A stretch of DNA of 64,000 bases, taken from assembly GCA_030684395.1 (NCBI GenBank), contig JAUXTT010000037.1:1-64000 (forward strand). The letters are read 5' to 3'. Source of the DNA: Bacteroidota bacterium. Its GTDB lineage: Bacteria; Bacteroidota; Bacteroidia; B-17B0; Aurantibacillaceae. Each line of letters begins with the position of its first letter. The stretch's first letter is position 1. The notes under the pieces were generated by a model. It saw only the letters and a list, made by a program, of their open reading frames with translations, made no database searches and was not told the origin of the DNA. Below, one piece after another: positions 1-64,000 of the stretch. The translations under genes and the position numbers were made by a program.

Positions 1-695
1 TACTGTCTGCGTTCTTGAGCAAGTATTTGCATCGGTAATGGTACAAGTATAAGTACCGGATGCAAGGCCTGAAGCTGTAGCTCCTGTTCCACCTGAAGGA
101 GCCCATGCATAAGTAAGTGAACCTGTTCCACCCGAAGCTAATACTGTTGCAGCTCCATTAGAACCTCCATTACAACTTACATTGGTTTGTGAAGAGATGC
201 TTGATGTAAGTGCAGTTGGCTGAGTAATAGTTACTGTTTGTGTTCTTGAGCAAGTATTTGCATCAGTGATTGTACATGTATAAGTTCCTGAAGCAAGACC
301 CGAAGCTGTTGCTCCTGTTCCACCTGATGGTGCCCATGCATAAGTAAGTGAACCTGTTCCACCTGAAGCTAATACTGTAGCAGCTCCATTAGAACCTCCA
401 TTACAGCTTACATTGGTTTGTGAAGAGATGCTGGAGGTAAGTGCTGTTGGTTGAGTGATAGTTACTGTCTGCGTTCTTGAACAAGCATTTGCATCGGTAA
501 TGGTACAAGTATAAGTCCCTGATGAAAGACCCGAAGCTGTTGCTCCTGTTCCACCACTTGGTGCCCATGAATAAGTGTATGGTGCCGTTCCTCCGGATGG
601 AGTTACTGTTGCAGATCCGGTTGACATACCGTTACATGCAACATTGGTTGCAGAAACACTACTACCCACAGCGCAACTTCCCACGCAATAATGAA
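1..695 (-). repeat. 231-bp tandem repeats encoding SprB-type domains
   Basis: Equivalent sequence recurs at 2, 233 and 464, an exact 231-bp (77-codon) period. The two copies nearest the window edge are almost identical at the base level. The N-terminal-most copy (about 464-695) is more diverged, as expected if the array expands from the interior. The array continues beyond the left edge. Confidence 0.85.
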
Positions 696-1332
696 CAGTT
701 CCGTTAAAAAGTCTGTAACTGTATGTTGATCCGAAAGGGTATGATTTTCCAACCCCACCTACTACAGTCATATTGGCATCACTTGCCAGGGTAATATTGG
801 TTGTAGCAGAAGAAGTATAATTTACTCCACCACTTGCCGTATTCGTAACATAAAACCCATAGGTATTACCTGGCGGGATATAAACATTGAGCGTAATGGG
901 AATGGGAGTAGGAACATTATTCGCGGCTACATATAAACTATTTACCGTTCCCGCCAAAGTCCATGCGGCTGCGTTGGTCTCACTACCAACATAAGATCCG
1001 GATTTGTAATATATTTCATAAGTAGCGGTTGTGCCTCCATATAAATTTGCATCAAAGCTTGTAATAGTGATACCATTGGTGGCTGTTATATTAAACATAA
1101 CACCCCTGGACCCATTATTGGAAGCATAACTGGTGGCAAGTGTAGGGCATTGGGCTTTGGCTGCATGATGGAAATACAGACAACCTAACAAAAACAAAGT
1201 TTGAATGGAAAGCTTTGTTTTTCTGTGAAAGTAATTCAAATTATTTCGCTCAGGCGAAACAATGTTACCTGAAGTATTTTTATTTTTAAAAAATAAAATA
1301 CTCTTAAATAAATTGGCAATTGTGTGTTTCAT
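1..1332 (-). CDS. Secreted SprB-repeat surface protein, 3' part outside window
   Basis: The reading frame is open from an ATG at 1330-1332 through the left edge, giving 444 codons without a stop. The N-terminus has about 40 polar residues, then a hydrophobic stretch (around residues 42-58) ending AKAQC, which looks like a late signal peptide. Residues about 60-220 are a beta-rich domain. They are followed by Thr/Ser/Gly-rich 77-residue repeats with the SprB signature (CNGGSNGAAT, then GTYTCTITDAN). SprB-type repeat proteins are cell-surface adhesins in gliding Bacteroidota, usually exported by the type IX secretion system; the C-terminal sorting domain would lie outside the window. A TAnnTTTG match on the minus strand (1366-1373) is 33 bases before the ATG, but no good -33 box was seen. 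Family is clear; function as an adhesin is inferred. Confidence 0.8.
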   Translation of the reverse strand, partial: MKHTIANLFKSILFFKNKNTSGNIVSPERNNLNYFHRKTKLSIQTLFLLGCLYFHHAAKAQCPTLATSYASNNGSRGVMFNITATNGITITSFDANLYGGTTATYEIYYKSGSYVGSETNAAAWTLAGTVNSLYVAANNVPTPIPITLNVYIPPGNTYGFYVTNTASGGVNYTSSATTNITLASDANMTVVGGVGKSYPFGSTYSYRLFNGTVHYCVGSCAVGSSVSATNVACNGMSTGSATVTPSGGTAPYTYSWAPSGGTGATASGLSSGTYTCTITDANACSRTQTVTITQPTALTSSISSQTNVSCNGGSNGAATVLASGGTGSLTYAWAPSGGTGATASGLASGTYTCTITDANTCSRTQTVTITQPTALTSSISSQTNVSCNGGSNGAATVLASGGTGSLTYAWAPSGGTGATASGLASGTYTCTITDANTCSRTQTV

Positions 1333-1702
1333 AAAGAACAGGTTTATGGGTTTATAAATGTTTAACAAAACTAATTTTGGAGCCCCTTTTTTTTGTCCTC
1401 TGTTTAAATAGTTTCTTACCCATGTAAGAAAAATGAAGAAAATGTATGATATTGAGATTCGATTGCCTTTTTGTTTTGATTGAATTTTACCTGCATATAG
1501 TGAAGAGAACTCGGGCTTTAGCGCCTGGTATCGGATTGCCATGCAACGGATCGTTCGGTATTGTTTTGAAAATGAAAAGGCATTTAAATTGACACCTTCT
1601 ACTTTGTTACTTTCAGTGTCCATAATGTGGGTCATAAAGCCATTTTCACCTGGTCAAGTTTAGAAAGTCATTTTTTCTATCAACATAATCGTATCAATTT
1701 AA
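1333..1702. other. Intergenic region without a convincing gene
   Basis: This 370-bp stretch separates two minus-strand genes. It contains a 40-codon plus-strand frame starting at 1541, with no recognisable product and no clear ribosome site. The sequence around 1500-1660 is less AT-rich than its surroundings and could be a relic, but I could not assign it to a family. Confidence 0.5.
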
Positions 1703-2260
1703 TTAATACTTATATCCTGTCCCATCATCGCTATCTAAACGAACACCCAATCCTAATACCATTCTATTCACAAAATTGAAATAGGAAATTACCAGCGTAG
1801 CATCCAGAATTCCCTTATCGTCCAGACCAAGTTCCTTCAATTTTATGATAATCATCTCAGTTGTTACACTTGGAATTCTTGTAAGTTGCCATGCTAATTC
1901 ACATAAATGTAAGTCAATCTCTGGTAAACCTGACTTACTGAAATCCCTTTTTAACTGGTCAATTTTTGTGTTGTCTTTCCAATAATGATTTAATGCTTCT
2001 GCATGGTGAGTTTGACAGTAAGAACAATTGTTAGCGACACTCACTACTACAGCGATCATTTCTCTTTGCGCCCTGCTTAACGGAGATTTGGCAAACATTA
2101 TGGTCATGTATAATTCCATATGTTTTACGATTGATTCAGGATTTAAACTTTGTATTTTATGAACCTCAGCCAGTTTCCCTCTTTTGGCAACTAATTCATC
2201 ATAAATTGCTTTTAAATCACCTTCGGCTTCACTATGTTCAATTACTTTTATATATGGCAT
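1703..2260 (-). CDS. AhpD-like peroxidase-related carboxymuconolactone decarboxylase family protein
   Basis: This 185-residue protein has the AhpD-type CxxC centre (Cys79 and Cys82 in NNCSYCQTHH) followed by His85/His86, inside an all-alpha carboxymuconolactone decarboxylase fold. The start MPYIKVIE and the length match the uncharacterised peroxidase-related subgroup. In AhpD the two cysteines pass electrons to a peroxiredoxin; the subgroup's own substrate is not known. It is the last gene of the ten-gene minus-strand operon and begins immediately after the stop of the upstream gene with no spacer. Two thioredoxin-fold genes in the same operon suggest a thiol-redox role, which is inference. 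Confidence 0.85.
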   Translation of the reverse strand: MPYIKVIEHSEAEGDLKAIYDELVAKRGKLAEVHKIQSLNPESIVKHMELYMTIMFAKSPLSRAQREMIAVVVSVANNCSYCQTHHAEALNHYWKDNTKIDQLKRDFSKSGLPEIDLHLCELAWQLTRIPSVTTEMIIIKLKELGLDDKGILDATLVISYFNFVNRMVLGLGVRLDSDDGTGYKY

Positions 2261-2872
2261 TTATTTTGAAACAATTAATTTTTCTTTTAATAATTTACCT
2301 GCGGTGTCAGTAAGTGTAATATAGTATGTACCCGGATTCCAGCCTGAAGTATTTAAGAAAATTTGACTTTCGAAAATCTCATCCTTCTTATAGATTACAT
2401 TTCCTAAATTATTTGTTATACTCATTGAGTAATGTTTAATATAGTCATTGTTAAATTCAACGGTCGTTTGATCGTTTGATGGATTTGGGTATACATAAAG
2501 TCTTCCCGGCTCATTGTATTTTATGGTAATGGCCTTAACTTCTGTAAACTGAGAATAACCAAGCCTTAGCTTGTAATAATTAGCTGTGTTTAAAAGCGGG
2601 CTTTTATCTGTGAAGTTATATGGCGTGGAAGAACTACTACTTCCACATACTCCACCAATGTAACCAATTTCTACATAGTTTAAACTATCTGTGGAATGCC
2701 AAATAGTTATCCCGTTGCAGGTTGAACCGCTGTCTATTATCCAATACATCAAAACTTCTTTATGGATAGGGATCAAATAGAAATTAGAGAGGCTTATGTG
2801 TTGAGCTTTCGCGGAAACGAAATTTCCTAAAAGAGTTATAATTAATATTGTTCTCACAGTTTGTTTCACCAT
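2261..2872 (-). CDS. Secreted protein with T9SS type A sorting domain
   Basis: The 203-residue protein starts with a signal peptide ending near SAKAQ. The middle region looks like a beta-sandwich and has a Ser-rich, Cys-containing segment (CGSSSSSTPY). The last 75 or so residues, from LYVYPNPSND to the terminal KLIVSK, are a typical Por_Secre_tail type A sorting domain that directs export through the type IX secretion system and is cleaved at the cell surface. Function of the passenger is unknown. It overlaps the upstream small membrane gene by 7 bases and is contiguous with the AhpD-like gene downstream, so all are probably cotranscribed. Confidence 0.8.
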   Translation of the reverse strand: MVKQTVRTILIITLLGNFVSAKAQHISLSNFYLIPIHKEVLMYWIIDSGSTCNGITIWHSTDSLNYVEIGYIGGVCGSSSSSTPYNFTDKSPLLNTANYYKLRLGYSQFTEVKAITIKYNEPGRLYVYPNPSNDQTTVEFNNDYIKHYSMSITNNLGNVIYKKDEIFESQIFLNTSGWNPGTYYITLTDTAGKLLKEKLIVSK

Positions 2873-3069
2873 TTATTAGTTTGTTTGTTTACTTTCCACG
2901 ATGAATAAAGGGATACACCAAAAGGCACACAATATGTAAGTAACACTTTCAATATCAATTTAAAAGTCCAATCATCATTAAATAGTGCATCATAACTATT
3001 GATTGTATTTAGTACCGTACCAATAAGTAATGATATTTTTAGGGCTGTAAAATAGTTTTCCTTTCGCAT
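2866..3069 (-). CDS. NrtS-like small membrane protein
   Basis: This 67-residue protein has two hydrophobic helices separated by a short loop. Segments such as LLIGTVLNTINSYDALF and LLTYCVPFGVSLYSSW fit the small NrtS family, annotated as nitrate/nitrite transporters in other bacteria. The call rests on a short recalled pattern, so transport function is uncertain. It overlaps the thioredoxin gene upstream by 31 bases and the T9SS cargo gene downstream by 7 bases, which indicates translational coupling in the operon. Confidence 0.6.
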   Translation of the reverse strand: MRKENYFTALKISLLIGTVLNTINSYDALFNDDWTFKLILKVLLTYCVPFGVSLYSSWKVNKQTNKW

Positions 3070-3662
3070 ACTTCCATTAAATCAATAAACTCATTGATAA
3101 TTGTTTGCCCTTTGTCTCTTGCATACCAAAGGTGTAATTGCTTCTCGAAATCTTCCCATGAGATTTTACCCTTGTTGTTTTTCCAGTCCAACATAATTTC
3201 CTGTGCAGGTTTTGGTCTTGGTCCCCATGTGCATAAAAGTTCTCCGGTTTTATTGCAAAGAATCAATAATTTAGGAATAGCCTTTGCTCCATTTGAGAGA
3301 TGCTTTTCAATCAATTCAGGGTATGTGTCTCTTGAAACAATCTTAAGCACAGCCTTACCCTTCATACTTTCCGCAATTTTGTTGATCACTGGAATTATTT
3401 GAGCGCAATCACCGCACCATGCATCTCCAATTAATAGCCAATTACAACTTTGATTACTTCTATTAAGTTTTTGTATTATTTCCGGAACTAATTGTATCGT
3501 TTTATCAATTCTGTTCATTCTTTGAATGTTCAACATGGTAAACTCAAGCAATTTCTCGCTTTGATTGTTTCCGGTAGTTTTACCACCCGCTACCAAATTG
3601 TTTGCCAGCTCCCTGTATTCTGAATATGAGAGAGCCGATTTGAAAATTTTGTTTAAACCCAT
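3039..3662 (-). CDS. Cytoplasmic thioredoxin-family protein
   Basis: The protein is 207 residues with no signal peptide. A thioredoxin fold occupies the centre, with the redox motif WCGDC (Cys83, Cys86) and a cis-proline region at KAIPKLLIL. The long N-terminal helix region and the C-terminal extension ending in KTILQP match the PF14595-type thioredoxin group common in Bacteroidota and Firmicutes. It probably reduces a disulfide in an unknown partner. It starts one base after the upstream secreted thioredoxin ends, so the operon holds one predicted exported and one cytoplasmic thioredoxin side by side. Confidence 0.8.
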   Translation of the reverse strand: MGLNKIFKSALSYSEYRELANNLVAGGKTTGNNQSEKLLEFTMLNIQRMNRIDKTIQLVPEIIQKLNRSNQSCNWLLIGDAWCGDCAQIIPVINKIAESMKGKAVLKIVSRDTYPELIEKHLSNGAKAIPKLLILCNKTGELLCTWGPRPKPAQEIMLDWKNNKGKISWEDFEKQLHLWYARDKGQTIINEFIDLMEVCERKTILQP

Positions 3663-3663
3663 A

Positions 3664-4110
3664 CTACTTTACTTTTGCTACAACTTGTTCGCCCATTTCT
3701 AAAAATTCTTTTGATTTTCGAAAACCCGTCGCTTTCCCGATTAATTTTCCATCAGGTTGAAAATAAATGAGAGTTGGATAAGCTTCCACACTGTATTTGT
3801 CTGCCAGGGTTGGCCCTTCTCCTTTTTCCATATCCATTGCTACACATATAAAGTGTTTGTTATAAAAATCTCCAACAAGCTTATCGGTAAAAGTTTTGTG
3901 CTTCATCATTTTACATGGACCACACCAACTGGCGTATGCATCCAGAAAAATATATTTATTCTCTTTCTTGGCTTTCTCTAGTGCCTGTTGCCATGTTCCG
4001 GTAAAGAATTCAATTCCTTCTTCAGCTTTAATTTCTTTGTTTCGATAATTAAACCCATAAACGGATACTAAAGCAACGAGGCAAAATGATGCGATTACAA
4101 AAGTTTTCAT
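3664..4110 (-). CDS. Exported thioredoxin-fold protein
   Basis: The 148-residue protein has an N-terminal hydrophobic signal or anchor (residues 1-20), then a thioredoxin domain with WCGPC (Cys63, Cys66), DAYASW before it and a cis-proline at VEAYPTLIYF. The WCGPC motif and the KMMKHKTF segment fit thioredoxin_7/DsbD-gamma-like proteins that act in the periplasm. It overlaps the upstream 105-residue gene by 4 bases (ATGA type). Likely role: thiol reduction or isomerisation in the envelope. The substrate is not apparent. Confidence 0.85.
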   Translation of the reverse strand: MKTFVIASFCLVALVSVYGFNYRNKEIKAEEGIEFFTGTWQQALEKAKKENKYIFLDAYASWCGPCKMMKHKTFTDKLVGDFYNKHFICVAMDMEKGEGPTLADKYSVEAYPTLIYFQPDGKLIGKATGFRKSKEFLEMGEQVVAKVK

Positions 4111-4424
4111 ATATTCTTTGATATTAGTTTAAACGTTAATGTGTTGTTGTTTTGAATGATATTTACTTCAGCGCAATGGCTCAAATAAGTATACTCATAT
4201 TCCTCATTGAAATTTATTGATTGACCTGAAACCTGATTAAATAATCCCCGGCATTCCAATTTACCCTCAGGGCTGAATCTTGAAATAATATAGCCCTTAT
4301 CCTGTTTCTCAATATTAAACCATGAGCCGCAGCCTTCACCACTAAGCCATTTTATTGTTGTTGGTAAGTGATTTGGTTTATTGGGGCTCGGAACAATTTT
4401 ATGATATATTACTGCTTGTTTCAT
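4107..4424 (-). CDS. Uncharacterised 105-residue protein
   Basis: I do not recognise this gene. It encodes 105 residues with no signal peptide and no membrane segment. It is beta-rich, with a GxGSWF segment near residue 32 and several aromatic positions. It lies 17 bases after the 240-residue gene upstream and overlaps the exported thioredoxin gene downstream by 4 bases. The tight spacing and credible start (MKQAVIYHKI) make it a real operon member. No function is assigned. Confidence 0.65.
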   Translation of the reverse strand: MKQAVIYHKIVPSPNKPNHLPTTIKWLSGEGCGSWFNIEKQDKGYIISRFSPEGKLECRGLFNQVSGQSINFNEEYEYTYLSHCAEVNIIQNNNTLTFKLISKNI

Positions 4425-4441
4425 GTGTAGATAATTATGTT

Positions 4442-5164
4442 TTAATAATCACAGGGTATAGCCATGTTATTATCATTTCTTATTTGTCTTGCCGGGAACA
4501 TAGCTATTTCATTTGATAAAGGAATTGTACTAAGTGTTGGTTTTAATACGGGAGAGTTGCAAGTGACCCCAATTACAGCATAATTTGAAAGTGCCTTCAC
4601 GTTTCCTATTGGTGTTGGGCTCAGTGTTTTGGGATAAGCTAAAATTAATTTGTAATACCATTTTGGAGAGCCGCTTACAATTATTGTGTTTACAAACCTC
4701 GAACAGTTAGTGCCGTGTGGCAAAAATGGTCCGTACGGAATTGGTGAGGACAATTGCATTTGATTTGTCTTTCTGAAGGTTTTATTAAAATCAACCTCAC
4801 AATAGGAAGCATGCAGGTTTCCGTTACCGTGGCAGGACTCGTTGTTATGTAACTCCCATAGTATTTCGTTGTAATTCATTAAGCCGCCTTGTTCATTGAA
4901 TGCAGCTCGCGTTTTCATTTCAAGATCATGATCAGTGAATGAACTTCTTACTCTTCCATGTTGATATGGAGAATGATATCTGCCGAAGTCAAAATAATGG
5001 CATGCACCTGTAGATTTTTCAATTAATACAACCGCAGCATGACCAACTTTGTAATAATTTGATTTGTTTATACCAAGCCATTTTAATGGACTATCGTACC
5101 ATGCTCCGGCCTGCTTACATAATGTTTCAGGCCAGGCTAATGCTATTGCAATTCCACTATACAT
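4442..5164 (-). CDS. Uncharacterised conserved protein (DUF6695-like)
   Basis: The 240-residue protein has no clear signal peptide. It contains several conserved-looking catalytic-type segments: GHAAVVLIEK, YFDFGRYHSPYQHGR and HGTNCSRFVN, with His and Cys residues spaced like those of papain-fold (NlpC/P60 or LRAT-like) proteins. I recall a Bacteroidota family of this kind labelled DUF6695, but cannot confirm the name. It overlaps the NRDE gene upstream by 8 bases. The Cys/His pattern makes a hydrolase or acyltransferase possible; this is inference only. Confidence 0.65.
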   Translation of the reverse strand: MYSGIAIALAWPETLCKQAGAWYDSPLKWLGINKSNYYKVGHAAVVLIEKSTGACHYFDFGRYHSPYQHGRVRSSFTDHDLEMKTRAAFNEQGGLMNYNEILWELHNNESCHGNGNLHASYCEVDFNKTFRKTNQMQLSSPIPYGPFLPHGTNCSRFVNTIIVSGSPKWYYKLILAYPKTLSPTPIGNVKALSNYAVIGVTCNSPVLKPTLSTIPLSNEIAMFPARQIRNDNNMAIPCDY

Positions 5165-5894
5165 GAATGATTTCCTCTTTGGTTAATTTTAAAATGTGTG
5201 ATTTTCCGTTAATGATATCGAAATAATTAAAAACCGATTCGCCACTAGAAAAATGCACTTGTGAAATGCTTAATGTCATTAAATCTCCCTCTCCTTTCAT
5301 AATTATATCTTCTGACTTTCCTAATCCATGCTTCTTGTTGTGAAAATCAAGAATCATTGAGTCTTCAAAATCACTATGCTTTTCTAACCATTGGTTAAAG
5401 AGCAAGTTTCTTTTCTGTTGAATGGATGGATTGTACAAAGTTGCGGATGACCATATATGAGAAGTGGAAGCGTTTAATTTCTTAATGTACTTTTTCTGGC
5501 CATCCCATCTGAATTCATAAAAACAATTCAACTTTCCGGAGCTATAATCAAGCGTTAATAGTGTGAATGGCTCAACATTATTAAGTACAACTCTGTCAGC
5601 AAATTCGTTAGTATTCGAAAAATTAAAACTCTCCAAAAGAATTAACCCTCGGCTTTTTGAATAATTTTCTTGCTTAGTATGGTTTCCAAATGCGCCATTC
5701 AACAAACATGCAGTTTTTCCTTTTAACGACGAAGCAATCCATGTTCCGCCTGCCAACACATCCTTTGGATATACAAGCTCGAAAATACCCTTATTGTAAA
5801 TTGCAGGCGGTATAGTTTCACGGCTTGCCTTTTCGTCTCTGCTTGAGGTGAAATAAAAACCGTTTGGTGTTGGTATATAAGTTACTGTGCACAT
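5157..5894 (-). CDS. NRDE family protein (TANGO2-like)
   Basis: The protein is 245 residues and begins MCTVTYIP, with the second-position cysteine typical of NRDE/TANGO2 proteins. The family-defining motif appears as SSRDEKASR near residues 18-26, followed by GGTWIASSLKGKTACLLNG, which is the conserved GGTW and LNG part of the fold. The eukaryotic homologue TANGO2 has been linked to Golgi organisation and haem or lipid handling; the bacterial role is not established. It overlaps the DinB gene upstream by 13 bases and the next gene by 8 bases. Confidence 0.85.
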   Translation of the reverse strand: MCTVTYIPTPNGFYFTSSRDEKASRETIPPAIYNKGIFELVYPKDVLAGGTWIASSLKGKTACLLNGAFGNHTKQENYSKSRGLILLESFNFSNTNEFADRVVLNNVEPFTLLTLDYSSGKLNCFYEFRWDGQKKYIKKLNASTSHIWSSATLYNPSIQQKRNLLFNQWLEKHSDFEDSMILDFHNKKHGLGKSEDIIMKGEGDLMTLSISQVHFSSGESVFNYFDIINGKSHILKLTKEEIIHV

Positions 5895-6388
5895 GTTTTA
5901 ATATGTCTGATTGTTGAAGGGGCATAACCAAATGTACTTTTAACTAATGTGGTTAATTGCATTTCTGTTATTGCTACTTTTATTAATGCCTGGTGATGGA
6001 TACTGTGTTCCAGGTTGTAAGCAAGTTCCCTGTAAAAAGAGGATTGAATTAGAGAAGGCTCCTGACCTTGAACAGTTGAATAATCGGCAATAAATGTTAC
6101 GGGAAAATCAACCTTTATATCAAGTAACGCATTAATAATCTCTTCAATAGTTTTTGATGCAAAATAAACATCCGTCTCCAATTTCAAATCTCTTTGACGT
6201 GCATCATAGTTTACCTCCTTAGTCTGCTCACCTTTAAACAAACATTGGTAAAACTCTAAAATGTGCCGAACGTGCTGACCAATGGAGGCATTAGTTAATA
6301 TTTCAAGTTGGCGATTGTATTGTTCTTGAGTCAAACCTTTTAAAAGGTCGTTTATTTCTACAAGATTGTTGATGATGTGTCTGGTCAT
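5882..6388 (-). CDS. DinB-superfamily four-helix protein
   Basis: The 168-residue all-alpha protein fits the DinB/YfiT superfamily. Likely metal ligands are visible in GQHVRHILEF (His39 or His42) and in the C-terminal EHSIHHQAL segment. DinB-fold proteins include thiol-dependent transferases that use bacillithiol or mycothiol, and many uncharacterised members. A thiol-transferase role would suit an operon with two thioredoxins and an AhpD-like protein, but the sequence does not prove it. It is separated by 18 bases from the DUF4833 gene upstream and overlaps the NRDE gene by 13 bases. Confidence 0.8.
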   Translation of the reverse strand: MTRHIINNLVEINDLLKGLTQEQYNRQLEILTNASIGQHVRHILEFYQCLFKGEQTKEVNYDARQRDLKLETDVYFASKTIEEIINALLDIKVDFPVTFIADYSTVQGQEPSLIQSSFYRELAYNLEHSIHHQALIKVAITEMQLTTLVKSTFGYAPSTIRHIKTCAQ

Positions 6389-6406
6389 ATTTTGAATTTT
6401 AATAGG

Positions 6407-6964
6407 TTATGGCTTAATAATTTCTTTTATTTCTGCTGATGTTATTGGATCAAATGCGTTTACCTCTACATGTTTTATATTTGGAACTAAAAATGTCCCG
6501 CCATTTATGTTTACCAAGATGTTTTTTAATATGGTCAGCTTATTGTTTATATAGCCGTATACACGATATTTATTATCAGTTTCTGATTTAATAAGGTAAA
6601 ACTGCCTTTTGTGATAAGATACAAACTCGAATAAAAAAGTTTTTTTTTCTCCGTCAATGAGTTTGGAATGAACACCATATGCGTAATTTTTTTGCAAATA
6701 ACTCAACGGATCAATTTTACCATTTTGCGCGTATTTGATCCAGTAAGCTTTAATAGGTTCTTTTTCGTTAAGTTCTCCTTCCGAATTTTGGTTTAAGGTA
6801 TATACAATAGTATTGGCATTGGTGGTTCTTTGAATATAGAAAAGCAAATTTTTTACACCATCCGGGTTGGGGTATTGCTTTGTTTCAGAATCCCCTATCT
6901 TATTGTTAAAAGAAACTGTTAATGCTAAGATTCCTAAAAGAATAAATATGTTTTTCATCTCCAT
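6407..6964 (-). CDS. DUF4833 domain-containing exported protein
   Basis: This 185-residue protein starts MEMKN or, two codons later, MKN; both ATGs are usable. A hydrophobic stretch at residues 5-20 acts as signal or anchor. The body contains the DUF4833 pattern (NLLFYIQRTTNANTIVY, then PIKAYWIKYA and the C-terminal NGGTFLVPNIKHVEV). The function of DUF4833 is not known. It is the first gene of the ten-gene operon that continues down to 1703, and a 146-bp gap without an obvious consensus promoter lies upstream. Confidence 0.8.
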   Translation of the reverse strand: MEMKNIFILLGILALTVSFNNKIGDSETKQYPNPDGVKNLLFYIQRTTNANTIVYTLNQNSEGELNEKEPIKAYWIKYAQNGKIDPLSYLQKNYAYGVHSKLIDGEKKTFLFEFVSYHKRQFYLIKSETDNKYRVYGYINNKLTILKNILVNINGGTFLVPNIKHVEVNAFDPITSAEIKEIIKP

Positions 6965-7110
6965 GAGTTTTAAGAAAATTGATAATTACTTTAATCTAAT
7001 GAGGTAGTAGGAGAGAACAAGAGTTCCTTACACAGAAATTGAAAAATTCTTTAAGCAAATCGTAACTAATTGAATAGTAGTCTTATGAAATTAGGATAAG
7101 AGTTTAAATC

Positions 7111-7776
7111 TTAATGAACTTCGATATTTTTTATTTGGCTTTCCAATTCGGAAATGATGTCCTTTGCTACTTCTTTTTTTGATTTCAAAGGGAAGGATTT
7201 TACAGCATGATCTCTGAAAAGAATACTGATTTTGTTAGTATCAAATCCGAAACCTTCCCCATTTTCGTTGGTAGTATTTAATACAATAAAATCGAATTTC
7301 TTTTTATTCATTTTCCCTTTACCGTACTCGATTATATTGTCAGTTTCTAAGGCAAACCCAATGGATAGTTGGTGAGGGTCTTTAACCTTTCCGAATTCAA
7401 ATGCGATATCAGGGTTCTTTGTTAACTCAACAACCATTGTATCATCATTCTTTTTGATTTTGGACAACTCCCTATTCAATGGTCTGTAATCTGCAACTGC
7501 TGCAGTAAAAATAGCAATGTCAACACTACCGAAGTAGTGTCGACATGCCTTTAACATTTCCAATGCTGTTGTTACATGTACAACTTTAGTGTCGGGTAAA
7601 TTGCACCTTATGTTTGTTGGGCCTGTAATAAGAATTACTTCAGCTCCTTTGGAATACAACTCTTCGGCTATGGCATATCCCATTTTACCTGATGATGCGT
7701 TTGAAATAAATCTAACGGGATCAATAAATTCCTTGGTAGGACCTGCCGTAATTAATATTCGTTTTCCCTTCAACAT
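7111..7776 (-). CDS. coaB: Stand-alone phosphopantothenate--cysteine ligase domain (CoaB)
   Basis: The 221-residue protein contains the whole CoaB fold and no CoaC flavoprotein domain. Landmarks are ILITAGPTKEFIDPVR at the N-terminus, SNASSGKMGYAIAEEL, FTAAVADYRP and the nucleotide-binding loop SIGFALETDN, with KIKK supplying the lysine expected in the dimer flap. CoaB joins cysteine to 4'-phosphopantothenate in coenzyme A synthesis. I chose the ATG at 7776, one base after the upstream stop; a TTG four codons earlier (7788) would overlap the YceI gene. Most bacteria carry a CoaBC fusion, so this may be a second copy or a split arrangement. Confidence 0.85.
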   Translation of the reverse strand: MLKGKRILITAGPTKEFIDPVRFISNASSGKMGYAIAEELYSKGAEVILITGPTNIRCNLPDTKVVHVTTALEMLKACRHYFGSVDIAIFTAAVADYRPLNRELSKIKKNDDTMVVELTKNPDIAFEFGKVKDPHQLSIGFALETDNIIEYGKGKMNKKKFDFIVLNTTNENGEGFGFDTNKISILFRDHAVKSFPLKSKKEVAKDIISELESQIKNIEVH

Positions 7777-7777
7777 A

Positions 7778-8335
7778 TTAATATTCAATTTTCATTGTTA
7801 TATCAATTGTTTTGGCGATGTTTTTAGAAGGCTTTCCTTTTTCAAAAGCTATTTTATAATCAGCTAATACAATTTTTAATTTGGTATTAACTGTAACCTG
7901 GCCTCCTTTAACAGTGATTGTTCCCTTTTCATTTACCGGATTGGTGGTTTCTTTGATTGTCATTTCTCCTGATACAGTTGCATTATATACACCGTCCTTA
8001 GAGAAATTTATGTCTTTTAAATTTGTTATTTTTCCTTTAAATTTTGCTTTCGGAAATGCTTTAGTGTCGAGAAATTTTTCGCTATTAAAATGCTTTTGCA
8101 TTAGGGCTTTCTTGAATTCGAAACTTTGCATAGGCACAGAAACAACAACATCTCCGGACTCTTTACTTAATGTTGCTGTCGCCGCATAATTTACAGCACT
8201 TATATCTTCTGCATCGGTGTGCGAAAAAATATCAATTTGACTTTTTTTACTGATTAGTTTTTCATCCGTTTGTTTAAAACTGAGTAGAGAAACTGACACT
8301 ACTACTAATGCAACAATTGCTTTTAACTTTTTCAT
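7778..8335 (-). CDS. YceI family exported lipid-binding protein
   Basis: The protein is 185 residues with a signal peptide at 1-22. The body is the YceI lipocalin-like beta barrel: SQIDIFSHTDAEDISAVN, VSVPMQSFEFKKALMQKHFNSEKFLDTKAFPKAKFKG and the C-terminal TIDITMKIEY. YceI proteins bind isoprenoid or other amphiphilic ligands in the periplasm. The ligand here is unknown. The stop codon is one base away from the ATG of coaB, so the two are probably cotranscribed despite having no obvious shared function. Confidence 0.85.
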   Translation of the reverse strand: MKKLKAIVALVVVSVSLLSFKQTDEKLISKKSQIDIFSHTDAEDISAVNYAATATLSKESGDVVVSVPMQSFEFKKALMQKHFNSEKFLDTKAFPKAKFKGKITNLKDINFSKDGVYNATVSGEMTIKETTNPVNEKGTITVKGGQVTVNTKLKIVLADYKIAFEKGKPSKNIAKTIDITMKIEY

Positions 8336-8366
8336 ATGTAGATTTTATTGTTTTTAAGTTGCCATA

Positions 8367-8386
8367 TGCCCGCCTGACCTCGGGCA
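8367..8386. repeat. Small GC-rich hairpin (TGCCCG/CGGGCA arms)
   Basis: A short inverted repeat with six-base arms around an eight-base centre lies in the gap between two minus-strand genes. It resembles the GC-rich palindromes scattered in Bacteroidota intergenic DNA and lies close to the 18-bp palindrome at 8415. Confidence 0.5.
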
Positions 8387-8414
8387 GGAAATACACCATG
8401 TGATCTTCATTTGC

Positions 8415-8432
8415 TCCCGATAGCTATCGGGA
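8415..8432. repeat. 18-bp perfect palindrome, copy 1
   Basis: TCCCGATAGCTATCGGGA is a perfect 18-base palindrome. Identical copies occur at 11055 and 19074, both outside genes. There is no T-tract on either side, so it is unlikely to be a simple terminator. Confidence 0.85.
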
Positions 8433-8495
8433 TGCGCGCAAAGGTGCATGGCTATTTCATAATTGGCTTTTTGATTTATTTACTATTTAATTGAA

Positions 8496-8981
8496 CTATT
8501 CTTTTACAACATCACATTTTTCGAGTAATACATTTTCATACAACTCCAGGTCCTCATCATATTTAGCTCCTGACCGAATTATGCCTTTTATTGAAATTTG
8601 CTGCCCGGTTTGTAGTGCCTCTGCGTTCTTATTAGTCTCAGCCATAAACACACACTTAACACCTGCTTTGTCGTTGGCTTCCTGTAATAGAACGGTTACC
8701 TGATTATTCATGTCAATATCTTTTGATTTTACAGTGCCTTTTATGACAAATATTTTTGAATCTCCCTCGTCACTTAAATATTTGTTATTGGCGGTCTTTT
8801 CATCTTTAAGATATTCGTTAACTATACTTGTGGTGCTGACAGAAAAATCTGCTTTCTGAGCCTGAACATCAATGTGTGGCATATTCCATAAATAAAATGC
8901 AATTGACCCGCCAATAATTGCTCCAACCAAAAGTGTAAGCAAAACAATTTTTCTGATTTTCTTTTTTTTATCCGTTAACAT
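8496..8981 (-). CDS. Membrane-anchored OB-fold protein (tRNA_anti-like)
   Basis: The 161-residue protein has a Lys-rich N-terminus, one transmembrane helix at about residues 10-31, and an extracytoplasmic domain. The domain (FVIKGTVKSKDIDMNNQVTVLLQE, then TGQQISIKGIIRSG) has the five-strand pattern of an OB fold, as in the tRNA_anti-like family common in Bacteroidota. The biological role of that family is unknown. It lies 83 bases after the secreted thioredoxin gene and may be the end of the sigma-factor operon. Confidence 0.7.
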   Translation of the reverse strand: MLTDKKKKIRKIVLLTLLVGAIIGGSIAFYLWNMPHIDVQAQKADFSVSTTSIVNEYLKDEKTANNKYLSDEGDSKIFVIKGTVKSKDIDMNNQVTVLLQEANDKAGVKCVFMAETNKNAEALQTGQQISIKGIIRSGAKYDEDLELYENVLLEKCDVVKE

Positions 8982-9064
8982 AAATAATTTGAATTGGTTT
9001 GTTTAAGAAAGGAGTATCATGAGGTAATTGTTATAATTAGCCTCATGATAAAGGATGGGTGCAG

Positions 9065-9463
9065 TTATGCCTTTTTCAAAGATTCATCTATTGCAGCCTT
9101 TATTTCTTCTGAAGTTTTGGCTACACTAATGGTGGTGATCACCTTTTTCGTTTTCGCATCGATAAGGGTGATAATTCCGGTAGAGGTGCTGCTTTCTGCT
9201 ATTTTTGCTACACCAGTCTCTTCAATAGCCTGTTTACAGGTCTTTTTGGAAGTATCATCTGTTAGATCATTCGCAACCACTTTTAATTCTCCTGTTTTAT
9301 ATGTGGAGAAAACTTCTTTGCCCATTCTTTCACCGTTGGCTTTGCAGGTTGGGCACCAATTAGCCTTGGTAACAAGTGCAATTACTTTTGTTTTGTCTTG
9401 CGCAAATGCACTTGCTCCGATGAATAGAGCAAGGATTGTGATAAACGTTTTTAGATTTTTCAT
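9065..9463 (-). CDS. Secreted thioredoxin-like protein
   Basis: The protein is 132 residues with a signal peptide ending ASAFAQ. The redox motif is NWCPTCK (Cys37, Cys40), followed by a thioredoxin-like domain with a further Cys in the KKTCKQAIEE helix. The C-terminal lysine-rich helix closes the fold. It lies between a putative anti-sigma gene and an OB-fold gene, all on the minus strand with gaps of 68 and 83 bases. A link between the ECF sigma factor and envelope redox state is plausible from this position, but is inference. Confidence 0.8.
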   Translation of the reverse strand: MKNLKTFITILALFIGASAFAQDKTKVIALVTKANWCPTCKANGERMGKEVFSTYKTGELKVVANDLTDDTSKKTCKQAIEETGVAKIAESSTSTGIITLIDAKTKKVITTISVAKTSEEIKAAIDESLKKA

Positions 9464-9531
9464 TTTTTGATGTTTTTAAAGATTTATACTTGTTAGTAGT
9501 AGACCTTTTAAAAACCTTACACAAAAATGAA

Positions 9532-9810
9532 TTATTTTTTCAGTTTCTCTTCTATCTCCTTCTGAATACGGATTTTAGAAGTATCCGCTAATTTGAAATC
9601 TGAAGGATTTGAGAAAGACTGATGATTAGATTTAAGAGCATTCTCTATGATAAGGCTTTGCTTTTGATATCCTGCGCATTTATCACATATTTTTAAATGA
9701 ATATTTAATTGCAGTTTGTCCATAAACGACAATGGTTTATCATGGCTCTTCTCTATTAACAGAGTAGCCTTTTGGCATGATAAAACAATTAAATTCATCA
9801 ACTTTTTCAT
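9532..9810 (-). CDS. Small zinc-finger protein, putative anti-sigma factor
   Basis: The 92-residue protein carries a HLKICDKCAGY segment near residues 38-48. This is the HxxxCxxC signature of zinc-binding anti-sigma domains, with a further Cys at position 12. It has no transmembrane helix, so if it is an anti-sigma factor it is a soluble, possibly redox-responsive one (ZAS type). It lies 50 bases downstream of an ECF sigma gene, the usual order for such a pair. Confidence 0.7.
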   Translation of the reverse strand: MKKLMNLIVLSCQKATLLIEKSHDKPLSFMDKLQLNIHLKICDKCAGYQKQSLIIENALKSNHQSFSNPSDFKLADTSKIRIQKEIEEKLKK

Positions 9811-9860
9811 GTGTTTTTTTCTTTTAATTTTTTGTCACATGGAGTTACCATTTCATTTTG

Positions 9861-10445
9861 TTACGCTTTAAACCAGTTTTTTTCGAGACAAGCCCTTAAC
9901 TGTAATTTGGCCCGGTGAATAATGACCCAATAGTTAGTCGGTGTAATATTTAATTCCTTACAAACTTTTTCTGTTTCTTCTTCTTCAACCAATTTTAAAA
10001 GGATCAGTTGCTTCTGATTATCAGGAAGTTTGTCGATACAAAGATTTAATGCATTAGCCAGTTCTTTATTCTCAATACTGGTTAAATGCTCTACACCCCA
10101 CTTGTTCGGGGCAGTATTTTTTTCCCAGTCCCCATCTTCGGTAAAGTAATTATCGATATAAGAACTTTCATCAAACGAAAAACTTTGATTACTTATTTCA
10201 TACTTTGTAGAAGCCTTCCGGTAATGATCAGCTATTTTGAATTTTAAAATAGCGAATAACCATGTGCGTTCACTACTTTGTCCTTTAAAATTCTTCATTG
10301 CTTTTAATGCAGCAAGAAAAGTTTCCTGTACCAAATCCTCTGCCAACTCTGTCTTCCCTGTTTTACTCATTGCGTAGCCAAACAACTGATCAGCGTATGT
10401 TGATGTCCAGTTATGAGGGTTGAGTATGTTCGATCTATTTGGCAA
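9861..10445 (-). CDS. ECF-type RNA polymerase sigma factor
   Basis: The 194-residue protein has region 2 (YADQLFGYAMSKTGKTELAEDLVQETFL, then RTWLFAILKFKIADHYRK) and region 4 (LPDNQKQLILLKLVEEEETEKVCKELNITPTNYWVIIHRAKLQLRACLE). The N-terminal ILNPHNW segment fits a Bacteroidota sigma-70 subgroup (TIGR02943-like). The probable start is TTG at 10445. A TAnnTTTG box at 10453-10460 would place the transcript start almost at that codon, so the mRNA may be nearly leaderless. The zinc-finger gene downstream is its likely regulator. Confidence 0.85.
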   Translation of the reverse strand: MPNRSNILNPHNWTSTYADQLFGYAMSKTGKTELAEDLVQETFLAALKAMKNFKGQSSERTWLFAILKFKIADHYRKASTKYEISNQSFSFDESSYIDNYFTEDGDWEKNTAPNKWGVEHLTSIENKELANALNLCIDKLPDNQKQLILLKLVEEEETEKVCKELNITPTNYWVIIHRAKLQLRACLEKNWFKA

Positions 10446-10499
10446 TTAGGAACAAATTTAGCGTTATTCTTTAATTTTATTAATTCTTGCATAAACAAT

Positions 10500-10525
10500 A
10501 AAACCCCAGATTTCTCTGAGGTTTT
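10500..10525 (-). terminator. Rho-independent terminator of tRNA-Leu
   Basis: On the minus strand an 11-base stem (AAAACCTCAGA / TCTGGGGTTTT, one G-T pair) closes a GAAA tetraloop and is followed by T-rich sequence. It begins 9 bases past the tRNA 3' end. Confidence 0.8.
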
Positions 10526-10533
10526 AGGTTTTG

Positions 10534-10614
10534 TACCCAGGAGGAGATTCGAACTCCCACACCTTACGGCATACGCACCTCAAGCGTACTTGTATACCAT
10601 TCCAACACCTGGGC
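10534..10614 (-). tRNA. tRNA-Leu (anticodon GAG)
   Basis: On the minus strand the acceptor arms GCCCAGG and CCTGGGT pair (first pair G-T). The anticodon stem TACGC/GCGTA encloses the loop TTGAGGT with anticodon GAG. A long variable arm (TGCC/GGTG) marks a class II tRNA, and the T loop is TTCGAAT. The gene is 81 bases with discriminator A, and no CCA is encoded. The 5' 13 bases and all of the upstream flank are repeated near 11073. Confidence 0.93.
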
Positions 10615-10691
10615 ATCTTAGATCCTGATAAACAACATTTCGTCAGGGAAACCAAGTTTGTTGTATACTTCTCAAAAACAATTGAGACAAA
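10602..10691. repeat. 90-bp direct repeat, copy next to intact tRNA-Leu
   Basis: This segment contains the first 13 bases of tRNA-Leu and 77 bases of its upstream flank. It is identical base for base to 11073-11162. The two copies flank the GIY-YIG gene. Confidence 0.95.
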
Positions 10692-10734
10692 CACTTAAGT
10701 AATTTGTACACAAAGATGCAAATTTTTTTGGGCA

Positions 10735-11022
10735 TCAAGTGCTGAATTTAGAAATTAATTTTTTAGTTATTTCCGGATAAGATCTTAAATTTTGAATGTA
10801 TTTTTTTGACCTCATTGATTTAATGTGGTTTTCGATCTTCCTTGCAGTGCAATATTCAAGATCATTAATCGTAAAATATAATTCCCAATCATCAGCCTTG
10901 GAAGTATATGAATTAGTAAATACCTTGTTTAAATGATCGGATAATCGCTGTTCTATTTTGTCACAACTCCCGGTATAAAATCTGTTTAGTTTTTGGGAAA
11001 ATATAATATAAACATGTGCCAT
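10735..11022 (-). CDS. GIY-YIG nuclease family protein
   Basis: The 95-residue protein starts MAHVYIIFSQKLNRFYTGSC, which has the GIY-YIG fold's two signature strands in the degenerate form VYI and YTG. RLSDHLNK, YTSKADDWELYF and ARKIENHIK follow at the positions of the catalytic Arg, conserved aromatic and Glu. Members are small stand-alone nuclease domains (UvrC N-terminal/YhbQ-like) whose biology is poorly understood. I chose the ATG at 11022. The frame also extends to a GTG at 11079, but that extension only reads through the palindrome and broken tRNA copy. The gene lies between two copies of a tRNA-Leu segment. Confidence 0.85.
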   Translation of the reverse strand: MAHVYIIFSQKLNRFYTGSCDKIEQRLSDHLNKVFTNSYTSKADDWELYFTINDLEYCTARKIENHIKSMRSKKYIQNLRSYPEITKKLISKFST

Positions 11023-11041
11023 TGTATTTGAAAGAAAAAGT

Positions 11042-11085
11042 GTACTTGTATACCTCCCGATAGCTATCGGGACCAACACCTGGGC
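11042..11085 (-). pseudogene. Broken 5' fragment of tRNA-Leu with inserted palindrome
   Basis: On the minus strand the first 13 bases of tRNA-Leu (11073-11085) are followed by the 18-bp palindrome, then 13 bases matching the tRNA D-arm region (11042-11054). After that the match stops and the GIY-YIG gene begins. Three bases of the tRNA (10599-10601 in the intact copy) are replaced by the palindrome. The fragment cannot fold into a tRNA. Confidence 0.9.
11055..11072. repeat. 18-bp perfect palindrome, copy 2, inside broken tRNA copy
   Basis: Same 18 bases as at 8415. It interrupts a sequence whose uninterrupted form is present at 10586-10614, so this copy is visibly an insertion or replacement. 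Confidence 0.92.
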
Positions 11086-11162
11086 ATCTTAGATCCTGAT
11101 AAACAACATTTCGTCAGGGAAACCAAGTTTGTTGTATACTTCTCAAAAACAATTGAGACAAA
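11073..11162. repeat. 90-bp direct repeat, distal copy
   Basis: Identical to 10602-10691. On the minus strand it is the first part of this locus, so any promoter activity of the tRNA flank would read into the broken tRNA and the GIY-YIG gene. Confidence 0.95.
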
Positions 11163-11205
11163 TATTTAAGCATCAAATAAAGGTACATTTTGGGAGAGAT
11201 AATTT

Positions 11206-12585
11206 TTACTGTTTCAAGCTCTCCAGCTTCATCAATCCTTGCGAAATAATAGATTTTGCTTTTAGTTTTACACGGTTGGTAAGTGATTTACTTTTTGCCA
11301 GCGCTACTTCATTATGGACCCATCTTACAGCATATTCATAAAACTTTTTACTATGTGTACGCTTAAAATCTACTTCTCTGTCGGTATCTGTTTCCCAATC
11401 AGTGATGGAAGTGATGTCATTTTTTATTTCTTCATACAAAGGCGTGCCTTTGATTGGATAAGCAACCGTGATGGTATAAAAACTCGGTTCGGAGATCTTT
11501 AAATGGTTAATTGTTTCTTTTATGTCAGCAGTAGTTTCTCCGGGATAGCCCAACATGATAAAGGTTCCGGCTTCTATTCCAGCTTCCTTACTTTTAATAA
11601 TCATTTCCCGAACCTGTTTCACTTCAACCCTGCGATCCATGGCATCAATGATTTTTTGTGAGCCACTTTCAGCTCCGATCCAGATTCGGAAACAACCACT
11701 TTGTTTGAGCATCGAAATTACTTCATCACTCATGCGATCGGCACGTGTAATAATTTCATAAGGGATAGTTGCATTGTTCTTAACCAGTAAGTCGGAAAAT
11801 TCTTTTAGCCATTTGTGGCTGATAGTAAAAACATCATCTACAAACCAAATTCTGTCAGGATTGTATGTTTCTTTTATGAATTGAATCTCTTGTACAACTA
11901 ATTCCGGGCTTCTTCTTCTGTAGGTCCCTCCATATACTGCTCTGCTACACCATTTACATGTATAAGGGCAACCCCGCATGGTACTTACTGAGATCATGCT
12001 ATAGCCATGTCTGCTTTTCCAGGCATTTAAGTATTTGCCCAGATCTATTTTCTTTCGATTGGGTGCTGGCAGTACATTGATGTCTTTCAGTAATTTTCTT
12101 TCTTCGTTTTTGATTAAAACTCTACCTTTCAAGAACTGTGTTCCTTCAATATGTTCCGGAATAGCATCAGAGGTTTCAAAATGAGAATATATTTCAAGAA
12201 TAGTTTGTTCCCCTTCACCCACACAAATAAGATCTGCACCATAATTCAAGAGATCTTCCGCATGATGAGTTACTTCCGGCCCGCCCAGAATTAGTTTAAT
12301 GTGTTTTAAATGCTCAGTAGTTTTTATCCATTTGATTAGCTTCAACACATTGATACGTGTCATCAGGTTTAGATAAGCCGCTATACAATCAGGTTGGTAT
12401 GATTCTATTTTTTCTTTCAGATCGTTAAATGAATGAAATGTAGAATCAAATACGTCATGCTCTTTTTGGTTCTGCTCCAGATAGGCTGATATATATAGTA
12501 TTCCAAGAGGCACATAAGGTTTCATGATCTCTTGTTCTTTAAGATCATCCTTTATGAAATAGCCATGTGTCAATAGGAATTTCAT
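11206..12585 (-). CDS. B12-binding-type radical SAM protein (first of two)
   Basis: The protein is 459 residues. A Rossmann-like B12-binding-type domain fills residues 1-135 (PLGILYISAYLE, LILGGPEVTHHAEDLL, ICVGEGEQTILE). The radical SAM domain follows, with the iron-sulfur motif CPYTCKWC (Cys206, Cys210, Cys213), and continues through GAESGSQKIIDAMDR and IMLGYPGET. The canonical cobalamin-ligating DxHxxG is not obvious, as in many members. The class contains methylases and ring-forming enzymes acting on lipids, tetrapyrroles and natural products. It is the last gene of a five-gene operon, overlapping the methyltransferase upstream by 4 bases. The substrate is unknown. Confidence 0.88.
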   Translation of the reverse strand: MKFLLTHGYFIKDDLKEQEIMKPYVPLGILYISAYLEQNQKEHDVFDSTFHSFNDLKEKIESYQPDCIAAYLNLMTRINVLKLIKWIKTTEHLKHIKLILGGPEVTHHAEDLLNYGADLICVGEGEQTILEIYSHFETSDAIPEHIEGTQFLKGRVLIKNEERKLLKDINVLPAPNRKKIDLGKYLNAWKSRHGYSMISVSTMRGCPYTCKWCSRAVYGGTYRRRSPELVVQEIQFIKETYNPDRIWFVDDVFTISHKWLKEFSDLLVKNNATIPYEIITRADRMSDEVISMLKQSGCFRIWIGAESGSQKIIDAMDRRVEVKQVREMIIKSKEAGIEAGTFIMLGYPGETTADIKETINHLKISEPSFYTITVAYPIKGTPLYEEIKNDITSITDWETDTDREVDFKRTHSKKFYEYAVRWVHNEVALAKSKSLTNRVKLKAKSIISQGLMKLESLKQ

Positions 12586-13370
12586 GATGCGTTAACGGTT
12601 TTCTTTTGTAAAATAATCAGGTAATGGTCAGCCCTGTTGGCTAAAAAAGAAAAGGGACTTAATTTTTCGAAGCCATACAGCATGTTCAGTAAGGATGATT
12701 TATTTTTGAAATATCGGTTAAAATAAGAAGGAGGGACAAACAAACCAATGGGCTTACAGGTGAGCAAATTAAAACATTCTTTTCCGGAATTATAGAACTC
12801 TTCCGGAGTATAATAATGTGTGAGGAATTTTTGGCCATCGATGATGGTCTCAGTCCCTGTTTTACTATAACGTCTATTTAATCGTGGATCTTTTTTTCTT
12901 TTAAAATACATTCTCTCCCAACCGCATTTTCTTCCCATGATCACAGCAGCTAAAATGCCATTGGCGTTTAACAGAGATAAACTATCAAATAGGAATTGTT
13001 GTATTTCTTTAGAATCAAGACAGTTCAAGCCTCCGAAGTTTGAAAAAATGAGGTCAAATTTTTTATCGTTTAATGTTGAACTTATTTTTCGACTGTCACA
13101 TTCTAAAAAATCCACACCGGAAATCCCTTTGCTTTTGCACACTTCGATCATTCCACCGGAAATGTCACTTGCTGTAACCAAAATGCCTTTACTTGCAAGC
13201 CATTTGGCATCTTCACCGGTACCACAATTTATTTCTAATGCTTTTTTTATTCCAATCAATTTTTTGTTTAGAAAATAATGTACACGAGCCCGTTGCATTT
13301 TCCCAATCGGAGAAAAAGTAAAGTCTTCATCGTAAACTCTGGAATACGTATCAAAAGAATTTTGCTGCAT
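12582..13370 (-). CDS. Class I SAM-dependent methyltransferase
   Basis: The protein has 262 residues. Motif I is ALEINCGTGEDAKWLASKG near residues 40-58, followed by VTASDISGGMIEVCK and the post-I acid in DFLECDSR. SNFGGLNCLD occupies the motif IV position. No membrane segment is seen. It overlaps the radical SAM gene upstream by 20 bases and the one downstream by 4 bases, so it is almost certainly part of the same pathway. Methylation of an intermediate made by the radical SAM enzymes is a reasonable guess; the substrate cannot be read from the sequence. Confidence 0.85.
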   Translation of the reverse strand: MQQNSFDTYSRVYDEDFTFSPIGKMQRARVHYFLNKKLIGIKKALEINCGTGEDAKWLASKGILVTASDISGGMIEVCKSKGISGVDFLECDSRKISSTLNDKKFDLIFSNFGGLNCLDSKEIQQFLFDSLSLLNANGILAAVIMGRKCGWERMYFKRKKDPRLNRRYSKTGTETIIDGQKFLTHYYTPEEFYNSGKECFNLLTCKPIGLFVPPSYFNRYFKNKSSLLNMLYGFEKLSPFSFLANRADHYLIILQKKTVNAS

Positions 13371-14817
13371 CGGATTCCAATTGCTTTAGTTTATTCTTTT
13401 GTTTGGTAGCGGCAAAAATGTAGTAGGGTAGTGCCAACATCCGTTTTAAACTTTTTTCTGCGTTCAATTTTTTTGAAAACAGGTTACTGAAAATTTGTTT
13501 CGATTGTTTGCTTCTGTATTTGTAATGAACGTAGCGGTGCAGTTGTTTGTAAAAATCCTTGTTGTAATTATTTGCAAACATAAGATCCAGATCATCACTA
13601 TCGCTCCAGTTGGATTTAGTGGTTAATTCTGATTTTACCTTTTCATAAAACACTGTTCCGGGTAAGGGATAAGAAACAGAGATGCCAATATCTTCCGGCA
13701 TGGTTTCCAATACCATTTGTACTGTTTTTTGAATGTCTTCCATGGTTTCTCCCGGATAACCGAATTGAAGGAACAAAGAAGGTTTTATGTTATGCTTTTT
13801 TAATAATGTGCAGGCTTCTTTTATCTCTTCTACTTTAATGCCTTTGTCCATTGCATCCAATATCTTCTGTGATCCGCTTTCTGCACCCATCCATACGTGC
13901 TCACAACCTGATTTTGCCAGGTATTCAATGGAAGATGATTCCAATAAAAGATCGGCACGTGATTGAATTTTGTATTTGATTCTGATGTTTTTTTGTTTAA
14001 TCAGTTCAGAAAATTCCTTTAGCCAATTTGGTTTTAATCCAAATATATCATCAGCAAACCAAATATGAGTATACCCGAATTGAGCCTGTGTTTCTTCTAT
14101 CAATTCAATAATGTATTTTGCAGAATGCGCATTGTATCTGTTTCCGTATATTGGTTTGGCGCACCAGTTACATTTGTAAGGGCAGCCACGTGTTGTAACG
14201 AGATTGAATGAAAAATATCCGTGTTTTTCTATCCAGGTGTTTTTGTATGGTTCAATGTTTAAAAGGTCCCATGCAGGTTTTGGGAGTTCGTCTAGTTCTT
14301 TTAAAACAGCTCTTGAACCAGTTTGAACTACTTCATTGTTTTTTAAAAGGTAAACTCCTTTTATTGAAGAAGTATCTTTTTCACTTTTAATACCGTTTAG
14401 TATTTCTAATAGGGTTTGCTCCGCTTCTCCAATAATGATATAATCCGCTCCTTTGGATAAATATTCTTTTGCGTGATCGGTAGCATCGGAACCGGATACA
14501 ATTACTTTGCAATTATATTTTTTTGCTAAAGTTTGCATTTTCCAGGCTGCTTCACGCATATTGGTTAAGCACATTTTAGTGAGGTAGTTAAACCCGTCAT
14601 CATAAATAACCAGTACGTCGGGCTTAAAAGAGACAAGTTTGTTTTCTATATCTTTTGGGTTTGAACAAAATTGTACATCAAAAAGATCTACCTGATAATT
14701 GTGGGTTCTTATAAAAGACGCAGCATATAACGTTGCTAATGGTGGAAAAGGAGTTTTAGTTTGTTCCTGTTTAGGGTCAAAGTGCAAAAAATAAGAATGC
14801 GTGAACAATATTTTCAT
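13351..14817 (-). CDS. B12-binding-type radical SAM protein (second of two)
   Basis: The 488-residue protein is laid out like its neighbour: a B12-binding-type domain (residues about 1-140, with PPLATLYAASFI and IIIGEAEQTLLE), then radical SAM motif CPYKCNWC near residue 212, then GAESGSQKILDAMDK and LQFGYPGETMEDI. The C-terminal basic region is longer than in the first copy. The two are clearly related but diverged. The ATG at 14817 is preferred over the TTG directly before it. It begins 3 bases after the nucleotidyltransferase stop. The pair plus a methyltransferase suggests a multistep modification pathway. Confidence 0.88.
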   Translation of the reverse strand: MKILFTHSYFLHFDPKQEQTKTPFPPLATLYAASFIRTHNYQVDLFDVQFCSNPKDIENKLVSFKPDVLVIYDDGFNYLTKMCLTNMREAAWKMQTLAKKYNCKVIVSGSDATDHAKEYLSKGADYIIIGEAEQTLLEILNGIKSEKDTSSIKGVYLLKNNEVVQTGSRAVLKELDELPKPAWDLLNIEPYKNTWIEKHGYFSFNLVTTRGCPYKCNWCAKPIYGNRYNAHSAKYIIELIEETQAQFGYTHIWFADDIFGLKPNWLKEFSELIKQKNIRIKYKIQSRADLLLESSSIEYLAKSGCEHVWMGAESGSQKILDAMDKGIKVEEIKEACTLLKKHNIKPSLFLQFGYPGETMEDIQKTVQMVLETMPEDIGISVSYPLPGTVFYEKVKSELTTKSNWSDSDDLDLMFANNYNKDFYKQLHRYVHYKYRSKQSKQIFSNLFSKKLNAEKSLKRMLALPYYIFAATKQKNKLKQLESDAAKFF

Positions 14818-14820
14818 CAA

Positions 14821-15807
14821 TTATGCTGCCTCCACTGATTTTATCCCGATACCCCCGCCTGAATGAAACAGTTGGGCAGGTATCGGGGCCAAATTTTGTA
14901 ACGTTTCTTTTAATTTACTTTCCTGCCCCCGAAGTACTTTTTGTTGGTAGCCGCGTGGATGGTGTTTGGAAACATTTTTACGTGTTCTCATATTCAGATC
15001 GAAATCCTCTGAAGTAAAATGAGGGAATTTTTTCTTCCAACGTTTTAAGGTGAGTTTAAAAAAGTAGTTATCTAATTTTTCTCCCACAGCCCCTTTCAAA
15101 CAAACTTCCGCAAAGCGTTTTATTGGGTTTCTGTTTTCTGTAATACAATTTTCATCATTAGCTCTCTGGAAATTCGGGGTGTGATGCTTTGTCCAGGAAT
15201 TTTGAGCCACCAGCTCATTTATAAGGTTTTTGTTGCACACTGCTTTTAAATGGTTAATCTCCGTGGCAGTGAAAATACTTTTGTCAGGAATTTCCAAATG
15301 ATCCACATCTACAAAATAATTGGTGCAAAAGTATTTACGGGAATTGAGTAAGAATATTTTTTTGAAAGCAATCAGCATTGTTCTGCAAACCCACAAACGT
15401 TGTTTTTCAGTAATAATAAAATAATCTACATCTCCATCCTTATCCATTACACCTTTTGAAAGAGAGCCTGAAATACAAACAGCTTTTACAAAAGGGAAAC
15501 GAGAAATGAGTTTGGTATACCGTTGAGATTTGACAAGTTCTTCCTTGGCCCGGATTTCTTTTTGGAATCGATTTTCAATAATAGAATTCGAATGTTCGTT
15601 TAAAAAATAAAACCCCCTGTCTGTTTTAATAGCATCAATTAATACTAAATAACCAAGCGCTTCTTCCAGGTCTTTGTTTGTGGTTTTTACAGGACAGTTA
15701 CGAAGAATTTCATTTAAAGTTAAGGGATGCTGGAACACATTGAAATAACAGAGCACACTAAGAGCTGCCTGCTGCAAGGATGTTATCTGAATGTTTGTTT
15801 GTTTCAA
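14821..15807 (-). CDS. Nucleotidyltransferase-fold protein with N-terminal winged-helix region
   Basis: The 328-residue protein has a winged-helix-like N-terminus (QQAALSVLCYFNVFQHPLTLNEI) and a minimal nucleotidyltransferase motif CISGSLSKGVMDKDGDVDYF (GS at 114-115, likely metal ligands Asp126 and Asp128). A long helical C-terminal region follows. Proteins with this motif transfer NMP to small molecules, proteins or RNA. The 5' end overlaps the upstream methyltransferase by 50 bases. The last 20 or so codons contain a GC-rich hairpin (14845-14887), which may be an inserted repeat that became coding. The target is unknown. Confidence 0.75.
   Translation of the reverse strand: MKQTNIQITSLQQAALSVLCYFNVFQHPLTLNEILRNCPVKTTNKDLEEALGYLVLIDAIKTDRGFYFLNEHSNSIIENRFQKEIRAKEELVKSQRYTKLISRFPFVKAVCISGSLSKGVMDKDGDVDYFIITEKQRLWVCRTMLIAFKKIFLLNSRKYFCTNYFVDVDHLEIPDKSIFTATEINHLKAVCNKNLINELVAQNSWTKHHTPNFQRANDENCITENRNPIKRFAEVCLKGAVGEKLDNYFFKLTLKRWKKKFPHFTSEDFDLNMRTRKNVSKHHPRGYQQKVLRGQESKLKETLQNLAPIPAQLFHSGGGIGIKSVEAA
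14845..14887. repeat. Hairpin in the 3' coding end of the nucleotidyltransferase gene
   Basis: Nine-base arms CCCGATACC and GGTATCGGG enclose a 25-base centre that contains further pairing GC-rich bases. The arm core CCCGATA/TATCGGG is shared with the 18-bp palindrome found at 8415, 11055 and 19074. It encodes the last residues of the protein, including a GGGIGI run. Confidence 0.75.
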
Positions 15808-16498
15808 GGCTATTATTTACAAGCGTTAATTTAAAGATATAATTCCATTCCCACCATATTTTTTTACTAACCGCTATTTTAATTGAGTATCCGAATACTT
15901 TAGCAATGGATTTGATTTTTTCAATATCTGAACTCTCTGTTAACAGCATAAAAATCTTAGTGTTCTCATCACTATACTCAGGGAGTTGATAAAACAATTT
16001 TTTAAAAAACTGACCTTCTTTTCCACAATACCTGCCTGATTCTCTGTCGGTTCGTGCATCCTTAAAAATGTAAGGTGGGTTTATTACAATAAAGTCGAAT
16101 GTTTGTTCAGGAATCCTGTCAAATAAATCGCTTCTATAAATCTTAAAATATTCCGGACCGGAGAGCAAATGTTCATTCGATAAATAATTGGCTTTTGTGT
16201 TTCTAAATGCAGCTTTACTAATGTCAAAACAGGTTACATCCGCAAATTGTCGGGCCGCCCAAATGCTTATGATGCCTGAGCCAACTCCCGGTTCGCAAAA
16301 TGTTTTACCGGCAAGATCGAACTGTTTAAGGTGATTTAATAAATACTTTGTTCCTGAGTAATATTTGGGATGAAAAACCCCGGGGTGAATTTGTACAATA
16401 ATATCTTCGAATTTATAGAACGCGAAATAGCGTAACCTTAATTTTAAGATTGGTTTGAAAAGCAAATAGGTTATTTTTTTTAACCAGGTTCGCATCAT
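15758..16498 (-). CDS. PrmC/MTS-like methyltransferase with NPPY motif
   Basis: This 246-residue protein has motif I FCEPGVGSGIISIWAARQF (about residues 63-81) and the NPPY catalytic motif in FIVINPPYIF. NPPY is the hallmark of N-methyltransferases acting on amide or amino groups, including PrmC (release factor glutamine) and RNA or DNA adenine enzymes. It is not PrmC itself, since the N-terminal domain is different and it opens with a basic, aromatic region. It is the first gene of the five-gene minus-strand operon and may methylate the operon's substrate. Confidence 0.8.
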   Translation of the reverse strand: MMRTWLKKITYLLFKPILKLRLRYFAFYKFEDIIVQIHPGVFHPKYYSGTKYLLNHLKQFDLAGKTFCEPGVGSGIISIWAARQFADVTCFDISKAAFRNTKANYLSNEHLLSGPEYFKIYRSDLFDRIPEQTFDFIVINPPYIFKDARTDRESGRYCGKEGQFFKKLFYQLPEYSDENTKIFMLLTESSDIEKIKSIAKVFGYSIKIAVSKKIWWEWNYIFKLTLVNNSLETNKHSDNILAAGSS

Positions 16499-16619
16499 TC
16501 AAATTTTTAAGATTCATATATAGGATTAAACGAAAATTGGGGTATTTAGTTACTAAGTTGTGGTATTTCTTATCGTAAATTAATGGTGAAACTCTTATTT
16601 TTACTCTTTTTGAATTAAC

Positions 16620-17390
16620 ATGGAAGCACAGAAAGAAGCATTTGCCCGTTTATTGAAGATAATGGATGAGTTGCGCACGCAATGTCCTTGGGATATGAAA
16701 CAAACAATGGACAGCTTACGTTACCTCACTATTGAGGAAATGTATGAATTAAGTGATGCAATTATTGAAAAGGATATGCCGGAGATAAAAAAGGAACTGG
16801 GAGATATTTTACTTCATATTGTATTTTATTCGAAAATAGCGAGTGAGACAAATTCTTTTACAATTACCGACGTAATCAATAGCCTTTGTGATAAAATGGT
16901 TGAAAGACACCCTCATATTTATGGTGACGTGAAAGTTGAAAATGAAGAAGAGGTAAAACGTAATTGGGAACAGATAAAATTAAAGAGTGGAAACAAATCG
17001 GTTTTGGGAGGTGTTCCAAAAGGGTTGCCAGCATTGGTGAAATCCATGCGTATTCAGGAAAAGGCAAGAGGAGTTGGTTTCGATTGGGAACACAAAGAGC
17101 AAGTGTGGGAAAAAGTGAATGAAGAACTGCAGGAATTTAAATACGAGGTAGAAACGAACCCTGACAATGCTGATAAATTGGAAGATGAATTTGGTGATGT
17201 GATGTTTGCACTGATTAATTATGCACGTTTTAATAAGATCAATCCTGAAGATGCACTCGAACGTACCAATAGGAAATTTATCAAGCGTTTTCAATACATG
17301 GAACGAAAGATAACTGAACAAGGAAAACAATTAAGTGATTGTAAACTGGAAGAAATGGATAAGTACTGGAATGAGGCGAAGAAGTTATAA
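16620..17390 (+). CDS. mazG: Nucleoside triphosphate pyrophosphohydrolase MazG
   Basis: The protein is 256 residues with two MazG repeats. The first has CPWDMKQTMDSLRYLTIEEMYELSDAI and KELGDILLHIVFYSKIA, containing the EExxE and ExxD metal-binding motifs. The second has NEELQEFKYEVE and DEFGDVMFALINYARF. MazG hydrolyses NTPs and dNTPs to monophosphate plus pyrophosphate and removes aberrant nucleotides; in E. coli it also lowers ppGpp. The length fits the standard two-domain form. It stands alone, divergent from the methyltransferase operon and convergent with the following lipoprotein, whose stop it overlaps by 6 bases. Confidence 0.93.
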   Translation: MEAQKEAFARLLKIMDELRTQCPWDMKQTMDSLRYLTIEEMYELSDAIIEKDMPEIKKELGDILLHIVFYSKIASETNSFTITDVINSLCDKMVERHPHIYGDVKVENEEEVKRNWEQIKLKSGNKSVLGGVPKGLPALVKSMRIQEKARGVGFDWEHKEQVWEKVNEELQEFKYEVETNPDNADKLEDEFGDVMFALINYARFNKINPEDALERTNRKFIKRFQYMERKITEQGKQLSDCKLEEMDKYWNEAKKL

Positions 17391-18128
17391 AAGTGACGCA
17401 ACAATTACAAGGAAGACAATAAAAGCAATTATACCTAAAAATACATAACCAATTATGCTTAGTGTGTTCGCCAGTTGGTAAGAAGATTCATAACCGCGTT
17501 GATTTTTAAGTTTTTTCTTTGCATTATGTGCCATAATAAACCCGGCGACCATAACAGGAAAAAAGAAGCACCCACCTAGAACTAATCCGAGGCTTTGATT
17601 TGCCTTTCTTTTAGCGTCTTCTAATTCATAGTTTTTGCGACCATATCCCTGATTGTACTGATTTTGATTTGGAGTATAATTATCGTAAGGTGCATCCTTG
17701 GGATTTTTTAATTCATCCGTAAGCCCGTTGGCATAACAGATTTTTTTGATCTTTGGAGTTTCAATATAAAACTCCGCCTGATTTTCGCTGTCACATAAAT
17801 AGTAATGGATCTTTTCTTTATTTACATCAGATACCTTTACGATCATTTTCACTCCGTTACTCATGAATAATGTATCGCAAACAGTTTCTTTTGTTGTTGC
17901 AAATTGAAGTGGATCTGTGTTTTTTAATTCAAGAATACTATCAGCGGTAAAAGAAGAAAAGGATATTTCGTTTTTTTGAATGGATTCAAAAGCGTCTTTT
18001 GTTTTAGGAATTTTTGCCTTAATAACAGATGGTTTGTTTGAGTAATAGCCCGACAGATATTTTCTCTTTTGAAGATTGCAGGAGGATAGCAATCCAATAA
18101 GTATAAGCGAAAATAGTAAATGCCTCAT
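17385..18128 (-). CDS. Lipoprotein with C-terminal membrane domain
   Basis: The protein is 247 residues with a lipobox at LIGLLSSC (Cys16). The central 140 residues are charged, and a Gln/Asn/Tyr-rich linker lies near residues 150-165. Two transmembrane helices (about 180-200 and 225-247) resemble the DUF4190-type membrane module, here with GGCFFFPVMVAGFIMAHNAKKKLK. Such modules are found in proteins of unknown function. The N-terminal lipid anchor with C-terminal helices is an odd combination, so the domain could face the periplasm. No operon partner is seen. Confidence 0.65.
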   Translation of the reverse strand: MRHLLFSLILIGLLSSCNLQKRKYLSGYYSNKPSVIKAKIPKTKDAFESIQKNEISFSSFTADSILELKNTDPLQFATTKETVCDTLFMSNGVKMIVKVSDVNKEKIHYYLCDSENQAEFYIETPKIKKICYANGLTDELKNPKDAPYDNYTPNQNQYNQGYGRKNYELEDAKRKANQSLGLVLGGCFFFPVMVAGFIMAHNAKKKLKNQRGYESSYQLANTLSIIGYVFLGIIAFIVFLVIVASLL

Positions 18129-18190
18129 TTATAATAAACAATAGATAGTATAAATATAGTGTTTTAATAAAATGTATAGAAGGCACATCA

Positions 18191-18222
18191 ATAAAAAATC
18201 CCTCCGTTTTTGGTGGAGGGAT
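18191..18222 (-). terminator. Rho-independent terminator of the SET-domain gene
   Basis: On the minus strand ATCCCTCC and GGAGGGAT form a perfect eight-base stem with a nine-base loop, followed by T6. It begins 7 bases past the SET gene stop. Confidence 0.85.
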
Positions 18223-18228
18223 CCTGAT

Positions 18229-18708
18229 TTATTTTTTCTTCTTTGCAGCCTTTTTAGCTGCTTTAGCTTTTTCTGTTGCGGCTTCTTTTGCCTGATCAGC
18301 TTTTAGTTTGATATTGTAACGGATACAATCCCAATATTCCTTTGTATAACTTACGAAGATTTCTTCACCCTTTGCTATGTCTCTTTTTGCAACAATAAAA
18401 CAACGATTGGTTTTCTTTTCAATTGCATACTCAGCATTGTTTTTTAATCCTTTTATTTTTGAAAGGCCCTCAGCATCATTTGCAAATCGCGCAATGTGTT
18501 CAGGAGTATTAAAAGCATCTATACAATGTTTTTTGTTGATGAAGAATAAATACCCATCTTCATCTTTTGCTACACGTCTTTCGTATTCTTTCCAATCGAT
18601 GATCTCTCCTAAATACTCGATTACTTTTTCTCCTTTTTTAATAGGATCTTTTGTGAATAGACCTTTTCCAGCATTAGGTAAGGTCGATTTTTTAACGGTT
18701 AATTCCAT
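18229..18708 (-). CDS. SET-domain protein with lysine-rich tail
   Basis: The 159-residue protein is nearly all SET domain. Landmarks are GKGLFTKDPIKKGEKVIEYLGEII (the SAM-binding GxG region), RFANDAEG at the place of the usual RxxNHxC, and KGEEIFVSYTKEYW matching the GEELxxDY element. The usual NHS/NHC core is replaced by NDA. The last 20 or so residues are Ala/Lys-rich (AKAAKKAAKKKK), like a histone H1 tail. SET proteins methylate lysines, and bacterial members are mostly uncharacterised. The tail could bind nucleic acid or be a self-methylation target; both are guesses. Confidence 0.85.
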   Translation of the reverse strand: MELTVKKSTLPNAGKGLFTKDPIKKGEKVIEYLGEIIDWKEYERRVAKDEDGYLFFINKKHCIDAFNTPEHIARFANDAEGLSKIKGLKNNAEYAIEKKTNRCFIVAKRDIAKGEEIFVSYTKEYWDCIRYNIKLKADQAKEAATEKAKAAKKAAKKKK

Positions 18709-18827
18709 AAGGCTGCAAAAGTATAAAAATAAAGCACATAAGGATGGTATTTAAAAACAAAGCCTCGCATATTAGACCAAGAAGAAAATTGAGCAGGTAA
18801 AAACAAAAAAGGACGGCCTTAATTTTC

Positions 18828-19100
18828 AACCACAAAGTACACTAAGTAAATACACACAAAGAGACACAAAGTTTTATTTTTTGTATGCTTTAAGCTAACC
18901 TTTGCGAAGGTCGTAGTTACAACAAGCAGATTCTTAAAGTAATTCTGTTTTCAATATGTTTTAAAGCAGGTCTGCAAGGTCTAATTTTATTAACTTAATT
19001 TTTAAGCACTAAGTAAATACACACAAAGAGACACAAAGATTTATTCTTTGAGCTCTTTGTATCAAACTTTGTGTCCCGATAGCTATCGGGATTTGTGGTT
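18828..19100. repeat. Long imperfect inverted-repeat element (a), with internal 32-bp direct repeats
   Basis: The 422-bp gap 18709-19130 holds no gene. It starts at 18828 with AACCACAAAG and ends at 19100 with TTTGTGGTT. The left arm is built of CACAAAG-like words and the right arm of their complements. A 32-base sequence at 18840-18871 is repeated exactly at 19007-19038. The 18-bp palindrome interrupts the right arm at 19074. The rest of the gap (18709-18827) shows nothing I can assign. Confidence 0.75.
19074..19091. repeat. 18-bp perfect palindrome, copy 3, inside an inverted-repeat arm
   Basis: Same 18 bases as at 8415 and 11055. It splits what would otherwise be a run of CTTTGTG-like words ending in TTTGTGGTT, again suggesting insertion into existing sequence. 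Confidence 0.88.
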
Positions 19101-19130
19101 AATTATCGATGTTCTAAGGAAGCCTCCCGG

Positions 19131-20525
19131 TTATTTTTTTGCTTCGCAATAGTGTTTGTAAAACAATGGAATGGTTTCAATTCCTTTATAGTAGTTAAAC
19201 AAACCATAATGTTCGTTAGGAGAATGCAATGCATCTGAATCCAAACCGAATCCGAATAAGATACTATCTAATCCTAATTCTTTTTTAAATAAAGCTACAA
19301 TTGGAATACTTCCACCGCCTCTTGTTGGTACCGGAGTTTTACCGTAAGTTTCTTCCATTGCTTTTGCAGCTGCTTTGTAACCGGCTGATTCAATTGAAAC
19401 TACAACGGGTTCTCCGCCGTGATGAGTGCTTACTTTTACTGTAACAGATGCAGGCGCAATACTTTCAAAATGTTTTTTAAAGATTTCACCAATCTCATGC
19501 GAACTCTGGTCAGGAACCAAGCGCATAGAAATTTTAGCAAAGGCTTTTGAAGGTAAAACTGTTTTAGCTCCTTCTCCGGTGTATCCACCCCAAATTCCAT
19601 TTACATCAAGTGTAGGGCGAATACCTGTTCTTTCAATAGTAGAATATCCTTTTTCACCTCTAATATCATTTATAGCGAGATCCTTTTTGTATTCATCTAA
19701 ATTAAAAGGAGCTTTTGCCATTTCTTCACGTTCTTTTGTGCTTAGTTCCACAACTTTGTCGTAGAAAGCCGGAATTGTAATATGGTTGTTCTCGTCATGA
19801 CAAGAAGCTATCATTTTACAAAGCACATTAATAGGATTTGCAACAGCACCACCATAAACACCACTGTGTAAATCTCTGTTTGCACCGGTTACTTCAACCT
19901 CCATATAAGCTAAACCACGTAAACCCGTATCAATAGAAGGGGTGTCGTTTGCAATGATGGATGTATCTGAAATTAATATTACATCACCTTTTAAACGCTT
20001 TTTGTTTTCAATAATCCATGGACCAAGGCTTGGAGAACCAACTTCTTCTTCACCTTCAATCATAAACTTAACATTGCATGGAAGCGTATTGGTTTTCATC
20101 ATTAACTCAAATGCTTTTACATGCATATACATTTGACCTTTGTCGTCGCATGATCCACGGGCAAAAATAGCACCATCAGGATGTATAGCTGTTTTTTTGA
20201 TTACTGGTTCAAATGGTGGGGAATCCCACAAGTTCAATGGATCAGCAGGTTGAACATCATAATGTCCGTAAACCACTACAGTTGGCAATTTAGGGTCTAT
20301 CATTTTTTCTGCGTAAACAACAGGGAAACCTTTGGTAGGGCAAACTTCTACTTTGTCGGCCCCTGCTTCCGTTAAACGTTGCTTTACTGCTTCAGCAGTT
20401 CTTAGTACATCATCTTTGTATTTCCCGTCTGCACTTATTGATGGGATTTTCAACAGATCTAACAATTCATTCAGGAATCTATCCTTATTGGTCGCGATAT
20501 AATCGTTTACTTGTTTCTTTTCCAT
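19131..20525 (-). CDS. M20-family dipeptidase
   Basis: The 464-residue protein shows the M20 metallopeptidase landmarks: VVVYGHYDVQPAD (first metal His and the Asp), ARGSCDDKGQ, the catalytic Glu pair in MIEGEEEVGSPS, and NRDLHSGVYGG in the lid domain, with the last metal His near DALHSPNEHYG. It hydrolyses dipeptides in the cytoplasm (CNDP/PepV-like). I prefer the ATG at 20525 (MEKKQVNDYI) because homologues begin at this point. A second ATG six codons upstream at 20543 is equally placed behind a similar TTAACATT sequence. Confidence 0.9.
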   Translation of the reverse strand: MEKKQVNDYIATNKDRFLNELLDLLKIPSISADGKYKDDVLRTAEAVKQRLTEAGADKVEVCPTKGFPVVYAEKMIDPKLPTVVVYGHYDVQPADPLNLWDSPPFEPVIKKTAIHPDGAIFARGSCDDKGQMYMHVKAFELMMKTNTLPCNVKFMIEGEEEVGSPSLGPWIIENKKRLKGDVILISDTSIIANDTPSIDTGLRGLAYMEVEVTGANRDLHSGVYGGAVANPINVLCKMIASCHDENNHITIPAFYDKVVELSTKEREEMAKAPFNLDEYKKDLAINDIRGEKGYSTIERTGIRPTLDVNGIWGGYTGEGAKTVLPSKAFAKISMRLVPDQSSHEIGEIFKKHFESIAPASVTVKVSTHHGGEPVVVSIESAGYKAAAKAMEETYGKTPVPTRGGGSIPIVALFKKELGLDSILFGFGLDSDALHSPNEHYGLFNYYKGIETIPLFYKHYCEAKK

Positions 20526-20610
20526 AATGTTTAAAATTTCCATAATGTTAAAATATGAACTGTAAGATTACACATTTTTGGGATTCGATTTTCACTTGTA
20601 AATAAAAAAA

Positions 20611-20642
20611 TTGTAATAATTAAAATCAAATAATTACATTCG
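20611..20642 (+). promoter_or_regulatory. Probable Bacteroidota promoter for the secreted protein gene
   Basis: TTG at 20611-20613 is 21 bases before TACATTCG (20635-20642), one mismatch from TAnnTTTG. It lies 58 bases before the ATG at 20701. Confidence 0.45.
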
Positions 20643-20700
20643 TAACTTGGTGAGGTGTAGCGGCTAACAACTATTAACGTGTGAATCAAAATAACAGAGT

Positions 20701-23232
20701 ATGAAGAAAACATTTATCTTTTTATTTTCTTTATGTGTAATTGGGAATTCAACTGTTTTCGGGCAGTTAATAACCAATGGAACACTAACAGCAACCCAGT
20801 ATGTTCAAAACGTTTTGTTGGGAGCTGGAGTAACGGCTTCTAATATTTCATTTACAGGCAACGCACAGGCAATTTCTAGTTTTTCCTTCACCCCCCCCGG
20901 GAACCTGGGATTTGGAAATGGTTTACTAATGAGTACAGGCTCAGCTGCTACAGGAGTTGATGGTCCACAAGGGCCTAACACAGGCGGTAGTATATCAACA
21001 TCACATGGACTGCCGGGTGATGCGGATTTAGCCGCAATAGCAAGCGAGCCTTTAAGTAATTTATATGACGCTGTTGTTTTGGAATTTGATTTTATTCCTC
21101 AATCAGATAGTGTTAAGTTTAATTATATTTTTTCTTCTGAAGAGTATAATCAGTTTGTGGGAACTTCTTACAATGATATTTTCGCTTTTATTTTGTCGGG
21201 AGTTACAACACCTCTTACGTCTACAAATATTGCCTTAGTTCCAGGAACTAGTCTTCCTGTTGCGATTGGAAATATTAATAATGGTGGTGCTACTCCATCA
21301 ACTGGTCCTTGTCAAAATTGTGCTTTTTTCAGAGATAATACAAATAGTTCAGTAGATGTAGCTTACAATGGATTGACAACTGTATTAACAGCTAAACATG
21401 CTGTAATATGCGGAGAAACCTACCATATAAAACTTGTAATTGCTGATGTAGGTGATGGAACACTTGATTCAGGGGTTTTTTTAGAAGCGGGTAGTTTTTC
21501 TAGCTCAGCGCCATTTCAGATTTCGTCTGCAGGAACAAGCATGGGACCTGTAGGTGATGCTACCACCATTTATGAAGATTGTGGTTTTCTTGCTTTGAAT
21601 TTCACACGTCCAACAAGTACTGCAGGGGTTGAGGACACATTGGTTTTAACTATTTCGGGAAATGCAATACCGGGATCAGATTACACAGGTTTAAATGATT
21701 CTATTTTGTTTCCTGCAGGTGAAGATACTGTTACCATGCAGATTTACGCTTTGCCCGATGGATTTGGGGACGCAGGTGATTCCATATACATATATTATAC
21801 TTATACCAACCCTTGTAATATTGTTGATACTGTAGAGATCACATTGATGATTCAGGAAAACTCCACACCAATGTCTATGGTGTTTCCAAATGATACAACC
21901 GTTTGTCAGGGACAGGCAGCTCATTTGGAGCCTGTAGTGAGCGGTGGTGCCGAACCTTATACCTACTTATGGCAAAATCAGGCTATGAGTACTGTTTCAA
22001 CAAACAACGTATATAATGCCCCTTCAACCGTTCAGCAATATGTATATACGGTAAGGGATGCGTGCCTCCATTATTTTTTAAGAGACACTGTTCAGGTGAA
22101 TGTGAACCCTGTATTATATATTGTTGGAATACTTGATGTAATTGGTTCTTCAAATGACTCTACAATGACTGAAGGTTGTGGGAACGCCATCTTAACTTTT
22201 ATTGAAAAAGGAACAGGAGCAGGAACGGGTAATAATAATTACAACGTTACTATAACGGGTTCGATAGAAAATGATGGGTCGGATCTTGGAGTAACAATTC
22301 CTACAACAATTAATTTTAATAATAATGATACGGTTATTTTTAATCTGTCAGCTATACCCGACCTTGTTTCGGAAGGAAATGAGAATATTACAATTACTAT
22401 CACTTATAATGGTAATCCTTGTATACCTGTTACCGGTCAAGTGGTAAAGAGTTTAACCATTAAAGATCCTGTTGCATTAACAGTTGATCTCACGGATGAT
22501 ACAACTATTTGCAAAGGCCGTACTTTACCTCTTATGGCAGTAACAACTGGTGGTGGAGGAAACATAACTTATTCCTGGGCACATAATGTGAATATAACAA
22601 CTTCAAGTGCTGTTGTTATACCAACATCTACCGATACATTTTATGTATCTGTTAATGAAAGTTGTAATAATACAACTGTAACCGATTCGATCATTGTTAC
22701 CGTGTTGTATAACCCTCCGGTTGTAACCTCTTTAAGCATGGATACAATTTGTATAGGTGAAAATTATGAGTTCAATACAGTTGTTGTTCCGGGAACAGGT
22801 TCCGGGGTTGTTACCGGCGCATGGTTAGCGGGGTATTCGGGTGATCTGCAGTCTAACGGTTCTGCTAATGCATGGATTATTTATAATATCCAACAGAGCA
22901 GTACTTACATATATAGTGTTAAGGATGAGTGTTTGAAAGAAGATTGGGATACATTAAAAATAATCGCGAAGGATTGCGAACTTTATGTTCCTAATATTGT
23001 AACAAGTAATGGGGATAATATCAATGATGTTTTCTACATAAAAAATATTGATGAAAATCCGGAAACAGCCATTACTATAATGGACAGATGGGGTAAAAAA
23101 GTGTATACCAATACGAATTACACCAATACATGGAAGCCTAGTGATTTACACGATGGCGTTTATTTTTATATTGTAGAGCCAAAGAAAAGAGATAAACAAT
23201 CGGGTTATCTGCATATTCTGAATAAGAAATAA
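20701..23232 (+). CDS. Choice-of-anchor L protein with type B T9SS C-terminal domain
   Basis: The protein is 843 residues with a signal peptide ending STVFGQ. Residues 25-260 form a choice-of-anchor L domain: NVLLGAGVTASNISFTG, LVEFDF-type strands and SSEEYNQFVGTSYNDIFAFIL. Several beta-sandwich repeats with paired cysteines follow. The last 80 residues (TSNGDNINDVFYIKN, then MDRWGKKVY and DGVYFYIVEP) are the gliding-motility-associated type B sorting domain used by the type IX secretion system. It is probably a large surface or released protein. It stands alone in a divergent arrangement with the dipeptidase gene. Confidence 0.88.
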   Translation: MKKTFIFLFSLCVIGNSTVFGQLITNGTLTATQYVQNVLLGAGVTASNISFTGNAQAISSFSFTPPGNLGFGNGLLMSTGSAATGVDGPQGPNTGGSISTSHGLPGDADLAAIASEPLSNLYDAVVLEFDFIPQSDSVKFNYIFSSEEYNQFVGTSYNDIFAFILSGVTTPLTSTNIALVPGTSLPVAIGNINNGGATPSTGPCQNCAFFRDNTNSSVDVAYNGLTTVLTAKHAVICGETYHIKLVIADVGDGTLDSGVFLEAGSFSSSAPFQISSAGTSMGPVGDATTIYEDCGFLALNFTRPTSTAGVEDTLVLTISGNAIPGSDYTGLNDSILFPAGEDTVTMQIYALPDGFGDAGDSIYIYYTYTNPCNIVDTVEITLMIQENSTPMSMVFPNDTTVCQGQAAHLEPVVSGGAEPYTYLWQNQAMSTVSTNNVYNAPSTVQQYVYTVRDACLHYFLRDTVQVNVNPVLYIVGILDVIGSSNDSTMTEGCGNAILTFIEKGTGAGTGNNNYNVTITGSIENDGSDLGVTIPTTINFNNNDTVIFNLSAIPDLVSEGNENITITITYNGNPCIPVTGQVVKSLTIKDPVALTVDLTDDTTICKGRTLPLMAVTTGGGGNITYSWAHNVNITTSSAVVIPTSTDTFYVSVNESCNNTTVTDSIIVTVLYNPPVVTSLSMDTICIGENYEFNTVVVPGTGSGVVTGAWLAGYSGDLQSNGSANAWIIYNIQQSSTYIYSVKDECLKEDWDTLKIIAKDCELYVPNIVTSNGDNINDVFYIKNIDENPETAITIMDRWGKKVYTNTNYTNTWKPSDLHDGVYFYIVEPKKRDKQSGYLHILNKK

Positions 23233-23252
23233 GGATGCAAATTTATTTTTTG

Positions 23253-23282
23253 AAAGGCTGCTCTTTACGAGTGGCCTTTTTT
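23253..23282. terminator. Terminator between convergent genes
   Basis: AAAGGCTGCTC and GAGTGGCCTTT form an imperfect 11-base stem around TTTAC, with a T-run following on the plus strand. It overlaps the 3' end of the dedA-like gene. Confidence 0.7.
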
Positions 23283-23900
23283 CTTTTCCTTAATATAAGT
23301 AAGAATTACGGGAATGGTTGTAATTACAATGAGTCCAATTACTATCCATCCCAAATGATCTTTTATTCCGGGAAAACGCTGACCTAAAAAGTAACCAATG
23401 CTGCTGATAGAACTGATCCAGGCAAAAGCTCCAACAACATTATAGATCATAAATTTTTTAAAATCTATGTTTATTACTCCTGCAAGAATCGGTGCAAAGG
23501 TTCTGATGATGGGTAAAAATCTCCCTAAAATAATAGCTTTACCACCGTGTCTTTCATAAAAATTCTTGGTTGCAATTAAATGCCTTCTTTTAAAAAAGAA
23601 AGAGTCTCCCCGCTTAAAGAGTTTTTCTCCTACTTTTCTTCCAAACCAATAACCGGCAATGTTTCCAATAATAGCCGCTATTGACATGCAAAAGATCAAT
23701 GTAAAAATTCCAACTCCCAAATAATCATTGTTGGTAGCACATATTAATCCGGATATAAAAACCAAACTATCGCCGGGAAGGAAAAAACCAATAAATAAAC
23801 CCGTTTCTGCAAAGATGACAAATAAGAGTAATGGTAATCCTAACTGAACAATTGATTCAGGATTTAAAAGGTCTTTAAAAAATTGCCAGGCCGATTCCAT
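23265..23900 (-). CDS. DedA family membrane protein
   Basis: The 211-residue protein has five or six hydrophobic segments. Family signatures are ETGLFIGFFLPGDSLVFISGLI near residues 31-52 and the conserved cytoplasmic-loop segment GKAIILGRFLPIIRTFAPILAG near residues 119-140, with the essential Arg. DedA proteins are undecaprenyl phosphate or phospholipid flippases/transporters needed for envelope homeostasis. The C-terminus ends in a basic KEKKKGHS tail. It is monocistronic, convergent with the T9SS protein gene. Confidence 0.9.
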   Translation of the reverse strand: MESAWQFFKDLLNPESIVQLGLPLLLFVIFAETGLFIGFFLPGDSLVFISGLICATNNDYLGVGIFTLIFCMSIAAIIGNIAGYWFGRKVGEKLFKRGDSFFFKRRHLIATKNFYERHGGKAIILGRFLPIIRTFAPILAGVINIDFKKFMIYNVVGAFAWISSISSIGYFLGQRFPGIKDHLGWIVIGLIVITTIPVILTYIKEKKKGHS

Positions 23901-23924
23901 TAAAGCGAAGATAATGTTTCTTTT

Positions 23925-24040
23925 AACACAGAGAACACAGAGTTACTGGAGGTACACAGAGTTTTAATGGAAAATAGTTGTTGCAAAAAACAAAGGTCTA
24001 AAACTCTGTGCAACTCGGAATCCTTAGTGCTCTCTGTGTT
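23925..24040. repeat. Long imperfect inverted-repeat element (b)
   Basis: The element starts AACACAGAG and ends CTCTGTGTT. The arms (about 40 bases) carry ACACAGAG-type words and their complements, with a 35-base centre. It fills the gap between the dedA-like and ogt genes. Confidence 0.75.
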
Positions 24041-24046
24041 GAGAAT

Positions 24047-24544
24047 TTAAAACAACATTCCTTCCTTCACAGGAGAAAAACTCATTTCATGTTTTAATAA
24101 CCATTCTTTTCTCCACAAACCACCTGCATATCCAACAAGTTTATTATTGGATCCAATAACGCGATGGCAAGGAATCACAATGGCGATATTGTTTTTACCA
24201 TTGGCAGAGCCTACAGCACGTATGGCTTTTACATCACCTATTTTTTTTGAAAGCTCCAGGTATGAAGTTGTTTCTCCAAACGGAATGTCAAGTAAGTTCT
24301 TCCAAACTCTTTGCTGAAAATCGGTTCCGGTTTGGGCAAATGGAAAATCAAATGTTTTACGTTTACCTTCGAAATACTCATTTAGTTGTTTCGCGCATTC
24401 AATATGAGAATCAATAACAAGTATTTTTTCATCAAAACGCTCTTCCAAAAAACTGACCTCAGAAATACCATTACTATTCCCTGAAATACGGATGGTTCCT
24501 AATACTGTGTTTATGAATGAGTTGTTGTCTTCCTTAATATGCAT
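24047..24544 (-). CDS. ogt: Methylated-DNA--protein-cysteine methyltransferase
   Basis: The 165-residue protein carries the suicidal alkyl acceptor motif IVIPCHRVIGSN near residues 126-137, preceded by the helix-turn-helix segment GETTSYLELSKKIGD that flips the damaged base and followed by VGYAGGLWRKEWLLKHE. It repairs O6-alkylguanine by transferring the alkyl group to its own cysteine. The N-terminal domain is short, as in Ogt/AdaB-type single-function enzymes. It is transcribed away from the outer-membrane barrel gene at 24622. Confidence 0.93.
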   Translation of the reverse strand: MHIKEDNNSFINTVLGTIRISGNSNGISEVSFLEERFDEKILVIDSHIECAKQLNEYFEGKRKTFDFPFAQTGTDFQQRVWKNLLDIPFGETTSYLELSKKIGDVKAIRAVGSANGKNNIAIVIPCHRVIGSNNKLVGYAGGLWRKEWLLKHEMSFSPVKEGMLF

Positions 24545-24621
24545 TGGTCAAATGTAAAGAATCTTTTAGCCAATTTTAAACCTTTGGCAAATTAATACGT
24601 CCAAAAAACTTAAATTTACCA

Positions 24622-27435
24622 ATGCGTTTTTTAGTTTTTCTAATACTTTCGTTTTCTTTTGCTTTATCACTGAAATCGCAAACATTCTCTGTTACTGGTT
24701 CTGTAGTTGATAAAAAGGATACTACTTCACTGATAGGTGTCGCCGTTGGTTTGGTAAGTAAACAGGATAGTTCAGTTATCAAATGGGCAATTACAGATAC
24801 ATTAGGGAAATTTGAATTAAGCAAGGTTGAGATCGGAGAGTATATTTTTAAAGTTAACTATATAGGTTATAAACCTTATCAAAGGGAAATTTCAGTTGCT
24901 TCAAAAGATGTTCGTATGCGCATTAAGTTGGAACTGGATGCCAAACTTTTACAAAGTGTTGATATAAATGGAGTTCAAACACGCGTGACTCAAAAAGGCG
25001 ATACCTCAGAAATTAATGCAAATGCTTATAAAGTAAATACGGATGCGAATGTGGAGGATCTGGTAAAAAAAATGCCAGGTATCACTGTTGAAAATGGTGT
25101 TGTAAAGGCTCAGGGCGAAGATGTAAAAAAAGTGCTTATTGACGGAAAAGAGTTTTTTGGAGATGATGCTGCATTGGCACTTAAAAATTTACCAGCGGAA
25201 ATCGTCGATAAAATTCAGGTATTCGATAAACTCAGCGATCAGTCGCAGTTTACCGGTTTTAATGATGGAAACACCAGTAAAACTATTAATGTTGTTACCA
25301 AAAAGGGAATGAACAACGGTACTTTTGGAAAAGTATATGTTGGTTATGGCACCGATCAACGTTATCAGGCTGGTGGTAACCTTAATTATTTTAAAGGTGA
25401 CAGAAAACTATCCATACTTGGATTAACGAACAATATAAATCAACAGAATTTTTCATCTCAGGATCTTTTAGGCGTTTCTCAATCGAGTAGCGGAGGTGGC
25501 CGCAGAGGCGGTGGTATGGGAAAAGCTCCTGATCCAACCAGTAATTTCATGTCGGGTCAGCAAGGTGGAATAAGTGCAACCAATGCATTTGGAATTAACT
25601 ATTCTGACGTGTGGGCTAAGAAAGTAAAAATATCCGGGAGTTATTTTTTTAATAATACCAATAATGAGAATGAAAGTATAATTAACCGGATCTTTTTTCT
25701 TAGTCAGGAAGGTGGGCAAACCTATAATGAAACCAGTACTTCCGAAAGTAATAATTTTAATCATCGAGCAAATGCTCGTTTAGAATACACGATTGACACT
25801 ATGAACACTATCTTCTTTACTCCACAGATCAGTTTTCAAAATAACAGATCAAAGAATGAATTGAAGGGTTTAACTTCATACGGAGAGGCAGGATTGATAA
25901 GCGCATTAACAAATTCCAACGATGCAAAAAGTAATGGTTTTAACACCAATAATAATTTGTTATACATGCATAAGTTTAAGAAAGAAAGGCGAACATTTTC
26001 TTTAAACACAAGTTTTCAACTGAATTCACAAAACGGGAGAAGTAATTTGTATTCTACCTCAGTATACTATACAGCATCCGATACCGGGGAAGTGGTGGAT
26101 CAAAAAACACTTACAGCTTCAGAGGGTTATACCTTTTCGGGAACCTTGATGTATACAGAACCGGTTAAAAAATCGGGACAATTAACTTTTAATTATTCAC
26201 CTTCCTATAATAAAAATAGTTCTGACAAAAACACCAATAAAATGGATACAATCGGGGATAGCTACTCGGTATTGGATTCTGTTCTTTCCAATAGATTTGA
26301 AAATCTGGTACTGACACAAAGAGGAGGAGTTGGTTTTAGGATTAGAAAAGAGAAAGCTATGTTTAATATTGGTGCTGACTATCAAAATGTTTATTTGCAA
26401 GGCTCACAGGTTTTCCCTTCTTCTACCATGGTGAATAAAACATTTAATAATGTGTTACCCAAAATAGTTTTCCGTTATCGATTCTCCAAAACAAAAGATA
26501 TTCGCCTTTTTTACATTGCCAGAACCCAGATACCATCCGTTACACAATTGCAAAATGTAGTTGACAACAGCAATCCACAGTACCTTTCTTCTGGAAACCC
26601 GGATCTAAAGCAACAAAACACACACACATTCAATACACGTTTCAATCAAGTAAACCCTGAAAAGGGCAGAACCCTTTTTGTATGGATAAATGCAGCTTAT
26701 ACACAAAACTATATTACCAATTCCACACTTATTGCTTATCAGGATACTGCTATCAGTAATGACGTTGTTTTATCAAGAGGCTCACAATTATCCAAACCGG
26801 TTAACCTGCAAAATTATTACAGCGCTAAGAGTTTAGTTACATACGGGTTTCCGGTGAAAAAGATAAAATGCAACATGAACCTGACTGCAGGTTTTAATTA
26901 CCAAAACTCTCCGGGATTAATAAACAGCACAATAAACTACGCTACCAATTATAACATGAATGCAGGATTAGTGCTTTCAAGCAACATCAGTGAGAAAATT
27001 GATTTCACGGTTTCTTATATTCCTAATTACACCATAGTAGAAAATTCCCTTCAAAAAAGCGCAAACAACAATTATTACATAGGAATGGCTTCTGCAAAAG
27101 TAAACCTGATGCCATGGAAAGGTTTGGTGTTAAGTACGGAGGCTACGCATTCAAATTATGTTGGTTTATCCAGCACATTTAATCAGAGTTTTTTGCTGTG
27201 GAATGCCGGACTTGGATATAAATTCTTAAAAAACAAATCTGCCGAATTGCGTTTGTCTGTATTTGATATTTTAAGTCAAAATAACAGTGTAGCCCGGAAT
27301 ATTACCGAAACTTATGTTGAAGATGTTCAGACAAAAATACTGAAACAATACTTCATGTTAACCTTTACTTACAATTTCAAGAAGTTTGGTAATGGAAATG
27401 CTAAGGATACCAAGTCTGCAAATCCGGCTAATTAA
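24622..27435 (+). CDS. Outer-membrane beta-barrel protein (OMP_b-brl_3 type)
   Basis: The protein is 937 residues with a signal peptide (1-19). An N-terminal carboxypeptidase-regulatory-like domain follows (FSVTGSVVDKKDTTSLIGV to EISVASKDVRM). A plug-like domain (VEDLVKKMPGITVENGVVKAQGEDVKKV) leads to a large barrel of alternating strands. A Gly/Arg-rich insertion (GGGRRGGGMGKA) lies near residue 290. Members resemble TonB-dependent receptors but lack some of their hallmarks, and their substrates are unknown. The truncated gene at the right end of the window belongs to the same family. Confidence 0.85.
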   Translation: MRFLVFLILSFSFALSLKSQTFSVTGSVVDKKDTTSLIGVAVGLVSKQDSSVIKWAITDTLGKFELSKVEIGEYIFKVNYIGYKPYQREISVASKDVRMRIKLELDAKLLQSVDINGVQTRVTQKGDTSEINANAYKVNTDANVEDLVKKMPGITVENGVVKAQGEDVKKVLIDGKEFFGDDAALALKNLPAEIVDKIQVFDKLSDQSQFTGFNDGNTSKTINVVTKKGMNNGTFGKVYVGYGTDQRYQAGGNLNYFKGDRKLSILGLTNNINQQNFSSQDLLGVSQSSSGGGRRGGGMGKAPDPTSNFMSGQQGGISATNAFGINYSDVWAKKVKISGSYFFNNTNNENESIINRIFFLSQEGGQTYNETSTSESNNFNHRANARLEYTIDTMNTIFFTPQISFQNNRSKNELKGLTSYGEAGLISALTNSNDAKSNGFNTNNNLLYMHKFKKERRTFSLNTSFQLNSQNGRSNLYSTSVYYTASDTGEVVDQKTLTASEGYTFSGTLMYTEPVKKSGQLTFNYSPSYNKNSSDKNTNKMDTIGDSYSVLDSVLSNRFENLVLTQRGGVGFRIRKEKAMFNIGADYQNVYLQGSQVFPSSTMVNKTFNNVLPKIVFRYRFSKTKDIRLFYIARTQIPSVTQLQNVVDNSNPQYLSSGNPDLKQQNTHTFNTRFNQVNPEKGRTLFVWINAAYTQNYITNSTLIAYQDTAISNDVVLSRGSQLSKPVNLQNYYSAKSLVTYGFPVKKIKCNMNLTAGFNYQNSPGLINSTINYATNYNMNAGLVLSSNISEKIDFTVSYIPNYTIVENSLQKSANNNYYIGMASAKVNLMPWKGLVLSTEATHSNYVGLSSTFNQSFLLWNAGLGYKFLKNKSAELRLSVFDILSQNNSVARNITETYVEDVQTKILKQYFMLTFTYNFKKFGNGNAKDTKSANPAN

Positions 27436-27567
27436 TACCCTTGTTTTATTGCACATTTGTTTTTAACCACTTATCCCTCAATTATTTGGGTTTAAGTAGA
27501 GGGGGTGGTTTTGTCCGAATAAATGAGTATTTTAGCGAACTTTAAAAATTAACTATAAGATAAGATT

Positions 27568-29307
27568 ATGAGTAATACAGCGACAAGAAAGCATCCTAAA
27601 GGTTTATGGGTTTTATTTGGAACAGAAATGTGGGAACGATTCAACTTCTATGGAATGAGAGCGATTCTTACATTATTCTTAGTGAACGCTTTAATGATGA
27701 AGGAAGATGACACTTCTCTAATCTATGGAGGTTTTCTAGGTTTGTGTTACTTGACTCCTATGTTAGGTGGTTTTATTTCTGACAGGTTTTTAGGTAACAG
27801 GAACTGTATTCTTCTTGGAGGAAGTCTCATGGCTATTGGCCAGATACTTTTGTTTACCAGCGCATCTATATTTGAAAGTAGCCTTGGGTCAGCAACTACT
27901 ATTACCTGGATAGCATTAGGTATTATCATTTTTGGGAATGGATTTTTTAAACCTAATATCTCCAGCATGGTTGGAAGTCTTTATCCGAAAACGGAAAAAA
28001 GTAAGTTAGATTCAGCCTTCACTATTTTCTATATGGGAATCAATTTGGGGGCACTATTCAGTCAGTGGCTTTGCCCAATTATTGGTGATGTAAAGGATAA
28101 GATTAAGTTACCTGATGGGACTTATAAAATGCTGGCAGATGGTAAAACATTTGATATGCTTCAAAATGTTCATGCATTTAAATGGGGATTCCTTGCTGCT
28201 GCTATTGCAATGGTTTTGGGAACAGTGATCTTTTTTGTATTAAAGAATAAATACGTTGTAAATCCAGAAGGCAAACCTATCGGGGGGCTGCCATCTAAAA
28301 ATGATAATAGTGATTTTGAAGAAGGCGAAGCTCAAAAGGCAGTGTTCTCTAAAAAAGCTTTGATTGTTGCAGTACTTTCATTTGTTGGATTGTTCTTTGG
28401 AATCCGTTTTTTAACAGGAGGCGAGAATTTTGTTAAAACCGTAATTTACCCTATCATTTACGCAAGTGGTTTAACCTTGGCCGGACTTATCATTTCTGAC
28501 ACATCCTTAACAAAAGTGGAACGTCAGCGAATTATTGTTATTTATATTGTTTCCTTCTTCGTGATCTTCTTCTGGGCAGCATTTGAGCAGGCCGGTTCAT
28601 CTCTCACGTTTATTGCGAGTAACCAAACCAATCGTGATTTCTTTGGCTGGGATATGCCTGCTTCCATGGTACAGATCTTTAATGGTTTGTTTGTGGTATT
28701 GTTCGCAGTTCCATTTAGTATGATGTGGGATAAATTAAGAGCAAAGAACAGAGAGCCTATCTCACCTATGAAACAAGCGATTGGTCTTGCTCTGATTGCA
28801 TTGAGTTACCTAATCATTGCATTCAATGTCAAAGATCTTGGAAATAGTGGTTTCTTAGCTGTAAAATGGCTTGTTTTGTTATACTTAATTCAAACAGTAG
28901 GTGAGTTGTGCTTATCTCCAATTGGTCTTTCATTAGTTGGTAAATTATCTCCTAAACGTTTTGCGTCATTGCTATATGGAGTTTTCTTCCTTTCTAATGC
29001 TGCAGGTTATGCATTGGCAGGAACTTTAGGGGCAATACTTCCGGCAACTGGTGACAAATTTACAAAGGCTCAGGAATTAGGAATTGACCTTCAGGCTATA
29101 CTCGACAAAAAAATTACTGCAACAGCTGATCAGTTGACAATTTTGGATAAAAATCAGATCAACGCATCAAATCCGGTTTTCTGTGGTATGGAGATTCATA
29201 ACCTGTTTGAGTTTTTCATGGTATTTGTAATACTTTGTGGTGCAGCTTCATTGATTCTTATGGCTCTTACTCCAATGTTGAAAAAAATGATGCACGGAGT
29301 AAAATAA
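27568..29307 (+). CDS. POT-family peptide transporter (first of tandem pair)
   Basis: The protein is 579 residues with 12-14 transmembrane helices. The POT signature ExxERFxFYG is seen as EMWERFNFYGMRA at residues 16-28, and FFWAAFEQAGSSL near residue 350 is the second proton-linked motif. GxFKPNIS is also present. POT proteins import di- and tripeptides with protons. A cytoplasmic or periplasmic loop of about 50 residues (PEGKPIGGLPSKNDNSDFEEGE) lies in the middle. It is followed after 4 bases by a paralogue, so both are cotranscribed. Confidence 0.9.
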   Translation: MSNTATRKHPKGLWVLFGTEMWERFNFYGMRAILTLFLVNALMMKEDDTSLIYGGFLGLCYLTPMLGGFISDRFLGNRNCILLGGSLMAIGQILLFTSASIFESSLGSATTITWIALGIIIFGNGFFKPNISSMVGSLYPKTEKSKLDSAFTIFYMGINLGALFSQWLCPIIGDVKDKIKLPDGTYKMLADGKTFDMLQNVHAFKWGFLAAAIAMVLGTVIFFVLKNKYVVNPEGKPIGGLPSKNDNSDFEEGEAQKAVFSKKALIVAVLSFVGLFFGIRFLTGGENFVKTVIYPIIYASGLTLAGLIISDTSLTKVERQRIIVIYIVSFFVIFFWAAFEQAGSSLTFIASNQTNRDFFGWDMPASMVQIFNGLFVVLFAVPFSMMWDKLRAKNREPISPMKQAIGLALIALSYLIIAFNVKDLGNSGFLAVKWLVLLYLIQTVGELCLSPIGLSLVGKLSPKRFASLLYGVFFLSNAAGYALAGTLGAILPATGDKFTKAQELGIDLQAILDKKITATADQLTILDKNQINASNPVFCGMEIHNLFEFFMVFVILCGAASLILMALTPMLKKMMHGVK

Positions 29308-29311
29308 CCTT

Positions 29312-30826
29312 ATGTCAGCAACCGACACTTCATTAGAAGAAATACAAAATTTTAAAGGCAAGTACCCAAAACAATTGTGGTACTTGTTTTTTAGCGAAAT
29401 GTGGGAACGTTTTAGTTTCTATGGTATGCGTGGAATGCTGGTTGTTTTTATGACCACTAAGCTTGCTATGAACGAAGAAGTTGCCAATCTGCAATACGGA
29501 GCAACTCAGGCATTTGTTTACGCTTTTACTTTTATTGGAGGCTTGTTTGCTGATCGTATTTTGGGTTATCGTAAATCACTTTTCTGGGGCGGATTACTCA
29601 TGATTGTAGGAAGTATCATTCTTGCAATTGATCCACAACGTTTGTTTTTCTTAGGTATTGCTTTTAATATTATCGGAACCGGTTTCTTTAAACCAAATAT
29701 CTCAACTATGGTTGGCCGCTTGTATAGAGATGGTGATTCAAGAACAGATGCCGGTTTCTCTTTGTTTTATATGGGTGTAAATGTGGGCGCATTGATCGGA
29801 GGATATTTATGTATAGCAGTGGCAAATGGATCTATGTTGAGTTCACTTGTCCCTGAAGCACTACGATGGAATGTAGCATTTGGATTAGCTTCTATAGTTA
29901 TGATTGTGAGTTTGCTTACGTTTGTCAGAACTCAAAAAAGTTTAGGAAGTATAGGCCTTTCTCCTTTGATGAATATTAATGTAACCCGCCGTAAAATTTT
30001 TGAATTTGCGACTTATGCGGCATCATTAGCTGTTATTCCTTTTATCATATTGCTGGTTTCTAATTCGCAGTACACTGATATTTTTATGTTCATTATTGGC
30101 CCGTGTGCATTGGCTTATTTTCTTTTTGAAATGAGAAACTATACCTGGCAGGAAAACAAAAAAATTGTAGCAGCCTTGATCTTTATTTTATTCTCTATTT
30201 TTTTCTGGGCATTCTTCGAACAGAGCGGAGGTTCCTTGAGTTTGTTTGCTGCAAATAACCTGGACAACAAGTTGCTTGGTATTCCTCTCGATCCTAATGG
30301 GGTAAACAATTCAGCTAATTCATTATTTGTAATTGTGTTCGCAGCGCTGCTTGGACTATTATGGATTTGGATGAGTAAAAAGAAAATTGAACCCAATACG
30401 ATAGTTAAATTCGGGCTAGGATTTTTGTTTTTGGCGGGTGGTTTTTATGTATTTTACTTCACAAAATTTTTTGCTAATGCTAATGGATTCACATCCCTGA
30501 ATGTATTTACCTTTGGTTGGTTCATTATAACATTCGGAGAATTGTGTTTGTCTCCTATTGGAATGTCGGTAATGACCAAACTCTCCCCACAAAAACTGCA
30601 AGCTGGTATGATGGGAATGTGGTTTTTGGCAAGCGCATACGGACAGTATTTTGCAGGTCTGCTGGGAGCCAATATTGCAAAGGCATCTGAGAATGCAAGC
30701 AATCTGGATAAACTAAATGTGTACGCGGATGGCTACAAGCAATTGGGATTGTATGCTTTAATTGCCGGACTAGTTTTAATTCTGATCTCACCTTTGATCA
30801 AGAAGTTGATGGGAGGAGTGAAGTAG
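29312..30826 (+). CDS. POT-family peptide transporter (second of tandem pair)
   Basis: The 504-residue protein has the POT motif EMWERFSFYGMRGM at about residues 30-43, FKPNIS in TM4, and FFWAFFEQSGGSLSLF near residue 300. It lacks the long C-terminal loop insertion of the first copy and is 75 residues shorter. The two genes probably arose by tandem duplication and may differ in peptide preference. The spacing of 4 bases implies a shared mRNA. Peptide uptake next to a dipeptidase 9 kb away would suit growth on protein, but no direct link is seen. Confidence 0.9.
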   Translation: MSATDTSLEEIQNFKGKYPKQLWYLFFSEMWERFSFYGMRGMLVVFMTTKLAMNEEVANLQYGATQAFVYAFTFIGGLFADRILGYRKSLFWGGLLMIVGSIILAIDPQRLFFLGIAFNIIGTGFFKPNISTMVGRLYRDGDSRTDAGFSLFYMGVNVGALIGGYLCIAVANGSMLSSLVPEALRWNVAFGLASIVMIVSLLTFVRTQKSLGSIGLSPLMNINVTRRKIFEFATYAASLAVIPFIILLVSNSQYTDIFMFIIGPCALAYFLFEMRNYTWQENKKIVAALIFILFSIFFWAFFEQSGGSLSLFAANNLDNKLLGIPLDPNGVNNSANSLFVIVFAALLGLLWIWMSKKKIEPNTIVKFGLGFLFLAGGFYVFYFTKFFANANGFTSLNVFTFGWFIITFGELCLSPIGMSVMTKLSPQKLQAGMMGMWFLASAYGQYFAGLLGANIAKASENASNLDKLNVYADGYKQLGLYALIAGLVLILISPLIKKLMGGVK

Positions 30827-30908
30827 AAATGTTTGATTTTAGATATATGATTTCTGATATGTTGGGATTTAGTATTTAAATCAGATATCAAACATCACCC
30901 ATCAAAAA

Positions 30909-31463
30909 TTACATTCGGGGTTTCCACTTGATCTCGTCAGCCTTCAGATCCATGGCAAGTTTACGTGATAACACAAATAAGTAATCTGATAAACGGTTCA
31001 GGTATTTGTAAAGAATCTCAGCTACCTTTTCGTTCTCAGCTAATTTAAGCGTAGCACGTTCTGCTCTTCTGCAAACACATCTTGCCAAATGACAGTAAGA
31101 AACCGTTGTGTGTCCGCCCGGTAAAACAAAGTTTTTCATTTCGGGTAGAACTTCATCCATTTTATCTATCTCTTTTTCCAACAGCGTAATATCTTCTTCT
31201 TTTATCTCCGGCAGTTTCATTTTACTTTTCACAGGATCTGCAGCAAGTAATGACCCTAAAGTAAATAATCTGTCCTGAACTTCTATTAAAATGGTTTTAG
31301 TCTGCGCATCAATTTCCTGATCCCTAATCAAACCTACAAAAGAATTTAACTCATCCACAGTTCCGTAAGCTTCAATACGAATATGATGCTTTGGAAGCCT
31401 TGTTCCACCTATTAAAGAGGTTTGACCTTTATCTCCCGTTTTTGTATAAACTTTAAATGCCAT
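30909..31463 (-). CDS. pduO: Cob(I)yrinic acid a,c-diamide adenosyltransferase, PduO type
   Basis: The 184-residue protein has the PduO/MMAB landmarks KVYTKTGDKGQTSLIGG at the N-terminus (ATP binding), CRRAERATLKL near residue 133, and YLNRLSDYLFVLSRK near residue 157. The enzyme adds the adenosyl group to cob(I)alamin, giving the adenosylcobalamin that methylmalonyl-CoA mutase (37537-41036) needs. The ATG shares one base with the stop of the TonB receptor gene upstream, so the two are translationally coupled and the receptor may import corrinoids. Confidence 0.93.
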   Translation of the reverse strand: MAFKVYTKTGDKGQTSLIGGTRLPKHHIRIEAYGTVDELNSFVGLIRDQEIDAQTKTILIEVQDRLFTLGSLLAADPVKSKMKLPEIKEEDITLLEKEIDKMDEVLPEMKNFVLPGGHTTVSYCHLARCVCRRAERATLKLAENEKVAEILYKYLNRLSDYLFVLSRKLAMDLKADEIKWKPRM

Positions 31464-33796
31464 TAAAAAGTTAAGTTGAAATTGAGGTTAGGTAAAAATG
31501 GCAACTGATTTTTACGTTTTTGAGTGATACGATCGAAGTAGAATATGTTTGCTCTGTCATATGCATTGGATACACCTAAGTTTATTTCCATCAATATTTT
31601 ATCTGTCCATGCGTATTTAAATTTCACCCCAAGATCCAACCGATGATATTGTGGTAACCTTTTTGAGTTTAACTCGCCCGGAATATACCCAACGCTTCCA
31701 TTAGAAGTTGTATAATCCTGATCAATATCTCCATTCAAATTTAGTTTAGGATAATATCCTGCAGTTGGTGTAAAGGGGAAGCCACTTCCGTAGTTCCAAC
31801 GGGCATTTGCTTCCCATCGTTTTTTCTTACCGAAGGTATATGAGGTAACTACATTAACGTTATGTCTTCTATCCCAGATAGGATTGTATTCTCTTATTCC
31901 ATCCCAACGTTTGTTGAATCCTAAAGAGTAGGTTGTCCATATATAAAAACGTTTTCTGTCGTATTTAAGAACGAAATCCAAACCTTTTGCCCAGCCTGTT
32001 TCTACAATAAAATCTTTTTTCTGAGCATCAGGAAAACTTGTGTGCGCAGGATCGTCTTCGTATATTTTATCTCTGTTTATGTTAGTTAGGTGAGTAAACC
32101 ATTTTTTATAAGCTTCAATGTTAATTTCAAAGTACTTGAAAAGATCAAACTCAACACCGCCAACTGCATGTACCGACTTTTGAAGCTTCGTGTTTAATTC
32201 TTTTTCTTCGGCTCCCGGTTTTGGAGTGTAAGTCTCCTGGAGATTTTCAGGGCCTGATAAGAAACCATAAAACAAGTTTACAATATCTCTGTCTGAATTA
32301 GCAGCAATAAGATTTTGAGAATACACACCGCCGGCCATTTTAAAACGAATAGTTTTTTTCATGTTGTACTTCATTGAGAAACGCGGCTCAGGAGAAATAT
32401 TGGATAAGGAAGCGTAATAATGTAAGCGGAAACTTGGTTCGATTACAAATTTTTTGTTTTTAGATAAATGCTTGTATTTTAAAAAACCTCCGATTTCAGT
32501 AGTATTCTCTTCTTGCTCTATTTTACTTCCAAATTCGTTGAAAAATTTGAAACCAGTTTTGAAGCCAATCATTTCAAAGCCATACTTAACTTCATCTTTC
32601 CCGATAAAATTAGTGAATTTCAATCCAAGATTGAAACCGTTGATATCACTTGTTTTTGGAATGGTATCGGATGAACTTTGAGCACTGATCTTATATTGAG
32701 AATAAGCAAAATTACCCTCAACCAATGTGTTTGAACTTGGAGGAATGATAATGAAGTTGGTTCCTCCACCGAATGAGTTCCATTTGAAATTAGCGATGTC
32801 AACATACTTTACAAAATCCGAAAAATTATATCCGAACACATTCAATTTACTTCCATTGCTCGCGTTAAAAGAAATTTTTCCGTATAAATCTGTAAAGCCA
32901 AAAGGTAAACCACTTGTATCAGCATATCTGTAAAGCACTTTAGAAGTTTGAGGAAGGTAAGATTGTTTACCTGAAAACAAATATGAAATACTTCCCTTCC
33001 CATTTTCTTTAAGCTTTAGAAGTGGCCCTTCTATTAACAACTTAGCTCCAAAGGTAGAAGCAGAAATTTTCCCTTCCATACGTTTTTTATTTCCGTCACG
33101 AGTTGTGATATCCATGATAGATGAAATTCTTCCTCCGTATTCGGCGCCAAATCCACCGGTGTAAACATCTGCATTACGAATGATATCATTATCAAAAACA
33201 GAGAATAACCCAATTGAGTGAAATGGGTTGTAAACAATCATCCCATCCAATAGCACTTTATTTTGAACGGGAGTTCCTCCGCGAATATATAACTGCCCAC
33301 CCTGATCACCTGTAAATACAACCCCCGGAAGCACCTGCATGTATTGGGCAAGATCAGGTTCACCAATACTTGGTAATTTATTGATGATAATCGGATCGAT
33401 TTTATTTACCGATACTTTGGTGTCTTCAATTTTTGTTTGTTGATCAGCACTTACGGTATATTCTTCTAACTGAACAGCACCTTTCGTAAGATAAAATTTT
33501 TTGTTTGTGATGTCTCCTGCCTTTACAGTAACTACTTCTTGCAAGGTATCATAGCCTAAAAAGGAAATGGTTAGCGTATAAGTACCTGCAGGTATCTTAG
33601 TGATAGAGAAAAAACCATTAATATCTGTAGAAGCACCAATGGTTGTTCCTTTCATATAAACGTTAGTAAATAACACAGGTTCACCATCATCTTTGGTGTA
33701 AACAAAACCTCTCACATTTGCACCACTTTGCGCAAATAAGGAAGAACCTGAAATTAAATAAATGGAAAATATAATAATTAGACGAATCAGCTTCAT
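31463..33796 (-). CDS. TonB-dependent outer-membrane receptor
   Basis: The 777-residue protein has a signal peptide ending SSLFAQ. A carboxypeptidase-regulatory-like domain (GANVRGFVYTKDDGEPVLF) is followed by the plug (LPSIGEPDLAQYMQVLPGVVFTGDQGGQLYIRGG) and a large barrel. I chose the ATG at 33796, since MKLIRLIIIFSIYLI is a normal signal; a frame extension to 33859 covers the promoter. One-base overlap with the adenosyltransferase gene suggests corrinoid uptake. No cobalamin riboswitch is seen upstream, so this assignment is inference. Confidence 0.85.
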   Translation of the reverse strand: MKLIRLIIIFSIYLISGSSLFAQSGANVRGFVYTKDDGEPVLFTNVYMKGTTIGASTDINGFFSITKIPAGTYTLTISFLGYDTLQEVVTVKAGDITNKKFYLTKGAVQLEEYTVSADQQTKIEDTKVSVNKIDPIIINKLPSIGEPDLAQYMQVLPGVVFTGDQGGQLYIRGGTPVQNKVLLDGMIVYNPFHSIGLFSVFDNDIIRNADVYTGGFGAEYGGRISSIMDITTRDGNKKRMEGKISASTFGAKLLIEGPLLKLKENGKGSISYLFSGKQSYLPQTSKVLYRYADTSGLPFGFTDLYGKISFNASNGSKLNVFGYNFSDFVKYVDIANFKWNSFGGGTNFIIIPPSSNTLVEGNFAYSQYKISAQSSSDTIPKTSDINGFNLGLKFTNFIGKDEVKYGFEMIGFKTGFKFFNEFGSKIEQEENTTEIGGFLKYKHLSKNKKFVIEPSFRLHYYASLSNISPEPRFSMKYNMKKTIRFKMAGGVYSQNLIAANSDRDIVNLFYGFLSGPENLQETYTPKPGAEEKELNTKLQKSVHAVGGVEFDLFKYFEINIEAYKKWFTHLTNINRDKIYEDDPAHTSFPDAQKKDFIVETGWAKGLDFVLKYDRKRFYIWTTYSLGFNKRWDGIREYNPIWDRRHNVNVVTSYTFGKKKRWEANARWNYGSGFPFTPTAGYYPKLNLNGDIDQDYTTSNGSVGYIPGELNSKRLPQYHRLDLGVKFKYAWTDKILMEINLGVSNAYDRANIFYFDRITQKRKNQLPFLPNLNFNLTF

Positions 33797-33819
33797 AATG
33801 GTTTTAATATCTAAGAGGG

Positions 33820-33827
33820 CAAATTTA
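33820..33827 (-). promoter_or_regulatory. -7 box for the TonB receptor operon
   Basis: On the minus strand TAAATTTG matches the TAnnTTTG consensus exactly and lies 23 bases before the ATG at 33796. A good -33 element was not found at 19-21 bases. Confidence 0.4.
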
Positions 33828-33997
33828 GCATTTTTTAGCCCGAAACCGCACCCAAACACCTACTTTTAGATAAGTGGTTAGAATGACTTAGTAAATGGTT
33901 GGTTTAATGGATTTAAAATGTTAAAAAGTACTTGAGAAGCGCCCATTATTATTGAATTTTCTTTCGTTTTTTTGCAGCCGAAACAGTAATTGATTTG

Positions 33998-35155
33998 ATG
34001 AGAAAGAAGATTACCCTTTTGTTGGGGATTATAATAAGTTTTGGAATTTATTCGTGTGGAACAGAACCGGATGTGGCAGAGCTGAAAATTACAGAGGAAA
34101 TTAAAAAGATAGAATTAACAAAAGCACAGAAAGAAACTGCCTATTGTTTGGATACTTTTTTTGCCCGTCTTGCTCATAACAATGAATTTAACGGAAATGT
34201 GCTTATAGCTAAACATGATACCGTGATCTTTAAAAAGAGCTACGGTAAAAGTGATTTTTCTTCCAAGGCAAGCTTAACTGATTCTTCTCTTTTTCAACTT
34301 GCTTCAGTATCCAAAACATTTACTGCTTGTTTAACCCTGCAACTGGTTGAGCAAAAGAAACTGGATCTGGAAGATGATGTAAGAAAGTACCTGCATGGTT
34401 TTCCTTATGAAGGCATAACAATTAAATCGCTGCTTTCACATCGTTCAGGTTTATTCAATTACATTTATTTTTGTTCAGACACCATAGAAGATAAAACCAC
34501 CAAACTCAATAATGAAGATGTATTTCGATTGGTTTGTTGTGGAAAGCCTGCGCCGTATATGAAACCCGGGCAACAATTTAATTACAATAATACCAATTAT
34601 ATGTTGTTGGCCTTGATAGCTGAAAAAGCTACGGGTAAAGGATTTAAGGCTTTGTTAAAAGAAAATATTTTCGATAAATGCAAAATGATTTCTACTTTTT
34701 TTGTAGATGAATTGGGTGGGAAAAACAATGTATGCAAGGGTTATACTTTTTCGTTACGCGAAGTAGAAGGAGATATGTTTGATCATGTATGGGGTGATAA
34801 AGGTATTTATACAACAAGCGGCGACCTTTTTCTTTTTGAAGAAGCATACTTTTCCGGGAAACTGATCTCTACAAAGATGATGGAACAAGCACTGCAACCT
34901 TACAGCGATGAACGCAAACTGAACAATTACGGTTTTGGCTGGAGAATGAAGAATTTTAATTCTGATGAAAAACTAATTTATCATAATGGTTGGTGGCATG
35001 GTTTCCGAACTGCTTTGCAGCGTAGGTTAAAAGACGGAACGGTAATTATTATTCTAAGCAACCGCCTAAATAAATCAGTTTACCACACATGGAAGATCTT
35101 TAATTGCATTGATGGTAAGGTTATTGAAGAGAAAGAAGAAGAAGGGGAGGAGTAA
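33998..35155 (+). CDS. Serine hydrolase, beta-lactamase/class C-like lipoprotein
   Basis: The 385-residue protein has a lipobox (FGIYSCG, Cys20). The class C beta-lactamase fold follows: SVSK (Ser103, Lys106), the Tyr motif in FNYNNTNYMLL (around residue 190), and HNGWWHG near residue 330 replacing the KTG box. Such proteins are esterases, D-amino peptidases or DD-peptidases more often than beta-lactamases. The ATG at 33998 is preferred to the TTG directly before it. The C-terminus ends in a run of glutamates. It is monocistronic. Confidence 0.85.
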   Translation: MRKKITLLLGIIISFGIYSCGTEPDVAELKITEEIKKIELTKAQKETAYCLDTFFARLAHNNEFNGNVLIAKHDTVIFKKSYGKSDFSSKASLTDSSLFQLASVSKTFTACLTLQLVEQKKLDLEDDVRKYLHGFPYEGITIKSLLSHRSGLFNYIYFCSDTIEDKTTKLNNEDVFRLVCCGKPAPYMKPGQQFNYNNTNYMLLALIAEKATGKGFKALLKENIFDKCKMISTFFVDELGGKNNVCKGYTFSLREVEGDMFDHVWGDKGIYTTSGDLFLFEEAYFSGKLISTKMMEQALQPYSDERKLNNYGFGWRMKNFNSDEKLIYHNGWWHGFRTALQRRLKDGTVIIILSNRLNKSVYHTWKIFNCIDGKVIEEKEEEGEE

Positions 35156-35169
35156 GGTGATCAAAGAAG

Positions 35170-35571
35170 TTATTTCTGCGTAATCTTTCGATAAGCCACT
35201 TCGTCTCCATACTCAATGAAATCTTTGTGATGATGAGGTTCCATAAATTCAGGGTCTTTTTGATGTTTTATTCCACACCAGTATTTTTCTGTTTCGCCTG
35301 CAATTGCTGCAGTATAGTGTAATACACCATTTGCATAACCGCAATACATACAATTCACTTTTTCTACTATGTTTAAATAGGATAATTTGTGCCTGTCTAT
35401 CTTAATGTATTTCTTTCTTCTTACATAAGGAATATCATATGCTGCAAAACAAATGCGATGGTATATTTCTACCCACACATCGAGTATAATTACCGGGACA
35501 ATTAAGCTATAGATAAATGGCATTACAAGGATGTGATAAAGCAAACGGTCTTTGTTTTGTTGAGATTTCAT
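35170..35571 (-). CDS. Uncharacterised membrane protein with CxxC motifs
   Basis: The 133-residue protein has one long hydrophobic helix region (residues 10-35), a basic stretch, and a Cys/His-rich C-terminal half: NCMYCGYANG, then EKYWCGIKHQ and EPHHHKDF. Two or more cysteines plus the histidines look like a metal-binding site. I recall similar conserved hypothetical proteins but no function. It stands convergent with the serine hydrolase and separate from higA. Confidence 0.65.
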   Translation of the reverse strand: MKSQQNKDRLLYHILVMPFIYSLIVPVIILDVWVEIYHRICFAAYDIPYVRRKKYIKIDRHKLSYLNIVEKVNCMYCGYANGVLHYTAAIAGETEKYWCGIKHQKDPEFMEPHHHKDFIEYGDEVAYRKITQK

Positions 35572-35726
35572 AAGTTTATACCTGATTCAATTGAATAATA
35601 GAAATTGTTTTGATGAGGAACCAAAATTAGAAATTTGCACAAATTACAGATAAGCTAAAAAGGGCTTCTAGCTTATTTCGAATCAGATAGGCTAAATGGG
35701 GTTAGGAAGAGGTGTGCACCTCTATT

Positions 35727-36026
35727 TTATGCGGCTTTACGATTGTATGCAAGTATGGATTTGAAATCAGTCTTCTTCGAATTTCTTTCTTCTTCCAAAT
35801 CATAATCATCCTGTAAACCCAGCCAAAATTTCGGAGAGTTACCGAAGTAAAGAGATAATCTTAAAGCAGTATCAGCCGTAATTCTTCTGTTTCCTTTCAG
35901 AATTTCACTTACACGGGTTTGTGGAATGCCAATGTCTTTGGATAAACGATAAGCAGTTATTTCAAGAGGAATTAGAAACTCTTCCTGCAAAATTTCACCC
36001 GGATGTATGTTTTTTAATTTTGACAT
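35727..36026 (-). CDS. higA: HigA-type antitoxin
   Basis: The 99-residue protein opens NIHPGEILQEEFLIPLEI, the HigA/VapI signature, and has an XRE helix-turn-helix (TAYRLSKDIGIPQTRVSEILKGNRRIT) followed by RLSLYFGNSPKFWLGLQDDYDLEEE. It binds its own promoter and the HigB toxin. It follows an N-truncated higB by 11 bases, so its partner is probably inactive here. In host-inverted HigBA modules the toxin comes first, as in this locus. Confidence 0.9.
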   Translation of the reverse strand: MSKLKNIHPGEILQEEFLIPLEITAYRLSKDIGIPQTRVSEILKGNRRITADTALRLSLYFGNSPKFWLGLQDDYDLEEERNSKKTDFKSILAYNRKAA

Positions 36027-36037
36027 TTTCCTTCCTT

Positions 36038-36232
36038 TTAATGATAATCTACTATTTCAACCTCTGATGCGTTTCCGTTACTCCATTTAAAAATGATTCT
36101 CCATTGGTTATTGATCCTTATGGAATAAAACTCTTTTAAATTCCCTTTTAGTTTCTCTAATCTGTTGGAAGGTGGAATCAGATGAGGAGTGATTTTACAC
36201 CCCGATACTTTGCATTTGTTTTTGTTCCTCAA
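36038..36232 (-). pseudogene. higB: Truncated HigB toxin
   Basis: The frame from 36181 to 36038 encodes PPSNRLEKLKGNLKEFYSIR followed by INNQWRIIFKW and VEIVDYH, the C-terminal half of a RelE/HigB toxin. A normal HigB has about 92 residues; here only about 47 are HigB-like. Upstream the frame carries 17 unrelated codons with a TTG as the only start. The N-terminal half is not found nearby, so a deletion or insertion has replaced it. Confidence 0.75.
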
Positions 36233-36359
36233 GTAATCTTTTTAATTCTTTTAATTCTTCCTTGTCAACAACAAACGTTTTCGACCATTTGTCATGCCAG
36301 TGACGTATGATGTTCTGAATTTTTTCTCCGTGAGATCTGTAATTTTTAGCATATTTCAA
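36195..36359 (-). CDS. Small ORF of unknown function, 54 residues
   Basis: A TTG-initiated frame encodes a basic, helical protein with HGEKIQNIIRHWHDKWSKTF and a Leu/Lys/Glu heptad region (ELKELKRLLEEQKQ) that could be a short coiled coil. It overlaps the truncated higB by 38 bases. The heptad region suggests a real peptide or the tail of a longer ancestral gene cut on its 5' side. I do not recognise it. Confidence 0.35.
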   Translation of the reverse strand: MKYAKNYRSHGEKIQNIIRHWHDKWSKTFVVDKEELKELKRLLEEQKQMQSIGV

Positions 36360-36363
36360 TTTT

Positions 36364-36405
36364 TTATTCCATCAACTTCCGCAATATTTCCTGAGCCGAA
36401 GTCCA
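36364..36405 (-). pseudogene. Second copy of the methylmalonyl-CoA mutase 3' end
   Basis: On the minus strand this short frame ends in TSAQEILRKLME and a stop. The real mutase ends in [12 protein letters not shown]. Seventeen bases (36386-36402) match 37559-37575 exactly, and the following codons differ at only a few positions, in the same orientation and ending at the same place. The PDDEXK gene lies between the two copies. Confidence 0.65.
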
Positions 36406-36422
36406 TTCAAATTTAGAAACTT

Positions 36423-37493
36423 CTAATCATTATCTTCAAACAATTCATGCAGTTTCTGTTGCAATATTTTTTTGTCAGGTAATTGGGTTTTGTATTCTGC
36501 AACCATTGTTGGAGAAAGGCTTCTACTCATTGCGTATTCTACAACTTCACTGTCTTTATCTTTGCAAAGTAATATCCCAATACTTGGATTTTCATGTTGT
36601 TTTTTTACGTCCCTATCCAAGGCTTCTAAATAAAAATTTAACTGACCAAGTTGCTCCGGCTTGAATTTATCGGTTTTTAATTCAAATGCAACTAAGCATT
36701 GCAAACCTCTATGATAAAACACCAAATCAATAAAAAAATCGCTTTTCCCTACCTGAACTTTAAATTCTTCACCAATGTACAAAAAGTCTTTGCCTAACTC
36801 AAGAATAAAATTCTTCATTTGTTTTATTAAACCTTTTTGTAAATCACTTTCTGTATGTGGTTCCGGAAGATTTAAGAATTCAAAAACATAGGTGTCTTTA
36901 AAAGCATTGGTGATTTCAGGGTGAAGATTATTTAATTGCGGAGAAGTCTTTTTATTCCCTAACATAGTTCTTTCAAACAGACCGCTATTTATTTGTCGGT
37001 CTAATTCCTTTACACTATAATTTTCTTTTATTGTGAGTTTTAAGTAAAATTCTCTTTCGGTTGAAGTTTTGGTTCTTCCTATTAAAGTCAGGTGATGAGT
37101 CCAGCTTACCTGAGCTAGGATGGTCGTTCGTATATCACTGATTTCCAATTGTGTCATTGACAATGACACAATTTTATTTAATTGATTTTCAGTAACTTGT
37201 AATTGTGTCATCACTGGTGACACAATTGAGTCAGATGAGTAAATTTCGTAAAACTGTTTCATTCTATAAAGCCCTCTTCGATTAAATCCTTTTAATTCGG
37301 GGTGGCTTTTTTGAATGTAATCCGCTAACTCATCAACTGTTTTTTCTCCCCAGTTAGACTCGCTTAATTGTTTATTTATGTAAGCACCAACATTCCAATA
37401 AAGGTTAACCAATTCTACATTAACAGCTTTTATTGCATTATCTCTAGATTGCTTAATGAGAAATATGATGTTGGCAAAGTGTTTTTCGGTCAT
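36423..37493 (-). CDS. YhcG/DUF1016-type PDDEXK nuclease
   Basis: The 356-residue protein has a helical DUF1016 N-terminal domain (VELVNLYWNVGAYINKQL, ELADYIQKSHPELKGFNRRGLYRMKQFYEIY) and a C-terminal PDDEXK domain (KSDFFIDLVFYHRGLQCLVAFELKTDKFKPE; the Asp and the ExK are in place). Family members are proposed nucleases tied to defence or recombination, with no settled function. Residues 85-115 contain two similar segments (IVSPVMTQLQ, IVSLSMTQLE) encoded by palindromic DNA. The gene begins 43 bases after the mutase stop and ends 18 bases before a second copy of the mutase 3' end. Confidence 0.88.
   Translation of the reverse strand: MTEKHFANIIFLIKQSRDNAIKAVNVELVNLYWNVGAYINKQLSESNWGEKTVDELADYIQKSHPELKGFNRRGLYRMKQFYEIYSSDSIVSPVMTQLQVTENQLNKIVSLSMTQLEISDIRTTILAQVSWTHHLTLIGRTKTSTEREFYLKLTIKENYSVKELDRQINSGLFERTMLGNKKTSPQLNNLHPEITNAFKDTYVFEFLNLPEPHTESDLQKGLIKQMKNFILELGKDFLYIGEEFKVQVGKSDFFIDLVFYHRGLQCLVAFELKTDKFKPEQLGQLNFYLEALDRDVKKQHENPSIGILLCKDKDSEVVEYAMSRSLSPTMVAEYKTQLPDKKILQQKLHELFEDND
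37146..37226. repeat. Two palindromic repeats inside the PDDEXK gene
   Basis: At 37146-37172 thirteen-base arms (AATTGTGTCATTG and complement) flank one base. At 37200-37226 ten-base arms (AATTGTGTCA and complement) flank seven bases. The outer ten bases of the arms are identical in both. Each encodes a copy of an IVS..MTQL peptide. Confidence 0.85.
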
Positions 37494-37536
37494 AATTTCG
37501 GTTAGCAGTTTGGTTTTACTTTATATGTATCTCAAA

Positions 37537-39660
37537 TTACGCCATCAACTTCTTCAAGATTTCCTGAGCCGAAGTAGCAATTATTGTTCCCGGTCCAAAT
37601 ACAAAAGACACACCTGCTTTAAACAAGAAATCATAATCCTGTTGCGGAATTACTCCACCGGCAACAATCATGATGTCTTCTCTTCCGTATTTTTTTAGTT
37701 CTGCAATTACAGTTGGGATCAACGTTTTATGCCCCGCCGCTAAACTCGATACACCTAAAATATGCACGTCGTTCTCAACGGCTTGTTTAGCAGCTTCTGC
37801 AGGCGTTTGAAATAATGGACCGATATCAACATCAAAACCTAAGTCAGCAAAACTGGTGGCAATTACTTTTGCTCCACGGTCGTGCCCATCTTGTCCCATT
37901 TTTGCGATCATAATACGTGGACGACGTCCTTCTTTTACTGCAAACTCATCTGCAAGTTTTCTTGCTTCTGCAAAATTTTTATCCATAGAAATTTCTTTTG
38001 AATACACTCCCGAAATAGAACGAATGCGAGCCTGATAACGGCCATATATTTTCTCCAAAGCATAAGAGATCTCACCTAATGTAGCTCTTGCTCTTGCAGC
38101 ATTAATCCCTAATTCTAATAAATTGCCTGTTTGGTTCTTCGCTGCTTCTGTCAATGCATCTAAAGCTACCTGAACTTTAGCAGGATCTCTCTCAGCTTTT
38201 AGTTTTGCTAAACGTTCTAATTGCTGTGTGCGAACTTTTGCATTATCAACATCTAATATTTCTATATTCGATTTTTCATCGGTAATGTAATTGTTAACAC
38301 CTACGATCACATCTTTTCCGCTGTCAATACGAGCTTGTTTACGGGCTGCCGCTTCTTCAATACGCATCTTAGGAATGCCGGTTTCTATAGCCTTTGCCAT
38401 TCCACCCAAAGCTTCTACTTCCTCGATCAACTTCCAGGCTTTTTCAGCAATTTGTTGAGTTAAGTATTCTACATAATAAGAACCACCCCAGGGATCAACC
38501 ACATTACAAATATCAGTTTCCTGTTGCAATACAATTTGTGTGTTACGTGCAATACGAGCGCTGAAATCTGTTGGTAAAGCAATGGCTTCATCCAATGCAT
38601 TGGTATGCAAACTTTGTGTGTGTCCCATAGCTGCAGCCAATGCTTCCACACAGGTACGGGTAACATTATTAAAAGGATCCTGCTCTGTTAAACTCCATCC
38701 GCTTGTTTGACAATGTGTACGCAAAGCCATCGATTTAGCATTCTTAGGGTCAAATTGTTTTACGATCTTCGCCCACAACATACGTGCAGCACGCATTTTG
38801 GCGATCTCCATAAAATGGTTCATCCCAATAGCCCAAAAGAAAGACAAACGAGGAGCGAAAGAATCAATATCCAAACCGGCTTTTATGCCGATACGAATGT
38901 ATTCTAATCCATCAGCCAATGTGTATGCTAATTCAATATCCGCTGTAGCTCCTGCTTCCTGCATGTGATAACCACTAATAGAGATAGAATTGAACTTTGG
39001 CATTTTTTGAGAAGTGAATTCAAAAATATCAGCGATAATTCGCATCGATGCTTCCGGATGATAGATATATGTGTTACGCACCATGAACTCTTTCAAAATA
39101 TCATTCTGAATAGTGCCACTCAGTTTATCCATACTCACACCTTGTTCTTCTGCAGCAACAATATAAAACGAAAGGATCGGAAGTACAGCACCATTCATGG
39201 TCATACTCACACTCATTTCATCCAAAGGAATTTGATCGAATAATACTTTCATATCAAGTATAGAATCAATAGCAACACCTGCTTTTCCAACATCACCAAC
39301 TACACGTTCGTGATCACTGTCATAACCACGATGAGTTGCTAAATCAAATGCAACCGATAAACCTTTTTGTCCCGCCGCTAAATTTCTTCTGTAAAAAGCA
39401 TTACTTTCTTCTGCTGTACTAAAACCCGCATATTGCCTGATGGTCCAGGGGTTTTGTACATACATACTGCTATATGGTCCACGCAAAAAAGGGGCAATAC
39501 CTGCAGCAAAATTTATGTGCTCTGCATTCTTTACATCTTCTTTGGTGAAAGTGTTCTTTACTTCAATTCCTTCCGCAGTTTGAAATTTATCATTTCTTGT
39601 TTCTTGTTTCAGATTTTTGTGGACTGAAGAATATTTTATTTTAGAAAAATCTTTACGCAT
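37537..39660 (-). CDS. scpA: Methylmalonyl-CoA mutase, large (catalytic) subunit
   Basis: The protein is 707 residues. The TIM-barrel substrate domain (residues about 40-540) has the CoA-binding [21 protein letters not shown] segment, the [19 protein letters not shown] region and [11 protein letters not shown]. The C-terminal cobalamin domain has the ligand motif DGHDRG in [15 protein letters not shown], with VSSLAAGH and [11 protein letters not shown]. It interconverts methylmalonyl-CoA and succinyl-CoA using adenosylcobalamin. It is 20 bases after the small-subunit gene. Its last 12 residues are echoed after the PDDEXK gene. Confidence 0.95.
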
Positions 39661-39680
39661 CTTATATAATGTCAGTTTCG

Positions 39681-41036
39681 TTATGCATTTACAGTTTGAT
39701 CAGAAAATAGCTCGTTGGTTAATGAAAGAGCTTCTATGCCTTTTGAATTAGTTCTTTTTACTTTTAAATTCTTGGGAGCATCTTTCGCATTAGGAAATTT
39801 ATTCACTCCAATCAAAACACGTTTACCGCTTTTATATAATTCCACCAATTGCTTTGCTTGCTGATCAATTGATTTTTTTAATTCACCGGCTTCAAATGTC
39901 TTGATCAATCCACCATTGCTTTCAATTTCCTGAAATGAGTTCCAGGCTTGCTCAGCAATTTGTTCCGATAAAGTTTCAATATAAAAAGACCCGGTAGCTA
40001 CGTCAGCTACTTTATTCAAATAAGCTTCTTCTTTAAATATCAATTGTTGGTTACGGCTCATGCGTGAACTAAACGCATCACCACCATTTACGTTTTCATT
40101 AAAACTATGCACCACCAAACTATTACATCCGCCTAATGCTGCAGCCATTCCCGAAATACTATCGCGTAACAAATTAGTATAGCTGTCAAATTGAGAACGA
40201 TAAATTCCACTTGTTTCACAATGTAGATGTAATTGTGGTTTTATGTCATAGGTTTCAAAAACAAGAGTAGTCAATTTTCGGAATGCTCTTAGCTTGGCAA
40301 TTTCTTCAAAAAAATCAGTCCCGGTTGAAAGTGTGATTTGTATTTTTTCGGCGGACTTAATTTGTTTATTCCTGTTCAACCAATTTAAGTATTCATTCAG
40401 GTGTGCTAAAGCGCAGGCTAATTCATAAGAAGAAGTTGCACCTGCGTTTTGGTAAATACTTCCATCTACACAAATATTATAAATGCCTTTCGTGTTTTGA
40501 GTATTCAATAAAAAAGTAAGTTGCTCTTCTTTTCCATTTAGTGCTTTGATTCCTGAATGAACATAATTTCCAATGGTATCGTGTGCGATAGAACAATTTA
40601 GTTGGTCAAGTGATGAATTAACTGAGGTCAGATAATTTTTGAAGCCGGTTACGAATGCAGCAATATTTTCTTTTACGATAAACTGAAGGTAGATATGCTG
40701 AACAGAAATGTCTTTTAATAAAATGGCGAAATCATACTGTTTATCAATCACAAAACAAAGTCCGGAAACTCCATTTTGTAATCCTTCTAAAGCTTCCTTA
40801 TTTGCTGCTTTTTCATTTTTTACAATAATTCTTGCGCAAATTTCCCAATCCGAAGAAGTAAAAAGAGGGAAAGCCTGATGAGCCCAATCCTCTTTAGTAT
40901 AAAAAGGCTTTATGTTAATTCCGTTGCGGTCTGTTTTTACCAACGAATCAAACGGAATCCCCTTCAGGTCTTTTTCAATCCTTGCTTTCCATTCGTTAGC
41001 ACTTACAGCTTTAAATTCACTAAACAATTTCTCCAT
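39681..41036 (-). CDS. mutA: Methylmalonyl-CoA mutase, small subunit
   Basis: The 451-residue protein is related to the barrel of the large subunit ([50 protein letters not shown]) but lacks the C-terminal cobalamin domain and is not catalytic. It pairs with the large subunit in a heterodimer, as in Propionibacterium. The gene is the first of the mutase operon and ends 20 bases before scpA. The short length, compared with about 620 residues in Actinobacteria, is common in Bacteroidota. Confidence 0.9.
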
Positions 41037-41171
41037 GAAACAATAAGTTTTCCTTAGTTTTTAAATACGTTCCAAAGTTAAATTTTTAAATCTATTTTTG
41101 CTCGTCGAAAAAGCCAAACTAAAGCTAAACTTGCTACACTTTTTTAACTAAAAATATTTTTGAAAAGCTCA

Positions 41172-42062
41172 ATGATCGGAAAGAATAAAATACACGCTCT
41201 GCTTTGCGGGATTTTCGCATTGATTGGCTTTTATTCCTGCACTAAAAAGGAGCTTCGTGAAGATGGATTTTCTGTTGCCGATAACGGTTTGTATTATAAA
41301 TTGTGTGAGATTGGAGAGGGGCAAAAAAATCCGGAAGAAGGTGATCTGGTGCTTTTAAATGTAAATTTCAGAACACAAAAAGATTCCTTGTTTTTTGATT
41401 CCCGACACAATGCCTGGATGGGGTATTTTTTAAAAGTGGATAATTCAAAAAGAGGTTTTCAAAGTTACCTGGATGCTATGCTGGAAGGTGATAGCCTTGT
41501 TTTTATGGTAAACAGCAAAGTGTTTTTTAGGGAGGTTTTTGATTCGGAACTCCCTTTTTTCTCCAAAAACGACACCATTGTAAAAGCGGAAATAAGGTTG
41601 ATGGCAATTATGGATAGTTCTGAAATGAATGCATATAACTATAGTAAGTTGTTGGAATTGAAGGAGAACAGTGTAAACGAAGGAGAACAAATCTTAAATT
41701 TTGCTAAAGCCAATTGGAAGGAATTTGATAGTATACCTGAACAATTATTGTTTAAAAAGTTAATATCTACAAAGGATTCATCCGTTATAGAAGGAAAAAC
41801 AGTATCCATAAAATATACCGGATTCTTTTTAGACGGGCGTATATTTGATAATGCCCAATCCTCTAAACCATTTGATTTTACTTATGGTTCGCAGCAACAA
41901 TTGCTTCCCGGACTGCAAATTGCTTTGGGAGTGATGCATAAAGGCGAAATAGCAAAATTTATATTACCTTCGCACCTTGCTTTTGGCGAACAGGGAAGTA
42001 GCGGAATAGTTCCTCCTTATGCACCTTTAGTATACGAAGTAGAAGTGGTAGATGTAAAATAA
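41172..42062 (+). CDS. FKBP-type peptidyl-prolyl isomerase lipoprotein
   Basis: The 296-residue protein has a lipobox (LIGFYSCT) and a C-terminal FKBP domain (KTVSIKYTGFFLDGRIFD, SSKPFDFTYGSQQQLLPG, FILPSHLAFGEQGSSGIVPPYAPLVYEVE). The N-terminal 150 residues contain a second, degenerate FKBP-like region (LVLLNVNFRTQKDSLFFDSRH). This resembles GldI-type lipoproteins that assist folding of envelope or motility proteins. It starts at ATG 41172; a TTG lies four codons earlier. It is the first of three adjacent prolyl isomerase genes (15 and 19-base gaps). Confidence 0.85.
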   Translation: MIGKNKIHALLCGIFALIGFYSCTKKELREDGFSVADNGLYYKLCEIGEGQKNPEEGDLVLLNVNFRTQKDSLFFDSRHNAWMGYFLKVDNSKRGFQSYLDAMLEGDSLVFMVNSKVFFREVFDSELPFFSKNDTIVKAEIRLMAIMDSSEMNAYNYSKLLELKENSVNEGEQILNFAKANWKEFDSIPEQLLFKKLISTKDSSVIEGKTVSIKYTGFFLDGRIFDNAQSSKPFDFTYGSQQQLLPGLQIALGVMHKGEIAKFILPSHLAFGEQGSSGIVPPYAPLVYEVEVVDVK

Positions 42063-42076
42063 TTTAATCGAAAAAA

Positions 42077-43006
42077 ATGAATAAAATGTTAATGGCGGCC
42101 GCAGGAGTAGCTGCAATTTTTGTAAGCTCTTGTAGCAGTGGCGATGATCGTTTTCCCGGATTTGAGAAAACAGAAACAGGTATCTATTATCAGAAACATG
42201 TAGAAGGTGATGAAGCAAAAATCTTGAATGAAGGTGATGTGGTTTTTATTTCTCAGGTAATGTACACCGATAAAGATTCACTGCTTTTTGATTCAAGAAA
42301 AATGGATAAGGCGCAGGGACCATATGCGGTTAAAATTGGTAAAGCACTTTATGCAGGCGATATGTTTGACGCAATTAAGATGATGCACGTTGGTGATAGT
42401 ATGACTTTTTGTTTGAATGCGAAAGAGATGTGGGACAAAGCCTACAAACAACCACTTCCGGCATGGATGGATTCAACTTCATACTTAAAATACAGTATTA
42501 AGGTTGATAGCGTATATGGGAAAGAAAAAGTTGCTGAAATAGAAAAGCAACAGGAAGAAATGTACAAAAAGCAAATGGCCATGCAGGAGGAGATGATGAA
42601 ACAGTATGGAGCGATGGAAGACAGCTTATTGAATAGCTATTTAAAAAAGAATAAGGTTAATGTAAAACCAACTGAATCAGGTTTATATTTCATGGAAACA
42701 AAAAAGGGTTCAGGACCTAAAATTCAGGCAGGAGAAATGGTAACCGTGGAATACACAGGAATGTTAACCGACGGAACTGTTTTTGATAGTTCAAAAGGGC
42801 ATCCGGAGCCATTTACATTTGCAGTTGCTTCTCAACAAGTAATTCCTGCTTGGGACGAAGCTTTATTAAAAATGAGTATGGGATCAAAAGCAAAAATCGT
42901 TTGCCCGTCTAAATTAGGATACGGACCACAAGGATCAGGTCCAATTCCTCCGTTTGCCCCACTAGTGTTCGAAATGGAAGTTATTGGCATAAAATCTGCT
43001 AAGTAA
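42077..43006 (+). CDS. FKBP-type peptidyl-prolyl isomerase lipoprotein, second
   Basis: The 309-residue protein has a lipobox (FVSSCSSG). A degenerate N-terminal FKBP-like region (GDVVFISQVMYTDKDSLLFDSRK) is followed by a Gln/Met/Glu-rich helical linker (residues about 155-185) and a full FKBP domain (MVTVEYTGMLTDGTVFDSSKG, VIPAWDEALLKMSMGSKAKIVCPSKLGYGPQGSGPIPPFAPL). It shares architecture with the gene before it, so the two are probably an old duplication. It should act on proline bonds in the periplasm. Confidence 0.85.
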   Translation: MNKMLMAAAGVAAIFVSSCSSGDDRFPGFEKTETGIYYQKHVEGDEAKILNEGDVVFISQVMYTDKDSLLFDSRKMDKAQGPYAVKIGKALYAGDMFDAIKMMHVGDSMTFCLNAKEMWDKAYKQPLPAWMDSTSYLKYSIKVDSVYGKEKVAEIEKQQEEMYKKQMAMQEEMMKQYGAMEDSLLNSYLKKNKVNVKPTESGLYFMETKKGSGPKIQAGEMVTVEYTGMLTDGTVFDSSKGHPEPFTFAVASQQVIPAWDEALLKMSMGSKAKIVCPSKLGYGPQGSGPIPPFAPLVFEMEVIGIKSAK

Positions 43007-43025
43007 TAGTCAAAAATAAATAAAT

Positions 43026-44081
43026 ATGAAAAAGTTACTTTTAATTGTTGCAGCTATTTCTACCCTAAGTTTTGGGGCGATGGCTCAGAAAAAACAGGCA
43101 AAACAAAAATTAAGTAAAATGGATAAAGAATTCTTAAGTAAACAAGCTGATGGCATGTATGCCAAATTTGAGACTAACAAAGGTGATATTTATACTTTGT
43201 TAGAATTTAAAAAAACACCTATGACTGTTGCAAACTTTGTAGGTTTGGCAGAAGGAACAATTAAAAATAAAGCAAAAGCTGATGGCACACCTTATTATGA
43301 TGGGTTAAAATTTCACCGGGTAATTCCTAATTTTATGATTCAGGGTGGTTGTCCGCTGGGCACAGGAAGTGGAGACCCGGGTTACAAATTTCCTGATGAG
43401 ATTGATACTACACTTAAGCATACCGGTCCTGGTATTTTAAGTATGGCAAACGCAGGTCCCGGAACAAACGGTTCTCAGTTTTTCATTACGCATACTGCAA
43501 CAGCCTGGTTAGATGGTAAACATACAGTGTTTGGTAAAGTTGTTCAGGGAATCGAAGTAGTAAATGCAATTGCTCAGAACGATACTATAAAAAAACTGAC
43601 AATCTTAAGAAAAGGAAAAGAAGCAGAAACATTTGTTGCAACAACAACTTTTGAAACAGCCAAGACTGAACTTACTAAAAAAGCAGAAGAAAAACGTAAA
43701 GCAGCTATGGAAGCAATGAACAAAACATTGAACGAAAAATACGGTGATGCAAAAGCAACCGAAAGTGGTTTAAAATACATCATGGTTACAGAAGGAACTG
43801 GTGCTCAACCAATAGCTACAAGTAATGTAACAGTACATTATACCGGTACATTATTAGATGGTAAAGTGTTTGATAGTTCAGTTGAGCGCGGGCAACCCGC
43901 AAGCTTTGGTTTAAACCAGGTTATTAAAGGTTGGACAGAAGGTTTGCAACTAATGAAAGTTGGTGGTAAGGCTAAATTAATAATACCTCCACACTTAGGT
44001 TACGGCGAGCAAGGTTACCCTGGCGTTATTCCTCCAAGTAGCTGGTTAGTATTCGATATTGAACTTCTTGAAGTAAAATAA
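43026..44081 (+). CDS. Cyclophilin-FKBP fusion prolyl isomerase
   Basis: The protein is 351 residues with a signal peptide ending GAMAQ. Residues 50-200 form a cyclophilin domain ([55 protein letters not shown]). A charged linker follows and residues about 245-351 form an FKBP domain ([53 protein letters not shown]). Proteins with both immunophilin domains are known as CFBP in Flavobacterium and some spirochaetes. It is the last gene of the operon, before a strong terminator. Confidence 0.92.
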
Positions 44082-44101
44082 AATTCAACTAAATAAATAT
44101 T

Positions 44102-44129
44102 AGTCCGGCCAATTGGTCGGACTTTTTTG
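44102..44129 (+). terminator. Rho-independent terminator of the isomerase operon
   Basis: AGTCCG and CGGACT form the stem (44102-44107, 44118-44123), with CCAATTGG in the loop, followed by T6. Confidence 0.85.
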
Positions 44130-44146
44130 TTTTAAGTAATTCAAAA

Positions 44147-44190
44147 CTTAGTGCCTCTTAGTGTGACCTTTGTGTTCTCAGTGGTTAAAA
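44147..44190. repeat. Single arm of the inverted-repeat family (c)
   Basis: Sequence ACTTAGTGCCTCTTAGTGTG through GTGGTTAAAA looks like the right arm of the intergenic inverted-repeat family. The matching left arm is missing, so it may be a decayed copy. Confidence 0.55.
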
Positions 44191-44223
44191 AGCATTAAGC
44201 AAAAAACCTTATATTTGTTCCTT

Positions 44224-45312
44224 ATGGCAGGCAATACGTTCGGTACTATCTTTAAACTTACCACTTTCGGCGAAAGTCATGGTGAAGCTATTGGTGGCAT
44301 CATTGATGGTTGTCCTGCCGGATTAGAAATCGATTTTGATTTTATCACTTCCGAAATGCAACGCCGTAAACCGGGGCAGTCGCATATTGTTACCCAGCGT
44401 AAAGAAGAAGATGAAGTGCAATTTCTTTCCGGGATATTTGAAGGAAAAACTACCGGTACACCAATCGGGTTTATTATTAAAAACGAAGATCAAAAATCAA
44501 AAGATTATAATCACAATGTAAGTGTGTATCGCCCTTCTCATGCTGATTATACCTACGGCCAAAAATATGGTATTCGTGATCACAGAGGTGGTGGACGTTC
44601 GTCGGCACGTGAAACAGCTTGCAGAGTTGTTGCCGGAGCAATAGCTAAATTACTTTTAAAGAAATTCAATGTTCAGATCACTGCATATGTTTCTCAAGTT
44701 GCATCAGTAAAATTGAACAAATCATATAAGGAACTGGATCTTTCTTCTATAGAAAAAAACATTGTTCGTTGTCCGGATGTGAAAGCAGCGGAAGAGATGA
44801 TCACACTTATTGAGCAAATCCGCAAAGCAGGCGATACAGTTGGAGGAGTAGTTTCGTGTGTATGTTCCAGCGTTCCTGTGGGATTGGGAGAACCGGTGTT
44901 TGATAAATTACATGCTGATCTTGCCAAAGCAATGATGAGTATAAATGCAACTAAGGGTTTTGAATATGGTGAAGGGTTTAATTCAGCGAATTTCAAAGGT
45001 TCAGAACTAAACGATCTTTTCGAAAACAAAGAAGGAACAATTAAAACCAAAACAAATCACTCGGGAGGAATTCAGGGAGGAATCAGTAATGGAGAAGATA
45101 TTTATTTTAATGTAGCGTTTAAACCCGTTGCAACCATTGTGCAATCACAGGCAACTGTTGATGCAGAAGGAAATGAAACAGAGATTAGCGGAAAAGGCAG
45201 ACACGATCCTTGTGTGTTGCCACGTGCAGTTCCAATTGTAGAAAGTATGGCAGCGCTTGTATTGGCCGACCACCTATTAAGAAATAAAACAACAAGATTA
45301 GATGAACTTTAA
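44224..45312 (+). CDS. aroC: Chorismate synthase
   Basis: The 362-residue protein starts [20 protein letters not shown], the canonical N-terminus. It has the FMN/EPSP-site segments [25 protein letters not shown] and [29 protein letters not shown]. It makes chorismate from EPSP, the last shared step of aromatic synthesis, using reduced flavin. The frame continues upstream to 44170, but that extension lies in the repeat arm. The symporter gene overlaps its end by 11 bases. Confidence 0.95.
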
Positions 45313-46627
45313 GAAGAACGGACTTTTATTGGCAATTGTTATTGCTATGGTTATCGGTATTGTATTTGGTGCAATCATTAATTCAAATAAAACAAAAACC
45401 TTTAAACAAGAGGCTGCAAAGTTTGAGCAGACTTACAAAGGAAATGATAAAGCACTTGCTATTGTAAAAGCGGTTTATAAAAAAGCAGAAAAGGATTCAA
45501 AAAAAGATTCAGCATCCGGTTTCTCTTTGTTAAGTGATATTTTTCTTCGACTCATTAAAATGATCATTGCTCCACTAGTATTTGCTGTATTGGTGGTGGG
45601 CGTAGCCAAGGTCGGTGATTTTAAATCAGTCGGAAGGATAGGAGGAAAGACCATTTTGTACTTTACGTTTGCCGCATTAATATCATTAACAATAGGTTTA
45701 GTGATCGTAAATGTTTTTGAGCCGGGTAAAAAAATGCAACTTGAAATGCCCGAGGCAGGTGCTGATACAGGAGTAAAAACCGGAGCGCAAACAGCAAAGA
45801 ATTTTATAGCTCACGTTATTCCTCAAAGTGTAATCGAATCAATGGCAAATAATGAGATCCTGCCTATTGTTATTTTCTCCATCTTCTTTGGTATTGCTAT
45901 AGCATCTATTGGAGCAAAAGGTAAGATTGTAATTGACGTCCTTGATTCCATTGGGCACGCCATGTTCAAGGTTACCAACTTTGTAATGAAGTTCGCACCC
46001 GTCGGAATTTTTGGAGCCATTACCGCGGTTGTTATTCAGCAAGGATTGGATGTACTCTCGGGTTATATTTATCTGATAGCATGTTTCTTCGGAGGTTTGT
46101 TGTTTTTTGTATTTGTAATTTTGGTTCTTATTTGTTTTTCTTTGAAGATCAATTTCTTCAAATTGATGGGTTTGATCAAAGAACCTACCTTGCTCGCTTT
46201 TAGCACTGCCAGTTCAGAAGCCGCGATGCCAAAAACAATTGAGGCTTTGGAGAAATACGGGATATCTAATAAAGTGGTAAGCTTTGTGTTGCCTTTAGGT
46301 TATTCATTTAATCTCGATGGCTCTATTATGTACATGACCTTCGCAACCATGTTTATTGCGCAGGCTTACGGTATGGATATCAGTTTTGCAGATCAGGTAA
46401 AAATGATGTTAATACTACTGGTAACGAGTAAAGGTGTTGCAGGTGTACCTCGGGCATCTTTTGTGGTTATTGCCGGAACCTTAGCCATGTTTAAAATCCC
46501 GGTTGAAGGATTATTACTTTTATTGGCTGTGGATCAGTTACTCGACATGGGGCGCTCCGCAACCAATGTTATTGGGAATGCAGTTGCTTCTGCAGTTGTG
46601 GCTAAATGGGAAGGCGAGAAAATATAG
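45302..46627 (+). CDS. Dicarboxylate/amino acid:cation symporter (DAACS family)
   Basis: The 441-residue protein has the DAACS (GltPh/EAAT-like) fold: eight transmembrane helices and two hairpins. Family signatures are [41 protein letters not shown] (hairpin 1), [21 protein letters not shown] (TM7) and [27 protein letters not shown] (TM8). It takes up glutamate, aspartate or C4-dicarboxylates with Na+ or H+. A 40-residue Lys-rich loop follows TM1. The 11-base overlap with aroC suggests cotranscription, without an evident functional link. Confidence 0.9.
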
Positions 46628-46741
46628 AGATTTGGGATCCTTTTTATTATATCCTTGCATAATAAAAGTAATTTATAACTGATTCTTCTCACTAAATTCA
46701 GGAATAATTCTTAACTTCATACCAATAGTTCTGAGGATTCT

Positions 46742-46749
46742 TAACTTTG
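46742..46749 (+). promoter_or_regulatory. -7 box for the ABC exporter operon
   Basis: TAACTTTG matches TAnnTTTG exactly and lies 18 bases before the ATG at 46768. It also covers an in-frame TTG at 46747, which argues against that codon as the start. No clear -33 box was found. Confidence 0.4.
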
Positions 46750-46767
46750 CTAACTCAAGTCTCCGTT

Positions 46768-47856
46768 ATGAAACCGAATCTCATTTTCTCCCTCTTGTTA
46801 TTACTTACCTTGTTTTCCTGTTCCAAGGAGAGGAAGCATGTAAAGCCTATTGTTAGCGATATTACCGAAGCAGTGTATGCCTCTGGTAAGGTAAAGGCAG
46901 AGGAGCAATACAATGTTTTTTCAACTGTTAATGGAATTCTTCAAACTATTTATGTAATGCCGGGAGATAGTGTTTCTGTGGGAACACCAATGTTTGGTCT
47001 CGATAATATTACTTCTGAACTCAATTCACAAAACGCCCTACTTGCTTTGCAATTAAGCGAGGAGAATAATAAAAAGGGGTCAGATAAATTAAAAGAGACA
47101 GGTTTAACGGTTGACCTTGCTTATCAAAAATACCTACTCGATTCATCTTTATATCAACGGCAGAAAAAACTTTGGGAACAAAATGTAGGCTCTAAGGTAG
47201 ATTTAGAGCAAAAAGAATTGACCATGGTGAATTCAAGAACTGCATATAAAACCGCTGAAAGTAAATTCAATCAGCTAAAGAGCAATTTGGCAAAAGAGTT
47301 AAAGAACGCAGGATTAAATTATTCCATTTCTCAAAAGCTGGCGAAGGATTTTGTGATTAAAAGTAGCATCAATGGAAAAGTATACGATGTACTGAGAGAA
47401 AAAGGGGAACTAATAACCCCCCAAACTCAATTAGCTGTTGTAGGAAGCAGTTCTAAATTCAGTATAGAAATGGAAGTGGATGAAAATGATATTGCTAAAA
47501 TAAAGGTAGGGCAAGAAGTATTGGTGAATATGGATAGTTACAAGGGCGAAGTATTTACTGCTAAACTAACCGAGATCAACCCTATCATGAAGGAACGTAC
47601 GCACACTTTTTTGGTGAAGGCTCAATTTATTCAAGCTCCCAAAGTGTTATACCCCAATTTGAGCCTGGAAGCAAATATTGTTTTAAATACAAAGAAGAAT
47701 GCACTTGTTATTCCGAAAGAGTATTTAGTAGATGGAAAATACGTGCTTATTTCCGAAGAGGAAAAAAGGGAAGTGAAAATAGGTTTAAAAGATTATAAAA
47801 AAGTAGAGATCACAGAAGGATTGGATAGTACTCAATTTATTTATAAACCACTATAG
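46768..47856 (+). CDS. Efflux adaptor lipoprotein (HlyD/RND type)
   Basis: The 362-residue protein has a lipobox (LLTLFSCS) and an HlyD-type membrane-fusion protein layout. It has a first biotinyl-lipoyl half (EEQYNVFSTVNGILQTIYVMPGDSVSVGTPMF), a coiled-coil hairpin (about residues 85-180), the second lipoyl half (FVIKSSINGKVYDVLREKGELITPQTQLAVVG), and a beta-barrel domain. It links an inner-membrane transporter to the outer membrane. The adjacent permease and ATPase genes form a MacA/MacB-like set, here with the ATPase as a separate protein. No TolC gene is nearby. Confidence 0.85.
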   Translation: MKPNLIFSLLLLLTLFSCSKERKHVKPIVSDITEAVYASGKVKAEEQYNVFSTVNGILQTIYVMPGDSVSVGTPMFGLDNITSELNSQNALLALQLSEENNKKGSDKLKETGLTVDLAYQKYLLDSSLYQRQKKLWEQNVGSKVDLEQKELTMVNSRTAYKTAESKFNQLKSNLAKELKNAGLNYSISQKLAKDFVIKSSINGKVYDVLREKGELITPQTQLAVVGSSSKFSIEMEVDENDIAKIKVGQEVLVNMDSYKGEVFTAKLTEINPIMKERTHTFLVKAQFIQAPKVLYPNLSLEANIVLNTKKNALVIPKEYLVDGKYVLISEEEKREVKIGLKDYKKVEITEGLDSTQFIYKPL

Positions 47857-49116
47857 ATGAATATAAAATTAATTCTGAATGTTTCCATAAACCTTCTGCG
47901 CGCCCGATTAAAACAGTCGGTGGTTGCAGGAGTGGGAGTGACTTTCGGAATTACCATGTTTATCACCTTAGTGAGTTTTATGAATGGTTTAAATCAATTA
48001 CTCGACGGACTGATTCTTAATCGTACTGCTCATGTACGTTTGTATAATGAAGTAAAGCCAAACGAGACCCAACCGGTTAATTTTTCAAAGGCTTATGCAA
48101 ACCATCAGAATTTTATTTCTTCCGTAAAACCTAAAGATAGCGGTAAAGAAATATATGACAGCAAAGCCATTATGAAAGTGTTGTTGAGTGATGAGCGCGT
48201 ACAGGGTGTGGCCCCAAAAATTAATACCCAGGTTTTTTTTAATGCAGGAAATATTGAATTGGCCGGAGTTATAAATGGTGTGGATATAGCTGCCGAAGAA
48301 AAATTATTTATGTTCAGCGATTATGTTGTTGAAGGCGATAGTCGTGATTTAGCTACAGTAAGTAATAGTGTTTTTTTAGGAAAAGGGTTGGCAGATAAAA
48401 TGCTTGTTAATATTGGTGATGTTGTAAATGTAACAACGGCTCAGGGTGATTTTGTTTCGCTGAAAGTAGTCGGGGTTTTTCAGTTTGGTTTGGCCGATTT
48501 GGATAACACACAATCATATACTTCGCTTTCAACCGCTCAAAAATTATTTGCCAAGCCAACTTCTTATATTACAGATATTCAGGTGAAGTTGAAAGATGTT
48601 ATGTTAGCACCTGCAGTAGCAAAAGAATATGCGGAGATCTTTCAATTGGATGCAATTGATATTCAAACGGCCAATGCACAGTTTGAAACCGGGAGTACAA
48701 TACGATCCATCATTTCTTATGCGGTTGGTGTTACGTTATTAATAGTAGCCGGTTTTGGCATATATAATATTCTCAATATGATGATTTATGAGAAGATGGA
48801 TTCAATTGCAATATTAAAAGCAACCGGTTTTTCGGGGAACGATGTAAAGTGGATATTTGTTTTTATTTCAGTAATCATTGGAGTTTCTGGAGGAACATTG
48901 GGTCTGATCTTTGGTTATCTGCTATCACTTTTAATTGACAATATCCCTTTTGAAACAGCTTCGTTGCCAACTATTAAAACATTCCCGATTTATTATAATC
49001 CTGTTTTTTATATGATAGGCTTAAGCTTCGCCCTTGTAACAACATATATTGCAGGCTTGTTTCCTGCAAAAAAAGCAAGTAAAATAGATCCTGTTGACAT
49101 AATCAGAGGGAAATAA
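47857..49116 (+). CDS. ABC exporter permease (FtsX/MacB family)
   Basis: The 419-residue protein has a first transmembrane helix at about residues 22-45, a periplasmic domain of about 240 residues (MacB_PCD-like), and three helices at the C-terminus (SYAVGVTLLIVAGFGIYNILNMMIYEKMDSIAILKATG is the conserved FtsX region). It is the membrane half of a mechanotransmission-type ABC exporter. The ATG is directly after the adaptor's stop (no gap). The ATPase gene follows one base after its stop. Confidence 0.9.
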   Translation: MNIKLILNVSINLLRARLKQSVVAGVGVTFGITMFITLVSFMNGLNQLLDGLILNRTAHVRLYNEVKPNETQPVNFSKAYANHQNFISSVKPKDSGKEIYDSKAIMKVLLSDERVQGVAPKINTQVFFNAGNIELAGVINGVDIAAEEKLFMFSDYVVEGDSRDLATVSNSVFLGKGLADKMLVNIGDVVNVTTAQGDFVSLKVVGVFQFGLADLDNTQSYTSLSTAQKLFAKPTSYITDIQVKLKDVMLAPAVAKEYAEIFQLDAIDIQTANAQFETGSTIRSIISYAVGVTLLIVAGFGIYNILNMMIYEKMDSIAILKATGFSGNDVKWIFVFISVIIGVSGGTLGLIFGYLLSLLIDNIPFETASLPTIKTFPIYYNPVFYMIGLSFALVTTYIAGLFPAKKASKIDPVDIIRGK

Positions 49117-49117
49117 G

Positions 49118-49795
49118 ATGAGCACAAAAGTCATAGAAACAATTGCTGTTAGTAAAGAATTTAGCGATCCGGTAACTGTAAAGATCCTGAAAGAGGTAAG
49201 TTTCGATGTTCACCACGGAGAGTTTGTTTCCATTATGGGAAAATCAGGCTGCGGAAAATCAACTTTGCTTTATATTCTTTCAACTATGGATACCGATTAT
49301 GAAGGCAAACTGTATTTGAATGATGAATTACTCACCGGGAAAAACGACAAGCAATTGGCAAAGGTGCGTAATGAGAAAATAGGATTTGTGTTTCAGTTCC
49401 ATTATTTATTACAGGAGTTTTCTGTATTAAGAAATGTGATGATCCCCGGATTAAAACTTGCTAAATACAGTACGGAAGAAATTGAACACCGTGCAATGGA
49501 GCGCTTGCGAATGTTAGGCATGCAGGACCATGCCAATAAAAAAACAAATCAGCTGAGCGGTGGACAAAAACAACGGGTAGCCATTGCCAGGGCTTTAATA
49601 AATGATCCACTGATTATAATGGGAGATGAGCCCACCGGTAATCTGGATAAATTAAACAGCGATCTGGTATTTGATATATTAAGCGAACTCACAAAAGAGA
49701 ATAAACAAACCATATTAGTTGTTACTCATGACCCTGAATTTGCTGCAAAAACCGACCGAATTATTACCATGGCCGACGGAAAAATTATTTCCTAA
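49118..49795 (+). CDS. ABC exporter ATPase (LolD/MacB-like)
   Basis: The 225-residue ATPase has Walker A GKSGCGKST (about residues 42-50), Q-loop FVFQFHYLLQEFSV, signature LSGGQKQRVAIARAL, Walker B LIIMGDEPTGNLD and H-loop VVTHD. The Q-loop region is typical of the LolD/MacB/FtsE group, which couple to FtsX-type permeases. With the adaptor it would drive export of a small molecule, peptide or lipoprotein across the envelope. No regulator or substrate clue is in the operon. Confidence 0.93.
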   Translation: MSTKVIETIAVSKEFSDPVTVKILKEVSFDVHHGEFVSIMGKSGCGKSTLLYILSTMDTDYEGKLYLNDELLTGKNDKQLAKVRNEKIGFVFQFHYLLQEFSVLRNVMIPGLKLAKYSTEEIEHRAMERLRMLGMQDHANKKTNQLSGGQKQRVAIARALINDPLIIMGDEPTGNLDKLNSDLVFDILSELTKENKQTILVVTHDPEFAAKTDRIITMADGKIIS

Positions 49796-49955
49796 GTAAA
49801 ATAAAATTTCATTTTTTTTACCCAATAGGTTAAGAGTATTGTTGTTTTATAGGATAAAATCATAATTGATCCTAATAATCTGCGTTCCGCCATAGCGGAC
49901 TGCTTTCCATTTTGTGCAGCCAAATATCAGTTCAAATCAAAAACCGTTTTAGTTT

Positions 49956-50026
49956 ACCACTTATTTCCAAAAACCGACCACTTACAAAGTGATCTTATAA
50001 AAAGAACACTTTGGCATGTACCTTGG
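49956..50026 (+). promoter_or_regulatory. Direct-repeat operator and sigma-54-like promoter upstream of the Gly/Tyr-rich gene
   Basis: ACCACTTA occurs at 49956-49963 and 49977-49984, 21 bases apart, which is two helical turns and the spacing used by LytTR-type regulators. Downstream, TGGCAT, 5 bases, TTGG (50012-50026) matches the -24/-12 spacing of sigma-54 promoters, with one mismatch in the -12 box. The ATG is 39 bases further on. Function is inferred from spacing only. Confidence 0.4.
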
Positions 50027-50064
50027 TTATTGTTTTCAGCCGAAAGGTTTAAAAAAAATAAAAT

Positions 50065-50868
50065 ATGAAAACAATAGTTCGCCTTGCAATAGTTTGGGCG
50101 ATTGCAGGTTTAGCCGTTAATACGGTATCAGCTCAACAAGTTTTGCCAAAACCGGCGCAACCAAAAGTTATTAATAAAGGTGGTGGTGGTGGTAATAACC
50201 CAAAACCACCAAAAGGAAAAGGCAATGAAAAATGGTGGGTTTCCGTTGGAGTGGGTGGTGGACCAAATTGGGGTGGACCTCCTCCAAATTATGGTTATTA
50301 TGGCGGTTACAATAATTATGGTGCTTATGGCAACTATGGCGGTGGTTATAATTATTACGGTTACAATTACAGAAAGGCTGCACGAAAAAGAATTCGTAAT
50401 ACCGGTTACATTTTATACAACTCCATTCAGCAGGCAAACTGGGAAGGAATGTACAACCCGGTTTTATCAAGTGCGGTACAACATCAACAGTATGCAAAGT
50501 TTTTGTACAATTCAGGTAACTATATAGGAGCTATACACCACACCGACCGTGCGCGATATTTAGCATGGCAATCATTGAACTTTAATTATGGTTCAATCAA
50601 TGATCAAGGTTATAACGATTGGGACGATGACGATATGTATGGAGGAAATTATAACGGCGGAGGAAATGGCTACTATAGTGAAGATGGATATAAAAAGAAT
50701 GGCAGCAGTCCGGGAGGAAGCGATGTTTCCAAGCAAAAGCCCGGAACTACTCCTGATCCCGCAGCTAAAACTCCAAGTAATGAAGAATTAGATCAAAAAG
50801 TAAATAAAAAGGATTATACCAAAGAAGAATTAAAAGGTATGAAACTTCAGGATCTCGAAATTGAATAG
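50065..50868 (+). CDS. Secreted Gly/Tyr/Asn-rich protein
   Basis: The 267-residue protein has a signal peptide ending TVSAQ. Low-complexity Gly/Pro/Lys (residues 38-55) and Gly/Tyr/Asn runs (76-105) precede a helical domain of about 75 residues (KAARKRIRNTGYILYNSIQQANWEGMYN to YLAWQSLNFNYG), where paired helices suggest a compact repeat. An acidic, Gly-rich and charged tail follows. I do not recognise the family. The domain order suggests an envelope or extracellular structural protein. The upstream region holds two ordered DNA motifs, so regulation may be elaborate. Confidence 0.7.
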   Translation: MKTIVRLAIVWAIAGLAVNTVSAQQVLPKPAQPKVINKGGGGGNNPKPPKGKGNEKWWVSVGVGGGPNWGGPPPNYGYYGGYNNYGAYGNYGGGYNYYGYNYRKAARKRIRNTGYILYNSIQQANWEGMYNPVLSSAVQHQQYAKFLYNSGNYIGAIHHTDRARYLAWQSLNFNYGSINDQGYNDWDDDDMYGGNYNGGGNGYYSEDGYKKNGSSPGGSDVSKQKPGTTPDPAAKTPSNEELDQKVNKKDYTKEELKGMKLQDLEIE

Positions 50869-50889
50869 TGTTTGGTAGAAAGGTGGAAG

Positions 50890-50922
50890 AAAAGGGTGGT
50901 TTCGGGAGGAATCGCCCTTTTT
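50890..50922 (+). terminator. Rho-independent terminator
   Basis: AAAAGGGTGGTT and AATCGCCCTTTT form a 12-base stem with two G-T pairs, followed by T. It starts 22 bases after the Gly/Tyr-rich gene stop. Confidence 0.7.
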
Positions 50923-50947
50923 GATTTAAACCCGCTTCCGAAATTTT

Positions 50948-51090
50948 AACCACATACATAGTTTTTTTTTGAGTTTAAAAGAGAATTGTACTAGCAGAGC
51001 TTCGCTTTCACATAGAAGAGATGCTATGTGTAAAACAAAGTTCTATCTCTAACTTTTAATAAATAAGAGTTTTCTATGTGCCTATGTGGT
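50948..51090. repeat. Long imperfect inverted-repeat element (d)
   Basis: The element starts AACCACATACATAG and ends CTATGTGCCTATGTGGTT. The arms carry CATAG words and the centre is about 90 bases. The 360-bp gap 50869-51228 contains the terminator, this element and the glnN promoter, and no gene. Confidence 0.75.
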
Positions 51091-51178
51091 TAAAAAGGGA
51101 GCCTTAAGTCAGAAAATCAACTTTTTTCACAGTAGTTGATAAAAAAAGGGGGGGGTGCTCCAAAAAAATCAATTTTTT

Positions 51179-51210
51179 TTGGCTGTACCCCTAAAATTTG
51201 ACTACTTTTG
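51179..51210 (+). promoter_or_regulatory. Promoter of the glutamine synthetase gene
   Basis: TTG (51179-51181), 21 bases, then TACTTTTG (51203-51210) matches the Bacteroidota promoter with an exact -7. The ATG is 19 bases downstream. An imperfect hairpin (GGGGGTGCTCC arm near 51150, GGCTGTACCCC arm near 51181) covers the -33 region and may be a regulator site. Confidence 0.6.
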
Positions 51211-51228
51211 GCAAAAATTAATAAAATT

Positions 51229-53418
51229 ATGAGCAACCGCCGTCTTTTAGCCCTTCAGGAAATAATGAAGCGCCAACCAATGGAATTCAATAATTCAGGT
51301 AAACAAATTTCCGAGTATTACGGATCCAATGTTTTTGGATATGATGCAATGAGAGAATATTTGTCGGAAGAAGCATTTAACATGGTACAGGATGCCATGG
51401 AAAAAGGTTCTACATTGGATAGAAGAATAGCCGATCAGGTTGCAGCTTGTATGAAAGCATGGGCAATTGACAAAGGTGCTACACATTATACACATTGGTT
51501 TCAACCCTTAACAGGAACCACTGCCGAAAAACACGATGGTTTTTTTGAACCGGTAGATAAAGGAAGAGCAATTGAACGTTTTAGCGGAAGCCAGCTTTCA
51601 CAACAGGAGCCTGACGCGTCGAGTTTTCCGAGTGGTGGAATCCGTAACACTTTTGAAGCGCGTGGTTACACTGGTTGGGACCCTACTTCTCCTGCTTTTA
51701 TTTTTGATAAAACTTTATGCATTCCAACCATCTTCGTTTCTTATACAGGAGAAGCGTTGGATTTCAAAACCCCATTATTAAAATCATTAAGTGCATTAGA
51801 TAAAGCTGCAACTGAAGTTTGCCAATATTTTGATAAGAATGTTACCAAAGTAATTGCAACATTAGGTTGGGAGCAGGAATATTTTGTTGTAGATGCTGCA
51901 TTACACTCCTGCCGCTATGATCTACAACAAACAGGAAGAACTTTATTAGGGGCTTCTCCTGCTAAAGGGCAGCAGTTGGAAGATCACTATTGGGGCTCAA
52001 TTCCGGAGAGAGTTGCTGCTTATATGCGTGATTTTGAATACGAATGTCATTTATTAGGTATACCTGTTCGTACACGTCACAATGAGGTTGCGCCGGCTCA
52101 GTTCGAGTGCGCTCCTGTTTTTGAAGAAGTGAACTTAGCAGTTGATCATAACCAGTTGTTGATGGATGTTATGGAAAAAGTTGCCATGCGTCATAAACTG
52201 AGAGTGTTATTACACGAGAAACCATTTGCAGGTGTTAACGGAAGCGGTAAACATAATAACTGGAGCTTGGCAACAAGCACCGGGAAAAATTTATTGAGCC
52301 CGGGAAAAACCCCTAAAACAAATTTACAATTTCTTACTTTCTTTATCAATACCATTAAAGCGGTTCACGAACATGCTGATTTGATGCGTGCTTCTATTGC
52401 ATCTGCAAACAACGACCACCGCTTGGGTGCGAATGAAGCTCCTCCTGCGATCATGTCAGTTTTCCTAGGAGAACAATTGAACAAAGTGTTAGATGATTTA
52501 GAGAAAAATGTTCACGGTGGTAAATTAACCCCTGAAGAAAAAACAGCATTGAAATTAGGGATTGCAAAAATCCCGGATATCATGTTGGATAATACAGATA
52601 GAAACAGAACTTCTCCGTTTGCCTTCACCGGAAATAAATTTGAGTTCCGTGCGGTTGGTTCTTCCGCAAACTGTTCAGGCCCAATGACTGTATTGAATAC
52701 CATCATGGCTGAGCAATTGATCAAGTTTAAGGACGATGTGGAAAAAATGATTGCTAAGAATATGGATAAGGACGAAGCGATTTTCCATGTGTTGAAAAAA
52801 TACATTGTTGATTCTAAAATAATTCGTTTTGAAGGAAATGGTTATGGAGATGAGTGGAAAAAAGAAGCAAAACGCCGAGGGTTAAATAATATTCCTACAA
52901 CTCCGGATGCACTGGAAGCATACATCTCTAAAAAGACTTTGCATTTATTTGAACATATGAATATTTTAAGTCACCGTGAACAGGAAGCACGTTATGAAAT
53001 TGCTTTGGAAACTTACACTAAAAAAATTCAGATCGAATCAAGAATTATAGGAGATATCGTTACCAATCAAATTGTTCCGGCAGCTATTCAATATCAAAAA
53101 ATGCTGGTAGATAACGTTTCAGGAATGAAAACATTTATGAGCCCGGCTGATTTCAAAAAGTCGGCTGATGCGCAAATTGAAATGATCAAAGAAATTTCTG
53201 AACGCATTGCAGCTATCAATACGGATGTGTTTAAAATGATAGAAGAACGCAAAAAAGCAAATAACTTAGACTCAGCAAAAAAACAAGCTCATGCCTATTG
53301 CGAAAAAGTAAAACCCTATTTCGATACTATTCGCTATAATTCAGATAAGTTGGAGTTGATGGTGGATGATGCAATGTGGCCACTTCCTAAGTACAGAGAG
53401 TTGCTGAATTTAAAATAG
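51229..53418 (+). CDS. glnN: Glutamine synthetase, type III
   Basis: The 729-residue protein is a typical GSIII, the large form found in Bacteroidota and cyanobacteria. Catalytic segments include ATLGWEQEYFVVD, TRHNEVAPAQFECAPVFEEVN, NGSGKHNNWSLAT and RNRTSPFAFTGNKFEFRAVGSSANCS. It makes glutamine from glutamate, ammonia and ATP in the cytoplasm. I chose the ATG at 51229; a TTG seven codons upstream (51208) lies in the -7 box. It is monocistronic, with a strong promoter and terminator. Confidence 0.95.
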   Translation: MSNRRLLALQEIMKRQPMEFNNSGKQISEYYGSNVFGYDAMREYLSEEAFNMVQDAMEKGSTLDRRIADQVAACMKAWAIDKGATHYTHWFQPLTGTTAEKHDGFFEPVDKGRAIERFSGSQLSQQEPDASSFPSGGIRNTFEARGYTGWDPTSPAFIFDKTLCIPTIFVSYTGEALDFKTPLLKSLSALDKAATEVCQYFDKNVTKVIATLGWEQEYFVVDAALHSCRYDLQQTGRTLLGASPAKGQQLEDHYWGSIPERVAAYMRDFEYECHLLGIPVRTRHNEVAPAQFECAPVFEEVNLAVDHNQLLMDVMEKVAMRHKLRVLLHEKPFAGVNGSGKHNNWSLATSTGKNLLSPGKTPKTNLQFLTFFINTIKAVHEHADLMRASIASANNDHRLGANEAPPAIMSVFLGEQLNKVLDDLEKNVHGGKLTPEEKTALKLGIAKIPDIMLDNTDRNRTSPFAFTGNKFEFRAVGSSANCSGPMTVLNTIMAEQLIKFKDDVEKMIAKNMDKDEAIFHVLKKYIVDSKIIRFEGNGYGDEWKKEAKRRGLNNIPTTPDALEAYISKKTLHLFEHMNILSHREQEARYEIALETYTKKIQIESRIIGDIVTNQIVPAAIQYQKMLVDNVSGMKTFMSPADFKKSADAQIEMIKEISERIAAINTDVFKMIEERKKANNLDSAKKQAHAYCEKVKPYFDTIRYNSDKLELMVDDAMWPLPKYRELLNLK

Positions 53419-53440
53419 TACTTTAGTCTCTTAATAATTT

Positions 53441-53476
53441 AAAAGCCCGATAAATCATTTGTTTATCGGGCTTTGT
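53441..53476 (+). terminator. Rho-independent terminator of glnN
   Basis: AAAGCCCGATAAA and TTTATCGGGCTTT form a perfect 13-base stem with a seven-base loop. It is 23 bases after the glnN stop, and its symmetry may allow it to serve the minus-strand AbiE genes too. Confidence 0.9.
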
Positions 53477-53515
53477 TTATACAGATTCAATTCTTTTGTG
53501 TTGAAGAATAATTCC

Positions 53516-54367
53516 CTAAACAAACTTCATTTTCTCCAACAAATCACTAAAGTATTTCGGCGACCAGATTTTAAGTGCAGTATCATCTTTTATAAATCGA
53601 ACAACATCTTCCTTAACATTATCAAACGAAATGCTGTTGAACCTTTCACTTAGTAAGTTGGTAATTTGCTTTTGGCTAATGGTTTTTTCCTTCCAATCGC
53701 CGGTGTCTTTTGCTCTTTTATGAAAATGGTTAATATCCAATACAATGCCTTTTTTGATATACCATTCAAAGTCGTACCAGTCTCTTCCTTTCACTCTGTT
53801 TTTCCATTTTCTGAATAGAAGAGCATGCATTTTTCCTGCAAACAAACTAGGCAGTGTGAAGCATTTCACGTAAAAAGAAAATGGTCGCAGCAATAGTTTT
53901 TCCTCTGTTTCAAAACCAAGCGGCGGTTGGCGATCTACTTCTATTTTTATTTTGATGGATTTGTTTGATTGTATTCCTGCTTGTTTAATAATATCTTCCA
54001 GTACTAATTCCTTCCATATAGTTTCTGACTTAAGAAAGGCTGATTCAACCTGAGTCTTTATTTTTTTGTCTTTTTCTCTAATGCTAACTTTTATTCCAAC
54101 TGCTTCAAACTCTGCAATAATATAAGGGAAATAAGGCTCCAAAGAAAAATCCGGATTCGACTCAAGAAGAGAAAAATCCAGATCTTCCGAAAACCTATCG
54201 AGTCCGTAAAAAATACGTAGTGCTGTACCACCATAAAAAGCAGCCTTGTCAAAAAAATCAGTTCTTGATAATCCTGCCAAGGCTATTTCTTGCATAATTT
54301 CACGTAGCGCAGATAAGGTTTCTTCCTCGTTCTGCGGCTTGTATTCGGTTATCCATTCTTTGATCAT
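53516..54367 (-). CDS. abiEii: AbiEii-type nucleotidyltransferase toxin
   Basis: The 283-residue protein has the AbiEii/AbiGii nucleotidyltransferase core: AAFYGGTALRIFYGLDRFSEDLDFSLL (Gly46, Gly47, Asp62, Asp64), followed by the PF08843 C-terminal region (GKMHALLFRKWKNRVKGRDWYDFEWYI). AbiE modules give abortive phage infection and act as type IV toxin-antitoxin systems; related MenA toxins add nucleotides to tRNA. It overlaps the AbiEi antitoxin gene by 4 bases (ATGA). The motif is intact. Confidence 0.9.
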   Translation of the reverse strand: MIKEWITEYKPQNEEETLSALREIMQEIALAGLSRTDFFDKAAFYGGTALRIFYGLDRFSEDLDFSLLESNPDFSLEPYFPYIIAEFEAVGIKVSIREKDKKIKTQVESAFLKSETIWKELVLEDIIKQAGIQSNKSIKIKIEVDRQPPLGFETEEKLLLRPFSFYVKCFTLPSLFAGKMHALLFRKWKNRVKGRDWYDFEWYIKKGIVLDINHFHKRAKDTGDWKEKTISQKQITNLLSERFNSISFDNVKEDVVRFIKDDTALKIWSPKYFSDLLEKMKFV

Positions 54368-55002
54368 AATTCATCAAGGGTTTTAACAAGCATTGCTATA
54401 CTACTTTTTTTAGGCGCATCCTCTATCCACGAACGAATAATGGTTGTATCCAACGAACGAAGATTTTCTTCATCAATGCGAAGGTCCTCAACTAAAAGAT
54501 CCATAGTTTGACGAATACTTCTTAAAGTAATTCCTGATGTTAGAATTATTTTGTCGCAAACAGCTTTTTCTTTGGAAGCAATCAGGGCGGTTTGTTTTGG
54601 ACTTAGCCGCACGCTTTCTATCCCAAATGAATAATAAGGAGAGGGTAAATGCTGATAACTGAACCTGCCAACTGAATTGTTGTATTTTTTCGCAGTTTTC
54701 ATGGTTGCAGAGGTGATTTCATACACACGCTCCGGAATAAATCCCCAATAGGATAGAGCCGCCTCTTGCGAAACATAACTTGGCCCCCTGAGATGATTAG
54801 CAATTAAAAACGAATCAGGAGCCGGTAAATCTGTTTCCGGACCAGGAATATACAAGCCTCTTCTTACAGAAAGCAGCTCTCCGTTTTTTACCAACTCACT
54901 AATTTTATCATTAGGTCGTTGGTAATCACTAAGCATTTCCATAACAACATGATGAGGAATTGGCGCTTCGGTATATTCTTTTACTATTTTTCTAAACTCC
55001 AT
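54364..55002 (-). CDS. abiEi: AbiEi-type antitoxin
   Basis: The 212-residue protein has an N-terminal winged-helix (HHVVMEMLSDYQRPNDKISELVKNGELLSVRRGLYIPG) and the AbiEi antitoxin domain (SYVSQEAALSYWGFIPERVYEITSAT, KAVCDKII). AbiEi represses its own operon by binding inverted repeats in the promoter and counteracts AbiEii without binding it. Two matching palindromes sit upstream at 55048-55132. Both genes look intact. Confidence 0.88.
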   Translation of the reverse strand: MEFRKIVKEYTEAPIPHHVVMEMLSDYQRPNDKISELVKNGELLSVRRGLYIPGPETDLPAPDSFLIANHLRGPSYVSQEAALSYWGFIPERVYEITSATMKTAKKYNNSVGRFSYQHLPSPYYSFGIESVRLSPKQTALIASKEKAVCDKIILTSGITLRSIRQTMDLLVEDLRIDEENLRSLDTTIIRSWIEDAPKKSSIAMLVKTLDEL

Positions 55003-55047
55003 GTTTGATATAGCTTTAAAAGCTTTAATGAAATATTTAAAAACAAA

Positions 55048-55132
55048 AGTCGGAATAATTCCGATTATCTACAATTATTTTAACAATTATTTGTTTAATT
55101 TTTAATTAATAATCGGAATAATTCCGATTATT
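55048..55132. promoter_or_regulatory. Paired AbiEi operators
   Basis: The 15-base core TCGGAATAATTCCGA occurs at 55050-55064 and again inside 55108-55132. The second copy extends to a 12-1-12 palindrome with an AATAAT flank. The centres are 63 bases apart, and the first lies 55 bases upstream of the abiEi ATG. Repressor binding here is inferred from the known AbiE design. Confidence 0.75.
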
Positions 55133-55330
55133 ATAATATTTATTTACATTATTACTACGCCTGTATAAGTATTTAATGGCTGGCAGAAATAAAAATTCTA
55201 TTAATTCAAAACACAGAAAATTACAATTCCCTAAAATAGAACATGAAGCCAGGTGGTTGTGGAACTATTTGTTGATGAAACAATGTTATCAATGCCGGGT
55301 TATGGAGAGTTGTAGAATTTGAGACAATTA
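55133..55330 (+). other. Intergenic stretch with a possible 48-codon ORF
   Basis: This AT-rich region holds a plus-strand frame 55176-55322 beginning MAGRNKNSINSKHRK and containing CYQC. No ribosome site or known family was recognised. It could be a relic. Confidence 0.3.
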
Positions 55331-55392
55331 TATAATAAAAATCCCCCCGGTCACTGAGCGTAGTCGAAGTGCGGGGGGACTTTTATTATAGG
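55331..55392. terminator. Bidirectional terminator with repeat in the loop
   Basis: CCCCCC and GGGGGG arms with A- and T-rich flanks (ATTTTTATTATA on the minus strand) make a strong terminator for hpf. The loop contains TGAGCGTAGTCGAAGTG, a GC-rich sequence I know as a frequent element in Bacteroidota intergenic DNA. Confidence 0.8.
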
Positions 55393-55400
55393 GTATATTA

Positions 55401-55706
55401 TTAAGCTATTTTTTCCTGAACTTTTTCCTTATGTTTTCTTAACTGTGTTTTCAAAGCGTCAACACAAGCGTCTACTGCTTCTTCAAACGACAGGCATTGT
55501 TTTTTCGCAAACAATTCATTGCCCTTTACTCGCAATTTAACCTCTGCAATTTTGTTATCCTGCGTACTTGACTTGTCCAGTCGAAGGGTTACATCTGCAT
55601 CAACTATGTTTTCATAATAGGTGGTAAGTTTACTTACCTTCTCGTCTACAAATGTTAGCAATTTGATGTCTGCATCAAAATGTACTGTTTGAGTGTTGAT
55701 TTTCAT
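55401..55706 (-). CDS. hpf: Ribosome hibernation-promoting factor (short HPF/YfiA)
   Basis: The 101-residue protein has the HPF fold (beta-alpha-beta-beta-beta-alpha): MKINTQTVHFDADIKLLTFVDEKVSKL, VTLRLDK, and the C-terminal helix CLSFEEAVDACVDALKTQLRKHKEK. It inactivates ribosomes in stationary phase. The short form lacks the dimerising C-terminal domain of long HPF. It lies 16 bases after xerC. Confidence 0.92.
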   Translation of the reverse strand: MKINTQTVHFDADIKLLTFVDEKVSKLTTYYENIVDADVTLRLDKSSTQDNKIAEVKLRVKGNELFAKKQCLSFEEAVDACVDALKTQLRKHKEKVQEKIA

Positions 55707-55722
55707 TTTTCCTCCTTTTTAG

Positions 55723-56622
55723 TTAAGCTCTTGGATGAGCCTGGTTATAAACTTTCTTTAGTTTCTCTATAGTGTTGTGAGTATAGACTTGTGTTGCTGC
55801 TAAACTACAGTGCCCAAGCAGTTCTTTTACGGCATTTATATCCGCTCCGTTGTTGAGTAAATGGGTTGCAAAGGTGTGACGTAAAACATGCGGACTTTTT
55901 TTCTTGATAGTAGATATAGTTGAAATTTCGGATTTAATAGTTGTGTAAACGAAATTTTCGCTCAATGGGTTTCCTTTTTCATTATAAAAAAAGTACTCAC
56001 CCGATAAATTGTGTTTTTGTTTAGCTGTTATGTAATCTTCAATAACCCGTTTAAAAGGGGTGGAGAAAGGAATAGAGCGCACTTTATTACGTTTACCCAA
56101 TACACGGATATTCATATTGTAAAGGTCAACATCTTTTTCTTTTAAGCCAATCAGCTCTGCACGGCGGATACCTGTTTGATAAAAGAACTCAAAAACGGTT
56201 CTTTTTAAAATTTCAGTGTAAGTAACAGGTTTCTTTAAATCAAAACCTTTGTCAATCGATTCATTTATAAGGTTACTTTCATCAATAAAAACGGGTAAAC
56301 GTTTTTTTGATTTTGGGGCAATGATTTTTAATAAAGGATTGTGCTTTACTAATTGATTTTTTTGAAGAAAGCGGAAGAAAGATTTAAGAGTGCTTAATTT
56401 CCTGTTAATACTTGCAGCAGCTATTTTGTGTTCGCTCAAGTTAGAAACCCAATCCCGGATCACAATATGAGAAAGCTCACTTAATGGAATTTCTTCGAAT
56501 GTGGTGGAAACAAAACCTGAAAACTGGTTCAGGTCATTTTGGTAGGAAACAATAGTGCGAGGAGAATACTTTCTTTCGAAGGAGAGATATTCAGTAAACG
56601 CTCGTATTTCCTTACTCCACAT
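55723..56622 (-). CDS. xerC: Tyrosine recombinase XerC
   Basis: The 299-residue protein has the N-terminal SAM-like domain (KEIRAFTEYLSFERKYSPRTIVSYQNDLNQF) and the catalytic domain with the conserved Arg in YQTGIRRAEL, HVLRHTFATHL (His and Arg), the GH in ELLGHCSLAATQ and the nucleophile Tyr in VYTH. It resolves chromosome dimers at dif with XerD. The rpsU-xerC-hpf order is common in Bacteroidota. Since it lies in that order, it is the housekeeping enzyme and not a phage integrase. Confidence 0.9.
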   Translation of the reverse strand: MWSKEIRAFTEYLSFERKYSPRTIVSYQNDLNQFSGFVSTTFEEIPLSELSHIVIRDWVSNLSEHKIAAASINRKLSTLKSFFRFLQKNQLVKHNPLLKIIAPKSKKRLPVFIDESNLINESIDKGFDLKKPVTYTEILKRTVFEFFYQTGIRRAELIGLKEKDVDLYNMNIRVLGKRNKVRSIPFSTPFKRVIEDYITAKQKHNLSGEYFFYNEKGNPLSENFVYTTIKSEISTISTIKKKSPHVLRHTFATHLLNNGADINAVKELLGHCSLAATQVYTHNTIEKLKKVYNQAHPRA

Positions 56623-56724
56623 AAATAAAAAAAGTAAAATTAACTCTCAAACGAATGTAATTAATTAAATTCTAATTCGAAAGTTAATTTTACTTAACTA
56701 TTTATTTTTCAGATAAATAGAATA

Positions 56725-56919
56725 TTATTCTATTTCACCTTTTTGAAGTTTCTGTTTGTAAACAGCGTTAATGATTTCCTCACGACGCTGAATTGAAGGC
56801 TTAGTGAATTTTTGACGTTCACGTAGTTCCTTTACAACTCCGGTTTTTTCAAACTTTTTCTTAAACTTTTTTAGGGCCTTCTCTAGAGATTCACCCTCTT
56901 TTACTTGTACAATTAACAT
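56725..56919 (-). CDS. rpsU: 30S ribosomal protein S21
   Basis: The 64-residue basic protein is a standard bS21: LIVQVKEGESLEKALKKFKKKFEKTGVVKEL and REEIINAVYKQKLQKGE. It joins the 30S platform near the Shine-Dalgarno helix. The start ATG lies 20 bases after a strong promoter. It is the first gene of the rpsU-xerC-hpf operon. Confidence 0.95.
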   Translation of the reverse strand: MLIVQVKEGESLEKALKKFKKKFEKTGVVKELRERQKFTKPSIQRREEIINAVYKQKLQKGEIE

Positions 56920-56939
56920 CTTTGTTCTTTTTGGGGCAG

Positions 56940-56970
56940 CAAATATACGTATTTTATTGTGAATTGCAAA
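56940..56970 (-). promoter_or_regulatory. Textbook Bacteroidota promoter of rpsU
   Basis: On the minus strand TTTG (56967-56970), 19 bases, then TATATTTG (56940-56947) fits the TTTG/TAnnTTTG consensus with the ideal spacer. Confidence 0.85.
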
Positions 56971-57049
56971 AAAACAAATTAAAAACAGTAATTTTTGAGT
57001 TTCAATGAAATAATAATTACTTTCGGCTTCTGTTATTTAGGATTTATTT

Positions 57050-57730
57050 GTGAAAACCAACACTTCGACCTTCATAAAACTGTTGAGCCTTGTATTTGTA
57101 ATGATACTGAGCTCTTGTGGTAATAATGATCCTAAGTTTATTTCTGAAGGGGTAATTGAATATGACGCACAAGTTGTAGACAAAAGTCACCCCATGGCAG
57201 GTTTAGCTCCAAGTACCATGTCCATGTTTTTTAAGAAAAATTTGTACTGCTCTGAAATGAGTACCATGGGAATGTTTAACTCAAAGTTTGTCGCCAATCC
57301 TACCAACAAAACCTTTACTACTATGGTAAAGATCCTGAACGAAAAAAATGCCTGTATTGAGTATGATAAAGAAATTAAAAAAGACATAGCTGATAATAAA
57401 CTGGAGTTTAAAGAGACCTCCGAAGTAAAAATTATTGCAGGATATAAGTGTAAAAAAGTAATTGCGACCAAAGCAAGCGATCCAACAGATAAATTTGAGG
57501 TTTATTATACCGATGAGTTAGATGTAAAAAGTGCCAATTACAGCACTCCATACGAAGGATTAAAAGGTATTGTAATGAAATTTCGGTTGAAAAAATTCGG
57601 AATGGAAATGGAGTTTACCGCTACTTCGGTAAGGAAGGAAGAAGTAGCTGACGATATGTTTGATCTCCCGGGTTTTTACAAAATAATTACTAAAGAAGAA
57701 ATGGATGAATTTTTTAAATTCATGCAGTAA
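57050..57730 (+). CDS. DUF4412-type lipoprotein
   Basis: The 226-residue protein starts with GTG and has a lipobox (FVMILSSCG). The body matches DUF4412 style: SEGVIEYDAQVVD, a Met-rich TMSMFFKKNLYCSEM, KIIAGYKCKKVIA and FEVYYTDEL. DUF4412 proteins are secreted, beta-rich, and of unknown function. The next gene, 52 bases on, encodes a related protein, so this is a tandem pair. Confidence 0.75.
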   Translation: MKTNTSTFIKLLSLVFVMILSSCGNNDPKFISEGVIEYDAQVVDKSHPMAGLAPSTMSMFFKKNLYCSEMSTMGMFNSKFVANPTNKTFTTMVKILNEKNACIEYDKEIKKDIADNKLEFKETSEVKIIAGYKCKKVIATKASDPTDKFEVYYTDELDVKSANYSTPYEGLKGIVMKFRLKKFGMEMEFTATSVRKEEVADDMFDLPGFYKIITKEEMDEFFKFMQ

Positions 57731-57782
57731 TTTTTGGTACGAATTTAGCTAGTGTCAGAATCAAAATTATAATAAACAAAAA

Positions 57783-58451
57783 ATGAAAAAAATAATATTG
57801 TCAGCAGCTTTGGCCTTTATGGCATTTGGAGCAGCAATTGCTCAGGTAAAAGAGGGATCGGTAACTTATGAAGTGGTAATGGATGGTTTACCTCCTGAAC
57901 AAGCTGCCATGATGGGTGGTATGGAACAAGTAATGTACTTCAAAAATGGTAAATCCAGATCTGAAATGTCAAGTGCATTTTTTACTAACGTTACTATTAA
58001 TGATGGCAAAAAAACTACTGTTATGATGGATCAAATGGGACAAAAGTTCTATTTTGAAATGACAGAAGAGGATGCGAAAAAAAATGCCTCAAAAAATGAA
58101 GACGCCAAAATTGACTATAAAGACGAAGCTAAAAAAATTGCGGGCTACGATTGTAAAAAGGCGATCATAAAATCTAAGGACGAAAAAGGCGAAGAAAGTG
58201 TTACAACAGTTTGGTATACCGAGCAAATCCCAATGGTAGGGCAAGGTTCATCAAGAGGCGGAGCAAGCGCATTCAAAAATCTTAAAGGTGCCCCTTTAGA
58301 ATTTGAAATGGCTCAGGGCCCATATAAAATGAAATTTACAGCAACTGCTGTTTCCACATCTGCAGTTTCAGATTCAAAATTTGTAGTAAATACTGAAGGA
58401 TATGTGAAAAAATCTCTGGAAGATATGAAGAAAATGAGTGGAGGAAAATAA
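57783..58451 (+). CDS. DUF4412-type secreted protein
   Basis: The 222-residue protein has a signal peptide ending GAAIAQ. It shows VKEGSVTYEVVMDGLPPEQ, SEMSSAFFTN, KIAGYDCKKAIIKS and TVWYTEQIPMVGQG. It is a paralogue of the preceding lipoprotein but uses a normal signal peptidase I site. The conserved xIAGYxCKKA segment with a cysteine is present in both. Function unknown. Confidence 0.78.
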   Translation: MKKIILSAALAFMAFGAAIAQVKEGSVTYEVVMDGLPPEQAAMMGGMEQVMYFKNGKSRSEMSSAFFTNVTINDGKKTTVMMDQMGQKFYFEMTEEDAKKNASKNEDAKIDYKDEAKKIAGYDCKKAIIKSKDEKGEESVTTVWYTEQIPMVGQGSSRGGASAFKNLKGAPLEFEMAQGPYKMKFTATAVSTSAVSDSKFVVNTEGYVKKSLEDMKKMSGGK

Positions 58452-58471
58452 GCCTCCGCACTAAAAAAATG

Positions 58472-58517
58472 AATCCCCGTTTCCTCAAATGAATGAAGAG
58501 CGGGGATTTTAATTTTA
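58472..58517 (+). terminator. Rho-independent terminator of the DUF4412 pair
   Basis: AATCCCCG and CGGGGATT arms (58472-58479, 58501-58508) with a 21-base loop are followed by TTAATTTT. Confidence 0.75.
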
Positions 58518-58586
58518 CCCCAACTGTTAATAATGTTTTGATAATTTGTTGAAAATTGCAATATTTGCAGTACTAACCCAAAAAGT

Positions 58587-59462
58587 ATGAAAAAATTACT
58601 GACCATTATAGTTTGTTTGTTTATTTCGGTACCAGTGTTTTCGCAGGGCGGAGTTGTTTCCTCGCATAATCTTCCCCCTTCTGTGGCCCCCGGACAAACG
58701 ATAGATGTTGATTTTACTTTAAATAAGGGAAGTATTGGTGGTTTTGCCAAATTTCAAATGGATCTTCCTTTTGGATTTAGTGCAACAAACGTAGATTCTA
58801 AACAAGGTAATTTTACATTTGAAAATCAGCGTGTTAAAATAGTTTGGGTTTCAATTCCGGCAGAAGCGGCTTTTACATTTAAATTCAAAATTGCTGTACC
58901 GGCTAACGCATTAAATGTTTGTTCCATTTCCGCGAAATTTTTCTATTTGGAGAACAATGTGAAGAAAGAAGTAGAAATGCCGGTGCATACAATGAAGATA
59001 TCCGGATCCGGAGATGTGGCTTCAACACCAACTAATACAGTTGCTACTACACCAACAAACACAGTGAGTTCGACACCAACCAACACAGTTGCAACTACCC
59101 CAACCAACACTGTAGCTACTACTCCAACTAATACAGTTGCTGCAACACCTACCAAAACTGTTACAACCACTCCAACCAATACAGTTAGCACTGCTCCAAC
59201 AAATACTATATCAACTTCAAAATCTAATAGCGGAACGGTTTATAAAGTGCAATTAGGAGCGTTTTCATCTTCTCCTGCTAAATCAAAGTTCCCTGGAGTT
59301 AATCTTAGCATTGTTGAAGAAGGTGGTTTTTATAAAGCACTTTCAGGCAATTTTAATAGTTTAGAGCAAGCCCAGAAACACAAATCGGATCTTGAGAATA
59401 AAGGTTATTCAGGATTTATTGTTACTTACCAAAACGGTCAACGTACCGGTATTATAAAGTAA
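58587..59462 (+). CDS. SPOR-domain protein with Thr/Pro repeat linker
   Basis: The 291-residue protein has a signal peptide ending PVFSQ, a beta-sandwich N-terminal domain (residues 25-140; AQTIDVDFTLNKGSIGGFAKFQMDLPFGF is similar to cohesin or BACON-like folds), eight TPTNTVAT-type units (147-210), and a C-terminal SPOR domain (VYKVQLGAFSSSPAKSKF to FIVTYQNG). SPOR domains bind denuded peptidoglycan glycans at division sites. The gene stands alone, with an intergenic repeat element following. Confidence 0.8.
   Translation: MKKLLTIIVCLFISVPVFSQGGVVSSHNLPPSVAPGQTIDVDFTLNKGSIGGFAKFQMDLPFGFSATNVDSKQGNFTFENQRVKIVWVSIPAEAAFTFKFKIAVPANALNVCSISAKFFYLENNVKKEVEMPVHTMKISGSGDVASTPTNTVATTPTNTVSSTPTNTVATTPTNTVATTPTNTVAATPTKTVTTTPTNTVSTAPTNTISTSKSNSGTVYKVQLGAFSSSPAKSKFPGVNLSIVEEGGFYKALSGNFNSLEQAQKHKSDLENKGYSGFIVTYQNGQRTGIIK
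59025..59216 (+). repeat. 24-bp minisatellite encoding TPTNTVAT units
   Basis: Eight in-frame units of 24 bases encode TPTNTVAT and variants. The synonymous third positions differ between units, so the array is old rather than a recent expansion. Confidence 0.85.
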
Positions 59463-59484
59463 GAACATAGCAAAAAAGCTTTTG

Positions 59485-59687
59485 AACACAGAGTATCTGA
59501 GTTTTCAGGAGTTACACAGAGTTTAATTGAGTGTTTTTCAAGACTTTTTTGTATTAATCTTAATGCTTTTTCTCGAAACTATTAACCATAAATATAGAGC
59601 AAAGGATATAAAGTGTTTATTTTATAGAGCAATCGGCTCGGATGAATTTTTCTCTGCGTAACTCTTTGTTCTCTGTGCCTCTGTGTT
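59485..59687. repeat. Long imperfect inverted-repeat element (e)
   Basis: The element starts AACACAGAG and ends CTCTGTGTT, with ACACAGAG-type words in both arms and a centre of about 110 bases. It fills the gap between the SPOR gene and dnaG. Confidence 0.75.
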
Positions 59688-59710
59688 AAAAAAATCTCCC
59701 TCAAATTCCG

Positions 59711-59718
59711 TACATTTG
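59711..59718 (+). promoter_or_regulatory. -7 box for dnaG
   Basis: TACATTTG matches TAnnTTTG exactly and lies 16 bases before the TTG start at 59735. No convincing -33 box was found, since the upstream sequence is the repeat arm. Confidence 0.45.
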
Positions 59719-59734
59719 GGTTCTTTTTTACATT

Positions 59735-61771
59735 TTGATATCAAAGGACACCATAGAGCAAATTATTTACTACGCCCGCATTGATGAGGTAGTAGGTGAT
59801 TTTGTGCCTTTGAAAAAACGTGGTTCCAATATGTGGGGCTGCTGTCCTTTTCATAATGAAAAAACTCCTTCATTCAGTGTATCTCCAACAAAAGGTATTT
59901 ACAAATGTTTTGGTTGTGGAAAAGCAGGTAACTCGGTGAATTTTGTGATGGAGGTTGAGAAGAAAACCTACCCCGAAGCATTACGGTATCTCGCAAAAAA
60001 ATACAATATTCATATTGAGGAGAAGGAAGTAACAGCAGAAGAACTTGCTGCCCAAAGTGAAAAAGAAAGTTTAAGGATCATTAATATTTTTGCCAATAAG
60101 TACTTTCAAACTAACCTTTGGGAAAGTGATGAAGGCAAATCCATTGGTTTAAGTTATTTCCGTGAGCGCGGATTCAGGGATGATATTGTAAAGAAGTTTG
60201 AGCTGGGTTTTTCATTTGAAGAACGTAAAGCTCTTACGAAAGCAGCAATTGCAGGAGGGTACAATCCAAATTATTTAGTTAAGACGGGTCTTTCCATTTT
60301 ACCTGAGCGATATGCAAATGAAACCAGTTTAACGGACGCTCATTTATTTGATCGTTTTGCTGGTAGGGTAATGTTTCCTATTCACGGTGTTTCAGGAGAT
60401 GTTGTTGGTTTTGGAGGAAGAATTTTAGGTAACAGTAAAGAAGTAGCTAAATACCTTAATTCACCGCAAAGTGAGATCTATGATAAGAGTAAAATCCTGT
60501 ATGGACTTTATTTCGCTAAAAAAAGTATTCAAACCGAAGGCTTCTGTTTTTTGGTGGAAGGTTATACAGATGTTATTGCGATGCATCAGGCGGGCATTGA
60601 AAATGTGGTAGCTTCATCAGGAACTTCACTTACCGTTGAGCAAATAAAATTAATCCAACGTTTCACCAACAATATTACCATTTTGTATGATGGTGATGCG
60701 GCGGGGCAAAAAGCTGCAGATCGTGGTACCGGACTGATATTGGAAGAGGGAATGAACGCTCGTGTGTTATTATTCCCTGATAACGATGATCCTGATAGTT
60801 ACGCTAAAAAAGTTAGTTCCGATGAGCTGAAGAATTTTATTAAAAACAACTCTCACGATTTTATTACGTATTCCGCTTCACGTATTTCGGAAGAAGAAAA
60901 AAAAGACCCGATTAAGAAAACGGCTTTTATCCGTCACATCATAGATAATATAGCTTTAATCCCCGATTCTATTTCGCGCTCGGTATACATTAAAGAATGT
61001 AGCCGGTTGGTTGATGTAGAAGAACAGATACTTTCTTTGGAGGTCAATAAGATTCGTATAGACAAAGAAACACGCAAACAAAAAGATAAGAACCGACAAC
61101 ACCCATTTTCGACAGATCCGGCACCGGTAAAAGTAGATTCAGCTTTACCTACTTCTATTCTACCTGAACAGTTGCAGTTTGTTGAAGTAGATGAGCGACA
61201 GCTGAAACTCGATGTTTTTGATAGTATAGAAAAGAATATCTGTAGGGTAATGATCATGTACGGAAATCAGTTGTTAGATGTTGAGGTGTACAATTCTGAA
61301 GGCGATCTGGTAACTATGCAAATTTCGGTTGCTGAATTTATTTTATTTGAGTTGTTTCACGATGAATTAAATTTCATTAACCCCATTAATCAGTTATTAT
61401 TGGATGAATTCATTCATCAGATGCGTGAAGATGTGATTCCCGGCGAAAGCTTTTTTCTGATGAATACCAATCCTGCAATATCTCAGTTAGCAATCCAGCT
61501 TACCCAGGAAGATCATCAACTAAGCGAGAACTGGGCAGCCAAACACGGAGTGCATACGGAACACGAGGCGCACGATATTAAAAAAATGGTGGAACGTATA
61601 CTTTACGTTTATAAAGACAAAAGATTACAAGATATGATCTTTGAACTGAAAGAAAGTTTAAGAGATAATGCAAACGATGATGATGTATTTATAACTCTTT
61701 CCGAGATCAGAAAATTTGAATCTTTTAAGGCGCGTGTAAACAAGTTGCTGGGAAGAGTTATTGTGAAATAA
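59735..61771 (+). CDS. dnaG: DNA primase
   Basis: The 678-residue protein starts at TTG with MISKDTIEQIIYYARIDEVV. The CHC2 zinc finger has Cys37, His40, Cys58 and Cys61 (CCPFHNEKTPSFSVSPTKGI to CFGCGKAGN). The TOPRIM core follows: FLVEGYTDVIAMHQAGIENVVASSGTSL and ILYDGDAAGQKAADRG. The C-terminal part would hold the helicase-binding domain. It makes RNA primers at replication forks. It is flanked by inverted-repeat elements on both sides. Confidence 0.95.
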   Translation: MISKDTIEQIIYYARIDEVVGDFVPLKKRGSNMWGCCPFHNEKTPSFSVSPTKGIYKCFGCGKAGNSVNFVMEVEKKTYPEALRYLAKKYNIHIEEKEVTAEELAAQSEKESLRIINIFANKYFQTNLWESDEGKSIGLSYFRERGFRDDIVKKFELGFSFEERKALTKAAIAGGYNPNYLVKTGLSILPERYANETSLTDAHLFDRFAGRVMFPIHGVSGDVVGFGGRILGNSKEVAKYLNSPQSEIYDKSKILYGLYFAKKSIQTEGFCFLVEGYTDVIAMHQAGIENVVASSGTSLTVEQIKLIQRFTNNITILYDGDAAGQKAADRGTGLILEEGMNARVLLFPDNDDPDSYAKKVSSDELKNFIKNNSHDFITYSASRISEEEKKDPIKKTAFIRHIIDNIALIPDSISRSVYIKECSRLVDVEEQILSLEVNKIRIDKETRKQKDKNRQHPFSTDPAPVKVDSALPTSILPEQLQFVEVDERQLKLDVFDSIEKNICRVMIMYGNQLLDVEVYNSEGDLVTMQISVAEFILFELFHDELNFINPINQLLLDEFIHQMREDVIPGESFFLMNTNPAISQLAIQLTQEDHQLSENWAAKHGVHTEHEAHDIKKMVERILYVYKDKRLQDMIFELKESLRDNANDDDVFITLSEIRKFESFKARVNKLLGRVIVK

Positions 61772-61790
61772 ATATCCTGTTTTCCCTTTT

Positions 61791-61900
61791 TAAACCATAT
61801 AAGGCATTTCAGGACATAGAAGTCTACTGTTTGCGTACGAATAAAAGTGAATAATTATTACCTCTAACCTTATATGATCTTACATGTCTTATATGGTTTA
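61791..61900. repeat. Long imperfect inverted-repeat element (f)
   Basis: The element starts TAAACCATATAAGG and ends with TTATATGGTTTA. Arms of about 30 bases carry CATATAAGG-type words and their complements, with a 45-base centre. It lies between convergent dnaG and psd. Confidence 0.75.
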
Positions 61901-61913
61901 ATTTTTTTTTTGA

Positions 61914-62570
61914 TTAAAACTCCGCGATCACCGATTGAGATCCCTTCACTACATCATTGATCTTTACATTCACCTTAGTTCCTAAAGGAAGATAAATATC
62001 CACACGTGAACCGAATTTAATGAATCCGAATTGTTCACACTGAGTAGCAACATCGCCATCTTTACAATACCAAACAATACGACGGGCTAAAGCTCCTGCA
62101 ATTTGTCTGAAAAGGATCTGCTTACCGTTTTTATGTTCTACTACAACAGTAGTACGTTCGTTCTCTGTACTTGATTTTGGTTCCCATGCAGCTAAAAATT
62201 TACCAGGATGGTATTTAAAAAATTTCACGATACCATCAATAGGATAACGATTAACGTGAACATTGATCGGAGACATGAAAATAGAGATCTGCAAACGTTT
62301 GTCCTTGAAAAATTCTCCTTCTTCGGTTTCTTCAATAACAACAACTTTTCCGTCTGCAGGGGCAATAATCAGGTTCTCACCTTTCGTGAATACACGGGTT
62401 GGCATACGAAAGAACTGAAGAATGGTAATGGTTAAAAATCCACTTAATGCATAAGCAAATAAATGAGCAATTAAATATTGAGGGAAGAAAAAATGTGCAA
62501 TGAAAATAACGATGGCACTAAATACCAAAACAATCAATAAACTGGCAATACCTTCTTTGTGAAACTTCAT
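61914..62570 (-). CDS. psd: Phosphatidylserine decarboxylase family protein
   Basis: The 218-residue protein has two N-terminal transmembrane segments (residues 8-30 and 36-52), then NLIIAPADGKVVVIEE and FMSPINVHVNRYPIDG, which are conserved in the short archaeal/Bacteroidota PSD group. The self-cleavage serine is in FIKFGSRVDIYLP (about residue 195), where a pyruvoyl group is made. It produces phosphatidylethanolamine. I chose the ATG at 62570; a TTG at 62591 lies in the -7 box. It is convergent with dnaG. Confidence 0.9.
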   Translation of the reverse strand: MKFHKEGIASLLIVLVFSAIVIFIAHFFFPQYLIAHLFAYALSGFLTITILQFFRMPTRVFTKGENLIIAPADGKVVVIEETEEGEFFKDKRLQISIFMSPINVHVNRYPIDGIVKFFKYHPGKFLAAWEPKSSTENERTTVVVEHKNGKQILFRQIAGALARRIVWYCKDGDVATQCEQFGFIKFGSRVDIYLPLGTKVNVKINDVVKGSQSVIAEF

Positions 62571-62588
62571 TTTTGTAAATAATTTCGC

Positions 62589-62596
62589 CAAAGATA
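62589..62596 (-). promoter_or_regulatory. -7 box for psd
   Basis: On the minus strand TATCTTTG matches TAnnTTTG exactly, 18 bases before the ATG at 62570. No clear -33 box at 19-21 bases. Confidence 0.45.
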
Positions 62597-62685
62597 ATAA
62601 ATAGAATCAAGACTGTTAGTTCGCTTCGACGAACAAGATGCAAGACTTTGATGCGTAGAAGATTAGGGCTTTTCTAACCTCCGGA

Positions 62686-64000
62686 TTACCCGTTACCGCT
62701 GCCTGCTCTTTGTTTCACATCGTCTGCGCCGCCCGTTCTTCTTCTGCTTCCCTGTACATTCGTGTTTCCGAACTTGTAGGTAAATGCAACAGAAGCAACA
62801 CGTGTTTCCCTTGATACAATGAATTTTTCGCGGTAATTGGAGAACTTCACGGTTGCCGTCATATTATTGGTATAAGCAATATCCGAAACATTCAACTTCA
62901 AAACAGCACGATTTTCCCAAAGCTTTTTCTGGAATCCTACAGATACGAACCAGATCGGATTTATATTGTCGTATGCATAGATCTCACGTGCGCGGTAGTT
63001 TCCGGTAAGTTCAGCAGAAGTTGTTTTATTGAAAGCGAATGAATTCACCCAGTTAAAATTCAAAGTTGGTTTTCCTACATTTTTTATAGGTGTATTGGCT
63101 ACATTCCCGGTATAGCTTGCATAATAGATGTTGAGGTCTGAATTCATATTCCACCATTTTTTGATTTCTAATGGAAGCGATATCACAAAAGAATACACAT
63201 CTACTTTTCCTAAATTTGTGTTGGTTTGAATAGTAGTATTGGTAAGGGTAGGCGAAGGTGCAAGCACTTCTGTAATATTATTAAGTGTTCTGCCAAACCC
63301 AAAAGTGGTGTAGATCCTCTGTTTGTAAACATGACTGAATTCAACCGCATGCGTTGTTTGTGGTTTTAAATAAGGATTTCCTTCTTTATAAGTTGTAGGA
63401 TCCAAAAAGAATTTGAATGGATTCAATTGATCGTATCCGGGTCTGTTGATACGTCGGCTGTAGGTTAATTCCAGCCCATTTTTTTCATTTATTTTATAAC
63501 CAACAAAACCACTTGGGAAGAGCTGAACATAGCTGGTATCGAAGCTTGTATTGTAAACGATCTGTTTTCCTATTACGTGTGTATGTTCACAACGAAGTCC
63601 AATTTGTGTACTCCACTTTTTATAATCTTTGGTCACATTCACATAAGCAGCGTTTATGTTTTCTTCATAAATGAAGTGATTACTTTTTGTGGAATCGTAA
63701 ATATTCTGTCCGTTGCTCTGATCATAAAATGCAAGGTTATTATCTGCAATAACATAACTTGATTTTAGTCCTGCTTCCAGCTTTGCGTCTTTCTTCAAGG
63801 GTTTACTAAGGTCAGTTTTTATGGAGTAAATGTTCAATCCGCCGCGAATATCGCCGTACAATAAATAATAGGGTTTAAATTCATCACCACCTAAATCAAA
63901 ATAACGGGTAGTGAAATTTTGATTCGTAGTATTACCGTAATGTGCGTAATCTAAATCGGTATTCAACTCTGTTCCGGTTGAATCGAAAATGTGTTTGTAG
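62686..64000 (-). CDS. Outer-membrane beta-barrel protein (OMP_b-brl_3), 5' part outside window
   Basis: The frame is open through the right edge without a start and encodes at least 437 residues of barrel. It shows GLELTYSRRINRPGYDQLNPF, DPTTYKEGNPYLKPQTTHAVEFSH and VSDIAYTNNMTATVKFSNYREKF, typical of the OMP_b-brl_3 family. The C-terminus ends in a Gly/Arg-rich tail (SRRRTGGADDVKQRAGSGNG). The N-terminal signal and regulatory domain lie beyond 64000. It is related to the complete protein at 24622, but the two are not close copies. Confidence 0.85.
   Translation of the reverse strand, partial: YKHIFDSTGTELNTDLDYAHYGNTTNQNFTTRYFDLGGDEFKPYYLLYGDIRGGLNIYSIKTDLSKPLKKDAKLEAGLKSSYVIADNNLAFYDQSNGQNIYDSTKSNHFIYEENINAAYVNVTKDYKKWSTQIGLRCEHTHVIGKQIVYNTSFDTSYVQLFPSGFVGYKINEKNGLELTYSRRINRPGYDQLNPFKFFLDPTTYKEGNPYLKPQTTHAVEFSHVYKQRIYTTFGFGRTLNNITEVLAPSPTLTNTTIQTNTNLGKVDVYSFVISLPLEIKKWWNMNSDLNIYYASYTGNVANTPIKNVGKPTLNFNWVNSFAFNKTTSAELTGNYRAREIYAYDNINPIWFVSVGFQKKLWENRAVLKLNVSDIAYTNNMTATVKFSNYREKFIVSRETRVASVAFTYKFGNTNVQGSRRRTGGADDVKQRAGSGNG

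Follow-up and report, generated by a model that had tools for sequence, protein, structure and literature searches.

The window, which is the whole stretch of 64,000 nucleotides analysed here from the genome of a Bacteroidota bacterium, contains one tRNA gene according to ARAGORN, a tRNA-Leu(GAG) at 10533–10614 on the minus strand. Read along that strand, the locus starts with the tRNA leader and tRNA nucleotides 1–13, followed by a hairpin, by tRNA nucleotides 17–29 and by a gene for a GIY-YIG nuclease, after which a second copy of the same 90 bp leads into the whole tRNA-Leu(GAG). The 90-bp direct repeat is exact (10602–10691 and 11073–11162), and so is a repeat of 13 bp (10586–10598 and 11042–11054). 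In the broken copy, tRNA nucleotides 1–13 (11085–11073) and 17–29 (11054–11042) enclose the hairpin (11072–11055), which occupies the slot of the AAT triplet (nucleotides 14–16). A first-pass annotation of this DNA had described the 90-bp copies, the palindrome, the 13 tRNA bases, the gene and the intact tRNA, and its description is exact. Both repeats match the intact copy perfectly, with the hairpin lying between them, so that hairpin and duplication may well have arisen at roughly the same time. The features are as follows:

10533–10614, minus strand: intact tRNA-Leu(GAG), the putatively regenerated target (ARAGORN; Rfam RF00005, 47.4 bits)
10602–10691, minus strand: right 90-bp copy, made up of 77 bp of tRNA leader and nucleotides 1–13 of the intact tRNA (exact repeat)
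10735–11022, minus strand: GIY-YIG nuclease gene, 95 amino acids from ATG (open reading frame, Pfam, dN/dS of relatives, AF2 model)
11042–11054, minus strand: tRNA-Leu nucleotides 17–29 of the broken copy (exact 13-bp repeat; junction table)
11055–11072, no strand assigned: 18-bp hairpin TCCCGATAGCTATCGGGA, a perfect palindrome, in place of the D-loop AAT (nucleotides 14–16) of the broken copy (sequence and junctions; recurring partner of the gene)
11073–11162, minus strand: left 90-bp copy, made up of 77 bp of leader and tRNA nucleotides 1–13 of the broken copy (exact repeat)
8415–8432, no strand assigned: dispersed copy of the identical hairpin, away from a tRNA (sequence)
19074–19091, no strand assigned: dispersed copy of the identical hairpin, away from a tRNA (sequence)

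If started at GTG, the frame of the nuclease gene extends to 11079. The hairpin at 11055 was rejected as a terminator, as no run of T follows it on either strand. A group I intron was likewise rejected: an Rfam scan of 9800–12400 at E values up to 1 returned the tRNA alone, and the adjacent tRNA is uninterrupted. Matches to TIGR01453 lay far under the cut-off (23.3 versus 56.05).

The nuclease and its recurrence beside tRNA genes

The 95-residue open reading frame matches the Pfam GIY-YIG family (PF01541) with 37.6 bits against a cut-off of 22.6, and it belongs to the GIY-YIG superfamily, with Y16, R26, H30 and E64 invariant in 42 aligned rows; the arginine and the glutamate we take to be the catalytic residues of the domain. 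An AF2 model of the protein has a mean pLDDT of 95.2. The best structural alignments were obtained for Slx1 (Z = 8.0, r.m.s.d. = 3.0, 92 residues, 18% identity), the plant resolvase At-HIGLE (Z = 8.0) and I-TevI (Z = 6.3), followed by EF2693 (Z = 5.6), BH0048 (Z = 5.5) and UvrC (Z = 5.4). Foldseek returned no match at E = 0.001, its best being BH0048 (0.0054), and by sequence the nearest solved GIY-YIG relative is also the UPF0213 protein BH0048 (E = 0.02). The predicted fold makes an action on branched or hairpin DNA plausible, with the caveat that such middling Z values are common and that a fold by itself is no proof of function. Among relatives of the gene, dN was lower than dS in all ten pairs tried, with dS saturated in three of them.

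Protein relatives were sought in 60 related genomes, of which 12 gave a match at E = 1e-8, and in 395 genomes of the class, of which 120 gave a match at E = 1e-10. A scan with one peptide pattern over one genome per species of GTDB 220 yielded 373 relatives, and the best 80 of the 373 were kept. The analysis covers 118 loci, 112 of them distinct; L001–L006, L008, L009, L018, L021, L022, L104 and L105 were omitted, those from L008 onwards on the grounds of a contig shared with a kept locus, a cut by a contig end, or a partial or broken state. For loci taken from whole genomes, the gene position used in the fragment and junction analyses is approximate (1501 onward).

A tRNA lies within 900 bp of the gene in 96 of the 112 distinct loci, upstream of it in 74 and downstream in 22, and gene and tRNA point in the same direction in all 96. 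The first-pass annotation had supposed that small GIY-YIG genes recur at tRNA genes together with a partial copy of the tRNA, and this is borne out: 82 of the 96 loci with a tRNA contain such a copy of the neighbouring tRNA, with an insert of at least 8 nucleotides inside it in 76. The same search found fragments on the opposite strand in 3 of the 96 loci and in shuffled flanks in none, so the tRNA fragments are not due to chance. Either the 5′ or the 3′ part of the tRNA can be on the broken side, and inserts are present in 117 of 137 fragments, so that the extra copies are mostly broken. Homologues without a flanking duplication, which the annotation had named as evidence against its proposal, do occur in part: in 16 of the 112 loci no tRNA was found up to 900 bp from the gene (6 of the 16 are at most 700 bp from an end of the fetched stretch), and no fragment was detected in 14 of the 96 loci with a tRNA.

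Judged by record titles, the named hosts are nearly all Bacteroidota, and one of the 42 rows of known order is filed under Alteromonadales. In one scan of viral contigs, 158 stretches fitted a pattern and tblastn found no relatives among them. The arrangement is real and widespread. It is apparently undescribed: in the open-access PMC titles and abstracts searched, no account was recognised of bacterial chromosomes in which a GIY-YIG gene is accompanied by tRNA fragments and hairpins, and the term ‘Bacteroid’ is absent from a GIY-YIG phylogeny paper (PMC1564403).

A tree of 93 proteins, built from few columns and with mostly unresolved forks, requires 11 changes of tRNA isotype versus 30.4 with shuffled labels. 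For the 42 rows of known order, 14 changes of host order were counted (shuffled mean 20.8, least 17) and 3 changes of isotype (mean 7.85, least 6). The tree follows tRNA type more than host order. These comparisons suggest that the units keep to their tRNA type while hosts change often, hosts also being clustered beyond chance.

The hairpin, its junctions and its dispersed copies

The hairpin has the form TCCCGA-N4..8-TCGGGA, or variants of it in which the stem pairs covary. With a perfect 6-bp stem, it is found at most 500 bp from the gene in 97 of the 112 loci, whereas such a hairpin appears in 5 of 127 windows placed further out in these loci. We collected 70 distinct clean junctions from a list that requires exact matches of at least 8 nucleotides and misses worn copies. 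Exactly three tRNA nucleotides are replaced in 45 of these, and 44 of the 45 triplets are RNY (AAT 15, ATT 9, AGT 6, GTT 5, and others) against a background of 27% in tRNAs at large, a count to which the alignment contributes, since the replaced ends must differ from the hairpin ends; few tRNA positions recur. Most of the replaced positions belong to one of three places: the D-loop (for Leu, 13|17), the anticodon region (35|41 for Met and 30|34 for Leu) or the T-loop (68|72 and its equivalents). Over the 70 junctions, the outer stem pair is TA in 45, CG in 21, GC in 2, and CA and TG in one each, these last two being unpaired or wobble; the second pair is C-G in 60, T-A in 8 and otherwise in 2. 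One locus (L057) has a single tRNA copy with all three loops swapped for hairpins.

Across the 395 genomes, the exact hairpin core occurs in 104. Where a genome has a strong relative of the gene (best E ≤ 1e-19), the core is present in 39 of 44 cases, compared with 27 of 76 where the relative is weak and 38 of 275 where none is found at E = 1e-10. The odds ratio is 49 for strong relatives versus none and 34 for strong relatives versus all others; as the genomes are related, these are not independent counts and the P-values are overstated. In ten hairpin genomes without a strong relative, a hairpin lies near 2 of 29 weak GIY-YIG loci, and a tRNA is present in 10 of the 29 stretches, two of which are the same place. 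One genome (G150) carries 60 copies of the core in 2.8 Mb, and its sole relative of the gene is weak and broken by two stops.

In the window’s own genome the palindrome core is present in 67 copies, and a reversed control in none. The first-pass annotation had listed the palindrome, correctly, and could not have seen either these copies or its recurrence as the partner of the gene in other genomes. Just upstream of four further tRNA genes of this genome (Phe, Arg, Leu-TAA and Ala) we recognized by eye gene-less 5′ tRNA fragments with a hairpin in the D-loop, and a PF01541 search found no GIY-YIG gene at these four sites. Gene and duplicated segment, which the annotation had treated as one, do not always occur together, as these four gene-less hairpin fragments (L132, L134, L135 and L136) and L239 of a relative show; the annotation had itself named duplicated segments without the gene as a refutation of its proposal. 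Hairpins lie within 150 bp of a tRNA in 6 of 53 cases versus 0.13 expected with 31 tRNAs, a figure based on those 53 of the 67 hairpins whose places were listed and on an incomplete list of 30 tRNAs from which the window’s own is missing.

Dispersed hairpins at L140, L144, L148, L149 and L151 lie within stop-free frames of 226 to 595 codons, and look as if they had been inserted in frame (18 nucleotides for 3, a net gain of 15). By eye, at the sites inspected in the window’s genome, no general rule places dispersed hairpins in the loops of other stems, and some dispersed hairpins are bracketed by short direct repeats (CTGCG, TTTGTG), as at L137, L142 and position 19074 of the window. The leader of tRNA-Leu(GAG) contains a hairpin of its own (L008, L010, L237, L239), whose stem sequence varies by eye among relatives with its pairing preserved; it may be what remains of insertions in the past.

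Other kinds of hairpin were also seen. At L012, one tRNA-Arg has a GIY-YIG gene on either side; the two genes are different (the second is at L012:1075–1371), each is accompanied by a separate tRNA fragment, and the two hairpins differ, one being of the usual kind and the other CCCGCCTG...CAGG. Another gene of the second kind, at L198, is accompanied by a related, larger hairpin in tRNA-Arg loops. These two cases, the only ones of their kind, suggest that nuclease subfamily and hairpin type are paired. In the distant clade of L153, a different hairpin, TCCCGTTCGAACGGGA, was found by eye inside a tRNA-Asn fragment.

Filled sites, empty sites and tandem arrays

Carrier and empty tRNA sites, the existence of which the first-pass annotation had anticipated, were found within the same genus in two genera. 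In one of them, the flanks of L010 (genome G009) and L237 (G015) are 97–98% identical and the unit is present at tRNA-Leu(GAG) in G009 alone; in L237 the tRNA is unbroken, and no such hairpin occurs over 3.2 kb. The L010 unit is bounded, by eye, by a direct repeat of about 28 bp from the pre-tRNA region, and the difference between the two loci would fit an insertion or, equally, a loss by recombination between direct repeats. At the same place, L239 (G021) has a short form consisting of tRNA nucleotides 1–13, a 16-nucleotide hairpin, 18 nucleotides and the intact tRNA, without the gene.

In the second genus, carriers (L009, L221, L223) stand against empty sites (L222, L224, L225), with neighbouring DNA 86–94% identical to that of L009. 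The native tRNA-Leu(CAA) of the carriers is split into approximately nucleotides 1–24 and 31–81 (29–81 in L223), with small differences, and hairpins occupy the D- and T-loop of the split tRNA; between its halves lie the nuclease gene and an intact tRNA that has a terminator of its own. Judged by eye, the terminator that follows the inner, intact tRNA of L223 does not resemble the native outer flank, which would fit a cassette acquired from a relative. No empty counterpart was found for the window’s own locus, for which matches of the neighbour gene are weak in G001 and absent in G002; in G006 (L227), where the neighbour gene has a good match, the tRNA is absent from the 3.6-kb stretch.

The intact tRNA is identical in L009, L221, L223 and the empty L222 and L224 (L225 differs at two positions), and likewise in L010 and the empty L237, whose leaders are also nearly the same. 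The earlier claim that one tRNA stays intact and the target is spared is upheld here, as the intact tRNA does not differ between carriers and three of the empty sites compared. It follows that the target is regenerated and not interrupted, which argues against the immunity of classical homing and predicts repeated insertion.

Tandem arrays of nuclease gene and tRNA fragment were found at L153 (period ~379 bp) and L154 (~322 bp), both with ~99% identity, and at L152 (~410 bp, 92–94% identity), while L008 has a second copy of 203 bp. The presence of the unit is patchy between sister genomes.

Candidate explanations and known systems

The nuclease, the hairpin and the tRNA piece, found together mostly in Bacteroidota, are best read as a mobile unit that regenerates its target, and it is towards this reading that we lean. 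Mobility is inferred from comparisons. The sequences themselves show that the anatomy recurs, that hairpin and gene are paired, that the unit is present in some relatives and absent from others, that tandem arrays exist, and that tRNA type is kept across a range of hosts. The unit would comprise a GIY-YIG nuclease of about 95 residues, a short hairpin of DNA and part of a tRNA gene together with the leader or terminator of that gene, and would sit in or against a tRNA gene and be read in its direction. After its arrival or tandem amplification, one tRNA would be complete and a second copy broken, with the hairpin of the broken copy standing for about three loop bases. The nuclease, which aligns best in structure with Slx1 and with a Holliday-junction resolvase, would act on branched or hairpin DNA, either at the loops of the tRNA or at the hairpin itself; recombination with the duplicated tRNA or leader might then mend the break, so that the unit would be inserted or multiplied and the tRNA rebuilt. 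The same activity could then account for the gene-less tRNA fragments and the dispersed hairpins. That gene and tRNA always share a strand would be explained if the gene were transcribed from the tRNA promoter.

A self-contained mobile unit that spares its target had been proposed from the window alone. The recurrence, the carrier and empty sites and the intact tRNA agree with that proposal, whereas its likeness to homing and the constant company of gene and fragment do not hold. The gene-less hairpin fragments, the hairpin genomes without a relative (38 of 275) and the weak loci (2 of 29) count against the target-regenerating unit, as do the loci without a tRNA (16 of 112) or a fragment (14 of 96) and the possible deletion at L010/L237. 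More tentatively, and with clearly less confidence, we put forward a new class of bacterial mobile element in which a GIY-YIG nuclease would be matched with an 18-bp hairpin much as a transposase is with its ends: the nuclease might replace an RNY triplet, located in a loop of the tRNA gene, by the hairpin, a partial duplication would rebuild the tRNA, and hairpins would differ by GIY-YIG subfamily.

The hairpin might instead be a REP-like element that prefers tRNA loops and is moved by other means, for example by a Y1 ‘RAYT’ transposase, with the GIY-YIG gene as a passenger that tolerates duplicated sites. What speaks most strongly against the gene being required in cis are the gene-less hairpin fragments (four in the window’s genome, and L239) and those hairpin genomes that lack a strong relative of the gene, and for that reason this account, unlikely as we consider it, keeps an appreciable share of our confidence; the 67 dispersed hairpins and the scarcity of hairpins near weak relatives point the same way. 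A Y1 transposase (PF01797, E ≤ 0.001) is also present in 90 of the 104 hairpin genomes versus 170 of the 291 others. The corresponding odds ratio of 4.6 is, however, smaller than that of 34 for the nuclease, and the nuclease tree tracks tRNA type. Despite the enrichment of Y1 genes in hairpin genomes, the hairpin, by the criterion that detects it at 97 of 112 nuclease loci, lies in the central 1.3 kb of 0 of 20 Y1 loci, and the whole stretches of 2.2–2.9 kb hold a variant in 1 of 20; these loci were hand-chosen from hairpin-bearing genomes, and the L201 gene lies near a contig end, which makes its window one-sided. RAYT was rejected as the partner of the hairpin on this basis.

Classical intronless homing, in which the nuclease would cut a unit-less tRNA allele, the unit would be copied in and carriers would be immune through their broken site, is improbable in our view, although a free-standing GIY-YIG gene adjoins its supposed target, tRNA type is kept amid host changes, and both empty and filled alleles exist. 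The first-pass annotation had likened the unit to a homing element without an intron. This comparison fails at the target, which should be interrupted or altered in carriers: carriers and three of the empty sites share an identical intact tRNA, and the leader of L010 is nearly that of L237, so that the site is not broken. The tandem arrays also fit re-targeting. Membership of the classical homing family was rejected accordingly, since the recurrent target is there (96 of 112 loci beside a tRNA) and a changed or interrupted one in carriers is not, with the proviso that a cut site could lie outside the tRNA. Least probable, in our estimate, is a device that serves the host, in which nuclease and repeats would raise tRNA copy number, or transcripts of the broken tRNAs would act as decoys, against tRNA-cutting toxins. 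Tandem arrays do exist, and phage SegB defeats a defence that cuts tRNA by amplifying a tRNA segment (PMC13096335), but the extra tRNA copies here are mostly broken (117 of 137 fragments with an insert) and presence is patchy between sister genomes.

Among known systems, SegB of T4 is a free-standing GIY-YIG nuclease encoded between phage tRNA genes (PMC2988022), and SegB of T6 drives tandem amplification of a tRNA-segB segment through homologous recombination (PMC13096335), according to excerpts of both accounts. With SegB and other GIY-YIG homing endonucleases of T4-like phages the present unit shares a free-standing gene beside tRNA genes and the tandem amplification of a tRNA segment. Unlike SegB, it resides in bacterial chromosomes, its carriers keep an intact target, and its tRNA fragments are interrupted by hairpins, of which the excerpted SegB accounts (PMC13096335, PMC2988022) make no mention. 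SegB is the nearest working analogue; for the hairpin side, REP/RAYT comes closest. REP elements are paired with RAYT (Y1) transposases, and the present hairpins resemble them in being short palindromes dispersed in a genome (67 copies) and tied to one family of enzyme genes. REPs have been counted in Bacteroidota (PMC3733652, PMC12306157), and the term ‘GIY-YIG’ does not appear in these two papers. Unlike in REP/RAYT, the enzyme here is a GIY-YIG nuclease and not Y1, the palindrome is absent from the central 1.3 kb of the 20 Y1 loci, and the hairpin lies in tRNA loops. The unit is no member of the intronless-homing or the REP/RAYT family, for in each case one defining feature was looked for and was not found.

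Rickettsia palindromic elements are palindromes inside genes, reading frames included, as are some of the hairpins here, but they are much longer than the present 18 bp; we know of no nuclease partner for them. Integrative elements with a tyrosine integrase target tRNA genes and leave one complete tRNA. In contrast to these, the nuclease gene stands alone between the window’s two copies, either the 5′ or the 3′ side may be broken, and a hairpin occupies the loops. To our knowledge, tRNA genes are favourite landing sites of mobile DNA, and the known users carry integrases.

If the target-regenerating reading is true, a unit of ~0.3–0.6 kb, with one 95-residue nuclease and an 18-bp hairpin and present in many families, would be among the smallest mobile units that spare their own target, and it would suggest which agent makes some, at least, of the palindromes in these genomes. 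The closely related carrier and empty strains are a ready natural experiment. The unit would also show how DNA can repeatedly enter an essential gene without killing the cell.
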